In this document: positions 1 to 64,000 of the stretch, piece after piece
How positions within the stretch are numbered: the first letter of the stretch is position 1
Layout: each line of letters begins with the position of its first letter
Assembly (NCBI RefSeq): GCF_015476115.1
Contig: NZ_CP064295.1
Span: 986,001 to 1,050,000, forward strand
Reading direction: 5' to 3'
Source: Aegicerativicinus sediminis
GTDB lineage: Bacteria; Bacteroidota; Bacteroidia; Flavobacteriales; Flavobacteriaceae
Length of the DNA: 64,000 bases
Made by a program: the position numbers and the translations under genes
Notes under the pieces: generated by a model
Seen by the model: only the letters and a program-made list of their open reading frames with translations
Database searches by the model: none
Told to the model about the DNA's origin: nothing

Positions 1-1
1 T

Positions 2-193
2 GCTAAACTGTCCCAAACAATGGCAAATATGTTGCTTGATGAAGGAATCTATGTAATAGGTTTCTTTTACCCAGTTGTTCCTAAAGAAAAAGCACGCATT
101 CGAGTACAACTTTCAGCGGCACACACAAAGGAACATTTAGATAAAGCAATCAGCGCTTTTAAAATGGTTGGCGAAAAACTAGATATTATATAA
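2..193 (+). CDS. kbl: Glycine C-acetyltransferase (2-amino-3-ketobutyrate CoA ligase), C-terminal end, partial
   Basis: Only the last 63 codons are inside the window; the gene begins upstream of base 1. The visible protein contains GIYVIGFFYPVVPKEKARIR followed by VQLSAAHTKEHLDKAI, which is the C-terminal small domain of the BioF/KBL family of PLP-dependent acyl-CoA:amino acid transferases, and the wording is close to that of KBL. KBL cleaves 2-amino-3-ketobutyrate with CoA to glycine and acetyl-CoA in threonine degradation. The catalytic lysine lies outside the window, so the assignment rests on the tail alone. The gene stands about 120 bp upstream of the OmpA-family gene and has no obvious terminator between. 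Confidence 0.75.
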   Translation, partial: AKLSQTMANMLLDEGIYVIGFFYPVVPKEKARIRVQLSAAHTKEHLDKAISAFKMVGEKLDII

Positions 194-246
194 TTTAGGA
201 AACCCTTTATTACACTAGGTTTATCCAATATTTTTATATATTTGTC

Positions 247-277
247 TTTGTTAATAAGGATTAACAACTTACTTTTG
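247..277 (+). promoter_or_regulatory. Bacteroidota-type promoter for the OmpA-family gene
   Basis: TTTG at 247-250, a 19-bp spacer, then TACTTTTG at 270-277. This is an exact match to the TTTG-N19-TAnnTTTG arrangement of the Bacteroidota primary sigma factor. It predicts a transcript start near 283, leaving about 30 nt of AT-rich leader before the ATG at 314. It is the best-matching promoter seen in the window, fitting an abundant outer-membrane protein. Confidence 0.75.
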
Positions 278-313
278 TTTACAATTAACACTTAAAATTA
301 AATTATTTAGAAT

Positions 314-1672
314 ATGAAAAATCTTAGCAGATTATGTTTTGCTTTGTTGCTTTTATGGAGCTTCAATGCTAATGCTCAGGATGAGAACAATCCTTGGGCA
401 ATTGGAATTGGCGTTAACGCAGTAGATGTTTATCCAACTGGTGAAGACGCTCCTCTAGGTGGAATGTTTGATGAATACTTCAACGTCGGAGATCACTGGA
501 ATATCCTTCCTTCCGTTTCTACAATTTCCGTTTCAAGATATTTAGGAGCTGGATTTGTTTTAGGAGTTAGAGGTTCCATTAATCAAATTGATAAATATGG
601 TGACGCAAGTGTAGATGATTTGTCTTACTACGCTGCTGATGCGATTGCTAAATTTAGCTTTGGTAGTTTATTCAATTCTGCTTGGTTCGATCCTTTCCTT
701 GGTGTTGGTGGAGGTTACACTTGGTTAGACAACGATGGCTTTGGAACTGGTAACGGAACTTTAGGATTCAACATTTGGTTTTCTGATAACGTAGGTATTT
801 CTCTTCAATCTACTTACAAGCATGCATTTGACGATGACTATCCTAAGCATTTCCAACATTCTGCTGGTTTAGTACTTAAGTTTGGTGGAAAAGATACTGA
901 CGGTGACGGAATCTACGATAAAGATGACGCTTGTCCAGAAGTTCCTGGTCTTCCAGAATTTAATGGTTGCCCAGATTCAGACGGTGATGGTATCGAAGAT
1001 GCTAAGGACGATTGTCCAAACGAAGCTGGTCCTGCTGAATTCAACGGTTGTCCAGATTCAGATGGTGATGGTGTTCCAGATAAAGATGATGACTGCCCAA
1101 CAGTTGCAGGTCTTAAAGAACTTAACGGTTGCCCAGATGCAGACGGTGACGGTGTAGCTGACAAGGATGATGATTGTCCTAATGAAGCTGGTCCTGCTGA
1201 AAACAAAGGTTGCCCATGGCCAGATTCAGATGGTGATGGTGTATTAGATAAAGATGATGAATGTCCAGATGTTGCTGGTACTGTAGCCAACAATGGTTGC
1301 CCAGAAGTAACTGAAGAGGTTCAAAAGCAATTGAACGCTTATGCTAAAACTGTTTTATTCGACCTTAACAAAGCATCAATAAAAGCAGAGTCTGAAGCTG
1401 CACTTAGAGATATCGTTGACATTCTTAATGAATATGAATATGCTAAATTTACTGTAGAAGGTCATACTGATAGCTCAGGTAGAGATGAATACAACTTAGG
1501 CTTGTCTGAAGCAAGAGCACTTTCTGTTAAAGATTGGTTAGTTAACCACGGAGTAGATGAATTTAGACTATCTGCAAAAGGATATGGTGAAACTCGCCCA
1601 ATTGATACTAACAGTACAAGAGAAGGTAGAGCTAATAACCGTAGAGTTGAAATTAACTTAGTGAAAGAATAA
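314..1672 (+). CDS. OmpA-family outer-membrane porin with thrombospondin type-3 repeats
   Basis: 452 aa. Residues 1-21 form a signal peptide ending ANA before Q22. Residues about 25-190 look like an OmpA-type beta-barrel, with alternating aromatic strands. From about 194 to 318 there are five calcium-binding thrombospondin type-3 repeats of the form DxDGDGxxDxxDxCP, spaced about 26 residues apart. Residues about 345-452 are an OmpA/MotB peptidoglycan-binding domain, with [24 protein letters not shown] and a terminal NNRRVEINL. The protein should anchor the outer membrane to the cell wall, with the repeats forming a rigid Ca-loaded spacer. It is a single-gene transcript, with a consensus promoter upstream and an intrinsic terminator downstream. 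The repeats also create long spurious reading frames on the other strand. Confidence 0.92.
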
Positions 1673-1693
1673 TTCACTGATTAAATAAATTTA

Positions 1694-1730
1694 AAAACGC
1701 CTCGCAAATGCGAGGCGTTTTTTATTTTTA
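1694..1730 (+). terminator. Intrinsic terminator after the OmpA-family gene
   Basis: Perfect inverted repeat AACGCCTCG-CAAATG-CGAGGCGTT (about 1696-1719) followed by a T-rich run. The next gene begins only four bases after the run, so it must use a promoter lying inside or upstream of the terminator, or depend on read-through. Confidence 0.9.
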
Positions 1731-1733
1731 TAT

Positions 1734-4487
1734 ATGACCAATTTTATTGATCTCGTCATACAAGACCTGATAAAACGAGAAGAAAATCTTTCGAATTTAA
1801 AATTTGTATTTCCAAGCAGACGTGCCGGTTTGTTCCTAAAAAAAAGTCTATCTAAATACATTGAAAAACCAATTTTTAGTCCAAGAACACAAAGTATAGA
1901 TGAATTTGTAGAAGAACTTTCAGGTCTTAAAAGCATAACAGTAGAAAACCTTTATATACAGTTTTATGAAGTTTACAAACAGCAAACCCCAAATAAGCTA
2001 ATAGAAGAATTTGATTCTGTATTAGGATGGGTTAATACACTTCTCAATGATTTTAATGAAATAGATCGATATTTAATTGATCCAGATAAAATATTCAATT
2101 ATTTAAAGGATATAAAAGAAACTGAACACTGGTCCATTGGCGAAGGGCAAACGGAACAAATAAAAGCCTATTTAAAATTTTGGAGCCTATTGCCTAAATA
2201 TTACAAAGGTCTAAATGAAAGTTTAAAAGAAAAAGAACTAGGATATCCTGGGAACATATATAGAGAGGCAGTTGAAAATTTGGAATATTACATTGATTCA
2301 GTTGCAGAGGATGACATAAAGCATGTATTTGTTGGTTTTAACGCCCTTAATAAAGCAGAGGAGCGTATCATACAAGAAATTCTTAACAATAGATTAGGTT
2401 GGATTTATTGGGATATTGAGGAGTCATTTTTAAACAATCCTCTGCATGATGCAGGACACTTCATAAGAAATTACAGGAATGCGTGGCCCTATTATCAAAA
2501 AAACCGAGATTTTCATTGGACAACCAACTCTTATAGTATTCCAAAATCAATTGAAATTACGGGAGTACCAAAGCAAATTGGTCAAATTAAATATGCTGGA
2601 GAACTTATTCAAAAACTGTTAATTCAAAACAATTCACTAGAGGATACTGCAATTGTCTTGGCTGATGAAACACTTTTGTTGCCGTTATTAAATTCGCTCC
2701 CAAAAGATGTTGGCCCGATCAATATTACTATGGGTATTCCTCTCTCAACAATGCCAATCTCAGATCTCTTTGAAATTTTACTTATCGTTCAAAAACAACA
2801 TAAAGGCACCGTTTATCATCGATTACTTAAACAAGTTTTAAATCATCCTCTTATTCATCTACTATTTGAAAATGAGATCTTAACCAAGGCAGTAATAGAA
2901 ATAAACAAGGGTAATAAAACCCATTTGAAGGTAAGTGAAATAATGGATTTGTTTCCTAATGACAAAAACATTCCATTGTTATTTGACGACTGGAACGGTT
3001 CTATAAGACTAGGATTAATCAAATTTCAAAAGCTCATTTTTTTAATTCGAGAACAAATTTTAAAAAGCAATATCCAAGACAACATTACTTTAGAATGCCT
3101 TTTCCGATTTCATACAATTTTCAATAAAATCCAGGGATTAATAGAACCTTTCGAAGGTTTTAATAATCTTTCATCCTTAATTGGTTTATACAAAGAACTT
3201 ATTAAAAATGAAACACTCGATCTTAAAGGTGAACCGCTCAATGGGTTACAAATAATGGGAATGTTAGAATCTAGAGTTTTAGATTTTAGAAATGTTATAA
3301 TCGTATCTTTAAATGAAGGGCTTTTACCAGCCGGGAAAACAGATAATTCTTTCATTCCATATGATGTTAAGCGTAATCTTGGACTCCCCACTTATAAAGA
3401 AAAAGATGCTGTTTATGCAAATCATTTTTACCATCTTTTATACCGTTCAGAAAAGGTTCATTTAATCTATAATACCGATGTTGACGCTTTAAAAGGAGGC
3501 GAAAAAAGTCGCTTTATTTCCCAATTAGAATTTGAAGGTATCCACACACTAAATCACCATACAATTTCCCACAATACTCCAGCATATCCCAAAGAATTAA
3601 GAGAAATTGAAAAGTCTGAAGAAATTTTAGAAGCCTTAACCGATTTAGCAACTAGTGGATTTAGTCCAACATCATTAACCTCTTATATCAGAAATCCTTT
3701 AGAATTTTATTATCAAAAGATTTTAAAGATTGATGAGTTTGAAGATGTCGAAGAAACAATGGCTGCGAATACCATGGGGACGGTAATCCATCATACGCTG
3801 GAGGAATTATACAAACCTTATACTAATAAAATTTTAGCAATAAGAGATTTAGAATCGATGGTTTCTAAAATTCCTGAAACGGTTATGATACAATTTAAGA
3901 AGCATTATTTAGATTCTAAACATTTATACGGCAAAAACCTCATAATACTCGAAATTTGCAAAAGGTATATTTCCAATTACCTAAAAAAAGAGCAAAAGTC
4001 AATTGAAGAAGGCCACAAAATACAAATAGTCGCTTTGGAGGAACCCGTTGAAATGATTTTAACTATACCCTCCCTAGGTTTTCCGGTTAAAATTAAAGGC
4101 TATATTGATCGAATAGATTTATGTGATGGCGTTTACCGAATTATTGATTACAAGACTGGAAAAGTAACACAGACTCAGCTTCATATCAAACTTTGGGATG
4201 ATATAACTACAGATTACAACAGGTACAGCAAACCCTTTCAAATATTATGTTACGCCCTTATGGTAAATCACAAATTTGCAATAAATCAAATGGAAGGTGG
4301 TATAATTTCATTTAAAAATTTAGGAGGCGATTACTTTTTAAAGTTCGGTAAGGCAGATGAAGACAAACCAACCCTAAAAGATTATCTGATTACCGAGGAA
4401 ACTCTCAAAAATTTCAAAAACCAACTAGAAAATTTAATCCTAGAAATTTTGAATCCAGATATTAATTTGGTTGAAAAAAACATTTAA
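1734..4487 (+). CDS. AddB-like PD-(D/E)XK nuclease family protein
   Basis: 917 aa. The N-terminus (FPSRRAGLFLKKSL) resembles the helicase-like domain of AddB/RexB-type recombination proteins, and the middle is a degenerate helicase fold. The C-terminal third holds a RecB-family nuclease domain: GYIDRID near residue 788 and IIDYKTGK near 803, where the D and the DYK triad are the metal-binding and catalytic residues. GTVIHHTLEELY near 678 is the upstream histidine motif of the same domain. Such proteins work with an AddA/UvrD-type helicase-nuclease in double-strand break repair. No partner helicase is visible here, although it could lie elsewhere. The ATG at 1734 directly follows the OmpA terminator. 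Family membership is fairly sure; the exact role is inferred. Confidence 0.75.
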   Translation: MTNFIDLVIQDLIKREENLSNLKFVFPSRRAGLFLKKSLSKYIEKPIFSPRTQSIDEFVEELSGLKSITVENLYIQFYEVYKQQTPNKLIEEFDSVLGWVNTLLNDFNEIDRYLIDPDKIFNYLKDIKETEHWSIGEGQTEQIKAYLKFWSLLPKYYKGLNESLKEKELGYPGNIYREAVENLEYYIDSVAEDDIKHVFVGFNALNKAEERIIQEILNNRLGWIYWDIEESFLNNPLHDAGHFIRNYRNAWPYYQKNRDFHWTTNSYSIPKSIEITGVPKQIGQIKYAGELIQKLLIQNNSLEDTAIVLADETLLLPLLNSLPKDVGPINITMGIPLSTMPISDLFEILLIVQKQHKGTVYHRLLKQVLNHPLIHLLFENEILTKAVIEINKGNKTHLKVSEIMDLFPNDKNIPLLFDDWNGSIRLGLIKFQKLIFLIREQILKSNIQDNITLECLFRFHTIFNKIQGLIEPFEGFNNLSSLIGLYKELIKNETLDLKGEPLNGLQIMGMLESRVLDFRNVIIVSLNEGLLPAGKTDNSFIPYDVKRNLGLPTYKEKDAVYANHFYHLLYRSEKVHLIYNTDVDALKGGEKSRFISQLEFEGIHTLNHHTISHNTPAYPKELREIEKSEEILEALTDLATSGFSPTSLTSYIRNPLEFYYQKILKIDEFEDVEETMAANTMGTVIHHTLEELYKPYTNKILAIRDLESMVSKIPETVMIQFKKHYLDSKHLYGKNLIILEICKRYISNYLKKEQKSIEEGHKIQIVALEEPVEMILTIPSLGFPVKIKGYIDRIDLCDGVYRIIDYKTGKVTQTQLHIKLWDDITTDYNRYSKPFQILCYALMVNHKFAINQMEGGIISFKNLGGDYFLKFGKADEDKPTLKDYLITEETLKNFKNQLENLILEILNPDINLVEKNI

Positions 4488-4490
4488 AAT

Positions 4491-5717
4491 TTAGGGTTGA
4501 GTTTCATTTTCAAGATCGATAATATGGGCCACCGTTGGCACTAACCTTTTGTGATTGGCAACGAACGGATTGGTATCATCCCAAACATAGCCTGCCAAAA
4601 CAGAACATATTTGCTTTTTTATTGATTCTGAAGTGTTAGAATGAAAAAATATTTTCTGCAAGTTACCTGTGTACCATTCATTTACATAGGTTGAAAATAC
4701 AGAAATACCTTTCTCTATATAGTCCACATAGTCTCTCTGCCAATCGACCTTTCCATGTTGCAGGTCATTATAAACCAATTTAGCGGCCAAAAGAGAGGAT
4801 TCTGTAGCAAACATTACCCCTGATGAAAACACAGGGTCCAAAAAGGCAGCGCTGTTGCCCACAAGAACAAACCTATCACCTACAAGGCTTTTTACTTTGT
4901 GTGAATAACCATTAATGGATTTTATATCGAAAAGAGGAGAGAAATCAGAAAACCGATTTTTATAGTGATCCGATAACTCTAAAAGCTCTCTAAACTGTAG
5001 TATGGGAGACTGTTTAGTTAATAATTCAGTGGGGCCAACAAAGCCCAAACTAGTAATTCCATTCGAGAAGGGAATTACCCAAAACCAAGTATCATCTCTA
5101 ATAACGTCAAAAGTAATCAATGTGCCTTCCCTGCCTTTTGGTCGATTGAAATCTTTTACATGAGTGAAAATTGACGAAAAATTTGCTGGATAAGATTCAT
5201 CAATTAAATTTAATAACCTAGGTAGGACTTGACCATAACCGCTTGCATCTATAACAAATTTAGCCTTCACCCAATTAGTGCCAGAAAAAGATTTTATTTT
5301 GGCGATTATAGACTCTTGTTCATGTTCGATTTCTAGGACTTCTGAATTGAATTCCACATCGACTCCCCTTCGCATTACTTCCTCAATAATTACGGAATCG
5401 AATCGATCTCTTGGAACTTGCCAAGTCCAATCCCAACCAGGAGAAAACTTTTCACTAAAATCAAAATTGCAATAACGGTCTCCTTTGATAAAACGAGCGC
5501 CAGATTTAATTTCAAAACCCTCCTTTTTCAAAATATCTATTAAACCCACCTCCTCAAAATGCTCCATTGATCTAGGAAGAAGACTTTCTCCAATAACAAA
5601 TCTTGGAAATTGGGATTTTTCAACAACTTTTACCTTTATCCCATTAAGATTTAAATATGCAGCAGCAACTGAACCAGCTGGGCCAGCTCCAATTACCAAG
5701 ACATCAACCTTTTCCAT
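4491..5717 (-). CDS. Flavin-dependent halogenase-like FAD oxidoreductase of the pigment locus
   Basis: 408 aa. The N-terminal Rossmann motif is GAGPAG (residues 10-15), and the second FAD motif is VGDRFVLVGNSAAFLDPVFS. Two features go beyond a plain FAD monooxygenase. WFWVIP at 211-216 fits the WxWxIP signature of flavin-dependent halogenases. GESLLP (43-48) followed by GFEIKSGARF, with Lys71, resembles the catalytic lysine segment of phenol/pyrrole halogenases. Known chlorinated flexirubins make ring halogenation a reasonable role, but geranylgeranyl-reductase-like or hydroxylase activity is not excluded. The gene is transcribed divergently from the ammonia lyase, 105 bp apart, and converges on the AddB-like gene with 3 bp between stops. 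It needs a separate flavin reductase, none of which is visible nearby. Confidence 0.6.
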   Translation of the reverse strand: MEKVDVLVIGAGPAGSVAAAYLNLNGIKVKVVEKSQFPRFVIGESLLPRSMEHFEEVGLIDILKKEGFEIKSGARFIKGDRYCNFDFSEKFSPGWDWTWQVPRDRFDSVIIEEVMRRGVDVEFNSEVLEIEHEQESIIAKIKSFSGTNWVKAKFVIDASGYGQVLPRLLNLIDESYPANFSSIFTHVKDFNRPKGREGTLITFDVIRDDTWFWVIPFSNGITSLGFVGPTELLTKQSPILQFRELLELSDHYKNRFSDFSPLFDIKSINGYSHKVKSLVGDRFVLVGNSAAFLDPVFSSGVMFATESSLLAAKLVYNDLQHGKVDWQRDYVDYIEKGISVFSTYVNEWYTGNLQKIFFHSNTSESIKKQICSVLAGYVWDDTNPFVANHKRLVPTVAHIIDLENETQP

Positions 5718-5726
5718 TTTCTTAAA

Positions 5727-5755
5727 TTGTCTATTCCAAAATTATTTTAGATTTG
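5727..5755 (+). promoter_or_regulatory. Predicted promoter of the pigment operon
   Basis: TTG at 5727-5729, 18-bp spacer, TAGATTTG at 5748-5755. This fits the TTG-N17-23-TAnnTTTG pattern reported for Flavobacterium. The predicted transcript start is near 5761, about 62 nt before the ammonia lyase start codon. It lies in the divergent intergenic region shared with the halogenase-like gene. Confidence 0.55.
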
Positions 5756-5760
5756 TGACA

Positions 5761-5823
5761 ATGATACATACTTCTTACAAAGAAATTATAGATCTTATCA
5801 CAAATTACTTATCACCCCATTAA
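5761..5823 (+). CDS. Possible 20-codon leader peptide overlapping the ammonia lyase start
   Basis: An ATG at 5761 opens a 20-codon frame (MIHTSYKEIIDLITNYLSPH) whose TAA shares its last A with the ATG of the ammonia lyase (TAATG at 5821-5825). Such an overlap usually means translational coupling. The ATG falls at the predicted transcript start, so the peptide would be read from a leaderless or nearly leaderless mRNA. The composition (two His, two Tyr, three Thr/Ser) shows no attenuation-type run. A chance frame is quite possible; the case for it rests on the overlap and promoter position. Confidence 0.3.
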   Translation: MIHTSYKEIIDLITNYLSPH

Positions 5824-7352
5824 TGTTACTTAAAAATACTTTAGAGCTTGAGGATTTTATTTCTGTGGTTTTCAAATCAGAATCCATGGAGATCGCACCA
5901 GAAATTAAAGATAGGGTTGAAGAAAGTTATACTTTTTTAAAAGAATTTGCTAAAAATAAAATAATATATGGTGTTAACACGGGGTTTGGCCCTATGGCAC
6001 AATATAAAATTGAGGACTCTGATGGCAAACAGCTTCAATATAATTTAATAAGAAGCCATGCAACGGGAACAGGGACCAAGATACCTCCCCGGTACATTAA
6101 ATCAGCCATGATTGCTCGTCTCAACACACTGAGTTTAGGACACAGCGGTGTACATTATTCTGTGATTGAATTGATGCAGACACTCATTAACCGAAATATA
6201 TTACCTGTTGTATATGAACATGGGGGCGTGGGTGCAAGTGGTGACCTGGTGCAACTTGCCCATTTAGCACTTGTATTAATTGGTGAAGGGGAAGTACATT
6301 ACAATGGTGAGATTCGACCCACTGAGGAGGTTTTTAAGTTCGAAAAATTACAGACAATTAATGTGGAGCTTCGGGAAGGATTAGGAATTATTAATGGCAC
6401 TTCCTTTATGACAGGAATAGGCCTTGTAAATATTGTTAAAGCTAGACAACTCTTAAATTGGTCTATCAAATGTTCATCCGCTATAAACGAAATAGTTTCA
6501 GCCTATGACGATCATTTGTCGATTGAATTAAATGCATCCAAAAAGCATAATGGACAGAGAGAGATAGCTAGAAGGATGAGAGAATTCTTGAAAGATAGCC
6601 AACTTACAAAGAATAGGGAACATTATCTTTACAATGGCAAAACCACTGGCTCGATTTTTAATGAAAAAATACAAGAGTATTATTCCCTGCGTTGTGTACC
6701 CCAAATTTTAGGCCCAGTATTGGATACCATCGAACAAGTTGAAAAGGTTTTGATCGAAGAGGTTAATTCTGCAAATGACAATCCTATTGTAGATGTAAAA
6801 AACAAACAGGTTTATCACGGCGGTAACTTCCATGGAGATTACGTTTCATTAGAAATGGATAAATTGAAATTAGTTATTACCAAATTGAGTATGCTCTCTG
6901 AGCGCCAACTAAATTATTTGCTTAATTCTAAGTTGAACGAAATTCTTCCACCATTTGTTAATCTTGGGACTTTAGGATTGAACTTCGGCCTACAGGGGGC
7001 ACAATTCACTGCAACCTCAACAACAGCGGAAAATCAGATGCTTTCTAATTCGATGTACGTTCATAGCATCCCTAACAATAATGATAATCAAGATGTGGTC
7101 AGTATGGGAACAAATGCAGCTTTAATAACAAAAAAAGTTATAGAGAATGCATTTGAAGTATTAGCCATAGAGTTAATAACTATAATTCAAGCTATAGATG
7201 CTTTGGAAATTATAGAAAAGACTAGCACAGAGACAAAAATAATGTACAATGAGGTTCGAAAATTAGTTCCGAAATTAGTTGAAGACCAAGTGTTATATCC
7301 CTACATACATAAATTAAAAGAGCATATTTCAGAAATTGACAATGGAAGGTAA
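5823..7352 (+). CDS. Aromatic amino acid ammonia lyase (probable tyrosine ammonia lyase)
   Basis: 509 aa, normal length for the HAL/TAL/PAL family. The MIO cofactor tripeptide Ala138-Ser139-Gly140 sits in GGVGASGDLVQLAH, and IYGVNTGFG near 48-56 carries the conserved Tyr. The selectivity pair is Ser78-His79 (LIRSHATG), as in histidine and tyrosine lyases and not the Phe-Leu of PAL, so histidine use cannot be excluded by sequence. The context decides: it is the first gene of an aryl-polyene operon, where it would make 4-coumarate (or cinnamate) as starter acid. No other histidine degradation gene is nearby. The ATG overlaps the preceding small frame by one base, and its 3' end overlaps the ketoreductase by 11 bp. 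Confidence 0.85.
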   Translation: MLLKNTLELEDFISVVFKSESMEIAPEIKDRVEESYTFLKEFAKNKIIYGVNTGFGPMAQYKIEDSDGKQLQYNLIRSHATGTGTKIPPRYIKSAMIARLNTLSLGHSGVHYSVIELMQTLINRNILPVVYEHGGVGASGDLVQLAHLALVLIGEGEVHYNGEIRPTEEVFKFEKLQTINVELREGLGIINGTSFMTGIGLVNIVKARQLLNWSIKCSSAINEIVSAYDDHLSIELNASKKHNGQREIARRMREFLKDSQLTKNREHYLYNGKTTGSIFNEKIQEYYSLRCVPQILGPVLDTIEQVEKVLIEEVNSANDNPIVDVKNKQVYHGGNFHGDYVSLEMDKLKLVITKLSMLSERQLNYLLNSKLNEILPPFVNLGTLGLNFGLQGAQFTATSTTAENQMLSNSMYVHSIPNNNDNQDVVSMGTNAALITKKVIENAFEVLAIELITIIQAIDALEIIEKTSTETKIMYNEVRKLVPKLVEDQVLYPYIHKLKEHISEIDNGR

Positions 7353-8088
7353 TCTAACTAAATACGCTTTGGTAACTGGCGCCTCTAGAGGCATTGGTAG
7401 GGCCATTGCAATTCAATTGGCAAGGGATACAGACTATGGCATTTTAATTAATTACAGTTCTAACAAAGATGCCGCTCTTGAAACCTTAAGAATTATAAAT
7501 GATTTGGGAAATGATGCAGAATTAATACCATTTGATGTTGCAGATTTAGATGCGTCCAAAAATGCTATAACTAATTGGCAAAATACCAATGAAAAAGCAA
7601 CTATTGAAGTTTTAGTAAACAATGCCGGAGTTAAAGCGGATCAATTAATGTTATGGATGGAGGTTTCTGAATGGAATAGAGTAATAGACACTAACCTTCA
7701 TGGCTTTTTCAACGTAACAAAGCCTATTTTAGAAAAGATGCTTCTAAATCGATATGGACGCATCATAAATGTTGTTTCGCTATCAGGTCTAAAAGGAAAT
7801 TCTGGACAAACGAATTATTCTGCGGCCAAGGGAGCTATCATTGCGGCCACTAAATCACTTTCACAGGAAGTTGGAAAACGCAACATCACAGTGAATGCAG
7901 TTGCTCCTGGTTTTATTACAACAGACATGACAGAAGGTTTGAATGAGAACGATTTAAAAAAATTAATTCCCTTAAATCGTTTCGGCAAGCCTGAAGAAGT
8001 GGCTTATTTAGTAAGCTTTCTCGCCTCCCCTAAGGCTAGTTATATTACAGGGGAAGTGATAAATATTAATGGCGGTATTTACTCCTAA
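7342..8088 (+). CDS. 3-oxoacyl-ACP reductase (SDR, FabG-like)
   Basis: 248 aa from the ATG at 7342; a TTG two codons earlier is a less likely start. Classical short-chain dehydrogenase: TGASRGIGRAIA is the NAD(P) glycine motif, NNAGVKAD the second motif, and Tyr-Ser-Ala-Ala-Lys the catalytic YxxxK. The C-terminal INGG ending is typical of FabG. It should reduce the beta-keto group after each elongation of the polyene chain, working on the ACP-bound intermediate. It overlaps the ammonia lyase by 11 bp, so translation is probably coupled. The 74 bp that follow are one of the few real gaps in the operon and could hold an internal promoter, although none is clear. Confidence 0.85.
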   Translation: MEGNLTKYALVTGASRGIGRAIAIQLARDTDYGILINYSSNKDAALETLRIINDLGNDAELIPFDVADLDASKNAITNWQNTNEKATIEVLVNNAGVKADQLMLWMEVSEWNRVIDTNLHGFFNVTKPILEKMLLNRYGRIINVVSLSGLKGNSGQTNYSAAKGAIIAATKSLSQEVGKRNITVNAVAPGFITTDMTEGLNENDLKKLIPLNRFGKPEEVAYLVSFLASPKASYITGEVININGGIYS

Positions 8089-8162
8089 GATTACATTTCT
8101 GTATTAATATTTAATTTACTTTATTGCGTTCTATTAAACCGTTTAAATTATTATCAAGTTAG

Positions 8163-9044
8163 ATGGAAGTGGAGTGGGATGGAAAATCAAGAGGAACCGT
8201 ACTCGGTTTCAAGATTTTTATCTTTTTTATCAAACATTTCGGTATTAATGCAGCCTATTTATTGATGCATCTTCCCGTCCCATATTTCTGTCTTTTTTCA
8301 GGCAAGAATGTTAGGGGCTTATATTATTATTTCCGTAAAAGGCATAAATATTCAATGCTTAAAACTTGTTACGGCATATACAAGTGTTATTTTGAATTTG
8401 GAAAAACATTGATAGACAAGGTTGCAATATCGTCTGGCCTTCGCAGTAATTATACCTTTCAATTCGAAGGACACGAAAATATAATTGAAGTACTAAAAGA
8501 GCATAAGGGTGGAATTCTCATAAGTGCCCATGTTGGAAACTTTGAGTTGGCCCAACATTTTTTTAAGGAACAAATTGCTGATTCCCCAATAAGTATTGTA
8601 ATAACAGACCAAGACCACCAGGAGATAAAGGATTATTTAGAGCCGTATCTTCAACGAAAAACTGCTAACCTGATAGTTGTTAAAGAAGATATGTCTCACA
8701 TCTTTGAAATAAATGCAGCCCTGGGGAAAAATAGAATTGTTTGTATTGCAGGAGACCGATTTATGCCAGGCGGTAAATTTTTCGAAAGTGAGTTATTAGC
8801 CAAGAAAGCAAAATTTCCGTCTGGACCTTTTATCCTGGCGGAAAAATTAAGAATACCGGTTCTTTTTGTATATGTAATGCGCGAACGAAATAAACATTAC
8901 CACCTATATGCCCAAAAAGTTGATTCAAATTCCAAATCAGCCGAGGAACTTTTAGATATCTTTACAACGCATCTCCAAAAAATGATAAATAAATACCCTT
9001 ATCAATGGTTTAATTTTTATGATTTTTGGGAAGACAGAAATTAA
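8163..9044 (+). CDS. LpxL-type lysophospholipid/lipid A-like acyltransferase
   Basis: 293 aa. A hydrophobic N-terminal stretch near residues 15-45 suggests membrane attachment. ISAHVGNFELAQ carries the HxxxFE/D-type catalytic motif (His and Glu) of the LpxL/LpxM (HtrB/MsbB) family, and AGDRFMPGGKFFESE is the second conserved block. In aryl polyene loci an enzyme of this family is a standard member, thought to pass the finished polyene chain to a lipid acceptor at the inner membrane. Here it sits between the ketoreductase and dehydratase genes, with 6 bp to the next ORF. A purely lipid A role is unlikely given the context. Confidence 0.8.
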   Translation: MEVEWDGKSRGTVLGFKIFIFFIKHFGINAAYLLMHLPVPYFCLFSGKNVRGLYYYFRKRHKYSMLKTCYGIYKCYFEFGKTLIDKVAISSGLRSNYTFQFEGHENIIEVLKEHKGGILISAHVGNFELAQHFFKEQIADSPISIVITDQDHQEIKDYLEPYLQRKTANLIVVKEDMSHIFEINAALGKNRIVCIAGDRFMPGGKFFESELLAKKAKFPSGPFILAEKLRIPVLFVYVMRERNKHYHLYAQKVDSNSKSAEELLDIFTTHLQKMINKYPYQWFNFYDFWEDRN

Positions 9045-9050
9045 AATTAC

Positions 9051-9494
9051 ATGTCGATATTCAAATTTCCGATTGAAGATTTGGAAAAAATTAAGCTTTT
9101 GATTCCTCATAGAGAGCCAATGATTTTAATTAGTTCCATTCTTTCCGCTTCCGAAAATGAAGTAGTTAGTTCCCTTCTTATTAAAGAGAATAGTGTTTTT
9201 CTTGACAAGGATTTGTTTTCTGAGGCTGGCATAATTGAAAATATGGCCCAAACAGCTGCATGTCTAGAAGGATTGAAAAAGAATTCCGTAACCTCTCCTA
9301 CTATTGGCTATTTGGTATCTGTAAACAATTTAAAAATAATCAGTCTTCCCAAAACGAAGTATACAATTAACACAATGGCTGAACGAACATTTTCCTTTAA
9401 TGGTTTATCGAAATTTAAAATTGACGTTATGCATAATGGCCAATTAATTGCCCAATCTGAATTAACCACAGCAATTGAGGATTTAAATAGGTGA
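9051..9494 (+). CDS. Hotdog-fold 3-hydroxyacyl-ACP dehydratase (ApeP/FabZ-like)
   Basis: 147 aa. IPHREPMILI near residues 18-27 resembles the LPHxxPMLL signature of the predicted hydroxyacyl-ACP dehydratases found in aryl polyene loci, with the His as catalytic candidate. IIENMAQTAA near 62-71 is the hotdog central helix, with Glu as second catalytic candidate. It should remove water after ketoreduction to create the conjugated double bonds. It ends TGA overlapping the GTG of the next gene. A second dehydratase-like protein is encoded at 16503. Confidence 0.75.
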   Translation: MSIFKFPIEDLEKIKLLIPHREPMILISSILSASENEVVSSLLIKENSVFLDKDLFSEAGIIENMAQTAACLEGLKKNSVTSPTIGYLVSVNNLKIISLPKTKYTINTMAERTFSFNGLSKFKIDVMHNGQLIAQSELTTAIEDLNR

Positions 9495-9907
9495 ATGATT
9501 TATTCGAAATAGAAAAAATTAGAGTTCAGTTCAATGAAACTGATGCTTTAGGAATTGTATGGCATGGTAATTATTTAAAATATTTTGAAGCAGCACGTGA
9601 AGCATTTGGTCGTAAATATAATATGGGCTACAATACTGCCAAAAAGAACGGTTTTGCCACGCCAATAGTAAAAAGTAACGTTGAACATAAACTCCCCTTA
9701 TATTTTGATGAAGTATTTTCCGTTCGCGCTATTTATATTCCTGAATCTGCCGCCAAATTAAAATTTCGTTATGAAATCAGAAACGAACAAAATCAATTGG
9801 TTTGTATAGGGCAAACTACTCAAGTTTTTACAGATTTAAGTTCAGGAGAACTTTCATTAGTAAATCCAGAATTTTATGATCAATGGAAACTAAGGTATAA
9901 TGTTTAG
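9491..9907 (+). CDS. Acyl-CoA/ACP thioesterase, 4-hydroxybenzoyl-CoA thioesterase (YbgC) family
   Basis: 138 aa, starting at GTG within the overlap GTGA with the preceding stop. The segment FNETDALGIVWHGNYLKYFE is the thioesterase family signature, with Asp of TDALG as catalytic residue and HGNYLKYFEAARE forming the central hotdog helix. It could release the finished polyene acid from the ACP, or edit stalled intermediates. It overlaps the next ketosynthase by 8 bp if that gene starts at 9900. Confidence 0.8.
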   Translation: MNDLFEIEKIRVQFNETDALGIVWHGNYLKYFEAAREAFGRKYNMGYNTAKKNGFATPIVKSNVEHKLPLYFDEVFSVRAIYIPESAAKLKFRYEIRNEQNQLVCIGQTTQVFTDLSSGELSLVNPEFYDQWKLRYNV

Positions 9908-11057
9908 CATGAAAGCGGTATTCCTATCATATAATAACATCATTAGTCCACTAGGATTCACCAGCGAAGAAGTTGTAAATGCAATTGAAAAAAACGAAAC
10001 AGGGTTAAAGGAACATAAAAGATTTAACAATTTGAAGTTTCCAATTACCTCAGCAATAATTTCAAATTCTAAACTTAATGATCAATTTCAGGGTTATTTC
10101 AATCCAAGGAATTTTACAAAATTGGAGAAAGCCATGGTGCTTTCAGTTAAATCTGTCCTAGACCAATCTAATATTGAAATCACTGATCGTCTTGGCTTAA
10201 TTATCTCTACAACTAAGGGCAATATAGATGTTTTAGATAACACATCTTCATTTTCTGAAGAGCGGGTTTATCTTTGGAAATTAGGGGAAATAATTACCGA
10301 ACAGCTAGCCCTCAAAAATGAACCTATTATACTATCAAATGCATGTATTTCTGGCCTAGCTTCCCTTTTGGCAGCCAAAAGGTTAATCGAAAATTCCGTT
10401 TATGATGATATTATAGTTGTTGCCGGCGATTTGGTAACACCTTTTGTTTTAACAGGTTTTAATTCCTTCCAAGCCCTTGCTCCAAATATATGCAAGCCAT
10501 ATTCACAAGACCGTTGTGGTATAAATTTAGGAGAGGCAGCTTGTGCAGCATTAGTAACTTCAAAAACATCTAATCTTACTAATGAAGCATTAGAAATTAT
10601 TTCGGGCGCATCTTTAAATGATGCAAACCATATTTCTGGTCCATCTCGAACAGGTGAAGGATTGTACCGATCAGTTAAGAGTGCTTTAAAAACTGCAAAT
10701 GAATCGATAGGCCCTATTGATTATATCTCTGCCCATGGAACAGCAACTGAGTTTAATGATGAGATGGAAGCAATTGCCTTTAACAGATTAGGTTTACAAA
10801 AGGTCCCGCTTAACAGTTTAAAGGGTTATTTTGGACATACTTTAGGTGCTTCGGGACTTTTGGAGACGATTGTTGGGATGCATTCTCTCAACAGAAATAT
10901 GCTGTATGAAACCCATGGATTTAGCTCAATTGGGTTATCCAAGTCTTTAAATGTTATTTCTGAAACCAAAAAAGAAAAATTAACAACCATGCTGAAAACC
11001 TCTTCAGGTTTCGGTGGCTGTAATGCAGCCGTTATATTTAAAAAATACAATACCTAA
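9900..11057 (+). CDS. Beta-ketoacyl-ACP synthase (FabF-like), catalytically complete
   Basis: 385 aa from the ATG at 9900; the ATG at 9909 (MKAVFLSYNN) is equally possible. The Cys-His-His triad is intact: Cys149 in LSNACISGLAS, His279 in SAHGTATEFND and His313 in GYFGHTLGASG. The C-terminal SSGFGGCNAAVIF is the usual KAS II tail. It is one of two complete ketosynthases of the operon and is probably the ApeR- or ApeO-type condensing enzyme. The partner, a protein lacking Cys, may be the product of 12107 or 14169. It is followed by the methyltransferase after 3 bp. Confidence 0.85.
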   Translation: MFSMKAVFLSYNNIISPLGFTSEEVVNAIEKNETGLKEHKRFNNLKFPITSAIISNSKLNDQFQGYFNPRNFTKLEKAMVLSVKSVLDQSNIEITDRLGLIISTTKGNIDVLDNTSSFSEERVYLWKLGEIITEQLALKNEPIILSNACISGLASLLAAKRLIENSVYDDIIVVAGDLVTPFVLTGFNSFQALAPNICKPYSQDRCGINLGEAACAALVTSKTSNLTNEALEIISGASLNDANHISGPSRTGEGLYRSVKSALKTANESIGPIDYISAHGTATEFNDEMEAIAFNRLGLQKVPLNSLKGYFGHTLGASGLLETIVGMHSLNRNMLYETHGFSSIGLSKSLNVISETKKEKLTTMLKTSSGFGGCNAAVIFKKYNT

Positions 11058-11060
11058 TTT

Positions 11061-12125
11061 ATGCCAGATGCAAAACATAAGGCTATCGACGCCATCCAAA
11101 GGGCACATCAAATTGCATTTGCACCCTTTATTTTTCAAACAGTTATTTCTTTAAGGAAACTAGAAATTCTTGATTTAATTTTTGAACATGAGTCAGAAGG
11201 AGGCATAACAATAAAAAGTCTCAGTGAAAAATCAGAAGTTGATCTTTATGGTTTGGGTGTACTTCTAGAATTGGCTGAAACGATGGAAATCGTCCTAAAA
11301 AATGAGGAAGGCAAATTTCAACTTAGCAAAATTGGTTATTTCTTGAACTTCAACGAATCTATAATAGCCAATTTAAATTTTGCAAATGATGTTTGTTACA
11401 AAGGGCTATACCATCTGCCAGAATCAGTTTCCAAAGGAACTCCGGAGGGTTTAAAGGAATTAGGTAATTACCAATCTATATACCAAGGCCTTCCAACATT
11501 ACCCCATAATGCGAGAAATTCATGGTTTCGTTTTGACCATTTTTATTCTGATGAAATTTTTGATGAGGCCTTAGAAAAAGTATATAGGAATTGCCCAAAA
11601 GACCTATTTGATGTTGGCGCTAATACGGGGCGTTTTGCGTTAAAAGTGTTACAAAAATATCCGGAAACTAACCTATCTTTAATTGACTTACCTGGACAAC
11701 TTGAGGCAGCCAAAAAAAATCTCGAACAGCATGGATTATTCGATAAGGTAAATTTTATCGAAATTGATTGGTTGGGTGAGAATCCAAAATTGACCAAAAA
11801 CGCTGATGCAATTTGGATGAGTCAATTTTTAGATTGTTTTTCGGAATCCGAAATTATTTCAATATTGAAAGTCTGTAGTAACCATCTCAATTCTGAAGGT
11901 CAACTTTTTATTGTGGAAACTCTTACCGATCGCCAACGGTTTCCATCGGCCAAAATGGCTTTAGAAGCAACCTCACTATACTTTACGGCATTAGCAAACG
12001 GAAACAGCAAAATGTACTCTTCCGAAGTTTTAAAAAAATTAGTGGAGAAATCAGGGTTGGAGGTTGTTGAAGACTTACCCCTAGGTGATTTCCATACAAT
12101 GTTTGTTTGCCAATTAAAAAAATAA
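11061..12125 (+). CDS. SAM-dependent methyltransferase (class I, O-methyltransferase-like)
   Basis: 354 aa. The N-terminal half (residues about 8-100) resembles the winged-helix dimerisation region of plant/bacterial small-molecule O-methyltransferases. DVGANTGRFALKVL at 184-197 is the SAM-binding glycine loop, and SLIDLPGQLEAAKKN the acidic loop that binds the ribose. WMSQFLDCFSE and LFIVETLTD correspond to later conserved motifs. It should methylate the aryl head group or a ring carbon or oxygen of the pigment. Which atom is modified cannot be told from sequence. Confidence 0.75.
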   Translation: MPDAKHKAIDAIQRAHQIAFAPFIFQTVISLRKLEILDLIFEHESEGGITIKSLSEKSEVDLYGLGVLLELAETMEIVLKNEEGKFQLSKIGYFLNFNESIIANLNFANDVCYKGLYHLPESVSKGTPEGLKELGNYQSIYQGLPTLPHNARNSWFRFDHFYSDEIFDEALEKVYRNCPKDLFDVGANTGRFALKVLQKYPETNLSLIDLPGQLEAAKKNLEQHGLFDKVNFIEIDWLGENPKLTKNADAIWMSQFLDCFSESEIISILKVCSNHLNSEGQLFIVETLTDRQRFPSAKMALEATSLYFTALANGNSKMYSSEVLKKLVEKSGLEVVEDLPLGDFHTMFVCQLKK

Positions 12126-12748
12126 CTCTGTTGAAATATTTTATTGAAACATATTGTTACCTAAGAAACGGCAAAATATTTTGTAATGGTGAAGAATTAT
12201 TTGCATCAAAGAGCTCTGACTTTTTAACTTTTATTAAGGAAGCATATTACCATTTTAATACCGCCTATCCTCGGTTTTTCAAAATGGATTCTTTGAGTAA
12301 ACTCGCGTTCTTAAGTTCAGAACTTGTTTTAAAGGATCAAAAAACCACACAAATTGATCTGGTATTCTGCAATAGTGCGGCAAGTTTACAAATAGATCGA
12401 AAACATGCTTCAACCATTAAAGAATCTAATTATGAATATGCAAATCCTTCCGTTTTTGTTTATACACTTCCTAATATTTGTTTAGGTGAAATAAGTATTA
12501 GAAATTCATTTCTCACAGAAAATGTCTTCTTCATTCAAAAAGCCTTTGATCCGTCTAAAATTCATCCGTATACCGAAAGTTTATTGAGCAGAGCAGAATC
12601 TGACAAAGTTTTATGTGGATGGGTGGAAATTGATGGTGATAATTATGAATCTCTTTTATATTTAGTTTCTAAAGAAGGCATTATATTGCATACCCCAAAC
12701 GAAATTAAACAGATTTATGAGCACGCTGCAAGAAGAACTGAAGTATAA
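12107..12748 (+). CDS. Ketosynthase-like protein without catalytic domain (chain-length-factor type)
   Basis: About 213 aa. There is no ATG near the N-terminus. The frame opens at TTG 12107, overlapping the methyltransferase by 19 bp, with another TTG at 12131 as alternative. The segment LSKLAFLSSELVLKD, then DLVFCNSAASLQID, then VYTLPNICLGEISIRNSF matches the N-terminal half of a ketosynthase, of the short type found in aryl polyene loci (ApeC-like). No active-site Cys in a TACSS context is present, and the C-terminal His motifs are missing. It probably acts as a non-catalytic partner. Low overall conservation makes the call moderate. Confidence 0.55.
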   Translation: MPIKKITLLKYFIETYCYLRNGKIFCNGEELFASKSSDFLTFIKEAYYHFNTAYPRFFKMDSLSKLAFLSSELVLKDQKTTQIDLVFCNSAASLQIDRKHASTIKESNYEYANPSVFVYTLPNICLGEISIRNSFLTENVFFIQKAFDPSKIHPYTESLLSRAESDKVLCGWVEIDGDNYESLLYLVSKEGIILHTPNEIKQIYEHAARRTEV

Positions 12749-12974
12749 GATTATTGATCAACTGAATTTAGAAGACCTGTCTGTTGAAGATATAGACAAT
12801 AACGACGCCCTTTTTGGCGATGGTCTTGGATTAGATTCTATTGATGCTTTGGAATTAATTGTGATGTTAGACAAGGATTATGGTATAAAAATAACGGATC
12901 CTAAGAAAGGCAAGGAAATTTTTTCCTCAATTAATGTTTTAGCAGAATTCATTGAGCAAAACAGACAAAAATAG
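12717..12974 (+). CDS. Acyl carrier protein
   Basis: 85 aa. Asp40-Ser41 in LGLDSIDALELIVML is the phosphopantetheine attachment site, followed by the acidic helix II. The size and acidity are typical. It is the only ACP visible in the operon, so both starter loading and elongation would run on it, unless another lies outside. It starts at ATG inside the preceding gene (32 bp overlap) and overlaps the following ketosynthase by 23 bp. A matching phosphopantetheinyl transferase is not encoded here. Confidence 0.92.
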   Translation: MSTLQEELKYKIIDQLNLEDLSVEDIDNNDALFGDGLGLDSIDALELIVMLDKDYGIKITDPKKGKEIFSSINVLAEFIEQNRQK

Positions 12975-14172
12975 CCCTGACATAAAAGTTGGTATTATTG
13001 GTTTGGGAATTATTTCCGCCATCGGAAATTCAGTTGGCGAGAATACTAAATCACTTTTTAATTTAACTACAGGCATAGGAAAAATCTCCCACTTAAATTC
13101 CAAGCATTCAAAAACATTCCCTGCTGGAGAAATTAATCTAAGTAACGAACAGTTAATTGAAAAACTTAATCTTCCTAAGGAAAATAATTATAGCCGCACA
13201 GCTCTTTTAGGTTTGCATGCTGCCAAAGAGGCCATAATAAATGCTGATTTATCTGCGGATGAACTTACGGAAACTGCCCTAATTTCTTCCACCACGGTCG
13301 GAGGAATGGATATGACAGAAAAATATCTGAAGCGGTTTTCAACCGACAATAGTGTTCAAAATTATTTATTAAGCCATAAGGCCGCAGACAGCACCAATAA
13401 AATAGCTAAGGAATTGGGAATAATGGGTTTTTCTACAACAATAAGTACGGCTTGTTCATCTTCTGCCAATGCCGTTATGCTGGGAGCCAAATTAATTAAG
13501 AGCGGAAAGGTTAAACGGGCTATAGTAGGTGGAACCGATGCTCTTTCAAAGTTTACAATTAATGGGTTTAACAGTTTAAAAATCCTGTCTGAAGAGCCAT
13601 GTGCCCCTTTCGATGATAATAGAAAAGGACTCAATTTAGGAGAAGGGGCTGCTTATTTAGTACTGGAAGCAACAACCAAAGACCACCTTTCGGACAGACA
13701 ATTACTTGGATATGTTAGTGGTTACGGAAATGCCAATGATGCTTACCATCAAACTGCTTCTTCAGAAAATGGTGACGGGGCATATTTGGCAATGAGAGCC
13801 GCTTTAAAAGAAGCCCAATTAAAGGCCACAGACATCGATTACGTAAACGCACATGGAACCGCAACACAGAATAATGATTTGTCCGAAAGTATAGCATTAT
13901 TAAGACTCTTCGACAAAAATGTGCCTAATTTCAGTTCTACTAAATCCCTTACTGGCCATACGCTTGCTGCAGCTGGAGCAATAGAGGCGGTTTTCTGTAT
14001 CCTCGCTCTCAATAAGCAAATAGCCCCTGGAAATCTTAATTTTTTACATCCAATCACAGAAACAAAACTAAATCCGATAGTGAAAGGCATTCCTGCATCT
14101 ATCACGAATATTCTTTCAAACTCATTTGGTTTCGGCGGAAATTGCACATCTTTAATATTTTCTAAGGCATGA
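12952..14172 (+). CDS. Beta-ketoacyl-ACP synthase (FabF-like), second complete copy
   Basis: 406 aa, starting at TTG 12952 inside the ACP gene; no ATG is available before the conserved KVGIIGLG start of the fold. The triad is intact: Cys168 in ISTACSSSAN, His301 in NAHGTATQNND and His336 in LTGHTLAAAGA. The next gene, at 14169, encodes a ketosynthase homologue lacking the Cys, and the two overlap by 4 bp. Together they look like a KS-alpha/KS-beta pair, as in type II polyketide and aryl polyene synthases. Confidence 0.88.
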   Translation: MSKTDKNSPDIKVGIIGLGIISAIGNSVGENTKSLFNLTTGIGKISHLNSKHSKTFPAGEINLSNEQLIEKLNLPKENNYSRTALLGLHAAKEAIINADLSADELTETALISSTTVGGMDMTEKYLKRFSTDNSVQNYLLSHKAADSTNKIAKELGIMGFSTTISTACSSSANAVMLGAKLIKSGKVKRAIVGGTDALSKFTINGFNSLKILSEEPCAPFDDNRKGLNLGEGAAYLVLEATTKDHLSDRQLLGYVSGYGNANDAYHQTASSENGDGAYLAMRAALKEAQLKATDIDYVNAHGTATQNNDLSESIALLRLFDKNVPNFSSTKSLTGHTLAAAGAIEAVFCILALNKQIAPGNLNFLHPITETKLNPIVKGIPASITNILSNSFGFGGNCTSLIFSKA

Positions 14173-15158
14173 AAGCACTTTATATAAAAAATGCTTTTGC
14201 AATTTCGCCACAAGCCACCACTTCCGATAGACTTGAAAGATTGGAAGTTTTAAATGGTGATTTCATACATGCACAACCAATAAATTATAAGGAATTGATT
14301 CCCCCAATGTCTTTAAGGCGGATGTCAACCTCGGTTAAAATTGGTTTGGGTTGCAGTCTAAATGTTTTAAAAGACAGTGATTGTAGTATGCCGGATGCAA
14401 TTATTTCCTCCACAGGAATGGGCTGTTTAGAGGACACTGAGAAATTTTTAAATAACATACTTGAACAACATGAAGAATTACTAACTCCAACATCCTTCAT
14501 TCAATCAACCCACAATACCATCAGTGCCCAAATTGCCCTACACTTAAAATGTAAAGCATATAACAATACTTTTTCACATGCATCAATATCTTTTGAATCT
14601 GCATTAATCGACAGCCAATTATTTGTGGAAGAAAATTCCAATTCAAATGTACTTGTTGGTGGTGTTGATGAAATCGGTTCAGAATTAATACCACTTACCA
14701 AGGAATTAGAACAAGACATACAAATACCATTTTCTGAAGGGGGAGCATTTTTCTTGTTAACAGATAATACTCCGGAGAATTTACCCTGCATTAAGGACGT
14801 GATTACTTATAACAGTTTAAGTGAGATACAATTAAAAAAATGTACAGAGAAATTCTTAGAGTTAAATGGTCTTAACCCAAGTTCTATTGATTTATTAATT
14901 TTAGGTTCAAACGGAGATAATTTTGATGTCTATTATAGCCAAATGAAACATTTATTCCCGGAAAATTTAATGGCTTTGAATTATAAAAATTATTTCGGAG
15001 AGCATTTTTCGGCAAGTGCTTTGGCAACATTTTTAGGCTATTTAATTTTAAAAAATCAAAAAATGCCCGGTAGGTCTTTACCCAAACCTATTAAGAATAT
15101 CTTGATATACAATCAATTTAAAGGTAAGGATCATGGATTTATTTTAATGTCGATATGA
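14169..15158 (+). CDS. Ketosynthase homologue without active-site cysteine (chain-length factor, KS-beta type)
   Basis: 329 aa. The fold is that of a ketosynthase: LIPPMSLRRMSTSVKIGL, IISSTGMGCLEDTEKFL and SFIQSTHNTISAQIAL are all recognisable. The active-site region reads TFSHASISFESAL, so the catalytic Cys is replaced, with Ala138 the closest match. The first catalytic His motif (HGTA) is missing, while FGEHFSASALA near the end corresponds to the second. It should form a heterodimer with the product of the gene just upstream and set chain length. Its start overlaps that gene by 4 bp and its end overlaps the deacetylase by 4 bp. Confidence 0.7.
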   Translation: MKALYIKNAFAISPQATTSDRLERLEVLNGDFIHAQPINYKELIPPMSLRRMSTSVKIGLGCSLNVLKDSDCSMPDAIISSTGMGCLEDTEKFLNNILEQHEELLTPTSFIQSTHNTISAQIALHLKCKAYNNTFSHASISFESALIDSQLFVEENSNSNVLVGGVDEIGSELIPLTKELEQDIQIPFSEGGAFFLLTDNTPENLPCIKDVITYNSLSEIQLKKCTEKFLELNGLNPSSIDLLILGSNGDNFDVYYSQMKHLFPENLMALNYKNYFGEHFSASALATFLGYLILKNQKMPGRSLPKPIKNILIYNQFKGKDHGFILMSI

Positions 15159-15868
15159 ATTTGATTCTTGTCTTTTTATTGGTTCCAAAAATATGGTGGT
15201 GGATTTTACCTGTTCTGGTATTGGTATTCATAAGTCTGAGTGCATTCAATTCTCAGTGGAATGTGTTCTTAAAAACCATTACTCATAAGGAAACGAGGAA
15301 AAAGGTTGTGGCCATAACCTTCGATGATGGCCCAGATCCAGAAATCACACCAAAGGTTTTAAAGCAACTTGAAAAGCACAAAGCAAAAGCCACCTTCTTT
15401 TGTATAGGAAAAAACATTGTGAAGCATCCAGAAATAATCCAAACTCAAGATAAATTAGGAAATGAAATTGCCAACCATAGTTACTTTCATGGAAATTTCA
15501 TCGATTTTCATAATTCTGTTGGTTGGATAAAAGAAATTATAAAAACAGATCAAGCAGTAGAAACAAGTATTTCGAAAAGACCTAATTATTTTAGGGCACC
15601 ATATGGTGTAACTACTCCACATTTAGCACGTGCCTTGAAAACAACCGGACATCAAATAATTGGATGGTCCATAAGATCTTACGATACATTTATAAACAAT
15701 CCATATCGAATCTTTACACGCATCAAAAAAAGAATTCACCCCGGAGCAATTATTTTATTGCATGATACAAATGAGCGGTGCCCAGTTGTTTTGGAACAAC
15801 TATTGATATTTCTAAAGGAGGAAGGATACAGAACTGTAACTGTTAAAGAATTATTGAATGAAACTTAA
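15155..15868 (+). CDS. Polysaccharide deacetylase family protein (NodB-like)
   Basis: 237 aa. Two hydrophobic stretches near residues 1-32 make a membrane anchor or signal. The NodB domain starts at VVAITFDDGPDPE (catalytic Asp57, metal Asp58), then NHSYFH with metal ligands His108 and His112, RAPYG, and a C-terminal ILLHD with His. All metal-binding positions are present, so it is predicted to be an active metal-dependent deacetylase. Similar genes recur in pigment loci of Bacteroidota, but the substrate is unknown; it may act on a glycosylated pigment carrier. It is tightly placed: 4 bp overlap upstream, 11 bp overlap with the LolA-like gene. Confidence 0.8.
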   Translation: MNLILVFLLVPKIWWWILPVLVLVFISLSAFNSQWNVFLKTITHKETRKKVVAITFDDGPDPEITPKVLKQLEKHKAKATFFCIGKNIVKHPEIIQTQDKLGNEIANHSYFHGNFIDFHNSVGWIKEIIKTDQAVETSISKRPNYFRAPYGVTTPHLARALKTTGHQIIGWSIRSYDTFINNPYRIFTRIKKRIHPGAIILLHDTNERCPVVLEQLLIFLKEEGYRTVTVKELLNET

Positions 15869-16496
15869 AAAGTTCCTCTACTCATCACTGTCTTTGTTCT
15901 TTTTATGTTTAAGTGGTTTTGGTCAACAACAAATGTCTATGGCCGAGGCTGAAATCTTGAAAGAAAAAGTTGAAAAGTCGTCAAAAAATATACAGTCTTT
16001 AGAATGTAATTTTGTTCAGACCAAACACATAAATATGTTAGAAAATGAGGTTGTAAGCACAGGTATATTGTACTACAAAAATCCTGATAACATAAAATGG
16101 GAATACCTCAGCCCAAAACTAATTTCAAGTGTCTTCAAGGGAAATCAACTATATGTTATAGAGGAGGATAATTCCAAGAAAATTGATTTGAACTCAAATA
16201 AACTAATTCAGAACCTGAATGAACTGGTTACGAATTCCATCAAGGGCAATATTTTTGACGAATTACTTTTTAACCTTACCTATTTTGAAACAACTGAAAA
16301 TTATAGGGTTGAGTTTGTTCCTAAAGAAAAAAAGATAAGACGCTATTACAATTCATTTGATATGATATTCTCAAAAACTGACTTTCAATTAAACAGCCTT
16401 TATCTCCGAGAAGCAAACGGTGATTATACCTTAATTGAGTTTAGAGACAAAAAACTCAATGGTGAAATTTCGGATAGTACTTTTAAGGTGAATTGA
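15858..16496 (+). CDS. LolA-like outer-membrane lipoprotein carrier protein
   Basis: 212 aa with a signal peptide (residues 1-22, ending FG before QQQ). The body has the unclosed-barrel pattern of LolA: SLECNFVQTKHINMLENEVV near 46-65, GILYYKNPDNIKWEYLSP and a terminal Lys-Val-Asn. A periplasmic carrier of this type is a fixed part of aryl polyene loci. There, with an MMPL exporter, it is believed to carry the pigment across the periplasm to the outer membrane. It is unlikely to be the housekeeping LolA, given the context. Confidence 0.8.
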   Translation: MKLKKFLYSSLSLFFLCLSGFGQQQMSMAEAEILKEKVEKSSKNIQSLECNFVQTKHINMLENEVVSTGILYYKNPDNIKWEYLSPKLISSVFKGNQLYVIEEDNSKKIDLNSNKLIQNLNELVTNSIKGNIFDELLFNLTYFETTENYRVEFVPKEKKIRRYYNSFDMIFSKTDFQLNSLYLREANGDYTLIEFRDKKLNGEISDSTFKVN

Positions 16497-16502
16497 TATT
16501 AT

Positions 16503-16880
16503 ATGGAAACCTCCATTTTTCAAATTGAACGTATTGAAGAAATTGAAAAAAATATATTGAGCTGTTCAATTTCTTTAAATGCTGACCATCCAATTTATCA
16601 AGGCCATTTCCCCAGCGATCCTATAACTCCTGGAGTGGTTTTTTTTCAGGCATTAAAACAAATACTCGAAATAAATTTGAATAAAAAATTGTTGATGACA
16701 GAAGTTAAAAAGGCTAAATTTCTTGAAATTACCAGGCCAAAAATATCAGATTCCCTTATTTTCAATATAAATTTTAGATTGAATAATGGGGCATTTGATG
16801 TTAAAAACAAGACTACTTTTACAAACCATACCGTCTTATTCAATTGTAATGCTACATTTGTAGAAATGACTAATCGATAA
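16503..16880 (+). CDS. FabZ/FabA-like 3-hydroxyacyl-ACP dehydratase
   Basis: 125 aa. HPIYQGHFPSDPITPGV at 29-45 is close to the FabZ signature HFPxxPxxPGV, with His35 the catalytic candidate. The usual acidic partner in the central helix is less clear (QALKQILEINL), so the protein may be a weak or specialised dehydratase. It is one of two hotdog proteins in the operon and probably shares double-bond formation with the product of 9051. It is 6 bp after the LolA-like gene and 7 bp before the glycosyltransferase. Confidence 0.7.
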   Translation: METSIFQIERIEEIEKNILSCSISLNADHPIYQGHFPSDPITPGVVFFQALKQILEINLNKKLLMTEVKKAKFLEITRPKISDSLIFNINFRLNNGAFDVKNKTTFTNHTVLFNCNATFVEMTNR

Positions 16881-16887
16881 TTTCCTT

Positions 16888-18081
16888 ATGCCAACGGCTA
16901 AAGAACTATTTAAAAAATATAAATGTTGTGTTGTAATTCCCACGTTTAATAACGGAGGCACTTTAACCCGTATCCTTAACGGAGTGATGGAACATGCAGA
17001 TAACATTTTTGTGATAAATGATGGTTCAACAGACAATACCAAAGAAATTCTAAATTCATATAACAGTATACAGTCTATAAATCTTCAGGAAAACAGGGGC
17101 AAGGGAAATGCTTTGAAGTTAGGCTTAAAGACTGCAATTGAACAGGGATACGACTATGCGATTACCCTAGATAGTGATGGTCAGCATTTCCCAGAGGACA
17201 TTCCATTATTTCTAAATGCTTTATCAACCTCTTCCAATAAAAATTTAATGATTATTGGAGATCGCAACATGAATGAGGCCGAAGTTCTTTCTAGAAGTGC
17301 TAAGGGAAATAGAGTTTCCTCATTTTGGGTGCATGCGGCTACCGGATTACGTCTAAAAGATTCCCAATCAGGTTTCCGACTGTATCCTTTGCAGGCAATC
17401 AGCCAATTAAGCTTTTACGACTGGACCCGAAAGTTTGAATTCGAAGTAGAGGTTATTGTAAAAAGCTATTGGGCAGGTGTAACTATTCAACATGTACCAA
17501 TAAAAATCTTATACAATTTTTCAGAAAGGGTATCACACTTTAGGCCCTTTATGGATATTGCTAGAATAGTAATATTAATTACTTGGTTTCTTATAATGCG
17601 TCTGTGCTATATTATACCAAGAGACTTTGTAAGAAAACTTAAGGAAAAAGGACTTGGAAAGTTTCTGCGGGAAGATTTACTACAAAGTGGAGATTCACCG
17701 AGAAAGAAAGCTTTATCAATTGCTTTGGGCGTATTTATAGGCCTCTCGCCATTTTGGGGTTTGCATACAGTTTTGGTAATTTTTTTGGCCGTCTTATTAA
17801 GATTAAACAAAGTAATCGCGTTTACCTTTTCCAATATTAGCCTACCACCTTTTATTCCCTTAGTTATATTTTTAAGTACCTATACAGGGAATTTTGTACT
17901 AGGACAAAATAGCTATTTTAGTTTTGAGGAGGTTCGACAGAATTTTAATTTGGTTCGTGAACTTGAAACCTATTTTGTAGGTAGTCTAGTGTTGAGTACC
18001 ATAGTTTCTGTAGCCTTCGGATTAATAGGGTATTTCATATTGCTCTATCGAGAAAAAAACACCAAACTGGTAAATGTCTAA
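16888..18081 (+). CDS. Glycosyltransferase family 2 fused to a DUF2062 membrane domain
   Basis: 397 aa. Residues about 12-230 are a GT-A fold: VVIPTFNNGGTLTRIL, VINDGSTDNT, and LDSDGQH as the metal-binding DxD-type motif. The C-terminal part has two to four membrane spans. It also contains KKALSIALGVFIGLSPFWGL (residues about 273-292), the start of a DUF2062 domain. This is a dolichol-phosphate-mannose-synthase-like architecture, likely to transfer a sugar to a membrane lipid or to the pigment. It overlaps the exporter gene by 8 bp. The acceptor is unknown. Confidence 0.78.
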   Translation: MPTAKELFKKYKCCVVIPTFNNGGTLTRILNGVMEHADNIFVINDGSTDNTKEILNSYNSIQSINLQENRGKGNALKLGLKTAIEQGYDYAITLDSDGQHFPEDIPLFLNALSTSSNKNLMIIGDRNMNEAEVLSRSAKGNRVSSFWVHAATGLRLKDSQSGFRLYPLQAISQLSFYDWTRKFEFEVEVIVKSYWAGVTIQHVPIKILYNFSERVSHFRPFMDIARIVILITWFLIMRLCYIIPRDFVRKLKEKGLGKFLREDLLQSGDSPRKKALSIALGVFIGLSPFWGLHTVLVIFLAVLLRLNKVIAFTFSNISLPPFIPLVIFLSTYTGNFVLGQNSYFSFEEVRQNFNLVRELETYFVGSLVLSTIVSVAFGLIGYFILLYREKNTKLVNV

Positions 18082-20512
18082 TTTCTTTTTTGGGTTACAC
18101 AAATGGATTTCTTCCAATATTGGAAAGTTCAGTGTCCTATTTATTCTTGCATTGGTGATTTTGGGGTTCACGGCAGCCCAAGTACATCTAAGTGAAAATA
18201 TTGAAGACCTTATCCCTAAAAAAAAGCAGAATAAGGAATTACAGGAGGTTTTAGATCAAATTCACTTTACCGACCAATATGTTATAAAGTTTGAACTAGC
18301 GGACAGCCTAACAATTGACAATCTTACTTCTTCAGCCCAAAACTTTCTAGATTCTGTATCCACATTTCAAGCAAAATATATAGATAATATTCAAGGCAAA
18401 GTAACGGATGAAGAAGCTGAATCTTTTCTAAAATTGGCGTATGAATTTATGCCTCTCTACCTTAAAAAAGAGGACTATAAAAAAATTGATAGTTGGCTAA
18501 ACAAGGATAGTATCTTTAATATAACCCAAAGAAACTATAATAATATTATCTCTTCAACTGGCTTAATTAGTAAACAAATCATTCCTAAAGATCCTCTTGG
18601 ATTATCCCTATTAGGTTTACAGAATATTCGTGAACATACAGTAAATAATACATTTTTAATTAAGAATAATTTTTTAGTAAGTCCAGATGAACGTCAATTG
18701 CTTTTGATCATTACCCCAAACCCGAATTTAAATCCAAAGCAATTAGATTATCTATCTAATGCTATCATAAGGATTTCAGATAATATCCAAAAGGCTTCAG
18801 CTAATATTGAAATTCTAATGTACGGTGGTCCATTAATTGCGAAAGGAAATGCAGATCGAATAAAAAGGGATGTACTAAGCACTGTTGGGATTGCATTAAT
18901 ATTGTTGGTATTACTCCTAATACTCTATTACAGAAAATTAATTATTCCATTTTTGCTGCTCGTCCCAACATTAATTGGGGGTTTGATAGGGTTGAGTGTA
19001 TTATTTCTATTGAAACCAGAGGTTTCCTCCATTTCTTTAGGTATAGGAGCTATTTTACTAGGTGTAACCATAGATTTTTCACTTCATATTGCTACACATC
19101 TTAAGAAAAACCCCAATGTTGCAGACCTCTACCAAACAACTACTGCGCCTATCCTTATGAGTGCACTTACCACATCGTTGGCTTTTTTTTGTTTAAACTT
19201 AATAGACTCACCAGCTTTAAACGATTTAGGATTATTTGCTTCAATAAGTGTGTTTTCTTCAGCATGTGTCTCACTAATATTCATTCCATTGGTATATAAA
19301 CCTCAACTGAGTCCGGGTGGAGGAAATCACAAAGTTATTGCCATAGAAAAAATTGCTGCGTTTAATTATCATCAAAATAAACCTTTAATAGTAAGTGTAG
19401 TTGCATTACTAATAATTTCAATTGTATTCTATGGAAAGGTTGGTTTCAATAACGATCTTTCAAAACTTAATTATTTAGAACCTCGACTTGAAAAAGCGGA
19501 GAAGGAACTTGATGAATTAACTTTGGCAGGATCCAAATCACTATATGCTGTAAGTTACCACAATGACTTTCAAGAAGCGTTAAGAACCAATGACGCCCTG
19601 AATAGGAAATTGGAAAAATTGAAAAATGAAAACCGCTTAGAATCATTTACCTCGATTTCTCCAATGTTGAAATCAGATAGCTTACAATCTGTTTTGAACA
19701 ATACATGGCGTAATTTTTGGACTCAATCTAAAATTGACAGCCTGCAGTTCTTTCTTAATCACAGCGCAGCTAAAGTGGGATTTAAGCAAAACACTTTTCA
19801 ACCATTCATCAATCGGTTAAGGGCTATGAATTCAAAGGTAGATTTTTCTGATTACAATGAAATTCCAAGTCTTGCCTTGCGAAATTTTATCACTACTTCA
19901 ACTGAGTTAAACACTATTACTTCGATTATAAAAGTTAGGGAAGATCAAATAAATCCTACTCTTAATAATTTCAAGGATGAACCTTCCCTAATTATTATTG
20001 ATCGCCAAAAGCTAAATGAAGATCTTTTGGGACACCTTAAATCTGAGTTTAATTTGCTTCTACTCTATTGTTCCGTTGCAATAATCCTATTATTACTCGT
20101 ATTCTACCGAAATATTAGATTAACGTTGGTTACTTTATTGCCAATCTTAATTACTTGGATCATTACGATTGGTTTGATGGGACTTTTTAAAGTTGAATTC
20201 AATGTTTTTAATATTATTATTTCCTCCTTTGTCTTTGGGCTTGGAGTGGATTATAGTATTTTTATTACGAATGGTTTGATGATGAAACACAAAGAAAATC
20301 CTAATAAAATTATCACCAGTAAAGTAGGAATATTACTATCCGTACTTACCACAATTACCGGAGTTGGAGTTATGGTTTTTGCTGAACATCCTGCATTACA
20401 TTCTATTTCAATGGTTTCTGTAATTGCCATTTTTACTGCTGTTTTGGTATCATTCACTTTACAACCAATCGCATTTAAATTTTTGATGAAAAACACATAT
20501 GGGAAAAATTAA
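18074..20512 (+). CDS. MMPL/RND-family exporter of the pigment locus
   Basis: 812 aa with two repeats of one N-terminal helix, a large periplasmic domain, and about five clustered helices. Helix 1 is at about 20-38. The first helical cluster is at about 270-410, with SLGIGAILLGVTIDFSLHIA as a conserved core. The second cluster is at about 650-805, with FVFGLGVDYSIFITNG as its counterpart. Family members use proton motive force to move lipids or pigments out of the inner membrane. Together with the LolA-like carrier it should place the product in the outer membrane. It overlaps the cupin gene by 14 bp. Confidence 0.85.
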   Translation: MSNFFFGLHKWISSNIGKFSVLFILALVILGFTAAQVHLSENIEDLIPKKKQNKELQEVLDQIHFTDQYVIKFELADSLTIDNLTSSAQNFLDSVSTFQAKYIDNIQGKVTDEEAESFLKLAYEFMPLYLKKEDYKKIDSWLNKDSIFNITQRNYNNIISSTGLISKQIIPKDPLGLSLLGLQNIREHTVNNTFLIKNNFLVSPDERQLLLIITPNPNLNPKQLDYLSNAIIRISDNIQKASANIEILMYGGPLIAKGNADRIKRDVLSTVGIALILLVLLLILYYRKLIIPFLLLVPTLIGGLIGLSVLFLLKPEVSSISLGIGAILLGVTIDFSLHIATHLKKNPNVADLYQTTTAPILMSALTTSLAFFCLNLIDSPALNDLGLFASISVFSSACVSLIFIPLVYKPQLSPGGGNHKVIAIEKIAAFNYHQNKPLIVSVVALLIISIVFYGKVGFNNDLSKLNYLEPRLEKAEKELDELTLAGSKSLYAVSYHNDFQEALRTNDALNRKLEKLKNENRLESFTSISPMLKSDSLQSVLNNTWRNFWTQSKIDSLQFFLNHSAAKVGFKQNTFQPFINRLRAMNSKVDFSDYNEIPSLALRNFITTSTELNTITSIIKVREDQINPTLNNFKDEPSLIIIDRQKLNEDLLGHLKSEFNLLLLYCSVAIILLLLVFYRNIRLTLVTLLPILITWIITIGLMGLFKVEFNVFNIIISSFVFGLGVDYSIFITNGLMMKHKENPNKIITSKVGILLSVLTTITGVGVMVFAEHPALHSISMVSVIAIFTAVLVSFTLQPIAFKFLMKNTYGKN

Positions 20513-21374
20513 TACTGTACCCATTAAACGCATAAAATCGGTAACGAAAGAGGAGTTTCTGAGAAATTACTATAATCCTCAAGAACCAGTGTTGATTGAG
20601 GATTTGGTGAAGGATTGGCCGGCTTACAAAAAATGGAATTTAGATTATATACAGTCAAAAGCTGGAGACCAAATAGTTCCATTATATAACAATGAACCTA
20701 CAAAAGGACACAAAAAATCTGTTGTGCCAGCCAAAAAAATGAAGCTTGTAGATTACATTGAAATCTTAAAAACACAACCTACAGACCTTAGGATGTTTTT
20801 TTATAATGTTCTCCAAAAAATGCCAGATCTCACCAAAGATTTTGATTATCCAGATATCGGTTTAAAATTTTTCAAAAAATTGCCGGTAATGTTTTTTGGA
20901 GGGAAAGGATCTAAAGTATTGGCCCATTATGATATGGATTTGGCCGACCTAGTACATGTTCATTTCCATGGTCATAAAAGAGTGACTTTGTTTTCGCCAG
21001 ATCAAGCACAATATCTTTATCAGGTTCCTTTTACAGTACATAATTTAGAAACAATTGATATGGATAAGCCAGATTTCGAAACCTATCCCGCACTAAGAAA
21101 TGTAACTGGTATTCTAGCAGAGATGAAACATGGAGATGCTCTTTATATGCCTAGTGGCTATTGGCATTATATAACCTATTCAGATGGTGGTTTTTCAATT
21201 ACTTTAAGGGCCTTCCCAAGAAAGCTTAAAACCCTTGGTCATTTATTTAAAAACCTCATTTTTATGCGAAATTTTGAAAATGCCATGCGTTACGCGTTCG
21301 GACAAAAATGGGTTGATTACAAAGAGCGGTCAATCTTAGAGCGGTTAAACAGAAAATATAAATCAATATCGTAA
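20499..21374 (+). CDS. Cupin-like/JmjC-type Fe(II) oxygenase family protein
   Basis: 291 aa. The fold is that of cupin-8/JmjC hydroxylases. The metal ligands can be read: His143 and Asp145 in AHYDMDLAD, and His223 in PSGYWHYITY. FHGHKRVTLFSP is the typical strand between. It is predicted to be a 2-oxoglutarate/Fe(II) dioxygenase. The role in the pigment operon is unknown; it could hydroxylate the product or a protein. It is followed directly, with no gap, by the C45-type gene. Confidence 0.7.
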   Translation: MGKINTVPIKRIKSVTKEEFLRNYYNPQEPVLIEDLVKDWPAYKKWNLDYIQSKAGDQIVPLYNNEPTKGHKKSVVPAKKMKLVDYIEILKTQPTDLRMFFYNVLQKMPDLTKDFDYPDIGLKFFKKLPVMFFGGKGSKVLAHYDMDLADLVHVHFHGHKRVTLFSPDQAQYLYQVPFTVHNLETIDMDKPDFETYPALRNVTGILAEMKHGDALYMPSGYWHYITYSDGGFSITLRAFPRKLKTLGHLFKNLIFMRNFENAMRYAFGQKWVDYKERSILERLNRKYKSIS

Positions 21375-23048
21375 TTGCCATTTAAAGCCACTATACTAAG
21401 AAATGTTATAGGCCTTTGCCTCCTATTCCTTTTTTCTTGTGGCATTAATAAATCAATTAATCATCAACCCCAACTTGATGGCTATACTCAGGATATTCAC
21501 TCATTGACTATTGTTAATGATAGCACCTATAAGGCCGGACAGAATTATTTATTAAAAAACAAATTTGGTCAGTGGGAAGCAAGAATCAGCGGTGACCCCC
21601 TAGAACGGGGTTTAATTTTAGGCAGTCTGTCTAAGCCTTTGATAGATAAACAAGAAGCCGTTTTTTTCGAAAAAATACAACAACTTGTCCCAAATGAATC
21701 CAAACAAAAACTACTCCGCAAATTCCTAGACTGGTATAACAGAAAAATGTATTTACATGTACCAGAAGAATTCAAAACAGAAATTTGGGGTGTATCGAGA
21801 TATGCTTCTGACAAATATGATTTTATAGCACCTAATTATTTAAGGTTTCTTTATTTACATAGTTCACATGATATAGGACATGCACTTCAAGATCTTGCCT
21901 TGGTCGGCTGTACATCTTTTGCGGCTTGGAATGATAAAACCGAAAATGGCGACTTAATTCTTGGTAGAAATTTCGATTTCTATGCCGGCGATGAATTTGC
22001 GGAGAATAAAATAATCCTTTTTGTTGAACCCAATAAAGGAAACAAATTTATGTCAGTTACTTGGGGCGGAATGATTGGGGTTGTTTCTGGAATGAATGAT
22101 AAAGGCTTAACCGTTACCATTAACGCCGGGAAATCGAAAATTCCTTTAGCTGCCAAAGATCCTATATCTTTGGTAAGCAGGGAAATATTACAGTACGCCA
22201 GTACAATTGAAGAAGCTATTTCTATAGCTAAAAAAAGAGAAGTTTTTGTTTCAGAAGCTATAATGGTTGGTAGTGCAATAGATGGCAAAGCTGCATTGAT
22301 TGAAGTTTCACCTAATAATTTAGGTGTGTTTGAAGTGCCAAATTCCAATGAACTTATATGTTCAAATCATTTTCAAAGTGAAGCATATAAAGACGATCGG
22401 AGAAATGAAAGAACTATTGAGGAAAGCCATACCGCTTACCGCTATAAAAAAATGCAGGAATTATTAGAAAGCCAGAATAAAATTAATGTGTCTGATGCAG
22501 TTTCTATTCTTCGAAACAAAGAAGGTTTAAATGGCAAAGTATTGGGTTATGGTAATGAAAAGGCAATAAATCAACTGTTGGCGCACCATGGCATTGTTTT
22601 TAAGCCAGGAGAATTGAAGGTTTGGGTTTCGTCCAACCCATATCAACTTGGCACTTTTGTAGCTTACGATCTTAATGAAGTCTTCAAGAATGATATTGGC
22701 ACAAACCCTAAATCGATGGCTATTGATTCTATTAATATACCTGCTGATAGCTTTAGAAAATCAGAGGAATATAAAACATATGAGATTTACAGAAAAAAAG
22801 AATTTGAAATTGAACAAGCAATCATAAATAAAGAATTAATTCCTAATTTCGAACCGCAAGAATTTATCTCCTTAAATCCAAATTACTGGAAATCACATTT
22901 TTTAGCTGGCCGTTACTTATATTCTGAAGAAAATTATAAGTCAGCAATTAATTTCTTTAGAAACAGTCTAACCAAGGAAATACCTAGTATCCCAGAAACA
23001 GAGGAGGTCAAAAAATTCTTAAAAAAATCACTTCGAAAATCTCGTTAA
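21375..23048 (+). CDS. Lipoprotein of the C45/acyl-CoA:6-APA acyltransferase (Ntn hydrolase) family
   Basis: 557 aa. It starts at TTG 21375, directly after the preceding TAA; there is no ATG before the signal sequence. A lipobox (LFLFSC, Cys22) makes it a membrane lipoprotein. VGCTSFAAWNDKTENGDLIL holds the N-terminal nucleophile, Cys179, exposed after autoproteolysis, with GRNFDFY and GMIGVVSGMNDKGLTVTINA as further family motifs. The C-terminal 60 residues look like a tetratricopeptide-type repeat. The family splits or makes amide and ester bonds. As the last gene of the operon it is a candidate for ester formation or removal on the finished pigment. It is unusual that an Ntn enzyme sits outside the cytoplasm as a lipoprotein. 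Confidence 0.7.
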   Translation: MPFKATILRNVIGLCLLFLFSCGINKSINHQPQLDGYTQDIHSLTIVNDSTYKAGQNYLLKNKFGQWEARISGDPLERGLILGSLSKPLIDKQEAVFFEKIQQLVPNESKQKLLRKFLDWYNRKMYLHVPEEFKTEIWGVSRYASDKYDFIAPNYLRFLYLHSSHDIGHALQDLALVGCTSFAAWNDKTENGDLILGRNFDFYAGDEFAENKIILFVEPNKGNKFMSVTWGGMIGVVSGMNDKGLTVTINAGKSKIPLAAKDPISLVSREILQYASTIEEAISIAKKREVFVSEAIMVGSAIDGKAALIEVSPNNLGVFEVPNSNELICSNHFQSEAYKDDRRNERTIEESHTAYRYKKMQELLESQNKINVSDAVSILRNKEGLNGKVLGYGNEKAINQLLAHHGIVFKPGELKVWVSSNPYQLGTFVAYDLNEVFKNDIGTNPKSMAIDSINIPADSFRKSEEYKTYEIYRKKEFEIEQAIINKELIPNFEPQEFISLNPNYWKSHFLAGRYLYSEENYKSAINFFRNSLTKEIPSIPETEEVKKFLKKSLRKSR

Positions 23049-23079
23049 ATCAAGTATTTCCTTGGTTAAACTCCGTAAA

Positions 23080-24540
23080 TTATTTCTTTTGGGAAAGCTC
23101 TCGTGTTAACCAACCGCTTCTACTTGCAGTTGCAATGGCATAAGGTGTAATCCAAAACAATCCGAAAGTGTACAAAATACTATAAGAGTATGCCCAAAAA
23201 GATTCAGAAATCTTATTATAACGTTTCGCATAAAACAACACTGGGAAACTAGATAGTATAAGAATACTTACCAAAGTTGAACTTAAAAACAGAATGGGAT
23301 GTGTTGCAATAAAAACGAACATAAATAGTATTAGGGGATAAGACATTATAATCTTTAAAGATTGGCTGATAAATAATAATCGTGGCCCAAATTTGTTTCC
23401 TTGCCTAAAATCGGTAAAGACATATTTAGACATCTCAATATTTTCACGCACATTACTTCTACCCCATCGGATAAACATTTTGTAAAGCCCCTTATATCGT
23501 TCTGGAACATTTGTGAAAGCATAAGCATTACGCTGAAAAAGCACGTGATATCCTTGTTTCAAAATCATATTTGTCATAGCCCTATCTTCACCAATATCCG
23601 ATGGTTTACCCATAAATGTTTGGTTTATCCATGCATCCAAACAACCAAATACTGCTGTTTTACGATAAGCGGCTAAAGCACCTGGGGTACATAAAACCGA
23701 TTTGAACTTACTTTCAGCAGAACGAACAAATTCAAAGCTTAAGGTGAAACTTACATCTAACATCTTAGGCAATAGAGCTTTTTTATTGTTCAAAACTCTA
23801 ATATTACCAGCAACAGCTCCACAATTTTCATTGGTAACGAAAGGGCTCACCAAATTTCTCAATGTATCTGGATTTACAATAGAATCACTATCTACAGTAA
23901 CAAATATATCTCCCGAACCCATTTTAAATCCACGATAAAGAGCGTGTCTTTTTCCTTTATTTTTTGGTTGTTGAAAGATAGCTAGGCGTTCACCTAAAAC
24001 CTCTTTAGCCTCTTTCATCCAATACCAAGTGTTGTCTTTACTACCATCATCGATCGATAACAATTGAAGTTTTTGTTTAGGAAAATCACTTTTTGCCAAG
24101 CTCATTAAAGTATCATAAACTTGTTTGCCTTCATTATACGCCGGAACTATAACCGTAACTGTTGGCAATTCCTCATCACTAACAGATTTTATGGAACGGT
24201 AACGAGCGTAGAGATATAGGTTATATAAAAACATGCCACCCTTAAAAAGCAAAAGTCCAATACCTAAACCTAAAAACGAAAGTCCCCAAACCGAATTTAC
24301 CTTGTCTAAATGGTATTGGTCAAAATCATTTTGAAGCAAGTAAACCAAATAAACCGCCCCTAACATGAGGATAAAGGTGCTAACAAGTACGACAATACCC
24401 CAGGGATTTGCCGAAGTTTTCAGAAATTTATGTTTGGGTTTTTTGTCGCTAATTGATTTGGTATTTAAATGTTGTATTGAATCCAACTTGGATGGATTTT
24501 CAGATTTTATTGTATTTGTCTCCATATTATTTGAGGGCAC
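23080..24540 (-). CDS. Membrane glycosyltransferase family 2 (hyaluronan/cellulose synthase-like)
   Basis: 486 aa from ATG 24540; an ATG at 24525 is an alternative. Two N-terminal membrane helices lie at about 48-70 and 85-107. The GT-A domain follows: VTVIVPAYNEGKQVYDTLMS, SIDDGSKDNTWYW, VTVDSDSIVNP (DxD), EDRAMTN, and RWGRSN as the processive-type (Q/R)xxRW motif. Three or four helices close the protein. This architecture fits a processive beta-glycan synthase with built-in export. It converges on the pigment operon with 31 bp between stops and may be separately regulated. It differs clearly from the GT2-DUF2062 enzyme at 16888. Confidence 0.82.
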   Translation of the reverse strand: MPSNNMETNTIKSENPSKLDSIQHLNTKSISDKKPKHKFLKTSANPWGIVVLVSTFILMLGAVYLVYLLQNDFDQYHLDKVNSVWGLSFLGLGIGLLLFKGGMFLYNLYLYARYRSIKSVSDEELPTVTVIVPAYNEGKQVYDTLMSLAKSDFPKQKLQLLSIDDGSKDNTWYWMKEAKEVLGERLAIFQQPKNKGKRHALYRGFKMGSGDIFVTVDSDSIVNPDTLRNLVSPFVTNENCGAVAGNIRVLNNKKALLPKMLDVSFTLSFEFVRSAESKFKSVLCTPGALAAYRKTAVFGCLDAWINQTFMGKPSDIGEDRAMTNMILKQGYHVLFQRNAYAFTNVPERYKGLYKMFIRWGRSNVRENIEMSKYVFTDFRQGNKFGPRLLFISQSLKIIMSYPLILFMFVFIATHPILFLSSTLVSILILSSFPVLFYAKRYNKISESFWAYSYSILYTFGLFWITPYAIATASRSGWLTRELSQKK

Positions 24541-24843
24541 AATGAATTATTAAGTCTTAGTTGTTAAGTTCTAGTTACGAGGAAGATGTGCCCTTTGGAC
24601 CATTCATTTTTAAAAAATTATTGATATGATCCTTATTTTGGCAAAAGCCTAACATCTTTTAAAATTAATTAACAGTTAAACCTAAGATCTCCCAACATAA
24701 TTACTTCTTCGATTTGATAGTAAATAGCTATAAATTCAAAACTGAGGCTTCATTATATCATTGATTTTATACTGCTGTTTAAATGGAAAAGAAGATATTT
24801 GAGGAATAAACTAAATTGAAAAACCCACATTGAATTGCACGAT
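24541..24843. other. Divergent intergenic region without a recognisable gene
   Basis: About 300 bp between two divergent genes. It must carry both promoters, but no full TTG/TAnnTTTG pair, hairpin or repeat was seen. A direct echo (TTAGTTGTTAAGTTCTAGTTA at 24555 onward) is too short to interpret. Confidence 0.5.
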
Positions 24844-26145
24844 ATGAAATCTGCAATAGAATTTAAATCACATACCGAAATTGAACATTGTCAAAATGAA
24901 GCGTTAAAAGAAGCACTTCAATATTTGAATGATTTTTCGCCTTATTACAAGGATCTGTTCCTGAAAAATGGGTTGCAAATTAACCAGTTTCAAACTATTC
25001 GAGACCTTAAAAAAATACCTACCACCAATAAGGAGGATTTACAGAAACATAATAGCCAATTTTTATGTGTTCCTAAATCAGAGATTACAGATTATGTAAC
25101 AACTTCTGGAACTCTAGGTTCACCAGTTACCTTTGCACTGACCGACTCAGATTTGGATCGTTTAGCTTATAATGAGGCTATTTCACTTGCATGTTCTGGA
25201 ATCGTTAAGGGAGATGTCATACAATTGATGACCACCATGGACCGGAGGTTTATGGCTGGTTTAGCTTATTTCCTAGGTATTAGAAAACTAGGGGCCAGTA
25301 TTGTACGTGTTGGTTCTGGTGTCCCTGAATTACAATGGGATTCTATCAATAAATTTCAGCCTAAATACCTTATTTGTGTTCCTTCATTTCTATTGAAAAT
25401 GATTGAATTTGCCCAGTCACATAATTTCAATCCAAACAATAGCAGTGTTCAAGGGGTAATCTGCATTGGTGAACCAATTAGGAATAAAGATCTAGGTTAT
25501 AATACACTTGCGGAGAAGATTTTGAAGCACTGGAACCTTAAGTTATACTCGACTTATGCGTCTACAGAAATGGCAACGGCTTTCAATGAATGTGAGGCAC
25601 AAATTGGTGGGCATTTACATCCGGAATTACTTATTGCAGAATTTCTAGACGCTAATGGTAATGAGGTGGGGGAAGGTGAAATAGGTGAATTAACCATCAC
25701 TTCCTTGGGAACAAAAGGCATGCCCTTATTAAGATTTAGGACTGGGGATTTAATGAAGGCATATAAGGAACCATGCCCTTGCGGAAGAAATTCATTAAGG
25801 GTTGGACCGGTTTTGGGTCGAACCAAACAAATGATAAAATATAAAGGAACCACACTGTATCCACCAGCAATTCAAGACATATTGAACCATTACGAAGGGT
25901 TGACTTCCTATTTAATTGAAATTGGCACAAATGATATAGGCACCGATGAAATTAAAATCAAAATAGCGGTTAGTGATTCCGAATCAGGGATTTTGGAATC
26001 TATAAAGAACAGTTTTAAAGCCAAATTAAGAGTTACACCAAAAATTGAAATTTTCGACTTCGACTATATAGAAACCTTAAAATTTCAAAATGGAAGTAGA
26101 AAACCCCAGGCTGTTATCGACCACAGAAATACCCAACTTCCTTAA
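24844..26145 (+). CDS. PaaK-like aryl-CoA/ACP ligase (AMP-forming)
   Basis: 433 aa from the ATG at 24844; a TTG at 24835 is a weaker start. The motif TTSGTLGSPVTFALTD near residue 87 is the ATP-binding loop of phenylacetate-CoA ligase relatives, YASTEMATAFNECEA the adenylate-binding motif, and LLRFRTGDLMKAYKEPCPCG the hinge. Length and order fit the family. The pigment operon lacks any ligase to activate 4-coumarate, so this gene, 1.8 kb beyond its end, is the best candidate in the window to load the starter acid. The link is inferred from position and need only. Confidence 0.75.
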   Translation: MKSAIEFKSHTEIEHCQNEALKEALQYLNDFSPYYKDLFLKNGLQINQFQTIRDLKKIPTTNKEDLQKHNSQFLCVPKSEITDYVTTSGTLGSPVTFALTDSDLDRLAYNEAISLACSGIVKGDVIQLMTTMDRRFMAGLAYFLGIRKLGASIVRVGSGVPELQWDSINKFQPKYLICVPSFLLKMIEFAQSHNFNPNNSSVQGVICIGEPIRNKDLGYNTLAEKILKHWNLKLYSTYASTEMATAFNECEAQIGGHLHPELLIAEFLDANGNEVGEGEIGELTITSLGTKGMPLLRFRTGDLMKAYKEPCPCGRNSLRVGPVLGRTKQMIKYKGTTLYPPAIQDILNHYEGLTSYLIEIGTNDIGTDEIKIKIAVSDSESGILESIKNSFKAKLRVTPKIEIFDFDYIETLKFQNGSRKPQAVIDHRNTQLP

Positions 26146-26192
26146 CTTACCATCTTTTCATTATTTTGTAACTTATCCCTAAATCTAGAATA

Positions 26193-26336
26193 ATGAAAAC
26201 TGCGATCGCTATTTTATTGATTGTCTTAGGCGTATGGTTAATCTATTTATCCATTGTAGCTACCATTTTACCTCCAGCCCTTACAGGAATAGGCTTTTTA
26301 GGCATCAGCATTTTACTACTATCTAAGAAGAATTAA
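26193..26336 (+). CDS. Small membrane protein, 47 aa
   Basis: The frame starts at ATG 26193. Two hydrophobic segments, residues about 3-27 and 30-43, are joined by Pro-Pro and closed by SKKN, giving a hairpin membrane protein. Hydrophobicity and start position argue for a real gene. It lies 47 bp downstream of the ligase and converges on the arsenite exporter gene. Function unknown. Confidence 0.5.
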   Translation: MKTAIAILLIVLGVWLIYLSIVATILPPALTGIGFLGISILLLSKKN

Positions 26337-26353
26337 AACTTTGAAATATTAAA

Positions 26354-27409
26354 TTAAGAGTGCTTTGGAATACGGTAATATTTATTTCGAAGCCAAAATG
26401 CCACTTTAACCAATAATATTAAAGCAGGCACCTCAACAAGGGGCCCGATAACACCTGTAAAAGCTTGGCCAGAATTAAGACCAAATACCGCAATAGCAAC
26501 TGCTATTGCTAATTCAAAATTATTGCCTGCAGCGGTAAAAGCAATCGAAGCATTCTTATCATAGGTCGCACCTAATGCCTTGCTTACAAAAAAGCCAATG
26601 AAGAACATCAAAGCGAAATAGATTAATAATGGCACAGCAATTCGTAAAACATCCATTGGTATCTCAACAATTAGTTCTCCTTTTAAGGAAAACATAACTA
26701 CAATTGTAAATAGCAAAGCAATTAAGGTCAAGGGCGATATCGCTGGTATGAATTTAGTTTTATACCAATTTTCTCCCTTCCATTTTACAAGCATAAACCT
26801 GGTTAATAGTCCTGCCAAAAAAGGTATCCCCAAATAGATTGCAACACTTTCAGCAATTGTTGCAATAGAAATATCAACAATGGCTCCTTCCATTCCGAAA
26901 TAAGGAGGTAATACCGTAATAAATATCCATGCATAAAAGCTATAGGCGAATACCTGAAAAATACTATTCAATGCAACTAAGCCAGCTCCATATTCACTAC
27001 TTCCTTCCGCCAAATCATTCCAAACAAGAACCATAGCAATACACCGAGCAAGACCAATTAAGATTAAACCAACCATATACTCAGGATAGTCTTGGAGAAA
27101 AATTAAGGCCAGAACAAACATCAAAATTGGACCTAGAACCCAATTTAAAAAAAGTGAAATACTCAAAATATTCGTGTCTCTAAAAACAGTAGGCAGCAAC
27201 TTATAATTTACTTTAGCCAATGGTGGATACATCATCAAAATCAAGCCTATTGCTATTGGTATATTGGTACTACCCCTGCTAAATGAGTCTACGAATTTTG
27301 CGCTGTTCGGGAAAAAGTAACCAATCGCTACCCCTAAGGCCATTGCCAAGAAAATCCAAAGAGTTAAATATTGATCTAAAAAACCGAGACGTGAACCTTT
27401 CTTTGCCAT
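26354..27409 (-). CDS. acr3: ACR3-family arsenite efflux transporter
   Basis: 351 aa with about ten membrane helices. Early features are [11 protein letters not shown] in the first helix region and [16 protein letters not shown]. The block [13 protein letters not shown] carries the conserved Cys of ACR3 transporters. [19 protein letters not shown] near residue 295 is the second conserved block. It should export As(III) (and possibly Sb(III)) from the cytoplasm. It is the last gene of the leftward arsR-arsC-acr3 operon, 5 bp after arsC. Confidence 0.92.
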
Positions 27410-27414
27410 TACTT

Positions 27415-28026
27415 CTAAATTTTTGAAAATACATAAAACATTTCCGAAGCAATCTGTAAGGAACGTTCATCATACTTCATTGCTTCTTCAGGTGCGCCAT
27501 CAAATGCCTTTGGATCTTCATACCTTACAGCTATTCTCTGTTCGGTACCGGGAATAAATGGACAATTTTCATCTGCATGTGAGCAGGTCATCACTGCTGC
27601 AAATTGATCAGAATCATTAGCAGGATCACTAAAAACCTTCGAAAATGCTATTATCGGCTGTGCTCCTTCAGAATGATAAACACTGTAAATCGGATTTTCT
27701 TCGCCCTCTTTTTTAACCCTAAAGCCACTTCTTTTAATAGATTCCACTGCACGTTCATTAAAGGCGGTTACTTCAACTCCACCAGAATAACAATTTGTGG
27801 GAATTCCATAATAATCGGCGGCGGTTTGAGCCCAAATCTGAGAAAATTGACTTCGTCGAGAATTGTGGGTACAAATAAAGTTAAGGTTGACCTCTTTCTG
27901 ATTTTTCAACTTAGCTTTCACATAATCTATAAGTGGTTTTAACACTTCCTTCCTCTCATCTGAGATTGTCATTAACTGAACCTCCTTAATTGTATTTTCT
28001 AATTCCGGATACATCGAAATCTTCAT
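27415..28026 (-). CDS. arsC: Arsenate reductase of the low-molecular-weight phosphatase type
   Basis: 203 aa. The catalytic P-loop is Cys52-Thr-His-Asn-Ser-Arg-Arg58-Ser (CX5R), with [18 protein letters not shown] giving further family context. [20 protein letters not shown] supplies Asp/Cys positions expected for the second half of the site. It would reduce As(V) to As(III), which the ACR3 protein exports. A general protein tyrosine phosphatase is possible by fold, but the operon context argues for arsenic. About 45 extra N-terminal residues are seen compared with short ArsC forms. Confidence 0.85.
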
Positions 28027-28065
28027 ATCATTTTTAAATTAATTGAAACTGTTTAGATAAGTCGA

Positions 28066-28398
28066 CTAGCAGCATTGATTCGTCGGCAGGGAGAATTGAT
28101 CGAATAAGAGATTGAATTGAGTTCTAATTTCCTCCCATTTATCCGGATTGATGCAATAATTTACCTTAGATCCTTCAATTGTTCCCTTAATTATTCCGAT
28201 ATCCTTTAACTCTCGCAAATGTTGGCTTATGGTTGCCTGCGCCAATCCCACCTCCTGTACCAAATCTCCATTTATACAAGCATCAGATTTAAGCAAATAT
28301 TGAATAATTGCCACTCGCGCAGGATGTGAAAATGCCTTGGCTGCTAAGGCTATTTCGTTTTGAACATCGGTGAATAATTCTGTTTTTGTAACTCCCAT
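28066..28398 (-). CDS. arsR: ArsR-family metalloregulator
   Basis: 110 aa with a winged helix-turn-helix: AKAFSHPARVAIIQYLLKSD, then LAQATISQHLRELKDIGIIKG as recognition helix and wing. Possible As(III) ligands are Cys41 in DACINGDLV and the terminal Cys-Cys; the exact set is uncertain. It should repress its own operon and release DNA when arsenite binds. It lies 39 bp upstream of arsC in the same direction, and a dyad sits just in front of it. Confidence 0.88.
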   Translation of the reverse strand: MGVTKTELFTDVQNEIALAAKAFSHPARVAIIQYLLKSDACINGDLVQEVGLAQATISQHLRELKDIGIIKGTIEGSKVNYCINPDKWEEIRTQFNLLFDQFSLPTNQCC

Positions 28399-28417
28399 AT
28401 CAAAACCTTATTAGGAC

Positions 28418-28433
28418 ATTGCAATATTACGAT
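28418..28433 (-). promoter_or_regulatory. Candidate ArsR operator
   Basis: ATTGCAATATTACGAT is an imperfect palindrome around AATATT (12 of 16 positions symmetric, the rest G/A or C/T exchanges). It lies 20 bp before the arsR start, overlapping where the promoter should be. ArsR/SmtB proteins commonly bind such AT-centred dyads. No complete promoter was recognised. Confidence 0.5.
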
Positions 28434-28501
28434 AGATTAGGTAATAATAGGAAAGATTTTTGCAATAAAATGGATTGAAAATTTACTCGCCTCCGAAAAG
28501 T

Positions 28502-29146
28502 TTAGTTTACCAGCTTTTCCAGGGGTTTAAGTTTTGCCAAAATTCGCGGGATATCTTCAATAGCAACTTTTATTCTTCGATCTAATACCTCTGTGTTTTG
28601 GAGATTTACGACGGTTCCTGCCATACACACCATTAAAATTCCTTTGCCACTTCCAATTTCAGAATAGTCTATATCGGTTCCTATGATTGCATTCCCTCCC
28701 ATTTCATAAGCGGCGGATCTTAATTGAGCCAAACAAAGATCTTCCCCCTTTTTAAGTTTTGTATTATGTCTACCAGAAGAAACTCCGAATGCATCCGTAA
28801 TTGAAGATGTCAATTCCGTTAAAACACCGGTACCCATTGTTGATTGCCCGGTTACAATACCAATAGTTTTATAGTCCCATCCATGAGGAGAATGGGCAGT
28901 AACTACAGGAATTTGGAAAATAGCCTTATCCAATTGTTTACGGTAGTGCGCAATCTCAGTCTTCATTTTCTCTGAAGATTCTGATAACAGGTCATTACCA
29001 CATTTCTGGCAATATCCACCTATATCGTTCTGTCTATATACTTGAATAATCTTGTTTTCCTGTTTAGTAAGCAACCTATTGTTAGAAAGAATTCCGGATT
29101 TAATCGGAACGGTGCAATTGGGGCAATACAAATCTGATTCGGCCAT
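28502..29146 (-). CDS. Zinc-ribbon protein with YbjQ-type (DUF74) heavy-metal-binding domain
   Basis: 214 aa. The N-terminal part has two CxxC pairs (CPNC near 8-11, CQKC near 46-49), which make a zinc ribbon. The second half matches YbjQ: GIVTGQSTMGTGVLTELTSS, LAQLRSAAYEMGGNAIIGTD, and a final beta-strand MAGTVV. YbjQ proteins form pentamers of unknown function, sometimes linked to metals. Position next to arsR may be by chance; the gene is 103 bp upstream and would need its own promoter. No signal peptide. Confidence 0.7.
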   Translation of the reverse strand: MAESDLYCPNCTVPIKSGILSNNRLLTKQENKIIQVYRQNDIGGYCQKCGNDLLSESSEKMKTEIAHYRKQLDKAIFQIPVVTAHSPHGWDYKTIGIVTGQSTMGTGVLTELTSSITDAFGVSSGRHNTKLKKGEDLCLAQLRSAAYEMGGNAIIGTDIDYSEIGSGKGILMVCMAGTVVNLQNTEVLDRRIKVAIEDIPRILAKLKPLEKLVN

Positions 29147-29461
29147 ATCGGGATATTAAAATTCCCACTTAAAATACAAAATCTAACGATGTTGTGCTAA
29201 ATAATATCCTTTTCGGCATTTCTGAATGAACATAATAACTCCACTATTATGAAAAGGCTTGTAGAGTGTTGGCCCATAAAACCATTTGTATCAATTAAAA
29301 TGAAATAAAATTTTTAGGTATCTAAAAATAATCGCTTTTACCGCATGGCAAAGTTTGCTTGTCAGTAAGGAAATTTTTTCTTAGTTTTTTATTTGGTGCT
29401 TTTTCATTTTCAAAGCGAAAAGTATTCAAAAAATCTAAACTATTTTTGTCCAAAGAGACTT
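29147..29461. other. Intergenic region between divergent genes
   Basis: About 315 bp, AT-rich. No hairpin, repeat or complete promoter was recognised. A TTTG at 29354-29357 is followed only by a poor TAGTTTTT, with too long a spacer. Confidence 0.4.
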
Positions 29462-30025
29462 TTGTTGAGCATTCTTAAAACCATAAGAGAACAAGAAGGG
29501 TATACCCAATCCGATTTAGCCACTAAAACAGGCTTGTCTTTACGTACTATTCAGCGACTAGAAAATACAAATAAAGTACCTAAAGGCTATACCTTAACCG
29601 CTCTAGCGGAAGAATTTAAGATGGAGCCTTCGGCCCTACAAGCTAAATATCTAAATACAAAACGTTCTCGGGATTCTGAAATTTCAACAATAAGAATGAT
29701 TAATTTGTCGGTTTTGTCCTTTCTTGGGATTCCATTTGGGAATCTAATTTTCCCAATTATAATATGGAGGGACAACCGAGATTCACAATTAGTAGATGAG
29801 GTAGGGCGACGGATTGTTAATTTTCAAATTTTGTTTACATTATGCCTATCTGTATTACTCATCTTAATACCATTTACCGTTTCAAGACTATTGCCAGGTA
29901 TTCCCCTGATATTGATTTTGGCGCTTCTTGCCTACCTTTTTAATATCATTGTAATCATTCGTACTGCCATAAAGATCCAACAACAGGACTTTGATTTTTT
30001 AAACCTTCCTTTTAGACTTATTTAG
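29462..30025 (+). CDS. XRE-type HTH regulator with a membrane (DUF4870-like) domain
   Basis: About 188 aa from the TTG at 29462; the frame continues upstream to a TTG at 29393, but those residues look non-conserved. LLSILKTIREQEGYTQSDLA opens the helix-turn-helix, continued by TKTGLSLRTIQRLEN. The C-terminal half has three or four membrane helices with FGNLIFPIIIWRD, the signature of DUF4870. Such fusions are common small regulators in Bacteroidota, thought to sense membrane state. Start codon uncertain. Confidence 0.7.
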   Translation: MLSILKTIREQEGYTQSDLATKTGLSLRTIQRLENTNKVPKGYTLTALAEEFKMEPSALQAKYLNTKRSRDSEISTIRMINLSVLSFLGIPFGNLIFPIIIWRDNRDSQLVDEVGRRIVNFQILFTLCLSVLLILIPFTVSRLLPGIPLILILALLAYLFNIIVIIRTAIKIQQQDFDFLNLPFRLI

Positions 30026-30144
30026 ACCTGAAACTAAAATTGTCGCAAAAATGGCGGCATGAAAACCCGCTCTATTACTGAGATTCCTTATTTCTTTGCT
30101 TCATGAAAATTTATTAAAAATTTATTCAAAAATTTTAACTAATC

Positions 30145-31140
30145 ATGAAAAAAATTATCGGTTACAGCGTATTAGGCCTTTTAGGTATTGTATTAATTCT
30201 TGGTATTTATGGCATCAGAAAATTCAATAACACCTATTTCAAAGAACGTCCTGCGTATTTAGAACTCAGTCATGAATCTCAACCCATGGATTTTAAATGG
30301 ACTCATTCAAAAGTGGATGAAGGACACATCGAATATCAGACAGGTCTTTTAATACCAGTGCAAATCGACAGTCTTGAACACAATCTTTATATGCAATTTG
30401 ATACAGGTGCACCCGATTCCTTCTTCTATGAAAAAGATCTTATTTCATTAAGAAAAATGGGTTATGATATTAAGGAGGTTAGTAAGGATGGAATTCGTTT
30501 TGTTGAATCCCTAAATTTAAATTTGGGAGGTAAACCGGTTAACTTATCAATGGTTAAAATTTACCCGAACTATGGGAATACTTTTTCGGCTGAATTTGAC
30601 CCAAAAATCAATATCACCATTGGTACCATTGGCAGTGATATCCTAGTAGACCGGATTACGTCAATTGATTTTAAGAATCAAACCATACAGTTTTTTGAAG
30701 AGCGGCCAGAATGGATGCAGCAACTCAATGGATTCAAAACTTTCGATTTTCCGGGACGCCGTGTGATGCTACCCGCTACTGTTGATGGAAAACAGTACGA
30801 GTTTTTGTATGACTCAGGATGTTCGGCCTTTGGTTTAATTACTACCAAACAACGTTTTAAAAAATATACAGAGGTATCTACTCCAGTAGAAAGTTTTGGG
30901 GCTAAAAGTTGGGAGGATAAAATTTACATTAACAGTAAGTCCAGCAACTACCCACTTACCATTGGAGGAACTAAATTAACTATGAAGCGCGTTTCATGTG
31001 TTGATATGTATGCCTTCCTACAGCCTTTGGTAACCCCATTTACCCGAATTGGTGGCTGGATGGGCAACCAAGCTATAAATGAGAGTCACCTCATTCTTGA
31101 CACAAAATCCAAGGAATTTTTGATCTTGACCACAATTTAG
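30145..31140 (+). CDS. Membrane-anchored retropepsin-like aspartic protease homologue (copy 1)
   Basis: 331 aa. An N-terminal membrane helix or signal anchor covers residues about 5-25. Two aspartyl motifs occur: MQFDTGAPDSFFY near residue 89 and FLYDSGCSAFGL near 220. Both have D-T/S-G followed by a hydrophobic strand, as expected for a two-lobed pepsin-like fold. GTIGSDILVD between them matches the hydrophobic-hydrophobic-Gly strand of the lobes. A paralogue with the same layout is encoded on the opposite strand at 33309. No function is known for this group; a periplasmic protease role is an inference. Confidence 0.6.
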   Translation: MKKIIGYSVLGLLGIVLILGIYGIRKFNNTYFKERPAYLELSHESQPMDFKWTHSKVDEGHIEYQTGLLIPVQIDSLEHNLYMQFDTGAPDSFFYEKDLISLRKMGYDIKEVSKDGIRFVESLNLNLGGKPVNLSMVKIYPNYGNTFSAEFDPKINITIGTIGSDILVDRITSIDFKNQTIQFFEERPEWMQQLNGFKTFDFPGRRVMLPATVDGKQYEFLYDSGCSAFGLITTKQRFKKYTEVSTPVESFGAKSWEDKIYINSKSSNYPLTIGGTKLTMKRVSCVDMYAFLQPLVTPFTRIGGWMGNQAINESHLILDTKSKEFLILTTI

Positions 31141-31164
31141 ACGATTGATTTGATTGTAACCGAG

Positions 31165-31212
31165 CCAGATGCCTGAACCGTTCATAATTTGATATGAATA
31201 TCAGGTGTCTGG
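31165..31212. terminator. Nested hairpin after the protease-like gene
   Basis: Outer stem CCAGATGCCTGA (31165-31176) against TCAGGTGTCTGG (31201-31212), 10 of 12 paired plus wobble. Inside it is TTCATA (31181-31186) against TATGAA (31193-31198). There is no T-run, so a terminator role is uncertain. Confidence 0.35.
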
Positions 31213-31219
31213 TAATTGG

Positions 31220-31380
31220 TTAAAAGACACATTGAGAGATTTAAAGCAATATGGGAATTTTAATAAACGCCACGGTTTTCATAAAATGTTTAACAATGGC
31301 AACGCTATGACTAATGGCAAACAGTTTATCCAATTCGCGCGATAGAAACGCCTAACCAAGGTGGTGGTATTGAAGTTTAA
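31220..31380 (+). pseudogene. Possible eroded coding fragment
   Basis: A protein-like frame from 31220 reads LKDTLRDLKQYGNFNKRHGF and ends with NGKQFIQFAR at a TAG (31343). Shifting frame at that point gives ETPNQGGGIEV and a TAA at 31378. The joined text looks like a short protein tail broken by one frameshift. The family is not recognised and no start codon context is clear. Could be chance in AT-rich DNA. Confidence 0.3.
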
Positions 31381-31438
31381 TTACCAACAACACAAACCGG
31401 GAACTAGCTATAGTCTATTTTTTCATGAGTAATTATTT

Positions 31439-32341
31439 CTAATTAACGGAAAAATCTAATTCATCTTCGTACTTTTTTAATTCATCAATTAAATAGTATC
31501 GATGCGTATTTCCAGTTAAAACCACAATCCTTTTATTTGGATGGCGTTTAATTTGTTTTAAGATGTTTGCCGTCATTGCTTTATTTCTGATATCCCAATA
31601 TTCCATATGTAGAGGCGCAAAATCTTTATAGTCTGCTAACTCTGGTCTTGCTTTTACAATTTCTGGTACACGCTTGTAAATATAAAATTGTCTTTCCCTT
31701 ATAATGCTATCCGTCTTAGCATTATTGAGATCATAAACGACTTTTGCATTCGGGCTAATTTTATAATACTCTTTATTTATCGCTGCGAACGTATCCATAA
31801 GCTCCAAATGGCTACCAGTCAGAAGATCTTGTCGGTAGGAATTGTATACTGCCCCAATCATTTTTGAAGATGTGGAAAGGTAATTATGTTTTAGATGAAA
31901 AGCATCCCTTTCTTCCCATTCGTAGCCCAAAACCATAGCTTGAGGGTGTTTGTCTAGATATTTAAGAGAAACAAAACTTTCTACCTTATTCCCTTTTTTA
32001 AAAGAACTCATAAGTTGGTTAAAGAAATCCGTTCTATTCACCATACGTTCCACGGTATTGGTATCACTTTCATATAAAATGACATCCGGGGAAATACTTT
32101 TTATGTAATTGTAGATGTCATCTCTTTTAATATTGTCCGTTTCAAAGTGAACACAACCAACGACATATACTTCAGTTTCCTTACTTAAGGAAATGTTTGT
32201 GTTTCTGTTTTCCTTGGGTTGTTCATGATCTATATAAGTGTTTAGATCAATATTGTATTTAATGATTCCTCCTACACAAATTAAAAGTGTGAGGAGCAAC
32301 CATACTACTAGAATGTATTTTAGGTATTTTAATAATTTCAT
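31439..32341 (-). CDS. Membrane-anchored TraB/ChaN-like protein of unknown function
   Basis: 300 aa. One N-terminal membrane helix, residues about 8-28, then a soluble domain. VYVVGCVHFETDNIKRDDIY and ISPDVILYESD recall the TraB/PrgY and DUF5694-type fold, in which an H-x-E pattern and a later GNTHRYYLIDEL supply conserved His residues. The match is only at motif level. It is the last gene on the low-coordinate side of the cassette-like array, 34 bp downstream of the DUF6090 gene with no palindrome between, so the two may move as a pair. Function unknown. Confidence 0.5.
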   Translation of the reverse strand: MKLLKYLKYILVVWLLLTLLICVGGIIKYNIDLNTYIDHEQPKENRNTNISLSKETEVYVVGCVHFETDNIKRDDIYNYIKSISPDVILYESDTNTVERMVNRTDFFNQLMSSFKKGNKVESFVSLKYLDKHPQAMVLGYEWEERDAFHLKHNYLSTSSKMIGAVYNSYRQDLLTGSHLELMDTFAAINKEYYKISPNAKVVYDLNNAKTDSIIRERQFYIYKRVPEIVKARPELADYKDFAPLHMEYWDIRNKAMTANILKQIKRHPNKRIVVLTGNTHRYYLIDELKKYEDELDFSVN

Positions 32342-32375
32342 TTTATAGGTTTTACCTGTATCGGTTATGCTTTCG

Positions 32376-33146
32376 CTATTTTCTTAATTCAGCATTAATT
32401 TTTTCAATCATTTCAGATGCAATTCTCTTTTGATATTTCATTCTTTCTAATATCACCTTCATTTCTTTATGGCTATTCCAAGCATAATTCCTAAAACGCG
32501 ATGACTTAATATATTCTTTAATTATATGTGAATATTCCTTTTTTTTATTTGTTACCGTTTCGAGTTTTGTGTTTTTTTCAAGGTCAATAAAATCGACATT
32601 ATCATACCATTCTTTGAAAGTTTCAGGGCCAAATACTCTGTTTTTAGTTTCTTTATCCCATTCTAAATATTCTAACCAAGTATTGTATTCTCTCGTGTAA
32701 TAATCATTAATATCGAGAAATATGTTGCTGAAAAATTTACTTTCTAAGAAACCGCTATTTGTGAGTTTTGAAAAGGTTGAATTATTGATTTTATAGATTC
32801 TTACGGAATGAAATGAAATATCGATGGATTTAAGAATTGAATCTACAGTTAACTTATTGAAGATATCACCATTAAATAAACTTTCGTGTATAGATAATGA
32901 GTTTTGTAACCTTTTAATCCCAGATCGAAACGTTATAGTGTCTGCAGCTAAATCCTTCTTAATGTTTTTTAAATGGGTTTTTGAGAGATTATAGGTATTC
33001 CTATTTTCGTTCCAGGTATTAATCTGTAATGCAATCAAGATTCCAATAACGACAAGAACAATCTCTCCGATTACATATTTAAAATACTTCCCGGTTTTAT
33101 TTTCCATAAGCAAGTTTTGTCGAATTTTTCTGAAGAATTTTATCAT
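32376..33146 (-). CDS. DUF6090-type membrane protein
   Basis: 256 aa. The N-terminus IKFFRKIRQNLLMENKTGKY followed by the helix IGEIVLVVIGILIALQINTW and NENR is diagnostic of the DUF6090 proteins so common in Flavobacteriia. The rest is charged, helical and rich in Lys and Glu. The function of the family is unknown. The start codon lies 25 bp from palindrome A (33172-33299), so the gene sits where a cassette gene would. Confidence 0.8.
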   Translation of the reverse strand: MIKFFRKIRQNLLMENKTGKYFKYVIGEIVLVVIGILIALQINTWNENRNTYNLSKTHLKNIKKDLAADTITFRSGIKRLQNSLSIHESLFNGDIFNKLTVDSILKSIDISFHSVRIYKINNSTFSKLTNSGFLESKFFSNIFLDINDYYTREYNTWLEYLEWDKETKNRVFGPETFKEWYDNVDFIDLEKNTKLETVTNKKKEYSHIIKEYIKSSRFRNYAWNSHKEMKVILERMKYQKRIASEMIEKINAELRK

Positions 33147-33171
33147 TAGTTAGTGGTTGGAGATAATGAAG

Positions 33172-33299
33172 CACAACGTTGAGGCTATGAGTAGTTGCGT
33201 GGTTTAGCGGTTAACTTAGCAAATACATACCAAACTGAAAATCCATGAGGGTTTTCAGAAGTGGGCGAGAACAAGCAATTACTAATAGCCAGTGTTGTG
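33172..33299 (-). repeat. Palindromic site A (attC-like)
   Basis: Left arm 33172-33198 and right arm 33275-33299 are imperfect complements. CACAAC pairs with GTTGTG, GGCTAT with ATAGCC, AGTA with TACT, and TTGC with GCAA. Between CACAAC and GGCTAT the left arm has 5 unpaired bases, the right arm 3. A second hairpin lies inside (CTGAAAA at 33235-33241 with TTTTCAG at 33252-33258). The site ends 9 bp from the stop codon of the gene at 33309. Confidence 0.6.
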
Positions 33300-33308
33300 G
33301 GGTTGTTT

Positions 33309-34295
33309 TTATTTTAATCCAAATTTTTTGTTTTTAAAGTCTATAATAATTGTACTATCCCAAAATAACGCATTCCCTGTCATCCCATCAGTACTTTCAT
33401 CTATACCATAACCTGTATGATTTTCATAGGCTTCTACATTAGCAAATTTTCTCCCTGCGATTTCGAAGGTGTCTGTTATTATTCTACTGTGCACGGTATG
33501 TTTTTTGCCCCAGGAGTTAATTTCTAAACTATCAATAATAGGGTTTGTACTAAATTTATTAATGTTTTCAGAGGTGGCAATAATTGGAAACAAGCTAGAA
33601 CCATTATCAAATATAATTTTATACTCGTTTGAATTCATTTTTAATGGTAAAACCGGTCTACCATTGCTATTGATCTCAATATCTATCAATCCATCTTTAT
33701 ATCTTCTTGGTATTTCATCAGTAATGGCAAATTTTAGATTGGGATAATCAATGATCAAAACTTTATCCTTAAATATATCAGCTCCTATAGTACCCAAGTG
33801 AATAGTATCTCCAGCAATTACACTTTCTTCTGATGCTGCTCTGTTTAGATTAGTCATCATAGAGGCTCTTTCATTAGATATGGTATAATCACCAAATTTT
33901 ATTTTTGCATTCTTAAATACTTTTTTGTCGGAAGCCAACTTATTAATAGGAAATTTCATTTGGCTTACCTGCTCTGATAGTTTTTTATTTTGAAAATAAA
34001 ACGAACTGAGCGGATTCTCATAAATCATAGTTCTATTGGATCCTGTATCAAATTGGAAAGTTAGGTTATTGTCAATTCCCACCATCCTGCAAGGGATAAA
34101 CATTGCAGTTCTCTCAAAGTATTTTCCGTTGATGGTACGATTGGTCCATATAAAATCTGCCCAATTAATTTCTGTTTCAACTGGTATTTCAATTTTCCAA
34201 TCTCCCAAACTTGATTTATAAGCATAATAGGCATAAAGACTGAATAGGATGTATACAGTTATGACTGCAATTAGAATCTTATATCTTTTTTTCAT
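33309..34295 (-). CDS. Retropepsin-like aspartic protease homologue (copy 2)
   Basis: 328 aa, same layout as the product of 30145. An N-terminal helix covers residues about 7-25. FQFDTGSNRTMIYENPLSSF near residue 88 is the first aspartyl motif. HLGTIGADIFKDKVLIIDYP is the linker strand, with ITDEIP following. The second motif is IIFDNGSSLFPIIA, where Asn replaces the usual Thr or Ser after Asp, so activity is less certain. The end, MTGNALFWDSTIIIDFKNKK, parallels copy 1. The gene is bracketed by palindromes A and B, each within 40 bp of its ends. Confidence 0.6.
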   Translation of the reverse strand: MKKRYKILIAVITVYILFSLYAYYAYKSSLGDWKIEIPVETEINWADFIWTNRTINGKYFERTAMFIPCRMVGIDNNLTFQFDTGSNRTMIYENPLSSFYFQNKKLSEQVSQMKFPINKLASDKKVFKNAKIKFGDYTISNERASMMTNLNRAASEESVIAGDTIHLGTIGADIFKDKVLIIDYPNLKFAITDEIPRRYKDGLIDIEINSNGRPVLPLKMNSNEYKIIFDNGSSLFPIIATSENINKFSTNPIIDSLEINSWGKKHTVHSRIITDTFEIAGRKFANVEAYENHTGYGIDESTDGMTGNALFWDSTIIIDFKNKKFGLK

Positions 34296-34331
34296 GTTAA
34301 ATTTCGGATTTTTAACTATTCGATCAATAAC

Positions 34332-34457
34332 CTACAACGGTTTGTATAACGTAGCGTTGCGTTGGTTGAAACTAAGATAGTAAAATGAGGGAACTTTGGT
34401 TGGAGAGTGGATTCCGAATGGAATTCACGAAGCAATGGGCGTTATACGGTGTTGTAG
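34332..34457 (-). repeat. Palindromic site B (attC-like)
   Basis: The clearest of the four. CTACAAC (34332-34338) pairs with GTTGTAG (34451-34457), GTATAACG with CGTTATAC, and TTGC with GCAA. The spacers between the first two blocks are GGTTT (5 nt, left) and GGT (3 nt, right). An inner hairpin GTGGATTCC-gaat-GGAATTCAC lies at 34407-34428. The site is 16 bp from the stop codon of the gene at 34474 and 36 bp from the start of the gene at 34295. Confidence 0.65.
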
Positions 34458-34473
34458 CACGTTTATTTTGTTT

Positions 34474-34914
34474 TTATATCATATGATAAGCCATGTAACT
34501 AGCAACATACAAGCCCAAGATTGCTGGAGGAACTGCTAAAGCTAGTTTTAACCATTTATTTAAATCCGAGTTTTTACTTTTCCAGGCCAGAAAAACTGTC
34601 GAAATACCAAGTAATATTGGGGGAATAATTTCAATTAATTCAGGTTTATAGCCATTTTCTAAGAAATATTCAATAAGTAAATGGACGGGCCAAGTTATGT
34701 ACATCACAACAAAGGCAATTGTTAATAATAAAGCTCCTGTTTTCGGTTTGAAAAAGTGAAACCAACTTAAAAATCCAAAAATCAAGATTGCAAATGCAAC
34801 ACTAATTAATGGATTAGCGGAATTTAAACCAGCGGAACCGGTCATATATGCGGCAAAAAGCAGATATACAAATCCGCCAAGAAACAATGAAGATATGTAG
34901 GTTAAGATTTTCAT
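34474..34914 (-). CDS. Small integral membrane protein, 146 aa
   Basis: Four hydrophobic helices, at about 5-22, 33-50, 57-80 and 92-112, with another at about 122-144. No family is recognised. It contains GFLSWFHFFKPKTGALLLTI between helices 2 and 3. It is the middle gene of the cassette-like array, with palindrome B 16 bp after its stop and palindrome C 10 bp before its start. There is therefore almost no room for its own promoter; expression would need an upstream one. Confidence 0.6.
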   Translation of the reverse strand: MKILTYISSLFLGGFVYLLFAAYMTGSAGLNSANPLISVAFAILIFGFLSWFHFFKPKTGALLLTIAFVVMYITWPVHLLIEYFLENGYKPELIEIIPPILLGISTVFLAWKSKNSDLNKWLKLALAVPPAILGLYVASYMAYHMI

Positions 34915-34924
34915 TTTTTAATGT

Positions 34925-35058
34925 GCTACAACGGTTAGGCTATGATTCCGTTACGAGGAAAATCAGAATGATTTTCAGAGTAGGAATCAAGCCGGTTAAA
35001 GTTAATGGTTTTTGGTGTAGCACTTTGCAAGCAATGAATTATAGCCAGTGTTGGCAGC
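34925..35058 (-). repeat. Palindromic site C (attC-like)
   Basis: Left arm GCTACAACGGTTAGGCTATG starting at 34925, right arm GCAATGAATTATAGCCAGTG starting at 35031 and continuing TTGGCAGC. CAAC pairs with GTTG and GGCTAT with ATAGCC, with spacers GGTTA (5) and AGT (3). Inside are GATTCC (34944) with GGAATC (34983), and GAAAATCA-gaa-TGATTTTC at 34958-34976. The site is 11 bp from the stop codon of the gene at 35070. Confidence 0.6.
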
Positions 35059-35069
35059 AGTTAATTTTT

Positions 35070-35321
35070 TCAGTCCATATAATTATTGGTCATTTTCTTG
35101 AAGTATGGTTTAAGAATATTTCTCAAAACAATGACAACGATAATAATAGTCCAAACCTTAATCATTCCAGTTTGGCTTATATTTTCATCTTTCATTCCAT
35201 TTAGGAAATATAAAATTGTAATTATGCCTACGACAATTGCTAATAGTACGGCAATTCCATAAATAAATTGGATTAGCTTCCAAACTGACCAATAAAGAAC
35301 TTCTTTATCTAATTTGTCCAA
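35070..35321 (-). CDS. Small membrane protein, 83 aa
   Basis: Two hydrophobic helices, residues about 11-36 (LIQFIYGIAVLLAIVVGIIT) and about 52-68 (VWTIIIVVIVLRNIL), with a short charged N-terminus (MDKLDKEV). No family is recognised. It is bracketed by palindromes C (11 bp after the stop) and D (21 bp before the start). It is the first gene of the array on the tRNA side. Confidence 0.6.
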   Translation of the reverse strand: MDKLDKEVLYWSVWKLIQFIYGIAVLLAIVVGIITILYFLNGMKDENISQTGMIKVWTIIIVVIVLRNILKPYFKKMTNNYMD

Positions 35322-35342
35322 TTTTATTTTGTTTTAATTGAT

Positions 35343-35546
35343 GCCAACGTATGGATAAACGCACAATTGCGTTTATTTCTTTTATGTCGTCAAGACAAAT
35401 CTAATGGATTTAGGATTGATTTGAAACTGGAAGTTGCCATTTGTAGAATGGTATAGTGTTTAAACTAAATGTGGCATAAAATTTTCCAATCGTACAATTA
35501 TAAAAAAGGGATTAGCGCGAACAGCAATTAACTTATACCAAGTTGC
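35343..35546 (-). repeat. Palindromic site D, longer and more diverged
   Basis: Left arm GCCAACGTATGGATAAACGC starting at 35343, then ACAATTGC. Right arm GCAATTAACTTATACCAAGT starting at 35524, then TGC. The ends, TGG/CCA, ATAA/TTAT and AATTGC/GCAATT, can pair. The interior is about 150 bp, with extra ATGCCA-like fragments (GTTGCCAT near 35433, GTGGCAT near 35471), so it may be two fused or decayed sites. It borders the array on the tRNA side. Confidence 0.45.
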
Positions 35547-35609
35547 TTTTTTAAGAGGAGTCAAAAAAAATAAAAAAACAAGCAGGAATGGGCAAATAAT
35601 GTTCCAAAT

Positions 35610-35654
35610 AATAAATAAAAAACCTTAACATATTGCATTTCAATAGTTAAGGTT
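35610..35654 (-). terminator. Intrinsic terminator of tRNA-Ala
   Basis: On the minus strand AACCTTAAC (complement of 35646-35654) and GTTAAGGTT (complement of 35621-35629) form a 9-bp stem with a 16-nt loop, followed by a T-rich run. It lies 10 bp beyond the tRNA 3' end and separates the tRNA from the cassette-like array. Confidence 0.8.
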
Positions 35655-35663
35655 TCATTTATG

Positions 35664-35737
35664 TGGAGCATATCGGAGTCGAACCGATGACCTCTACGCT
35701 GCCAGCGTAGCGCTCTAGCCAGCTGAGCTAATGCCCC
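35664..35737 (-). tRNA. tRNA-Ala (anticodon GGC)
   Basis: 74 nt. Acceptor stem GGGGCAT/ATGCTCC with one G-U pair and discriminator A73. D-arm TAGCTCAGCTGGCTAGAGC. Anticodon arm CTACG-CTGGCAG-CGTAG with GGC at the anticodon. T-arm with GGTTCGACTCC. CCA is not encoded. Its first base directly follows the stop codon of the universal stress protein gene, and a strong terminator follows. Confidence 0.97.
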
Positions 35738-36535
35738 TTATCGCAATCCACTCAACACCAAAACCGGCATTGATGAGGAATGAAAATCCTTTTTAAGGAT
35801 GGTATTCTTTTCCCAAAGTTTAGTAAAGAATCCTCTTTTCCTCCTTACCACACACAATAGGTCGGGTTGAATCTCTCTATGATACTCAAGTACCGCCTGA
35901 AATGTGGTAGGAATTTCAACCTTTGTAGTGTCAGAAACCATTGCCTTCCAATCATCATTTAGGTCAAAATCTCCCTCTTCATAGTAGGACGTTTTTACCA
36001 ATAACATGGACACTACCGCGCTAAACTTTTTCTGAATCTGTTGAAGCGGAGTAAGCACACCTTCTTTGGTAATGGTTGCCCTTTTCAAGGCCACTAAAAT
36101 AGTATTAATAGGTTTAAATGTAAAGTTTTCAGGAACAATTAATAATGGTATATCTGTTTGCTTTACAATTTTTCCTGAGGTTGGTCCGAGGTATAGATGT
36201 TCCTTTACAGAATTGGTGCGAGGTTCTAAAATCATAAGATCAATCTCCCACGTTTTGCAGATTAATTCTAAGGTATCAACCAGTTTTCCTTTAAAGGATT
36301 TTATAATAATGTCTACCCCTTTATTGTCGACCTTGGCAACATGTTCTTTTAGAAAGTTTAGACTCTCGCGTTCAAGTATTGGCCCGACCTTTTTTATGGT
36401 ACCGGCTTTGGTGTAAACATTATATATTTGCACCACATAGACCTTGGCTCCAAACATAGCAGCAAAATCCACTGCATACTGTAAATGATTTACTGCATTT
36501 TTTGATGAACCAACCGGAACTAAAATACTTTTCAT
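35738..36535 (-). CDS. Universal stress protein (UspA family)
   Basis: 265 aa with the first Usp domain at residues about 1-140 (MKSILVPVGSSKNAVNHLQY, then DLMILEPRTNSVKEHLYLGP and TSGKIVKQTDIPLLIVPENF). A shorter, degenerate second domain (NTILVALKRATITKEGVLTP) runs to the end. The G-2X-G-9X-G-type ATP site is recognisable only in part, in the first domain (LGPTSGKIVKQT). It is cytoplasmic and probably induced by stress. The TAA stop is followed without a gap by tRNA-Ala, so one transcript may carry both. Confidence 0.8.
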   Translation of the reverse strand: MKSILVPVGSSKNAVNHLQYAVDFAAMFGAKVYVVQIYNVYTKAGTIKKVGPILERESLNFLKEHVAKVDNKGVDIIIKSFKGKLVDTLELICKTWEIDLMILEPRTNSVKEHLYLGPTSGKIVKQTDIPLLIVPENFTFKPINTILVALKRATITKEGVLTPLQQIQKKFSAVVSMLLVKTSYYEEGDFDLNDDWKAMVSDTTKVEIPTTFQAVLEYHREIQPDLLCVVRRKRGFFTKLWEKNTILKKDFHSSSMPVLVLSGLR

Positions 36536-36584
36536 GAAGGATTTACTTCGAACTTATTAATGTGCTGCAAAAATACATATTAAA

Positions 36585-37085
36585 ATGATTCGCAAAGGAA
36601 GTTACAATGATTTAAATGATATAGTGGACCTAGTTACCGCTTGCCGAATTAAAATGGAAGAGCAGAATATTTACCAATGGAATCATACCTATCCCCTTGC
36701 AAAAGATTTTGAAAAGGACATCAGTAAAGGAGAACTAATTGTAAAAGAAAGCGGCGGGGAAGTTATCGGCTGTGTTGTACTCTCTTTGGAAATGGACGAG
36801 TTTTATAAAAACGTGAGTTGGAAAGACAGTAACCATAAAGCCCTTTATGTTCACCGACTCGCGGTTCTGCCTAAATTTCAAGGACAAGGCATAGCCAGGG
36901 AATTGATGGACTTTGCAGAAGATTATGCTTTAAAAAATAACATTCAATCTGTTAGACTTGACACATTTTCCCAAAACACAAGGAATCAGAAATTTTATTT
37001 AAACAGGGGGTATAAACAATTAGAATCGATTTATTTTCCTCACCAAAGTGAATTTCCTTTTTATTGTTATGAATTGGTTCTATGA
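36585..37085 (+). CDS. GNAT-family N-acetyltransferase
   Basis: 166 aa. HRLAVLPKFQGQGIARELMD near residue 90 is the acetyl-CoA binding motif A (V-x-P-x-x-Q-G-x-G), and IQSVRLDTFSQNTRNQKFYL is motif B, with GYKQLESIYFPH at the end. The substrate is unknown. Its stop overlaps the MATE gene start by 4 bp, so the two are probably co-translated, and a role in modifying an exported compound is possible. Confidence 0.85.
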   Translation: MIRKGSYNDLNDIVDLVTACRIKMEEQNIYQWNHTYPLAKDFEKDISKGELIVKESGGEVIGCVVLSLEMDEFYKNVSWKDSNHKALYVHRLAVLPKFQGQGIARELMDFAEDYALKNNIQSVRLDTFSQNTRNQKFYLNRGYKQLESIYFPHQSEFPFYCYELVL

Positions 37086-38419
37086 AATCAGAGTTGTCCT
37101 TTAAAGCAATAAACAAGTTGGCAATACCTGCTCTCATATCCGGAATTTCAGAACCTATTCTATCACTAACAGATACAGCAATTATCGGGAATATAGATAC
37201 CAATGCCACAGAATCCCTTGCAGCTGTTGGTATAGTCGGCACATTCCTATCAATGCTTATCTGGGTATTTGGTCAAACCCGTAGTGCCATTTCATCTATA
37301 ATATCGCAACACTTAGGAGCAGGGAAACTTGAAAGGGTGGAAAATTTGCCAGCCCAAGCAATTCTAATAATAACTTCACTCAGCTTTTTAATAATTCTAA
37401 TTACCTATCCGTTTGCGCAGGAGATATTCAAATTGTACAATGCTGACAATCTAATTCTGGAATATTCAATAGACTACTATAGAATTAGGGTATTCGGATT
37501 ACCATTTACGCTGTTCACCATTACTGTTTTTGGTGCCTTTAGGGGATTGCAAAACACCTTCCACCCAATGATTATTGCAATTGTGGGTGCCTTAACAAAC
37601 GTGATTTTAGATTTTATTTTGGTGTTTGGCCTATCAGACCTTATCCCTGCATTAGGTTTAAAAGGTGCTGCATACGCTAGTGTTGCTGCACAAGTACTAA
37701 TGGCTATTATTTCTGCCATTTACATTGTACGAAAAACCTCTATCCCGTTGATGGTAAAATTACCATGGAATGAAAAAATTCCTGATTTCCTTTTAATGAT
37801 TGCTAATCTATTCGTACGAACTGTTGCACTAAATGTTACCTTATATTTTGCAAGTTCTTTTGCGACTAAATATGGGAAAGAATACATTGCCGCATACACA
37901 ATTGCAATTAATTTGTGGTTTTTTGGGGCATTCTTAATCGATGGTTTTGCAAGCGCTGGTAATATTATGTCCGGAAAACTTTTAGGTGCAAAACGTTATA
38001 AGGAAATGATTTTGCTAAGTAACCGTTTGATTATTTATGGCATTATTGCGGGGGCTATACTTTCAATATCTGGGTTAATCCTTTATAATGAAATTCCCAC
38101 AATTTTTACCCAAGATCAATCAGTAATTCAACAATTTAAGAATGTCTTTTGGCTAGTGCTGCTAATGCAACCCTTTTGTGCCGTTGCATTTATTTTTGAC
38201 GGTATTTTCAAAGGTTTAGGCAAAATGAAATATCTTAGAAATCTCCTTCTGATTTCAACATTTCTTGTTTTTCTACCTATCCTTCTTTTATTGGACCATT
38301 GGCAATTACAACTGAAGGCAATTTTTGTTGCAATTACATTTTGGGTAATCGCAAGGGGAATTCCATTGGTTATTAAATTTAGAAGTCTTTATTTACCTTT
38401 GGCAAAATCACAACCTTAA
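37082..38419 (+). CDS. MATE-family multidrug/metabolite exporter
   Basis: 445 aa, twelve predicted membrane helices in two sets of six. ISGISEPILSLTDTAIIGNI near residue 14 is typical of the DinF/NorM-type start, and GFASAGNIMSGKLLGAKRYK near 285 is the counterpart in the second half. It should use a sodium or proton gradient to export cations. It overlaps the acetyltransferase gene by 4 bp. Confidence 0.9.
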   Translation: MKSELSFKAINKLAIPALISGISEPILSLTDTAIIGNIDTNATESLAAVGIVGTFLSMLIWVFGQTRSAISSIISQHLGAGKLERVENLPAQAILIITSLSFLIILITYPFAQEIFKLYNADNLILEYSIDYYRIRVFGLPFTLFTITVFGAFRGLQNTFHPMIIAIVGALTNVILDFILVFGLSDLIPALGLKGAAYASVAAQVLMAIISAIYIVRKTSIPLMVKLPWNEKIPDFLLMIANLFVRTVALNVTLYFASSFATKYGKEYIAAYTIAINLWFFGAFLIDGFASAGNIMSGKLLGAKRYKEMILLSNRLIIYGIIAGAILSISGLILYNEIPTIFTQDQSVIQQFKNVFWLVLLMQPFCAVAFIFDGIFKGLGKMKYLRNLLLISTFLVFLPILLLLDHWQLQLKAIFVAITFWVIARGIPLVIKFRSLYLPLAKSQP

Positions 38420-38423
38420 ACTT

Positions 38424-38522
38424 ATGGAGTTCTCAGAATTTCTTGGCGGCAACGGACTATTCTTAATATTAGGAATAGTATTAATAATTATTTATTTCTA
38501 CAATCGTTATAAACGCCGTTAG
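38424..38522 (+). CDS. Very small membrane protein, 32 aa
   Basis: ATG 38424 to TAG at 38520-38522, 4 bp after the MATE stop. One hydrophobic helix (LFLILGIVLIIIYFYN) ends in a positive tail (RYKRR), a classic N-out single-span pattern. It could assist or regulate the MATE exporter, as small proteins do for other pumps, but this is inference. It converges on the oxygenase gene. Confidence 0.45.
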   Translation: MEFSEFLGGNGLFLILGIVLIIIYFYNRYKRR

Positions 38523-38523
38523 C

Positions 38524-39171
38524 CTATCTCGTTTTTAACCATCCTGTTATACTCAAGCGTTTGTCACTGATTACAGGGCGTACTTCATGTTCAATTTCTT
38601 GACTTTTAAAAATCACCATCCTGCCAGGCAATGGGAGAACTGATTTCTCGTATTCAACACCTTCTTTATTTTGAAGATAAAGCACCAATTCACCACCATT
38701 TTCCTTTTGCCAAGATTCATCGTTAAGATAACAAACGACCGATAGTTTTCTTCTATCGTCATTTACAAAAGTATCAATGTGCCTTTTGTAAAAAGTTCCT
38801 GGAGGATAGAGAGCATAATGAAATTCCTTTTGAAGAATCCCCAGGAAACAGGTCTTGTTAAGATATGTAGTTAGATCGTTTATTTTGCTATAGAATAATT
38901 TTCCGGCTTCAGACAACTCCTGCTCATCCATCCAAAGAATAAAATCACCCCTAATCGATTTTGCAATAGTCTCATTTACAAAATTTCCTATAGCAGCTTT
39001 CTTAAATGCATCTTCTTCAAATTTTTGAACGAGGGTCTTTCTCAATTGTTCAACCTCGTATGCATCGAAAAAATTATCAATTATAGAATATCCATTAGAA
39101 CCGAGATCGCCAATGATCTTCTCGTACAGTGGATTCAGTTCAAAGTCCAGCTGCTCAAACAATTCCTCCAT
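38524..39171 (-). CDS. Prolyl-4-hydroxylase-like 2-oxoglutarate/Fe(II) oxygenase
   Basis: 215 aa. The iron triad can be read as His131-Ile-Asp133 (YKRHIDTF) and His195 (QEIEHEVRPV). Arg205 in DKRLSITGW binds 2-oxoglutarate. LSVVCYLNDESW, then GGELVLYL, is the usual double-stranded beta-helix. Cytoplasmic; the substrate, possibly a protein proline or a small molecule, is unknown. It is transcribed away from queD, with 84 bp between the starts. Confidence 0.85.
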   Translation of the reverse strand: MEELFEQLDFELNPLYEKIIGDLGSNGYSIIDNFFDAYEVEQLRKTLVQKFEEDAFKKAAIGNFVNETIAKSIRGDFILWMDEQELSEAGKLFYSKINDLTTYLNKTCFLGILQKEFHYALYPPGTFYKRHIDTFVNDDRRKLSVVCYLNDESWQKENGGELVLYLQNKEGVEYEKSVLPLPGRMVIFKSQEIEHEVRPVISDKRLSITGWLKTR

Positions 39172-39230
39172 TCAGAAATTAAAAAAGTGCGCTAAAGTAA
39201 TTGAAAAAACAATTGCTTTTACAAAATCAA

Positions 39231-39238
39231 TACCTTTG
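39231..39238 (+). promoter_or_regulatory. Minus-7 promoter element of queD
   Basis: TACCTTTG fits TAnnTTTG exactly. No TTG at the normal distance was found (nearest at 15 and 27 bp). A transcript start near 39245 would exclude the GTG start at 39238 and supports the ATG at 39256. Confidence 0.45.
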
Positions 39239-39255
39239 TGGTGAAAATTTTGAAG

Positions 39256-39708
39256 ATGAGTAGAATAAGGATTACCAAGCAATTTTCGTTCGAGACAGGA
39301 CACGCTCTATATGGGTATGATGGAAAATGCAGAAATGTTCATGGCCACAGTTATAAACTTTCCGTAACGGTCATAGGCAATCCCAATAAAGACAGTGGTC
39401 ATGTCAAATATGGCATGGTCATAGATTTTACAGATTTAAAAAAACTTGTAAAAGAGGAGATTGTTGATATTTTCGACCACGCCACAGTATTCAATAAAAA
39501 TACACCCCATATTGAGCTTGCGAAGGAGCTTGGAGACCGGGGACACAATATCCTTTTGGTGGATTACCAACCTACAAGCGAAATGATGATTATTGATTTC
39601 GCTGAAAAAATTAAACGACGCTTACCACAACACATTAAGCTTCACTCCCTAAAATTGCAAGAAACAGATACATCTTATGCCGAGTGGTTTGCCTCAGATA
39701 ATTCTTAG
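39256..39708 (+). CDS. queD: 6-carboxytetrahydropterin synthase (QueD/PTPS family)
   Basis: 150 aa from ATG 39256. The zinc ligands are His16 (ETGHALYG), His29 and His31 (NVHGHSYKL), and Cys25 (DGKCRN) is the catalytic residue seen in this family. DFTDLKKLVKEEIVDIFDHA carries the second catalytic His region. It makes 6-carboxy-5,6,7,8-tetrahydropterin from 7,8-dihydroneopterin triphosphate for queuosine. It is followed 9 bp later by the lpxH-like gene. Confidence 0.9.
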   Translation: MSRIRITKQFSFETGHALYGYDGKCRNVHGHSYKLSVTVIGNPNKDSGHVKYGMVIDFTDLKKLVKEEIVDIFDHATVFNKNTPHIELAKELGDRGHNILLVDYQPTSEMMIIDFAEKIKRRLPQHIKLHSLKLQETDTSYAEWFASDNS

Positions 39709-39717
39709 AATTTATTG

Positions 39718-40506
39718 ATGAATACAATTAAACACGAAATTATTAGATTGGCTGAGGGCAAGAAAGTGTATTTCGCTTCAGACAATCATTTGGGCGCACC
39801 AAACAAAGAAGAAAGTGCCAAACGAGAGCGTGTTTTTGTATCATGGTTAGACGAAATTAAAGCTGATGCTCAAGTAATATTCCTGTTAGGTGATTTATTC
39901 GACTTTTGGTTTGAATATCAAAAAGTTGTTCCTAAAGGCTTCACTAGAACTCTTGGCAAGTTAGCGGAACTATCAGATAATGGCATCGAGATATATTACT
40001 TTGTTGGCAATCACGATTTATGGATGAATGGTTATTTTGAAGAAGAACTGGGAATTACGGTTTTCCATTCACCCCAAGATTTTCAAATTAATGAAACAAC
40101 TTTTTTCATTGGCCATGGGGATGGTTTAGGACCTGGGGATAAAGGTTATAAGCGCATGAAAAAAGTCTTCACAAATCCACTTTCTAAATGGATGTTCCGC
40201 TGGCTACACCCTGATTTGGGAGTTAAACTAGCCCAATACCTATCAGTAAAAAACAAACTCATCTCTGGCGAGGAGGATGTGCGTTTCTTGGGAGAGGAAA
40301 ATGAATGGTTGGTACAATACAGTAAGCGCAAATCTGAATCTAAAAAAAGAGACTATTTTATATTTGGTCACAGGCACCTTCCTCTTGAAATTGATATAAA
40401 CCCAACTTCAAAATATATAAATCTTGGAGATTGGATTAGTTATTACACGTTTGCAGTATTCAATGGAAATAGGCTGCAACTTAAAGACTACCATAAAAAG
40501 AAATGA
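39718..40506 (+). CDS. lpxH: UDP-2,3-diacylglucosamine diphosphatase (LpxH-like metallophosphatase)
   Basis: 262 aa from the ATG at 39718. Five metallophosphoesterase motifs are present: YFASDNHLG near 18-26, LLGDLFDFWFE, FVGNHDLWM, IGHGDGLGPGD and FGHRHLPLE. In E. coli LpxH the first motif is D-x-H with Leu; here it is D-N-H. It would split UDP-2,3-diacylglucosamine to lipid X in lipid A synthesis on the inner membrane. An LpxH2-type or other phosphatase role is possible. Confidence 0.8.
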   Translation: MNTIKHEIIRLAEGKKVYFASDNHLGAPNKEESAKRERVFVSWLDEIKADAQVIFLLGDLFDFWFEYQKVVPKGFTRTLGKLAELSDNGIEIYYFVGNHDLWMNGYFEEELGITVFHSPQDFQINETTFFIGHGDGLGPGDKGYKRMKKVFTNPLSKWMFRWLHPDLGVKLAQYLSVKNKLISGEEDVRFLGEENEWLVQYSKRKSESKKRDYFIFGHRHLPLEIDINPTSKYINLGDWISYYTFAVFNGNRLQLKDYHKKK

Positions 40507-40524
40507 GGAGGTAATAACCTCCCC
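40505..40524. terminator. GC-rich hairpin between convergent genes
   Basis: GGAGGT (40507-40512) and ACCTCC (40517-40522) with a 4-nt loop. It lies between the stop codons of the lpxH-like gene and the hexosaminidase gene, so it could stop either transcript. No long T-run, so the call is weak. Confidence 0.35.
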
Positions 40525-40532
40525 GCTTAAAA

Positions 40533-42215
40533 TTAGTCTTGAAATATATGCTTGGCGTAATTCACGCCCATTTTATCATATATGGTCCTAAGATGGGACG
40601 CTCTGTTTATAAAATCTTCGTAATCTTTATTTTCTAAAGGAGACCAAACACCTTCTGCCAAAGCTGCCATTCTTGGTAAAACCATGTAAGTAAGTTGATC
40701 TTCCGTAGGAATATATTCCGTCCACAAATTCCCTTGAGCACCTAAAATATATTGATGCTTATCACTTGCCAATTCATTAGGGGATGGATTGTATGAATAA
40801 ACTTTTTCAACAGGTAAGAATCCGCCTATAGAAAGTGGTTCATCTTCTTGATCCTCTTTATCCACCTGATAATAATCGAAATAACAATAACCTGTAGGCG
40901 TCATTATTACATCGTGATCTAGTTTAGCAGCTTCAATACCACCTTCTTCACCTCGCCAAGACATAACGGTTGCATTAGGAGCCAAACCTCCTTCCAAAAT
41001 TTCATCCCATCCTATTATTTGTTTTCCTTTTGAATTTAAATATTTTTCAATTCGTTGAACAAAGTAACTTTGTAATTCGTGCTCATCCTTAAGACCTTCA
41101 TCCTTCATGCGGTTCTGGCATTGAGGACAAATTTTCCAATGTTCTTTCGGGCATTCATCACCACCAATATGTATGTATTTTGAAGGAAATAATTCCACAA
41201 CCTCATCTAAAACACCTTCCAAAAATTCAAAAGTATTCTCTTTTCCCGCACAGTATACATCACTAAACACACCCCACGATTCTTGCACAACTTTGGGTGT
41301 ACCCGCGGCTTGAAGTTCTTTTCCTTTAATGGACATCAAATCATTAGGAACTACCGTAGGCTGTTCTGGGAAACAGCTCAATTCTGGATAAGCCGCAATT
41401 GCTGCGCCACTATGACCTGGCAATTCAATTTCAGGGATTACCTCAACGTGTTTTGTTTCGGCATAGGCAAGCACATCTCTTATCTCATCATGTGAATAAA
41501 AACCTCCATAAATCTCATTGGAATTCCCTTCTCCTGGATAATGCCCGATAATGGTTCCATTTCTAAAAGCAGCAACTTCGGCTAATTTTGGATATTTATT
41601 AATTTCTATTCGCCAGCCCTGATCTTCGGTAAGGTGCCAATGAAATTTGTTCATTTTGTGCAATGCGATTAAATCGATATATTTTTTAACCGCTTCAACA
41701 GGAAAAAAGTGTCGGGCAACATCTAAATGCATTCCTCGGTATGCAAATCTTGGTTGATCATCAATTTTAACCGCTGGTACATAATAACCGACATTAGAAG
41801 AGTCTTTAGGCTGAACCAATTGTTGCAAGGACTGAATTCCATAAAAGACACCAGCAGCATCTGCTCCTGCAACAGTAATATTATCAAAAGTAACATCCAA
41901 TGTGTAAGCTTCAGAAACAGATAAACTATCTGATAACCCCAAATAAATATTACCTCCCTCGTCACCGGTTGATATGGAGATTGAGGCATTGGTATAACCT
42001 GACAAAACTTCTTTTAGAAAATCGGCTTCATTAGCTAAATCCTCAGAATAAGAAATTTTTATTTCGTTGTCCAGATCAAACCTGCCATCCTTCATCATCA
42101 ATTCTTGTGGCTGAGGAATAATTTGATAACTAGCTTCATTGTTTTTAAATTCTTGATTTGGATTTTTACAAGCGGTAATTAAAGCAATAATTAGTAAAAA
42201 GGGTGTTAGTTTCAT
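40533..42215 (-). CDS. Beta-N-acetylhexosaminidase (GH20), lipoprotein
   Basis: 560 aa. A lipobox (ALITAC, Cys16) makes it an outer- or periplasmic-membrane lipoprotein. Residues about 30-145 are the GH20b N-terminal domain, and the TIM barrel follows: GMHLDVARHFF, KFHWHLTEDQGWRIEI, then HIGGDECPKEHW with the catalytic pair Asp353-Glu354. MSWRGEEGG and GAQGNLWTEYI complete the substrate pocket. It should release terminal N-acetylhexosamine from chitin fragments, peptidoglycan or glycoproteins. It is 24 bp downstream of the MFS gene. Confidence 0.92.
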   Translation of the reverse strand: MKLTPFLLIIALITACKNPNQEFKNNEASYQIIPQPQELMMKDGRFDLDNEIKISYSEDLANEADFLKEVLSGYTNASISISTGDEGGNIYLGLSDSLSVSEAYTLDVTFDNITVAGADAAGVFYGIQSLQQLVQPKDSSNVGYYVPAVKIDDQPRFAYRGMHLDVARHFFPVEAVKKYIDLIALHKMNKFHWHLTEDQGWRIEINKYPKLAEVAAFRNGTIIGHYPGEGNSNEIYGGFYSHDEIRDVLAYAETKHVEVIPEIELPGHSGAAIAAYPELSCFPEQPTVVPNDLMSIKGKELQAAGTPKVVQESWGVFSDVYCAGKENTFEFLEGVLDEVVELFPSKYIHIGGDECPKEHWKICPQCQNRMKDEGLKDEHELQSYFVQRIEKYLNSKGKQIIGWDEILEGGLAPNATVMSWRGEEGGIEAAKLDHDVIMTPTGYCYFDYYQVDKEDQEDEPLSIGGFLPVEKVYSYNPSPNELASDKHQYILGAQGNLWTEYIPTEDQLTYMVLPRMAALAEGVWSPLENKDYEDFINRASHLRTIYDKMGVNYAKHIFQD

Positions 42216-42239
42216 TTATTATAAGGGTTGTTTATTAGT

Positions 42240-43505
42240 TTAACTGTTCTCATGCTCCTGCATATCTTTTGTTAGGTCTAGTTTCCTGAATGAAGGTAAT
42301 GCAAATCCGGTAGTAACTACCGTGACTAATGTCATACAACCTCCAAAGACTACTGCCGTTACTGTGCCCATTAACTTAGCTGTTAGCCCACTTTCAAATG
42401 CGCCTAATTCATTTGAGGATCCTACAAATATAGAATTTACAGAGGCTACACGGCCACGCATATGGTCTGGAGTTTTTAATTGTAATATAGTCTGACGTAT
42501 AACCATAGAAATACCGTCTGTTACTCCACTGAAAAACAGCGCAATAACAGAAAACCAAAAAATTGTCGATAAACCGAATCCGATTATAAAAAGTCCAAAA
42601 CCAAAAATGGCTATCAACAATTTCATCCCTGCATTTTTTGTAAGTGGCATGTAGGCTGAAGCCAACATGGTAATTGAAGCCCCAACCGCTGGGGCAGCTC
42701 TTAGGATTCCAAATCCTTCGGAACCTACCTTTAAGATATCCTGTGCAAATACGGGTAATAGAGCAACTGCACCTCCAAACAAGACGGCAATCATATCCAA
42801 CGTTATAGCTCCTAAAATTGCTTTGGTTTTATAAACATATTTAAGTCCTTCCTTAAGACTTTGAACCACCGGCTCCCCAATCTTGGGATTCAAAATTGGT
42901 TTTTTTGGGATTCGAAGGAGAATGAAAAATGATAAAACTACTAACCCAAAAATGAGACTTAAAGACCAGTGAACACCTATCCAGTTAATACAAAAACCAG
43001 CAAATGCCGGCCCGAAAACTGAAGCTATCTGCCAAGTAGAACTACTCCAGGTTGCCGCATTGGGATATACTTTTTTGGGAACAATAAGAGCAACTAATGA
43101 GAATATCGTTGGCCCAAAAAATGAACGTAAAAAACCTCCAAAAAACACCAATGCATAAATACAATATAAGATTGTGTTTTGAGACCAACCACTTACAACC
43201 CTTGGCCACGTTAATAAGAACAATCCCAAACTAATTAGGGAGAAAGCAGCTATACATTTTGCCAATAGATTCCTTTTTTCCTTTTGATCGACTATATGCC
43301 CGGCAAACAGAGCCATTGAAACAGCAGGAATGATTTCCATTAATCCTATTAAACCAAGGGAAAAAGGATCTTTGGTAAGACTATAAACCTCCCACTCTAT
43401 TACAATAAATTGCATGGTCCATCCGAACACTAAAACAAAACGAACCAACAAAAATGTATTGAATTCTCGGTACCGAAGAGCGGCGTAAGGATCTGACTTA
43501 CTCAT
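42240..43505 (-). CDS. MFS transporter
   Basis: 421 aa, about twelve membrane helices. GLIGLMEIIPAVSMALFAGH followed by IVDQKEKRN is the MFS motif A-type loop between helices 2 and 3. It resembles the EntS/enterobactin-exporter type (TMQFIVIEWEVYSLTKDPFS at the N-terminus). Substrate unknown. It overlaps recJ by 8 bp and precedes the hexosaminidase, so uptake or export of a sugar or siderophore cannot be told from context. Confidence 0.85.
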   Translation of the reverse strand: MSKSDPYAALRYREFNTFLLVRFVLVFGWTMQFIVIEWEVYSLTKDPFSLGLIGLMEIIPAVSMALFAGHIVDQKEKRNLLAKCIAAFSLISLGLFLLTWPRVVSGWSQNTILYCIYALVFFGGFLRSFFGPTIFSLVALIVPKKVYPNAATWSSSTWQIASVFGPAFAGFCINWIGVHWSLSLIFGLVVLSFFILLRIPKKPILNPKIGEPVVQSLKEGLKYVYKTKAILGAITLDMIAVLFGGAVALLPVFAQDILKVGSEGFGILRAAPAVGASITMLASAYMPLTKNAGMKLLIAIFGFGLFIIGFGLSTIFWFSVIALFFSGVTDGISMVIRQTILQLKTPDHMRGRVASVNSIFVGSSNELGAFESGLTAKLMGTVTAVVFGGCMTLVTVVTTGFALPSFRKLDLTKDMQEHENS

Positions 43506-45210
43506 TTAAAGCAGGTTTTAGATCCCTTAATTTTAGTTGCAAGGAAATATTGCCATTCCAGTCGTTTTCATCTATTGAATACACTGCTGCAAATTCCTGA
43601 CTGTTTTTGATAAGATCAATTTTATCACCTAAACCAAAACCTATTGCCGTGATGGAAGGCGAACTCTTATGTTTCACAACTACTCTTAAATGAGTTTTAT
43701 CTTCACCCACACACTTTCCATAACCAGTATCCTGCAATCCATTGGTCATGAAAACAGGGGTCATATTACCTGGGCCAAAAGGGGCAAATTGTTTCAATAT
43801 TCTATAAAATTTTGGATTGATTTCTTCAAGGTCTAAAGGACAATCAATTTTTATTTCTGGTGTTAATAAGGTTTTATCCAATGTTTCAGAAACGACTTTT
43901 TCGAAGGCTTTTTTAAAACTTTCATACTGCTCTTCCAATAAGGTTAATCCTGCAGCATATTTATGACCACCGAACTGCTCCAAAAAATCGCTACAAGCTT
44001 CAATGGCGTTATATACATCAAAACCACAAATAGACCTTGCAGAAGCAGCTAACTTATCACCACTTTTTGTAAAAACCAAAGTAGGACGGTAGTAAGTTTC
44101 TGTTAACCTAGAAGCCACAATACCTATGACACCTTTATGCCAATGTTCGTTATATACCACTGAGGTGTATCTATCCTGCTCATTTAATTGAATAATTAAT
44201 TCAAGAGCTTCTTCTGTTATTCTTTGATCAGCATCCCGTCGATCTGTATTAAACTTGTCAATTTCAGAGGCATATAGGGCCGCAAGATCAGGATCAGATT
44301 CTTTCAAAAGTGCAACCGCATGTTGTCCATGTTTCATTCTGCCAGCTGCGTTAATACGAGGGGCAATTATGAAAACAACATCGGTTATGTTTAATTCCTC
44401 TTTTTTTACATTGGCAATTAAGGCCTTAAGCCCAGTTCTTGGAGAAGAATTGATTACCTGTAAACCTAAATAAGCTAAAACCCTATTTTCACCGGTCATA
44501 GGAACAATGTCAGCGGCTATAGCAGTAGCTACCAAATCTAAATATGGTATTAGCTCATCAACCTGTCCATTGTTATTAGAATGTAAGGCTTGGATAATTT
44601 TAAATCCTACTCCGCATCCACACAGTTCTTTATAAGGATAAGAACAATCCGATCTTTGAGGATCCAATACCGCAACGGCGGCAGGCAAAATATCTCCCGG
44701 TCTATGATGATCACAAACAATAAAATCGATACCTAATTCAGAGGCATAGTTTACTTTGTCTACATCCTTAATTCCGCAATCCAATGAAACAATAAGAGAC
44801 ACCTCATTGTCTGATGCAAAATCGATTCCTTTAAATGAAACACCATAACCTTCATCATAACGGTCAGGTATATATGTTACAACCTCAGAAGTTAGAGATT
44901 CCAAATAAGTTGACATTAGGGCAACCGAAGTCGTACCATCAACATCATAATCTCCATAGACCATAATTCTTTCACCATTTTTGACCGCTTTCTCAATACG
45001 GGTAACAGCCAAATCCATATCCTTCATTAAGAAAGGATCATGAAGATGTTCAATTGATGGTCTGAAAAATAATTTTGCATCTTCATAAGTTTCCACCCCT
45101 CGCTGAACCAACAATCGGCAAAGTTTTTCATCAATTCCTAATGAATTTTGAAGAGATTTTACTTTTTGTGGGTCGGGTTGTGGCTTAATAGTCCAACGCA
45201 TAGAAACCAT
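43498..45210 (-). CDS. recJ: Single-stranded-DNA exonuclease RecJ
   Basis: 570 aa; ATG at 45210 or, three codons later, at 45201. The DHH-family motifs are all visible: YGDYDVDGTTSVALM (motif I), SLDCGIKDVDKV (II), VCDHHRPGD (III) and the DHHA1 tail FGGHKYAAGLTL. RINAAGRMKHG is the usual link. It degrades ssDNA 5' to 3' in recombination and mismatch repair. The gene is the first of a recJ-MFS-hexosaminidase leftward cluster. Confidence 0.95.
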   Translation of the reverse strand: MVSMRWTIKPQPDPQKVKSLQNSLGIDEKLCRLLVQRGVETYEDAKLFFRPSIEHLHDPFLMKDMDLAVTRIEKAVKNGERIMVYGDYDVDGTTSVALMSTYLESLTSEVVTYIPDRYDEGYGVSFKGIDFASDNEVSLIVSLDCGIKDVDKVNYASELGIDFIVCDHHRPGDILPAAVAVLDPQRSDCSYPYKELCGCGVGFKIIQALHSNNNGQVDELIPYLDLVATAIAADIVPMTGENRVLAYLGLQVINSSPRTGLKALIANVKKEELNITDVVFIIAPRINAAGRMKHGQHAVALLKESDPDLAALYASEIDKFNTDRRDADQRITEEALELIIQLNEQDRYTSVVYNEHWHKGVIGIVASRLTETYYRPTLVFTKSGDKLAASARSICGFDVYNAIEACSDFLEQFGGHKYAAGLTLLEEQYESFKKAFEKVVSETLDKTLLTPEIKIDCPLDLEEINPKFYRILKQFAPFGPGNMTPVFMTNGLQDTGYGKCVGEDKTHLRVVVKHKSSPSITAIGFGLGDKIDLIKNSQEFAAVYSIDENDWNGNISLQLKLRDLKPALNE

Positions 45211-45268
45211 AAATATTAGGGCAAAAGAATAGCCCTATAAAAGTAATAAGAATGGTAAAGAAATAATG

Positions 45269-45691
45269 CTACAGTTGGTGGTTTTCTATTTGAATATTGA
45301 TAGTTGCAAAATTCCTGAACATTGTCATTACACCACAATATTTGTTTACCGATAAATCCACAGCTTTTTCAAGCTTACTCATATCTAGATTGTCCCCATA
45401 AAAATGATAGGTTAAATCAACAGTGTGATAAATAGCTGCGACATCATCGGTTAAATGCCCTATAGTATCAATGGAGAAGTCTTTTAGGTCTACACGCATT
45501 TTCTTCAAAATGAAAATTACATCCAAACCGGAGCAACCTGCCAAAGAAGACAACATCAAAGCCTTAGGGCGCAATCCTTCGCCAGAACCACCCATCTCTG
45601 TTTTAGTATCTATATTTAAGGTTAAGCCGCTAGGGTTATCCGATTCGAATAATGTATTTCCCTTCCACTTAGTGACCACTTTATTTTGCAT
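45269..45691 (-). CDS. OsmC/Ohr-family protein
   Basis: 140 aa. LAGCSGLDVIFILKK carries the first redox Cys (Cys53) and VNKYCGVMTMF the second, the peroxidatic and resolving pair of OsmC-type thiol peroxidases. GSGEGLRPKALMLSSLAG is the usual helix start. It may remove organic peroxides. It stands alone between recJ and the SusC gene. Confidence 0.88.
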   Translation of the reverse strand: MQNKVVTKWKGNTLFESDNPSGLTLNIDTKTEMGGSGEGLRPKALMLSSLAGCSGLDVIFILKKMRVDLKDFSIDTIGHLTDDVAAIYHTVDLTYHFYGDNLDMSKLEKAVDLSVNKYCGVMTMFRNFATINIQIENHQL

Positions 45692-45828
45692 TTCTAAAAA
45701 TTGAATGGTTAAAACTGCAAATTTAATAGTAATGAATGTTAAACTTTAATTTTTGTAACTTAGATTCAACTTTCCCCACGAATAATTTTTACTTTTAATT
45801 ATCTAACTCAATTTAATTTTTCAATTCT

Positions 45829-48800
45829 ATGAAAAAACTCTACACTTTTTTCTTAGTCTTTGCTTTTCCTATAACTCTAGTTTTCGCCCAAATGGCGGTG
45901 AGGGGAAAAGTAATTGACGAGACTGGAATGCCATTGCCCGGTGTGAACATTGTTATTAAAAACACCTCGCAAGGAACTTCGACAGATTTTGATGGAAATT
46001 TTCAAATTAATGCCAATCAAGGAGATATTTTGGTTTTCTCTTACGTTGGTTATTTAAAGCAAGAAATTACCGTATCTGAATCCACAATTAATGTAACCAT
46101 GCAACCAGACGCTTCCGCCTTAGGCGAAGTAGTCGTAACAGCTTTTGGTATTGAAAAGGAACAGAAATCCTTGGGGTATTCTGTAACACAACTATCTGCT
46201 GAAGATGTTGAAATTCCAGGCAGTACAAACCCATTTGCCTCAATCCAAGGTCGTGTTGCTGGGGTTCAAATCAATCAAACTTCTGGGACCTCAGGAGGAG
46301 GAGTGGACATTTTAATACGGGGTGTAACCTCCATTGATCCAAACCGAAGTAATCAACCCTTGATTATAGTTGACGGTATTGCATTGAATAATGATACCTT
46401 TGCGGGTAATGTTTTACCTAGTTCAGGTTCTAATTCACCCAGCAGTCGTGAACAATTCGCATTTTCAAACCGGGCCGCAGATATCAACCCTGATGACATT
46501 GAAAGCTACAGTGTGTTAAAAGGAGCGGCTGCAACTGCACTTTATGGAATTAGAGCTGCAAATGGAGCGGTTATTATAACAACCAAAAAGGGAAAACAAG
46601 GTAAGGCTAAAATAAATCTCTCGGCTTCTACAAGTTTCAGGAAGGTAAACAAAACTCCAGACAGACAGACTTTATATCGTGAAGGCTTTGCAGGTTTACC
46701 TAGGACACTTTACGACCCAGATAGCGAAACAGGATTTAATCGTGTTCAACAATCAACCTCATTTTATTCATGGGGGCCTTTATATTCTGATGATTCAGCA
46801 ACATTGTCTAATGGCGATGTTATTGACTTAAGCAATGATCGATATTATGATCCTTATGAGCTTTTTAGAACAGGAGTAAATAAAGAGGTCAATTTTAATA
46901 TAAGTGGAGCTTCAGAAAAGTTAAATTACTTTTTTTCTGCAGGAAAAAATTCTGATGAAGGTATACTACCAAACACAGATTATGACAAAACTACCTTACG
47001 CTTTAATGGTGGATTTCAGGCTACTGACAATTTCAACATTAAAAGTTCAATTGCATACACAAAATCTGGAGGAACTAGAGCCATATCGGGTGATAAATCC
47101 GTATTAAGTTCACTCTATTATTTTAGTGGCACTTTCCCTATAAATGATTACCAAAACCCAGATGGGTCCAGAAGAGATTATTCTTTTGGAATTATTGATA
47201 ATCCAAGATATCTAATGGAAAAAAGTGCATTAACTGACGATGTTGATCGATGGGTTGGCAATGTTTCTTTTGGATGGCAACCGCTCAGTTGGCTGGATGT
47301 GAATTACGCAATCCAAATGGACAATTATACTGATAGTAGAAATAGATATGCTCCACCCGATACAGACGTAGGATCTCAGGTTGGAGGATTTGTTCTAAAC
47401 CAAAATATAGTATTTAATGCCATAGAATCAAACTTTTTGGTAACTGCAAGCCATGATATTTCTGAAGATTGGAGTGCCTCTCTAACCTTAGGTCATCAGC
47501 TGACAGATACTGAAAGAAATTATACGGAGGTTCGAGGAGAAACACTGAACATCCCCGGGTTAAATGAGCTCGCCAATACAATTAACATTTTTGCCAATAA
47601 TAGTGATGTCCGTTTAAGAAATATGGGGGTTTTTGGAGAACTCAAGGTAGATTTTAAAGATCAATTATTCCTAACCGTTACAGGTAGAAATGACTGGCTA
47701 TCAACCTTGCCAGCTTCAAACAGATCATTTTTCTATCCTTCCGTAAGTGCGGCTTACAATTTTGCTTCCTTAATTGAGGATAATGATATTTTAAGTTATG
47801 GAAAGTTACGAGCCTCATGGGCTGAAGTAGGGAAAGGCCCCCTTTTCGGGCAAATTGGTGACTTTTTTGTAAACGATGCTGATTTTCCATTTGGAGGCCA
47901 AGGAGGATATTCTTCCGACACCAGCAAAGGTGATCCGAACATTGTGCCAGAAACAACACAATCTTTCGAGATAGGTACAGATTTGAGGTTTTTCAAAAAT
48001 CGCATACGTTTAGACTATGCTTATTATAAAAGTAAAGTTAACAATCAAATATTCAGCGTTGGAACTGCTTTTTCATCGGGAATTTCAAGTTATGTTAGGA
48101 ATGCTGGAGATTTTGAAACGAGTGGACATGAATTACTTATAAGTGGTGATATTATACGAAATCAAGATTTACGTTGGGAATTAATCGTAAACTGGTCCAC
48201 AAGCGAAGGGAAAGTTTTAGAGTTGCCTGATGACGTTGAAAGTGTAGTTTTTGCAGATTCCGGTTTCCCTGGTATTACTTCTGAGGTAAGAGAAGGAGAT
48301 GAAATGGGTAGTATCTATGGGTATACATGGGAATACCTAGATGGACAAAGGTTAATTTATGATGATGGGTTCCCAAGAATAGATTTTTCCGAACGGAAAA
48401 TAGTGGGGAATGCATTTCCAGATTTTATTGCTTCTCTAGGAAACAATCTACATTATAAAAACTTTGATTTCAACTTCTTATTGGAATGGAAAAAAGGCGG
48501 CGACCTTTATGATGCAGGGCGCAGAAATTCAATAAGAAATGGAGTGCCACAATCAACCCTTACCAGATATGAGGATGTCGTTTTAAGTGGAGTTAATTCT
48601 TCTGGGCAGCCAAATACTACACCTGCATACATAGATGAAAATTATTATAGAAGTTCAACAATATATAATAGAGCTTCAGAAATTTTAGTCTTTGATGCAT
48701 CCTGGGTAAAACTTAGAAATATTGGGGTGACTTATAATTTTGGGCCTAAGGTTTTAGAGAAACTAAAAATAGACCGTTTAGGATTAAATGTTAGTGCTCA

Positions 48801-48942
48801 AAATATCCTAATATGGACACCTTTTGATGGTTATGATCCTGAAGGAAACCAATATAGTGCGGCAAGTAATGTTTATGGATTTACTGGCTTAAATGTTCCA
48901 TTGGCAGAAAGCTTTTCATTTGGAGTGAATTTTGGATTTTAA
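45829..48942 (+). CDS. SusC/RagA-type TonB-dependent outer-membrane transporter
   Basis: 1037 aa. A signal peptide (about residues 1-20, ending VFA before QM) is followed by a carboxypeptidase-regulatory-like domain (GKVIDETGMPLPGVNIVIKN). A TonB-box-like segment (VVVTAFGIEKEQKSLGYSVT) comes next, then the plug with GVTSIDPNRSNQPLIIVDG and GAAATALYGIRAANGAVIIT (SusC hallmark). The beta-barrel continues to a C-terminal Phe. It imports an oligosaccharide or peptide with the SusD partner. The 11-bp gap to the SusD start codon makes an operon. No enzyme gene flanks the pair, so the nutrient cannot be guessed. Confidence 0.95.
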   Translation: MKKLYTFFLVFAFPITLVFAQMAVRGKVIDETGMPLPGVNIVIKNTSQGTSTDFDGNFQINANQGDILVFSYVGYLKQEITVSESTINVTMQPDASALGEVVVTAFGIEKEQKSLGYSVTQLSAEDVEIPGSTNPFASIQGRVAGVQINQTSGTSGGGVDILIRGVTSIDPNRSNQPLIIVDGIALNNDTFAGNVLPSSGSNSPSSREQFAFSNRAADINPDDIESYSVLKGAAATALYGIRAANGAVIITTKKGKQGKAKINLSASTSFRKVNKTPDRQTLYREGFAGLPRTLYDPDSETGFNRVQQSTSFYSWGPLYSDDSATLSNGDVIDLSNDRYYDPYELFRTGVNKEVNFNISGASEKLNYFFSAGKNSDEGILPNTDYDKTTLRFNGGFQATDNFNIKSSIAYTKSGGTRAISGDKSVLSSLYYFSGTFPINDYQNPDGSRRDYSFGIIDNPRYLMEKSALTDDVDRWVGNVSFGWQPLSWLDVNYAIQMDNYTDSRNRYAPPDTDVGSQVGGFVLNQNIVFNAIESNFLVTASHDISEDWSASLTLGHQLTDTERNYTEVRGETLNIPGLNELANTINIFANNSDVRLRNMGVFGELKVDFKDQLFLTVTGRNDWLSTLPASNRSFFYPSVSAAYNFASLIEDNDILSYGKLRASWAEVGKGPLFGQIGDFFVNDADFPFGGQGGYSSDTSKGDPNIVPETTQSFEIGTDLRFFKNRIRLDYAYYKSKVNNQIFSVGTAFSSGISSYVRNAGDFETSGHELLISGDIIRNQDLRWELIVNWSTSEGKVLELPDDVESVVFADSGFPGITSEVREGDEMGSIYGYTWEYLDGQRLIYDDGFPRIDFSERKIVGNAFPDFIASLGNNLHYKNFDFNFLLEWKKGGDLYDAGRRNSIRNGVPQSTLTRYEDVVLSGVNSSGQPNTTPAYIDENYYRSSTIYNRASEILVFDASWVKLRNIGVTYNFGPKVLEKLKIDRLGLNVSAQNILIWTPFDGYDPEGNQYSAASNVYGFTGLNVPLAESFSFGVNFGF

Positions 48943-48952
48943 AAATTATGTT

Positions 48953-50431
48953 ATGAAATATATACAACTAAAAATATCATTGATTTTCATCGCCCTCGCC
49001 TTTTTGGGTTGTAGCGATGAGTATTTTGACGTGAACACGCCTTCAGGTACCGCTACGGAAGAACAATTAGAAATGGGAGACCTATTGGCACCTGTTATTC
49101 ATAGTTTTATGGAGGGAACGTATTCCGCAGAACAAGCCTTTGGAAATTACACCCAATATTTTGTAAGCCAAGGAGGTGGTGCGGTAGGTAGGACAGAAGC
49201 AGCTGGTCTTTGGGCCGAAATTTATTTGAAAGTATTACCCAACGTTAAGGTAATCAAAGAAAAAGCTGCAGCAAACGGGGCGACACATTATGATGCTGTA
49301 GGAAATATATTAACTGCAGCAGCTATAGGACTGGCCACAGATACATGGGATGATATCCCATACAGTGAAGCGAGTGAAGGACCTGAGAACAATTTCCCAA
49401 GTTTTGACAGACAAGAGGAAATTTACCAATCTATTTTTGCCTTGTTGGACAGTGCGATAACCTCCCTATCCCAACCCGATCCTTCACCTTTCAGTTTAAG
49501 CAAAGGGGATTTAATCTACGGAGGTAATTCTGATAAATGGTTAAGAGCTGCCTATACTTTAAAAGCACGATATCAATTACACCTCGTAAATAAAGGTTCT
49601 GTGTCGGCAAGCGAAGTTGTCACCACTATTCAAAATGGATTTATTTCGAACTCCGATGATTTCCAAATGTCTTATGACGACAAAAATATTAACCCATGGT
49701 ATTCCTTAGAAATATTAGCCCGAAATACAGGAAACTTCCATCATGACATTGCTAGTCAATTGGTAAGTAGTATGAATGGTGATTACTTTCCTTTTTCAGA
49801 TACTAATTTAGAAATCGACCCTCGTTTACCTGTTTTTGCAACTAATGAAGGAGATGATGAATGGAAAGGATTTGTAAGTGGAGGAAATGGGGAATCACCA
49901 GATGGTTCAGATGCCAATACGTTGTTTGTGGCTGATGGTTATTATACCCGGATTGATGCACCGCTAGTATTGATAACTTATGCAGAAGCCAAATTTATTG
50001 AGGCGGAGGCACGTTTCTTAGCAAATGGGGGCACCACATCTAGCACTGGCTCAACCTCAGAAGCATATAACGCTTATTTAGAAGGTATTAATGCAAGCAT
50101 GGACAAATATGGTGTTGATGGGTCTGAATATATAAATGATGGTTCTATATCAGTTGGTGCCGACAATTTGAGATTAGAACATATTATGAAGGAAAAATAC
50201 ATCCACAATTTCTTAAATCCAGAAACATTTTCAGATTTTCGAAGGTATGATTTTTCAGATGACGTATTCAGAGGTTTAACCATTCGCCTAGACAATGATG
50301 ATGTTGAAGAGGAATTTGCCGGACAGTGGTTCAGAAGAGCTGAATACCCTACAACCGAGCAAAATAGAAATAGTAATGTGGTAACTCCACTTTTTGAATC
50401 TGCTATTACACCAGTTTGGTGGGATCAATAA
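48953..50431 (+). CDS. SusD/RagB-type surface lipoprotein
   Basis: 492 aa from ATG 48953; the upstream TTG at 48932 lies inside the susC gene. Signal peptide with lipobox IALAFLGC, Cys at residue 20. YFDVNTPSGTATEEQLEMGD, then AAAIGLATDTWDDIPYSEAS and LRLEHIMKEKYIHNFLNPET, are typical SusD segments, with tetratricopeptide-type helices between. It forms a lid on the SusC barrel and captures the substrate on the cell surface. It is followed by a strong terminator. Confidence 0.93.
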   Translation: MKYIQLKISLIFIALAFLGCSDEYFDVNTPSGTATEEQLEMGDLLAPVIHSFMEGTYSAEQAFGNYTQYFVSQGGGAVGRTEAAGLWAEIYLKVLPNVKVIKEKAAANGATHYDAVGNILTAAAIGLATDTWDDIPYSEASEGPENNFPSFDRQEEIYQSIFALLDSAITSLSQPDPSPFSLSKGDLIYGGNSDKWLRAAYTLKARYQLHLVNKGSVSASEVVTTIQNGFISNSDDFQMSYDDKNINPWYSLEILARNTGNFHHDIASQLVSSMNGDYFPFSDTNLEIDPRLPVFATNEGDDEWKGFVSGGNGESPDGSDANTLFVADGYYTRIDAPLVLITYAEAKFIEAEARFLANGGTTSSTGSTSEAYNAYLEGINASMDKYGVDGSEYINDGSISVGADNLRLEHIMKEKYIHNFLNPETFSDFRRYDFSDDVFRGLTIRLDNDDVEEEFAGQWFRRAEYPTTEQNRNSNVVTPLFESAITPVWWDQ

Positions 50432-50444
50432 TTCAAATTTCACA

Positions 50445-50475
50445 TAAAAAAAGCCGCAATCAAGCGGCTTTTTTT
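50445..50475. terminator. Bidirectional intrinsic terminator
   Basis: AAGCCGC (50451-50457) and GCGGCTT (50464-50470) form the stem, with an A-run before and a T-run after. It serves both the susD gene (plus) and the BioF-like gene (minus), whose stop codon lies at its edge. Confidence 0.9.
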
Positions 50476-51502
50476 ATTCAAAATTGTTTAAAACCGTCAC
50501 CAATGTTTCGATGTCTTCTCTCCTATGATCAGCAGTAATAACAATCCTGCTAATTAAATTGGCTTTATCTGGATACCCAAATTGAGTAATCACCAATCCA
50601 TTCGACAAACAATGTTGATAAATGTTTGGGTTTTTAGAATAGATGACGGGGTACCTCTTGTTGAACGAAAAACCTCCAGTGTTCACAAAGGCAGCATCAA
50701 TATAACTTAAATGACTTTCAAGTAATTCTCTTTGATTTTCGTAAAGTTCTTGGCTATCTAGAAATGTTTGCAGTATTGCCGGGGCAGGACCAGAAGAAGT
50801 TACAAAATCTGGGGTTAATCCTATTTCAGAAACCAATTTTCCTGAACCTGCAATTAATCCTGCACCAATACCTAAAGCTTTACCCAAGGAGGAAACCATA
50901 ATTTTTTCTTTTATAATGGGATGATCTATGGTTGAAAAAATACCATTTCCGGACTTCCCTAAAATTCCAATACTATGGGACTCGTCAACAACTAAAATTA
51001 CAGATTTCGCTTTAGAAATCATTTCAAGAAAACTTAAATCAGTTTTTTTTACATGTGAACCTAAAACAGCATCTAAACAAATGACAATAGTTTCCTTAAT
51101 ATTATCAGTGAGCACAGAATTTAGTTTATTTTCAATAAAAAGTGAGGTGCTATTAGGAGCAATAATTGCTGGATGACTCCCAGGGTAATGAAAAAATTTA
51201 AGGTCTCTCCTTGAAAGAAAGCCCAAAACCATCTTTGCAGCCATAACACCTGCAGATGTAACCAAAGCATTTTCAGAGCCGATCTTTTTGGCCATGAAAT
51301 TCTCAAAATCTTGGTATACGCTTAATTGAATATTGGCCTTTCGAGAACTACCATAAAAAGTTCCCCAACGACCTAAATTATGTGCAAAACGTTCCTGAAA
51401 TTTCTTGTTTGTGGAAATCCCTAAATATGAAGTTCCACCGAAATATAGATAAGATTTGTTTTCGAAACTTATTGTTCTCCCAGGAAATGCTTCAATTTTC
51501 AT
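50474..51502 (-). CDS. BioF/KBL-like PLP-dependent aminoacyl transferase (alpha-oxoamine synthase fold)
   Basis: 342 aa, short for this family (usually about 390). The PLP lysine is Lys208 in VSSLGKALGIGAGLIAGS, and VVDESHSIGILG (Asp173, His176) holds the cofactor. GTSYLGISTN near the start is the substrate glycine loop. The start codon ATG shares one base with the stop of the epimerase gene (TAATG), so translation is probably coupled. The substrate is unknown; pairing with a dipeptide epimerase suggests amino acid or cell-wall peptide metabolism rather than biotin. Confidence 0.75.
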   Translation of the reverse strand: MKIEAFPGRTISFENKSYLYFGGTSYLGISTNKKFQERFAHNLGRWGTFYGSSRKANIQLSVYQDFENFMAKKIGSENALVTSAGVMAAKMVLGFLSRRDLKFFHYPGSHPAIIAPNSTSLFIENKLNSVLTDNIKETIVICLDAVLGSHVKKTDLSFLEMISKAKSVILVVDESHSIGILGKSGNGIFSTIDHPIIKEKIMVSSLGKALGIGAGLIAGSGKLVSEIGLTPDFVTSSGPAPAILQTFLDSQELYENQRELLESHLSYIDAAFVNTGGFSFNKRYPVIYSKNPNIYQHCLSNGLVITQFGYPDKANLISRIVITADHRREDIETLVTVLNNFE

Positions 51503-52521
51503 TATTCTGAATATAGGACCGCTCCAATTCCTGGTCTATCACTATAGTGTATTACGCCTTCTTCAAAGGTTACCCCATCAGCAATATCCTTTGCCAATAA
51601 TAACGGCCCATCCATATCTACATAATTTAAAAGTGGTAATAGATGAGCAATTGCTGATATACCAACTGTTGATTCGGTCATGCAACCAACCATAGTCTTC
51701 ATCCCAAAGGCCCTAGCCTTGTTAAGCATGTTATAGGCTGCGGTGAGTCCACCGCATTTCACAAGCTTCACATTTATGCCATGAAAATGCTCATGACATT
51801 TATCCACATCACCTTCCACCAAACAACTCTCATCTGCAATAATGGGTAATTCTGAATTTAAAAAAACTTCTCGATGGCCCTTCCAATTATTTGCTGGTAA
51901 AGGTTGTTCAATAAATTCCACTCCTAATGCTTTCAATACTTCGGAATTCTCAATCGTTTGGTTTACCGTCCAACCGCAATTCGCATCTACCCTAAACCTA
52001 GCATTTGTATGTTTACGCAATTCCCTTACAATGTCTAAATCCTTATCCGTACCCAATTTTATCTTATAGATTGGCCATTTGAATTCGGTTATTTTTTGTA
52101 CCATTTTTTCTACAGTATCAATACCTATAGTGTAATTGGTCATTGGATTTTGGGAAGGGTCTAACTTCCAATATTCATATAATTTAAGCCCTTTGTGTTG
52201 GGTAAATAAATCCCAATAGGCTAAATCCAAAGCACACAAAGCAAACATATCATCTTCCACTAAGACTTTAATTTCTTTCCAAAACAATTCTGGATTAATA
52301 AATTCCTGCAGGCCTTCTATAAAGGGCCTCGCTTTATTAATTGAAGCTTCTAAGCTTTCCAAAGTGGTTTTATAATAAGGATTAGCTGTTGTTTCACCAT
52401 AACCAGTATGACCACCCATACTTAAAACCACAATAAGAGAAGGCTGAAAATCATGTGATTCTCTAGAGATGGTAAACGTATGTTTCAACTGAAGATTGAA
52501 TTTTTTTATTTGAAGTTCCAT
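51502..52521 (-). CDS. Dipeptide epimerase (enolase superfamily)
   Basis: 339 aa from the ATG at 52521; a TTG at 52530 is less likely. The enolase-superfamily residues are present: Lys153-x-Lys155 in YKIKLG, Asp179 in RVDANCGW, Glu205 in FIEQPL, Asp230 in IADESC, and VKLVKCGGL as second base. The layout is that of L-Ala-D/L-Glu epimerases, which recycle murein peptides. Other dipeptides are possible. It is operonic with the BioF-like gene and divergent from the AhpD-like gene. Confidence 0.85.
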   Translation of the reverse strand: MELQIKKFNLQLKHTFTISRESHDFQPSLIVVLSMGGHTGYGETTANPYYKTTLESLEASINKARPFIEGLQEFINPELFWKEIKVLVEDDMFALCALDLAYWDLFTQHKGLKLYEYWKLDPSQNPMTNYTIGIDTVEKMVQKITEFKWPIYKIKLGTDKDLDIVRELRKHTNARFRVDANCGWTVNQTIENSEVLKALGVEFIEQPLPANNWKGHREVFLNSELPIIADESCLVEGDVDKCHEHFHGINVKLVKCGGLTAAYNMLNKARAFGMKTMVGCMTESTVGISAIAHLLPLLNYVDMDGPLLLAKDIADGVTFEEGVIHYSDRPGIGAVLYSE

Positions 52522-52557
52522 AGAATACAAAAAGAGGGCTTAAAAGTAATAAAATAA

Positions 52558-52565
52558 TACCTTTG
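52558..52565 (+). promoter_or_regulatory. Minus-7 promoter element of the AhpD-like gene
   Basis: TACCTTTG fits TAnnTTTG exactly. A transcript start near 52572 excludes the TTG at 52563 as start codon and supports ATG 52590. A matching upstream TTG at the right distance was not seen. Confidence 0.4.
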
Positions 52566-52589
52566 GAATTAACTCTAAACACTTCAATA

Positions 52590-53180
52590 ATGCCATTGGT
52601 TAATCCCCTTCCACCTGATTATGACGAAGAAACAAAGGAATTAGCAGAATTCTTCAATGAAACCTTAGGATTTTGTCCTAACTCAGTACTTACAATGCAG
52701 AGACGACCAGCCATTTCAAAGGCTTTTATCAACTTAAATAAGGCTGTAATGGCCAATGAGGGCCGAGTTACCTCCCCATTAAAAAGAATGATTGCCTGGG
52801 TAAGCAGCAATGCAGCTGGTTGTAGATATTGCCAAGCACATGCCATAAGGGCGGCAGAACGGTACGGTGCAGAGGCTGAGAAACTTGAAAACATTTGGGA
52901 CTATAAAACCCATCCCGCTTTTTCTGAGGCAGAACGTGCGGCTTTAGATTTTAGTTTGGCTGCCAGCGTTATTCCAAATACGGTAGACGAAAATATTAAA
53001 ACCAATCTTTATCTATATTGGGATGAGGGTGAAATTGTTGAAATGTTGGGTGTTATTTCGCTATTCGGTTATCTAAACCGCTGGAACGATTCTATGGCCA
53101 CCTCAATAGAGGAGGGCGCGGTTGAAAGTGGCAAACAATTTCTCGGAAAACACGGTTGGACCAAAGGGAAACACCAATAA
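52590..53180 (+). CDS. AhpD/carboxymuconolactone decarboxylase-like peroxidase-related protein
   Basis: 196 aa from the ATG at 52590. AGCRYCQAHAIRAAERYG holds Cys78, Cys81 and His84, the CxxCxxH redox site of AhpD-type proteins. ALDFSLAASVIPN and EIVEMLGVISLFGYLNRWND follow, as in the family. It is probably a thiol-dependent alkylhydroperoxidase-type enzyme. Single-gene transcript. Confidence 0.85.
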   Translation: MPLVNPLPPDYDEETKELAEFFNETLGFCPNSVLTMQRRPAISKAFINLNKAVMANEGRVTSPLKRMIAWVSSNAAGCRYCQAHAIRAAERYGAEAEKLENIWDYKTHPAFSEAERAALDFSLAASVIPNTVDENIKTNLYLYWDEGEIVEMLGVISLFGYLNRWNDSMATSIEEGAVESGKQFLGKHGWTKGKHQ

Positions 53181-53191
53181 TAATACACAGA

Positions 53192-53863
53192 TTATTTCTT
53201 GCCTCCTAAAACAATAACTATTTCACCTTTTGGGGGTTTAGAGGAGTAATAATCCAGAACTTGCTTTATGGTACCCCTTTTAGTTTCCTCAAACATTTTT
53301 GTAAGTTCCCTGGAAACAGAGATTAGGCGATCTTCACCAAAATATTCAATAAAATTTGCAAGTGTTTTCAGGAATTTATGAGGGGATTCATAAAAAACCA
53401 TGGTTCGAGTTTCTTCTGCCAACTCAGTTAAACGTGTATGGCGGCCTTTTTTAACTGGTAAGAATCCTTCAAATAAAAATTTATCATTCGGTAATCCAGA
53501 ATTAACAAGCGCAGGGACAAACGCCGTTGCACCTGGTAGGCATTCTATTTCAATTTGATTTTCAATACAGGCACGGGTCAATAAAAATCCAGGATCCGAG
53601 ATGGCCGGGGTCCCTGCATCTGAAATTAATGCGATTGTGGAACCTCCTTGTAAAACTTTTATATAGTAATCTAATTTTTTATGCTCATTATGCATATGGT
53701 AAGATTGCATAGGGGTATCAATCTCGAAATGTTTAAGGAGTTTTCCTGAAGTTCGCGTATCTTCTGCAAGGATAAGGTCTACTTCTTTTAAAACCTCAAT
53801 AGCCCTGAACGTCATGTCTTTTAAATTTCCTATAGGTGTAGGAACAAGATATAATTTAGACAT
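53192..53863 (-). CDS. rsmI: 16S rRNA (cytidine-1402-2'-O)-methyltransferase RsmI
   Basis: 223 aa. YLVPTPIGNLKDMTFRAIEV at the start and LILAEDTRTSGKLLKHF are RsmI signatures. ALISDAGTPAISDPGFLL is the tetrapyrrole-methylase SAM loop, and EIECLPGATAFVPALVNSG follows. It methylates C1402 in the ribosomal P site. It converges on the AhpD-like gene and lies 14 bp after the hypothetical gene on the same strand. Confidence 0.95.
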   Translation of the reverse strand: MSKLYLVPTPIGNLKDMTFRAIEVLKEVDLILAEDTRTSGKLLKHFEIDTPMQSYHMHNEHKKLDYYIKVLQGGSTIALISDAGTPAISDPGFLLTRACIENQIEIECLPGATAFVPALVNSGLPNDKFLFEGFLPVKKGRHTRLTELAEETRTMVFYESPHKFLKTLANFIEYFGEDRLISVSRELTKMFEETKRGTIKQVLDYYSSKPPKGEIVIVLGGKK

Positions 53864-53877
53864 ACCGTCTGAACAAA

Positions 53878-54627
53878 TTAGTCAAATTTACTTTCAATAA
53901 GTTCGAGAAAACGCTGTTCCATTTCCTCCTTGCCTTTCCACATATTGTAGTCTGGCTTAACCTGATTTTGGATTAAATTAGATGCTTCCTTAAAATTTTG
54001 GGCCGTATTTATTTGTGATAATACCCGATCATAATCTTCTCGCTTCCCATCAAAAAGATGTTTAATAAAGGCGAGTTTATCATTCAAACCAATGACAACA
54101 CCTTTACCTTTCAATACATCATTCACAGACCTCTGATAAATTTTTTCTTGAGCCTTACTTATAGGCTCAAACTCCGGCATATCCTTAAAATCCTTCGTTA
54201 GATTATCGAATTCTGAAGGTTCATCTTCCTCAGGTTGATGATTGTTTTGATCCAAAACAATTTCATCCTCTTCCACTTCTTCTTCATCTGGCATATGGGC
54301 TACAATGTTTTTTATTTTCTCCATTACAGGTTCCATAATTTCCTCATCTTCATTTTCTTCTTCCAACTTTAAATAAATGGAATCTTTCGACTCATTCTCT
54401 AAATTATTATTGCTTAAAACTCGGTCTAACATTTCAAAAAATGTAGATTCGCTCTCTCCTATAGATGGTAAATCCTCCAGGAAATGTTCCTTCGCAAATT
54501 TTAACACAGATAATTTCTCATATAATTGAGCCACTTCCTCATGCATTTTCTCAACATCTTCCCTACCGCTTAATTTTAAAATGCGATGGGCGATGCTCAT
54601 TAACTCAGTTTCAATTTTTTTAATCAT
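53878..54627 (-). CDS. Conserved hypothetical protein, acidic, coiled-coil
   Basis: 249 aa. The first 70 residues look helical (MIKKIETELMSIAHRILKLS). A long acidic stretch, residues about 85-150, is rich in Glu and Asp (EEENEDEEIMEPVMEKIKNI). The C-terminal part has KVVIGLNDKLAFIKHLFDGK-like text, with EDYDRVLSQINTAQNF. It has no membrane helix or signal peptide. A family of this form next to rsmI is common in Flavobacteriia, but I do not recognise a function. Confidence 0.75.
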   Translation of the reverse strand: MIKKIETELMSIAHRILKLSGREDVEKMHEEVAQLYEKLSVLKFAKEHFLEDLPSIGESESTFFEMLDRVLSNNNLENESKDSIYLKLEEENEDEEIMEPVMEKIKNIVAHMPDEEEVEEDEIVLDQNNHQPEEDEPSEFDNLTKDFKDMPEFEPISKAQEKIYQRSVNDVLKGKGVVIGLNDKLAFIKHLFDGKREDYDRVLSQINTAQNFKEASNLIQNQVKPDYNMWKGKEEMEQRFLELIESKFD

Positions 54628-54744
54628 TTTATCCAGGTGTTATTGTATTTAGGGGTAAAGGTCTTTCTAAAATCAAACGTTAGAAGTCCTCTTAAATTTT
54701 ATATTCTTTAACTTTTGATATTCCATAAATTTAAGCAACCTTTA

Positions 54745-54752
54745 TACCTTTG
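54745..54752 (+). promoter_or_regulatory. Minus-7 promoter element of tdk
   Basis: TACCTTTG fits TAnnTTTG exactly, 33 bp before the start codon. The nearest TTTTG upstream (54713-54717) leaves a 27-bp spacer, longer than usual, so only this part is firm. Confidence 0.45.
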
Positions 54753-54785
54753 AGGCTTCGGAATCAAGAGGGTTAAAATTACAAA

Positions 54786-55439
54786 ATGTTTCTCGAAAAT
54801 ACCGTAAATCATAAGGAACAATTCGGATGGATTGAGGTCATCTGTGGATCAATGTTCTCTGGCAAAACAGAGGAACTAATTCGTAGATTGAAACGTGCCA
54901 AATTTGCCCGTCAAAAGGTAGAAATTTTTAAACCGGCCATAGACCAGCGTTACCATGAAGAAATGGTAGTTTCCCATGATTCTAATGAGATTAGATCTAC
55001 ACCTGTTCCAGCAGCAGCTAACATTCCAATACTGGCAGATGGTTGTGATGTTGTTGGAATTGATGAAGCCCAATTTTTTGATGATGAAATAGTCCGGGTT
55101 TGTAACGACTTGGCTAATAAGGGTGTGCGTGTTATTGTAGCCGGCCTCGATATGGATTTTAAAGGAAACCCTTTTGGACCAATGCCTAATTTAATGGCAA
55201 CCGCAGAGTACGTAACCAAGGTTCATGCAATTTGTACCAGAACAGGAAATTTGGCCCAATATAGTTACCGTAAATCCAATAGCAATAACCTTGTGCTATT
55301 AGGAGAAACCGAAGAGTACGAACCCCTTAGCAGAGCGGCATTTTATAAAGCAATGCTGAGGGACAAAGTTAGGAACATGAATGTCAATGATCCCGAAGAA
55401 ATTATAGTAAACCCTAAACAATCCAATGCCAAAGGCTGA
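54786..55439 (+). CDS. tdk: Thymidine kinase (class II)
   Basis: 217 aa. [20 protein letters not shown] holds the Walker A loop (residues 21-28), [15 protein letters not shown] the Walker B, and [14 protein letters not shown] the lid. [20 protein letters not shown] replaces the usual second zinc-ribbon Cys pair, so the zinc site looks reduced, as it does in many Bacteroidota. It phosphorylates thymidine for salvage. It overlaps alr by 14 bp. Confidence 0.93.
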
Positions 55440-56532
55440 GCAGACGGTAATTGAAATTAACTTAAATGCTCTAACCCAAAACTTCAATTTTTTAAAATCC
55501 AAATTAGAGCCCGATACCAGATTTTTAGCTGTGGTTAAAGCTTTTGGGTATGGAAGCGATGCCGTAATAGTTTCATCGCATTTAGAGAAATTAGGCGCAG
55601 ATTATTTAGCTGTTGCATTTACGTCTGAAGGCGTTCATTTAAGACAGGAAGGTATTAAGCTTCCTATTTTAGTACTACATCCACAGATTACTGATTTCAA
55701 AACCATTATCGATTATTGTTTAGAACCAAATCTTTATTCATTTAGGGTATTAGAATCATTTATTGAAACCTGCACAGAATTAGATTTAAACAACTATCCA
55801 GTTCATATTAAATTTAATACTGGATTAAATAGATTAGGTTTTCGATCAAGCGATATTAAAAACGTCTCAGAATTACTGAAAAATGGAAATTATATCAAAG
55901 TGAGGTCGATTTTTTCTCATCTTGCGGCGAGTGATGACTTATTAAAGGATGCTTTCACCAGGAACCAAATTGAGGATTTTCAGAATATATTCAAAGAACT
56001 AACTGATAATTTGGGTTATCGACCTATTCAACATATTTTGAATACATCTGGAATTTTAAATTATCCGGAAGCCCAATTTGATATGGTGCGATCGGGCATA
56101 GGCCTTTATGGATTTGGAAATTCACCTTTATTCAAAAACAATCTTACTCCTATAATTACCGTAAAATCGATTATTTCTCAAATTCATGAAATTGAGCCAG
56201 GGGAAAGTGTAGGTTATAACTTCGGTTTTGTAAGTGATACTTATAGACGTACAGCCACTATTCCTATAGGCCATGCTGATGGAATCGGCCGTCAATATGG
56301 ACAAGGAAAAGGTTATGTTACCATCAATGAAGAACGGGCCATAATTGTTGGAAATGTTTGTATGGATATGCTCATGGTAGATGTAACAAATATCAACTGT
56401 GAGGAAGGAGATGAAGTCGTAGTTTTTGGTCAATTTCCTGACGCCGAAGAATTCTCCTCAACCGCAGATACTATATCCTATGAACTATTAACCGGTTTAT
56501 CTAGAAGAATTAAACGCATCGTAAATTCATAG
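55426..56532 (+). CDS. alr: Alanine racemase
   Basis: 368 aa. The PLP lysine is Lys38 in [11 protein letters not shown], and [20 protein letters not shown] contains the second catalytic Tyr. [17 protein letters not shown] and [13 protein letters not shown] are further Alr motifs. It supplies D-alanine for peptidoglycan. It starts inside the tdk gene, so expression is probably linked. Confidence 0.93.
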
Positions 56533-56614
56533 TTGTATGAATTTTCTGTTAGAATTAAAAAATTTCAATATTTTTAACTCATTGAAAATTAACCCCTAAC
56601 ACTAATCTAAAATT

Positions 56615-57028
56615 ATGCTAAAAGAATTTAGAGATTTTATTATGACCGGCAATGTCATTGATTTGGCAGTTGCGGTTATTTTAGCCGGTGCCGTTGGCTT
56701 GGTCGTTACTGGATTTACAAACGATATTATGATGCCAATTGTAGGCCATTATGCTGGAGGTATGGACTTCGCAGATATGAAATTAATACTTGACGAAGCG
56801 GTAACTAATGCAGAAGGAGAAGTTGTAGAGCCAGAAAATGCCATTATGTATGGCAAATGGATCAATGCAATTATTAATTTAATCATTGTTGGTTTCGTGT
56901 TGTTTATAATTGTGAAAGCCTACAATTCCACTAAAAAGCCAAAAGAAGAGGCACCAGCTCCACCTCCAGGTCCTACCGAAATAGACTTACTCAAGGAAAT
57001 CAGGGACGAATTGAAAAGAAAAGTTTAG
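56615..57028 (+). CDS. mscL: Large-conductance mechanosensitive channel MscL
   Basis: 137 aa. LKEFRDFIMTGNVIDLAVAV is the N-terminal amphipathic and first transmembrane segment, with VILAGAVGLVVTGFTNDIMM. The second helix is IINLIIVGFVLFIIVKAYNS, ending in a charged, proline-rich tail (EEAPAPPPGPTEI). It releases solutes during osmotic downshock. Single gene with a terminator. Confidence 0.93.
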   Translation: MLKEFRDFIMTGNVIDLAVAVILAGAVGLVVTGFTNDIMMPIVGHYAGGMDFADMKLILDEAVTNAEGEVVEPENAIMYGKWINAIINLIIVGFVLFIIVKAYNSTKKPKEEAPAPPPGPTEIDLLKEIRDELKRKV

Positions 57029-57057
57029 CGCTCCGCTACACTACATAATTAATTATT

Positions 57058-57090
57058 TAAACCACTCTTTTTAGGGTGGTCTTTTTTTTA
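57058..57090 (+). terminator. Intrinsic terminator after mscL
   Basis: AACCACTC (57059-57066) and GGGTGGT (57074-57080), one G-T pair, followed by CTTTTTTTT. Confidence 0.8.
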
Positions 57091-57123
57091 AATTTTTGAA
57101 ACATCCTCAAACAATATTACATA

Positions 57124-57131
57124 CATTTGCA
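57124..57131 (+). promoter_or_regulatory. Minus-7 promoter-like element upstream of asd
   Basis: TACATTTG fits TAnnTTTG. The closest TTTG upstream (57095-57098) gives a 25-bp spacer, slightly long. It implies a leader of about 105 nt before asd, in which no known riboswitch fold was recognised. Confidence 0.4.
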
Positions 57132-57241
57132 GCTTCTTAAAAGTTAAGCCTCAAATGGTTAATTATTAAGAAACTATATTTAAAAACATTAATAAATTTT
57201 TAATTAAACAAAACCAATATTTATAATTAAATCCAATTAAA

Positions 57242-58231
57242 ATGAAAGTTGCAGTTGTAGGTGCCACCGGTATGGTCGGCCATGTGATGCTAAAAGTCCT
57301 AGAAGAAAGAAATTTTCCCGTTACTGAATTGTTGCCAGTGGCTTCAGAAAAATCTGTTGGCAAGACCATTAAGTTTAAGGATAAGGATTATAAGATTATT
57401 GGATTGCAGGATGCGGTTAATGAAAGACCAGATATTGCATTGTTTTCTGCTGGTGGTGGCACTTCCTTAGATTGGGCACCAAAATTTGCAGAAGTTGGTA
57501 CAACCGTGGTAGATAATTCTTCAGCATGGAGAATGGATGCCACCAAAAAGTTAGTGGTACCAGAAATAAATGCGGATATATTAACAAAAGAGGATAAAAT
57601 TATCGCGAACCCTAATTGCTCAACCATACAAATGGTAATGGCATTAGCACCGCTTCATAAAAAATATAAGATTAAACGTATTGTCGTTTCAACTTACCAG
57701 TCTGTTTCCGGAACTGGTGTAAAGGCAGTTAAACAACTAGAAAATGAAATTGCTGGCATTGAAGGAGAAATGGCCTATTTCTACCCAATAAGTAGAAATG
57801 CAATACCTCATTGCGATGTTTTCGAAAACAATGGGTACACAAAAGAGGAAATGAAATTGGTTCGTGAAACCCAAAAAATCCTTGATGACCGTTCTATAGC
57901 TGTTACAGCAACAGCTGTAAGAATCCCTACCGCAGGAGGACACAGTGAAGCGGTTAATGTTGAGTTTGAAAATGATTTCGATTTGAAAGATGTTCGCCAT
58001 CTTTTGGAATCTACTCCTGGAGTAGTTGTTCAAGACGATTTAGAAAAAAATAGTTACCCAATGCCAATCTTGGCTCATGATAAAGATGAGGTATTTGTTG
58101 GAAGGATTCGCAGAGATGAATCTCAGCCCAATACATTGAATATGTGGATTGTAAGTGACAACCTAAGAAAGGGAGCCGCTACAAATACAATTCAAATAGC
58201 GGAATATTTAGTAAAGGAAGAATTGGTTTAA
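57242..58231 (+). CDS. asd: Aspartate-semialdehyde dehydrogenase
   Basis: 329 aa. MKVAVVGATGMVGHVMLKVL is the NADP-binding start, Cys126 in IIANPNCSTIQM the catalytic thiol, and RIPTAGGHSEAVNVEFE contains the catalytic His. It makes aspartate semialdehyde for lysine, threonine, methionine and diaminopimelate. It stands alone between two terminators. Confidence 0.95.
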   Translation: MKVAVVGATGMVGHVMLKVLEERNFPVTELLPVASEKSVGKTIKFKDKDYKIIGLQDAVNERPDIALFSAGGGTSLDWAPKFAEVGTTVVDNSSAWRMDATKKLVVPEINADILTKEDKIIANPNCSTIQMVMALAPLHKKYKIKRIVVSTYQSVSGTGVKAVKQLENEIAGIEGEMAYFYPISRNAIPHCDVFENNGYTKEEMKLVRETQKILDDRSIAVTATAVRIPTAGGHSEAVNVEFENDFDLKDVRHLLESTPGVVVQDDLEKNSYPMPILAHDKDEVFVGRIRRDESQPNTLNMWIVSDNLRKGAATNTIQIAEYLVKEELV

Positions 58232-58254
58232 AATAAATTACCAAAATAAACTTT

Positions 58255-58300
58255 AACACCTATAAACTTGATTTTTATCTGTTTATAGGTGTTTTTCATT
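58255..58300 (+). terminator. Intrinsic terminator after asd
   Basis: AACACCTATAAAC (58255-58267) and GTTTATAGGTGTT (58281-58293) form a perfect 13-bp stem, followed by a T-rich run. Confidence 0.9.
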
Positions 58301-58346
58301 TTTAAATCTTTTGAATTCGTATATTTAGACACCAAATTAAACGTAG

Positions 58347-59432
58347 ATGTTGACCCGCCCCTACTTCTATGGATGCATGCTTATCATTGCCATGCTTTTC
58401 CAGTCTTGTCAAAAGGACGATGATGACTACGTACCAATAATTTCACCTGTTGTTTTTGACCTCGATCAGGTGCCATACGCAAATCTTTCGGAATACAATT
58501 TTTTTGAAGGAAACATGTCCGATTTAGATCCCGTTTATGGGGTTTTGGAATATGAACTTGTTTCACCTTTGTTTACAGATTATGCGAACAAAAAAAGGTT
58601 TGTTTGGATGCCTTCAGAAGTTAAGGCTTCATATGTATCTAACTCTGAAACTTTAGATTTTCCGGTTGGAAGTGTTTTAATTAAGAATTTTTATTATGAC
58701 TCCTCACATGGTTTGAGTAGTAGAAAAATGATTGAGACCCGAATAATGATAATGAAATCTGAAGGTTGGGTTTTTGCTAATTACAAATGGTTAGATGATA
58801 TGTCGGATGCTATTTTAGATCCAACAGGAAGTTTTGTGGAAATGAACATTACAGTGAATGCTGAAAATTATAATTTCAATTATAAAATTCCCTCAGAACC
58901 CGAATGCCTTACTTGTCATAAATCCATAGAGGACAAACCAGCTGTGATAGGTGTAAAACCACAGAATCTGAATAAAATGTTTAGCTATCAAAGCTCTGGG
59001 ACAAAAAACCAATTACAGGAATGGATAGATATGGGGTATTTAGAAAATAACATACCAAGTAATTTAAGTACGGTAGTTGATTGGACTGATAATAGCAAAA
59101 GTTTGGACGAACGCGTACGCTCTTATTTAAACATAAATTGTGCCCATTGCCATTCAGAATTTGGACATTGTTCATACAGACCAATGAGGTTTGATTATAA
59201 GGACACAACAGATCCTGCAAATTTGGGAATATGTGTTGAAGCCCATGAGGATGTTGAAGACCTAATGTATATTATTAAACCGGGCGATGCTGAAAATTCT
59301 ATTCTTCCTTATAGGTTAAAAACATCTGACCAAAGTGTTAAAATGCCCTTATTGGGTGTTAGATTGAAACACAATGAGGCAATAGATTTGATTGAACAAT
59401 GGATTAATTCTTTAGACCCCCTCTGTCAATAG
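58347..59432 (+). CDS. Di-heme c-type cytochrome-like lipoprotein (SO2930-like)
   Basis: 361 aa. A signal peptide with lipobox (LFQSC, Cys21) predicts a lipoprotein facing the periplasm or cell surface. Two c-type heme motifs are present, Cys187-Leu-Thr-Cys190-His191 and Cys265-Ala-His-Cys268-His269. The segments LVSPLFTDYANKKRFVWMPS, FPVGSVLIKNFYYD and NFNYKIPSEPECLTCH recall SO2930-family proteins. It should carry electrons outside the cytoplasm, but the partner is unknown. It is followed 3 bp later by the secreted ASPIC protein, and they are probably co-transcribed. Confidence 0.75.
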   Translation: MLTRPYFYGCMLIIAMLFQSCQKDDDDYVPIISPVVFDLDQVPYANLSEYNFFEGNMSDLDPVYGVLEYELVSPLFTDYANKKRFVWMPSEVKASYVSNSETLDFPVGSVLIKNFYYDSSHGLSSRKMIETRIMIMKSEGWVFANYKWLDDMSDAILDPTGSFVEMNITVNAENYNFNYKIPSEPECLTCHKSIEDKPAVIGVKPQNLNKMFSYQSSGTKNQLQEWIDMGYLENNIPSNLSTVVDWTDNSKSLDERVRSYLNINCAHCHSEFGHCSYRPMRFDYKDTTDPANLGICVEAHEDVEDLMYIIKPGDAENSILPYRLKTSDQSVKMPLLGVRLKHNEAIDLIEQWINSLDPLCQ

Positions 59433-59435
59433 CCT

Positions 59436-61511
59436 ATGAAATTAAATTTCTACTTTTCCCTTTTTATGTATTCATTATCAATTGTCGGATTTGCCCAAAG
59501 TTTCGATAATTGTACGGCTGCAAGTAATGCCACAGCTATTACTCCTGGAAACTTTACTATTAATGCAATTAATGGTAATGACCTTCCCAGTACAGTCTGT
59601 GATGGAGTGAATTCAGGCGCCATAACTGCAGTTGAATGGTTAAAATATACTCCGACACAAGACCATACCGTTGTAATATCTTCAGATTTAAATGTAAATG
59701 GAGATAAAGACACAAGGGTAAACATTTATACTGGGTCATGTGGTTCGCTGACCTGTCTGGTGGGTGATGACGATTCGGGAGCTTATGAGGGAACTAATGG
59801 TATGTCGTTGCTTTCTTATATTGAATTTAATGTTACCTCTGGCACAACTTATTATATTGTATGGAACAACTTTTGGTCATCCAATGGATTTGACTTTGCG
59901 CTTACGGAATATCCTGTAAAAACTCCGTCAGACCGGTCTTCTGCAGTAACTTTTTCTCAAACCAACGCTGATATTTTAGGCGCTTATGACAGGGGCCTTT
60001 TCGATATAAATGGGGATCATTTAGATGATTGGGTCTCTATAGACCCAACACGGATTAACATTAATCTTCAAAATGCAAATGGCACTTATACAAAGGTTAC
60101 AAAAACTACAACCCTTGCAGATTATGAGCCTGCCTGGAGTATGGCTGCCGGGGATTTTAATGCTGATGGATATGCGGATTTGATCTATGGCGGTAGCGAT
60201 GGTGCTACTTTTATGAAATCCAATCAAACAGGTAATTCAGGTTTTAGTTCTGTGGAATACATTGAGATTTCTGGCCCTGAAGATGTTTTTTGCCAACGTA
60301 CCAATTTTGTTGATATCGACAATGATGGTTCCTTGGATGGATTTGCTTGTTATGATTTGGGACCAAGTGTAACTTATTATAATGATGGTTCTGGAAATTT
60401 AACTTTTAGTAATTCAAATGGTTTGGGCGGCTATGTAAGTGGGGGTAATTACGGTTCCATTTTTATTGATGTTGATAACGATGGAGATGTCGATATGTTT
60501 ATGTCCAAGTGTTCGGGAGGAGTTCTTATTCAAAGGAAAACCAACGAGCTCTATATAAATAATGGGGATGGAACATATACTGAAATGGCAGTTTCTGCTG
60601 GATTAGCAGACATTATCCAAGCATGGTCAGCTGCTTGGGGTGATTTCGACAATGATGGTGACTTGGATGTTGTTATAGGTTCATATGAAAGAAATGACCA
60701 TCAAGTAATGCGCAATAATGGGGATTTAACCTTTACAGATGTTACTCCGGGTTCAGGCATTGGGATTGGCGACAGGGGTAAAGAAATATTAGCAGGAGAC
60801 TTTAACAATGATGGATACCTTGACGTACTTATGCGTAATTCATTGCTTTATGGAAATGGTGATCTTACATTTACCAAAGAAACGACTGTGGCGGATGGCG
60901 CAATTGGTGATGCGAACAATGATGGCTTCTTAGACATTTTTGACAATTTCCTTTACATCAATAATGGTAACAGTAATAATTATTTAAAGGTTGTTGCCAT
61001 AGGCGATCAAGCCGGTGGTTTTAGTAATATTAATGGTATTGGCGCAAGAGTTGAAATAAAATCAACACTTGGAACTCAAATTAGGGATATTGTTAGTGGG
61101 GTAGGATTTACATATATGAGTTCGTTAACTGCTCATTTTGGTATTAAATCAGATACATCAATAGAATATGTTAAGGTTTATTGGCCTTCTGGAGTTGTTG
61201 ATACAATAAACTCTCCAAATATTAATCAAACATTGGTAATTACTGAAGGTCAAACTTTGAGCACAATTGAAAAAGAATCAAATTCAATCTCTCTCTACCC
61301 TAATCCTACAAGAGATAAGGTCTATCTAAAATCAAATACCGTCAACCTGCAAAATGCAACATTTTCTATTTATGACATAACTGGAAAAACTATAGCTAAT
61401 GGTCACTTACGTAGTGGTGAAATAGAATTTTCAAACTTTAGTTCTGGACATTATATCTTAAAAATAACTGAGGGCAATCTCACAAAACATTGGAAAATCC
61501 TAAAACAATAA
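59436..61511 (+). CDS. Secreted FG-GAP/VCBS-repeat protein with ASPIC/UnbV domain and type IX sorting signal
   Basis: 691 aa. A signal peptide (about residues 1-20, ending GFA before QS) precedes a first domain of about 140 residues. Several FG-GAP/VCBS repeats of the D-x-N-x-D-G type follow, such as AAGDFNADGYADLIYGG and FVDIDNDGSLDGFACYD, which bind Ca. Next is an ASPIC/UnbV domain (LKVVAIGDQAGGFSNINGIG, VKVYWPSGVVDTI). The C-terminal SLYPNPTRDKVYLKSNTVNL starts a type IX secretion sorting domain ending HWKILKQ. It should be exported to the cell surface or released. Role unknown. Confidence 0.85.
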   Translation: MKLNFYFSLFMYSLSIVGFAQSFDNCTAASNATAITPGNFTINAINGNDLPSTVCDGVNSGAITAVEWLKYTPTQDHTVVISSDLNVNGDKDTRVNIYTGSCGSLTCLVGDDDSGAYEGTNGMSLLSYIEFNVTSGTTYYIVWNNFWSSNGFDFALTEYPVKTPSDRSSAVTFSQTNADILGAYDRGLFDINGDHLDDWVSIDPTRININLQNANGTYTKVTKTTTLADYEPAWSMAAGDFNADGYADLIYGGSDGATFMKSNQTGNSGFSSVEYIEISGPEDVFCQRTNFVDIDNDGSLDGFACYDLGPSVTYYNDGSGNLTFSNSNGLGGYVSGGNYGSIFIDVDNDGDVDMFMSKCSGGVLIQRKTNELYINNGDGTYTEMAVSAGLADIIQAWSAAWGDFDNDGDLDVVIGSYERNDHQVMRNNGDLTFTDVTPGSGIGIGDRGKEILAGDFNNDGYLDVLMRNSLLYGNGDLTFTKETTVADGAIGDANNDGFLDIFDNFLYINNGNSNNYLKVVAIGDQAGGFSNINGIGARVEIKSTLGTQIRDIVSGVGFTYMSSLTAHFGIKSDTSIEYVKVYWPSGVVDTINSPNINQTLVITEGQTLSTIEKESNSISLYPNPTRDKVYLKSNTVNLQNATFSIYDITGKTIANGHLRSGEIEFSNFSSGHYILKITEGNLTKHWKILKQ

Positions 61512-61590
61512 CGGAATTACGTTAAGGAAAATTTAAGGATTAATAATTTTAAAGACTTATTCCTTAATTTCGCGCATCAAACTAAAAATT

Positions 61591-63756
61591 ATGAAAGGCT
61601 TATATTTTTCACTTGCAATTCTTTTTCTATTTATGTCATGTAAAAATGATTCTGAAAATCCTTCAGAGGAAACAACAGCACTAAATTATCCAATAACCAA
61701 AAAAGTTGATACGGTAGATACCTATTTTGGAGAAAAGGTCCCCGATCCATATCGTTGGTTAGAGGATGACCGAAGCGAGGAGACTGCTGAATGGGTCAAA
61801 GAAGAGAATAAGGTAACTTTCGACTATTTAAGTCAGATTCCTTACAGGGAAGATTTAAAAAACAAATTAAGTGACCTTTGGAATTATGAAAAGTTATCCT
61901 CCCCTTTTACTGAAGGTAACTACATCTATTTTGCAAAGAATGATGGTTTACAAAACCAATATGTCTATTACCGCAAAAAGGGTGAAAATGGTGAAGAGCA
62001 AGTTTTTCTAGATCCAAATAAATTTTCTGAAGATGGAACGATTTCCCTTTCCACAATGAGCTTCACGGAGGATGGTAGCCTTTTAGCTTATGCAATTTCT
62101 GAAGGAGGTAGCGATTGGCGTAAAGTGATTGTTTTAGACACTGAGACTTTGGAGCAAATCGGCGATACTTTGAAGGATATAAAATTTTCTGGTGTTTCTT
62201 GGTATAAAAACGATGGATTCTACTATTCTAGTTACGATAAACCAAAAGGTAGTGAATTATCTGCCAAAACTGACCAGCACAAGGTTTACTACCACAAACT
62301 TGGAACCCCTCAATCTGAAGATGAGCTAATATTTGGCGGAACTCCTGAACAAAAACACAGATATTTAGGAGCACGAGTAACCAAGGACAATAAATATTTA
62401 ATTATATCAGCCAGTATTTCAACATCTGGCAACAAACTATTTATTAAAGATTTGTCTAGCCCTAATTCAAAATGGGTAGCTATAATTGGCACTGATGAAT
62501 CTGATACAAACGTTATAGATAATGTTGGTTCTAAACTTTATCTTATTACAGATAAGGATGCTCCAAACAGAAGGCTTGTAACAGTTGATGCAACTAATCC
62601 AACTCCTGAAAATTGGGTCGATGTTATTCCAGAAACTGAATTTGTTTTAAATCCTTCTACTGGTGGCGGATATCTTTTTGCTGAATATATGGAGGATGCC
62701 GTTTCTAAAGTATTGCAATATGATTATGATGGAAAACTGGTAAGAGAAGTTGAGTTGCCTGGAATTGGTAATGCAGGTGGTTTCGGCGGGAAAAAAGAGG
62801 ATACCATAGATTATTACTCATTTACAAATTATTATACCCCAGCGAGCATCTATAAATTTGATTACAAAACAGGTACTTCAGAATTATATTGGACACCACA
62901 AATTCAATTTGACAGCAACGATTTTGAAAGTAAGCAGGTATTTTATAACTCTAAAGATGGAACTAAGGTTCCGATGATTATAACCTACAAAAAAGGGTTA
63001 GAATTGGATGGAAAGAACCCTACCATCCTTTATGGTTATGGTGGATTTAACGTTTCTCAATATCCATCCTTTAGTATAACTAACGCATTGTGGTTACAAG
63101 AAGGTGGTGTTTATGCAGTTGCTAATCTTAGAGGAGGTGGAGAGTATGGTAAAACTTGGCATGATGCAGGAACCAAAATGCAAAAGCAAAATGTATTTGA
63201 TGATTTTATTGCTGCCGCTGAATATTTAATCGACAATAATTATACATCTAAAAAATATTTAGCAATTAGAGGTGGCTCAAACGGAGGCCTTCTAGTTGGT
63301 GCAACTATGACTCAACGGCCTGATTTAATGCAAGTGGCTTTGCCAGCAGTTGGGGTAATGGACATGCTTAGGTATCATACATTTACTGCTGGGGCTGGCT
63401 GGGCCTACGATTATGGAACTTCTGAAGACAATAAAGAAATGTTCAGTTATTTAAAAGGGTATTCTCCCGTTCATAATGTAAAGCCAGGCGTTGAATATCC
63501 TGCGACCTTAGTAACCACTGGAGATCATGACGATAGGGTAGTTCCTGCACACAGTTTTAAATTTGCTGCAGAATTACAAGAAAAACAAGCTGGAAGTAAT
63601 CCAGTTTTAATTCGAATTGAAACGGATGCTGGTCACGGTGCTGGTACTCCGGTAAGTAAAACTATCGAACAATATGCAGATATTTTTGCCTTCACACTAT
63701 ATAACATGGGATATAAAGTTCTGCCGAGTAAAACCAAAGAAAATATTAAAGGATAA
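61591..63756 (+). CDS. Prolyl oligopeptidase (S9A), lipoprotein
   Basis: 721 aa. A lipobox (LFLFMSC, Cys17) predicts a lipoprotein. After the short N-terminal part ([20 protein letters not shown]) comes a beta-propeller, then the catalytic domain. Ser563 lies in [29 protein letters not shown] holds the Asp, and His682 is in [12 protein letters not shown]. It cuts short peptides after proline. It stands alone, with a terminator following. Confidence 0.95.
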
Positions 63757-63761
63757 GTTTT

Positions 63762-63796
63762 AAAAATCGCTTGAAATTCAAGCGATTTTTTATTTA
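63762..63796 (+). terminator. Intrinsic terminator after the prolyl oligopeptidase gene
   Basis: AAAATCGCTTGAA (63763-63775) and TTCAAGCGATTTT (63777-63789) form the stem (the middle opens as the loop), followed by T-rich DNA. Confidence 0.85.
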
Positions 63797-63806
63797 TGTT
63801 CATTAA

Positions 63807-64000
63807 ATGCTTAAAGTCAATAACCTTAATTTTGGATATAGTGAAGTTCCCATTTTAAAAAGTATTGAATTTCAAGTACCCGAAGGAAAGCATTTTTCTA
63901 TCATAGGAAGAAGCGGCTCCGGGAAAAGTACTATCCTAAAGGCGATTTTTGGCAATTTCGATTTAAAAGGTGGATCTATATATTGGAAGGATACACTAAT
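63807..64000 (+). CDS. ABC transporter ATP-binding protein, N-terminal end, partial
   Basis: The first 64 codons are visible, from the ATG at 63807. LNFGYSEVPILKSIEFQVPE is the typical start of the ATPase, and IGRSGSGKSTILKAIFG is Walker A with GxxGxGKST. The signature and Walker B motifs lie beyond the window. Transport direction and substrate cannot be judged. Confidence 0.85.
   Translation, partial: MLKVNNLNFGYSEVPILKSIEFQVPEGKHFSIIGRSGSGKSTILKAIFGNFDLKGGSIYWKDTL

Follow-up and report, generated by a model that had tools for sequence, protein, structure and literature searches.

Does a compact series of five minus-strand genes, with long imperfect hairpins close to their stop and start codons, represent an array of mobile gene cassettes, and if so, which recombinase would have assembled it? 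The initial annotation of this locus had listed four palindromes, A to D, and suggested a cassette system, of an integron-like or a parallel kind, which a different recombinase family might serve or which might have decayed with age. Within the window, i.e. the whole 64-kb stretch of DNA analysed, the genes, their layout and palindromes A, B and C stand as annotated, while D is an attI-like site and forms no hairpin of the A–C kind (Table 1). A covariance model of the sites (R1) matches only A, B and C in the entire window (E 2e-17 to 4e-7); when positions 28000-36000 are scanned unfiltered, the next score is 12 bits, for the opposite strand of site A itself. Taken as an attC, D yields nothing above ~6 bits in an unfiltered model scan.

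The 83-aa protein of cassette 1 has no confident Pfam match, and the 328-aa protein of cassette 3 matches Asp_protease_2 at E 4e-4, under the curated cut-off. At the distal end, the DUF6090 match has an E value of 5e-8 (DUF6090 genes occur in other arrays too) and the 300-aa protein shows weak DUF5694/ChaN similarity; beyond these two genes the unfiltered scan of 28000-36000 finds no attC. The cassette genes have no PADLOC match that would point to a role in defence.

Table 1 Features of the cassette region, with positions in the 64-kb window.
Feature	Position	Strand	Details
tRNA-Ala(GGC)	35663..35737	-	ARAGORN; conserved chromosomal neighbour at the platform border, outside the platform
Recombinase C-terminus relic, 16 codons, MATSSFKSILNPLDLS*	35390..35448	-	Rest of gene lost
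attI-like site (D of the initial annotation)	35340..35376	-	Inverted repeat ATAAACGCA..TGCGTTTAT, then CCATAC^GTTGGCATC on the minus strand
Cassette 1: 83-aa predicted membrane protein gene (35070-35321) + attC-like site C	34932..35347	-	Sequence
attC-like hairpin C	34923..35058	-	R1 78 bits, E 2e-13; R'' GCTGCCAAC ... R' GTTGTAGCAC
Cassette 2: 146-aa membrane protein gene (34474-34914) + site B	34338..34931	-	6/6 cross-cassette match; 94% identical copy
attC-like hairpin B	34330..34461	-	R1 46 bits, E 4e-7
Cassette 3: 328-aa aspartyl-protease-like protein gene (33309-34295) + site A	33177..34337	-	4/6 cross match
attC-like hairpin A	33171..33302	-	R1 98 bits, E 2e-17
Distal gene(s): DUF6090 protein (32376-33146) + 300-aa protein (31439-32341)	31439..33146	-	Last cassette, attC missing or decayed

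Along the minus strand, complementarity links the bases behind GTT of one site with the beginning of the site that follows, on the far side of the intervening gene: in cassette 2, TTGTAGCAC at the cassette start pairs with GTGCTACAA at the cassette's own R''. Over many arrays, this cross-cassette complementarity is complete (6/6) in 187 of 228 consecutive site pairs, compared to 15 of 275 within single sites, with mean matches of 5.49 across the cassette versus 2.51 within the site, 2.14 with the following site and 2.20 after shuffling. Loci outside the model-building set give 35 of 40 pairs, and an independent site finder based on regular expressions agrees. Such pairing is the trace expected if circular cassettes had recombined at (C)G^TT, and from it we infer the recombination itself. 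The hairpins might instead be structural RNA or terminators placed at gene ends without any recombination, as their stable folds shortly after stop codons would allow, but the complementarity lies across genes and not within sites, which refutes this explanation for the arrays at large. Unrelated genes carry the sites, duplicated cassettes are edged at GTT and Rfam returns no match besides the tRNA; we give the RNA explanation practically no credence. Judged by these sequence patterns, palindromes A–C are recombination sites of a cassette system.

The hairpin itself is conserved. Among 42 related sites, compensatory changes affect 9 of 13 helix pairs, and cells changed on both helix sides number 98 against 9-23 in slid controls, indicating that the fold is not due to chance. 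The inner motifs ATTGC/GCAAC are conserved among sites. The outer ends of one site do not match each other, which makes the site an asymmetric duplex once integrated, like that of integrons. The imperfect palindrome and the AAC/GTT of attC are present, yet the sites depart from the full R'' RYYYAAC / R' GTTRRRY pattern: GTTRRRY occurs in only 15 of 228 R' boxes, GTTR in 224. In the scanned arrays, all sites of an array lie on one strand, and ORFs of at least 60 aa are found on the site strand in 169 of 200 cassettes and on the other in 28.

As annotated initially, the window holds no intact tyrosine recombinase gene. What remains beside the attI-like site is the 16-codon relic, which in tblastn is identical at 11 of 15 positions to the C-terminus of the intact recombinase of the same genome, G000 (VATSSFEMIRNPLDL). 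At the DNA level, relic and attI palindrome align with those of the intact platform in one stretch of 100 nt (70% identical, E 5e-11), and the attI tag of the window, GTTGGCA, matches TGCCAAC in R'' of site C. The same attI layout directly follows the recombinase stop codon in G000, G001, G010, G018, L106, L108, L109, L112, L213 and L215. The tag matches R'' of the first attC in most intact platforms tested, with matches in G000, G001, G010, G018, G007 and G015 and in L106, L108, L109, L112, L137, L139, L142, L143, L147, L213, L215 and L216. Since D is an attI with a recombinase relic upstream, the region is very probably the decayed remains of a once-complete platform, belonging to an integron-like cassette system in Bacteroidota with a recombinase that lacks the IntI-specific insertion; the suggestion of a decayed array is thereby borne out.

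A second locus of the same genome, at a distance of 2.5 Mb, is complete: a tyrosine recombinase gene, an attI-like site immediately behind the stop codon of that gene, and then seven cassettes. There, at G000:C1:3.565 Mb, lies a copy of cassette 2 of the window, 94% identical and with a sharp edge at GTT. Whole cassettes recur elsewhere as units of gene and hairpin edged at GTT, including one that a flavobacterium and a plasmid of Persicobacter share at 98.6% identity, and different genes are flanked by the sites in different genomes and arrays, as a cassette system would predict. A few cassettes, cassette 2 among them, share the gene without the hairpin, an outcome not foreseen by a simple model of one crossover. 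Site C has no match in phage records and one in plasmid records, in Persicobacter. Among the relatives checked, the conserved usp–tRNA-Ala locus lacks the array in one genome of the same genus and in two other family members, contrary to the fixed neighbourhood expected of a structural element. Array order, cassette edges, attI and the exchange of whole cassettes can be read from these comparisons of sequences.

The recombinase that heads intact arrays is not an IntI, in line with the different family suspected initially. It is ~375 aa long (other members, 270-400 aa), and there is no variation at the residues corresponding to the usual catalytic set of tyrosine recombinases. KDR and HxxR are spaced by 58 residues in the great majority of cassette recombinases, compared to 100 in all IntI and 66 in Xer; the insertion of roughly 42 residues in which IntI carries the I2 helix is thus absent from the cassette recombinase. 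The alignment with TIGR02249 is broken into two pieces, skips positions ~180-238 and scores under the 265-bit integron-integrase cut-off. The best NCBIfam model is NF040815, 'site-specific tyrosine recombinase/integron integrase' (233 bits, cut-off 220). Often there is an extra N-terminal domain of ~95 residues, of unassigned family, without a confident Pfam match (DUF5710 at E 0.006, in one member only). In the tree, IntI lies on one side of a branch (100) and the cassette recombinases on another (93), a joint clade not being rejected (AU p 0.50), and the sampled Xer rows form a separate branch (99). Archaeal XerA is one of the solved structures closest to the cassette recombinase in sequence and fold, ranks among the top fold matches and represents a class of double-strand recombinase.

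This kinship raises the alternative that the palindrome serves as two binding sites in inverted orientation and never folds as a single strand, all else being as in our preferred explanation; I2, which the enzyme lacks, is reported to confer single-strand recombination (PMC7790495). Against it stand the strong covariation along 13 helix pairs, beyond any core site, and the asymmetry of the integrated duplex. We consider double-strand recombination rather unlikely, though a serious competitor, and prefer the folded site.

The sites are widespread. In a sample restricted to Bacteroidota (395 genomes, one per species), the site model matches 95 genomes, and in one of them (G015) at least 88 consecutive-site cassettes lie in the 120 kb read. 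Sites co-occur with the cassette recombinase (OR 7.3, p 3e-15) and not with canonical IntI (OR 1.17, p 0.6). Could the window be a remnant of a canonical integron (CALIN), with IntI attC sites whose IntI was lost? Gene plus hairpin, GTT crossover and attI follow the same logic, and canonical IntI genes above the cut-off occur in 105 of the 395 genomes. However, in the Flavobacteriaceae, the family of the window, IntI above the cut-off is found in 0 of 41 genomes, although sites occur in 24, of which 23 have the cassette recombinase; next to canonical IntI genes the site model finds almost nothing (L197 gives one match of 24 bits, and the sites in L198 are weak and belong to G044, a genome that also carries the cassette recombinase), few R' boxes fit GTTRRRY, and intact arrays are headed by the other recombinase with a matching attI. 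A CALIN origin is therefore highly improbable. In some genomes, sites are present and no recombinase is detected, or the reverse.

We judge it equally improbable that host XerC/XerD mobilise the cassettes through hijacked dif-like sites, with the adjacent recombinase as a bystander. The genomes examined do carry Xer genes, and other elements make use of Xer (PMC7790495), but the attI directly after the recombinase gene, with its tag matching the first cassette, the site–recombinase co-occurrence and the placement of the sampled Xer genes outside the cassette-recombinase group argue against it.

We propose that a tyrosine recombinase without the IntI insertion would join circular cassettes, each of one gene and a ~130-nt hairpin site, to an attI-like site. 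Crossover would take place at (C)G^TT, and the 6-7 bases after GTT would belong to the following cassette and pair with that cassette's own R'' once it is circular. Position and co-occurrence point to the adjacent recombinase as the acting enzyme, and the conserved hairpin suggests that it acts on a folded single strand. On balance, we lean towards a second kind of integron, widespread in Bacteroidota, in which folded hairpin cassettes may be captured without the I2 helix, as either a surviving pre-I2 stage or an independent invention; another part of the protein or a feature of the site would do the job of I2, and the hairpin would at times be exchanged apart from the gene.

Compared with integrons (IntI, attI and attC, in sedentary chromosomal or CALIN form), the system works alike, yet falls outside the IntI definition. 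Both combine a recombinase gene, an adjacent attI and a large array in one orientation, mostly of single-gene cassettes that each end in a hairpin site; both cross over at G^TT, and the R''/R' complementarity belongs to the cassette and not to the integrated site. The differences lie in the missing I2-bearing insertion, in R' (GTTR with free following bases) and the shared inner motifs, and in an attI that, in one subgroup, is a symmetric inverted repeat plus GTT. Treponema integrons have an integrase transcribed towards attI in the direction of the cassettes (PMC3607928); most intact platforms read here share this arrangement, with attI after the recombinase stop codon, but Treponema encode IntI, and other subgroups here (e.g. 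G076, G084, G002 and G197) are divergent. From XerA and NF040815 the enzyme differs in heading cassette arrays and often in its N-terminal domain, and from Xer dimer-resolution recombinases in branch and spacing. Cassette capture is held to need the I2 helix, which is said to occur in no other protein (PMC7790495); a survey restricted to integrases with the I2-bearing domain (PMC2426708) would leave these loci uncounted, and the complete integrons reported by IntegronFinder 2.0 include few from Bacteroidetes (PMC9024848). A search of open-access full texts found no earlier description of the system. Our findings uncover an extensive pool of mobile genes in Bacteroidota that occurs on plasmids and is exchanged across orders. 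The system has attI, hairpin sites and large arrays, yet its recombinase does without the part that integrons are held to require, and it makes the origin of integrons directly testable.

In the window (G000:C1:986001-1050000; G000 is a single contig of 4.09 Mb, and the named relatives nearest to it belong to the Flavobacteriaceae), the three hairpins A to C, all of them long, separate five genes and share the minus-strand pattern YAAC-A(A/C)(C/T)G-core ... core'-spacer-CGTT. The single orientation noted in the initial annotation holds for all five genes, but its fourth palindrome, D, falls outside this pattern and has the layout of an attI site instead of being a further site of the same kind. 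The hairpin is real. In a 42-site alignment, 96.7% of cells are paired, changes occur on both sides in 9 of the 13 helix pairs, and the covariation score is 0.494, versus 0.03-0.07 with the partner slid. The apex varies in both length and sequence. The aspartyl-protease-like gene just beyond the array is a second one, of similar type to that of cassette 3. Among the genes in and near these arrays, many cassettes of loci L049, L075, L037, L106 and L108 included, DUF6090-type proteins form a very common family; they share a conserved stretch at the N-terminus (MIKFFRKIRQ...).

Features of the window array, the complete platform and the discordant gene/hairpin pairs
Feature	Position	Strand	Remark
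Aspartyl-protease-like gene	30145-31140	+	borders array
Five array genes	between aspartyl-protease-like gene and tRNA-Ala	-	
DUF6090-type gene	32376-33146		
Hairpin A	33171-33302	-	cassette 3
Hairpin B	34330-34461	-	cassette 2
Hairpin C	34923-35058	-	
D	35340-35376		attI-like
tRNA-Ala	35663-35737	-	borders array
L061	G000:C1:3563886-3570677		complete platform
Discordant pair	window 34330-34461 with L061 12752-12878		
Discordant pair	L065 with L039		
Discordant pair	L042 with L039		
Discordant pair	L035 with L042		

Integron cassettes are circles opened at G^TT, so whatever stands 3' of GTT in a site came with the next cassette. Its expected pairing partner is therefore the start (R'') of that next cassette's own site, across the gene, rather than the opposite end of the site in which it stands. 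Site C of the window ends in ..CCG^TTGTAGCAC, and site B, across the gene, starts with GTGCTACAAC. A first set of arrays came from a 26-base pattern search, with matches in 14 of 40 relatives (zero for the reversed pattern in the same search), and R1, a covariance model built from 42 sites, was used after it to find arrays. Consecutive R1 sites are complementary at all six bases in 187 of 228 pairs (mean 5.49), versus 15 of 275 within sites (mean 2.51), 3 of 228 with the following site (mean 2.14) and a mean of 2.20 for shuffled pairs, two of the six positions falling within the model in the test and controls equally. An independent regular-expression site finder gives the same contrast (70/108 versus 7/125), and loci left out of model building give 35/40. 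The sequences place the crossover at (C)G^TT.

Sequence also shows that cassettes have been exchanged as units, both within and between genomes. Cassette 2, a 146-aa membrane protein gene with site B, has a copy in the same genome, 2.5 Mb away, at 94% identity, extending from CGTTGTAGCAC to GTGCTACAACAC. Genome G015 holds many multi-copy cassettes, near-identical in gene and hairpin (79 matches inside the genome; hairpin identity mainly 97-100%), and one of its cassettes has a 98.6% identical counterpart on the Persicobacter psychrovividus (Cytophagales) plasmid pPP2, the similarity stopping on the right precisely at GTTG, past which the sequences are unrelated. Four comparisons show a gene and its hairpin with different histories: between cassette 2 and its copy, identity is 94.5% in the gene and 64.7% in the hairpin (random hairpins, 60%), and two G001 copies show 99.7% versus 78.6% in the hairpin, identity being lost about 22 bases into it. 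A second crossover or a conversion within the site is possible. G015 also has two very large arrays (L031-L036; C1:2.225-2.265 and 2.720-2.800 Mb). The 120 kb read there contain at least 88 cassettes between consecutive sites, one of about 430 bp being repeated many times, and the arrays are comparable to a superintegron. The Persicobacter plasmids CP012862 and NZ_AP025294 carry members of the system, with a 382-aa recombinase relative and an array of mostly hypothetical genes, one cassette of which is near-identical to a flavobacterial one.

A recombinase elsewhere in the same genome, which the initial annotation had proposed looking for, is found at L061. This intact platform encodes a 375-aa tyrosine recombinase, followed directly 3' of its stop codon by AACACCACCGGTGGTGTTATCCAATT^GTTACCACAC and then by seven cassettes. 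All six testable inter-cassette junctions match at 6/6 bases, and the R'' of the first cassette, GTGTGGTAAC, is complementary to the attI tag. The same succession, from recombinase through inverted repeat and GTT to a first R'' that matches, also occurs in G001, G010, G018, L213 and L215, as well as in Flavobacteriaceae S0862 (L106), Arcticiflavibacter (L108), Winogradskyella ursingii (L109) and Seonamhaeicola (L112). A second attI subgroup, ATATAAC-A^GTT, is present in G015, L137, L139, L142, L143 and others. The ordinary integron layout, with recombinase and array divergent, is seen in G076, G084, G213, G197, G092 and, within the window's family, G002.

The window carries a decayed copy of a complete L061-type platform, in line with the old, decayed array considered initially. 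D has the layout of attI, ATAAACGCA..TGCGTTTAT-CCATAC^GTTGGCATC, with a tag, GTTGGCA, that fits TGCCAAC, the R'' of site C. Immediately upstream of D, minus-strand translation gives MATSSFKSILNPLDLS-stop, where the intact recombinase ends in VATSSFEMIRNPLDL; a single 100-nt DNA alignment spans relic and palindrome (70% identity, E 5e-11), and the remainder of the gene is lost. The alternative that such palindromes are structural RNA or terminators at fixed loci would have them keep the same neighbours, and the usp-tRNA-Ala pair is conserved with no array in G001 (same genus), G010 and G007; this locus thus does not always carry the platform. G000 also has degenerate arrays or single sites at C1:1.818-1.858, 1.0837-1.0847 and 3.83-3.87 Mb, and cross-cassette matches in its 1.84-1.86 Mb array are worse than in the intact one.

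As to the enzyme, the recombinase is not an IntI but, as had been suggested, a member of a different family. Its best NCBIfam model is NF040815 (233 bits, cut-off 220), while the integron integrase model TIGR02249 gives 207 bits, under its cut-off of 265. Aligned to IntI4 (structure 2a3v), the recombinase shows a break where IntI carries about 43 extra residues. The missing stretch is the place of the IntI-specific helix I2, which reportedly confers single-strand recombination and is required for cassette capture (PMC7790495). The KDR-to-HxxR spacing measures 100 residues in every IntI examined and 66 in Xer, against 58 in nearly all cassette recombinases; in a few rows the simple motif search broke down and left the spacing unread or gave a longer value. 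No variation is seen at the usual catalytic residues. Many members are extended at the N-terminus by a further domain, which matches no known family and is predicted to have a beta-alpha pattern; it is not essential, since members of about 280 aa lack it. In the tree, IntI is set apart (support 100) from the cassette recombinases (support 93); the AU test leaves room for a clade of both (p 0.50), and descent from or towards IntI is thus possible. Recombinases of L222 (G374 C6) and the archaeal MAG L134 lie weakly beside IntI without its spacing and are candidate intermediates. I2-less relatives on Bradyrhizobium (L105) and Salinivibrio (L103) plasmids directly adjoin transposase genes, of the IS91 family in L105; these are a different, possibly linked, mobile element.

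Of the 395 Bacteroidota genomes sampled, 95 have R1 sites, and these span 61 of 171 genera; the genomes with one weak match may include false ones. Sites are associated with the I2-less recombinase (both in 60 genomes, OR 7.3, p 3e-15) and not with IntI (both in 28, OR 1.17, p 0.6), the 395 genomes being treated as independent whatever their kinship. In the window's family, the recombinase is present in 23 of 24 site-bearing genomes and IntI in 0 of 41. By its position and this co-occurrence, the adjacent recombinase is presumably the acting enzyme, and the conserved hairpin suggests that it acts on folded single strands.

We found no earlier description of this cassette system in the open-access literature searched. 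IntegronFinder 2.0 reported a complete integron in Bacteroidetes in Salinibacter only, and earlier In0 only (PMC9024848); an intI survey demanded the additional domain (PMC2426708), and Bacteroidota are not among the published taxon-specific attC models (PMC8352920). The integron-like or parallel system initially proposed is borne out by the complementarity, attI and cassette exchange read from sequence: it works like an integron, yet differs from the IntI class in having no IntI-specific additional domain and, as noted at the outset, no fit to GTTRRRY.
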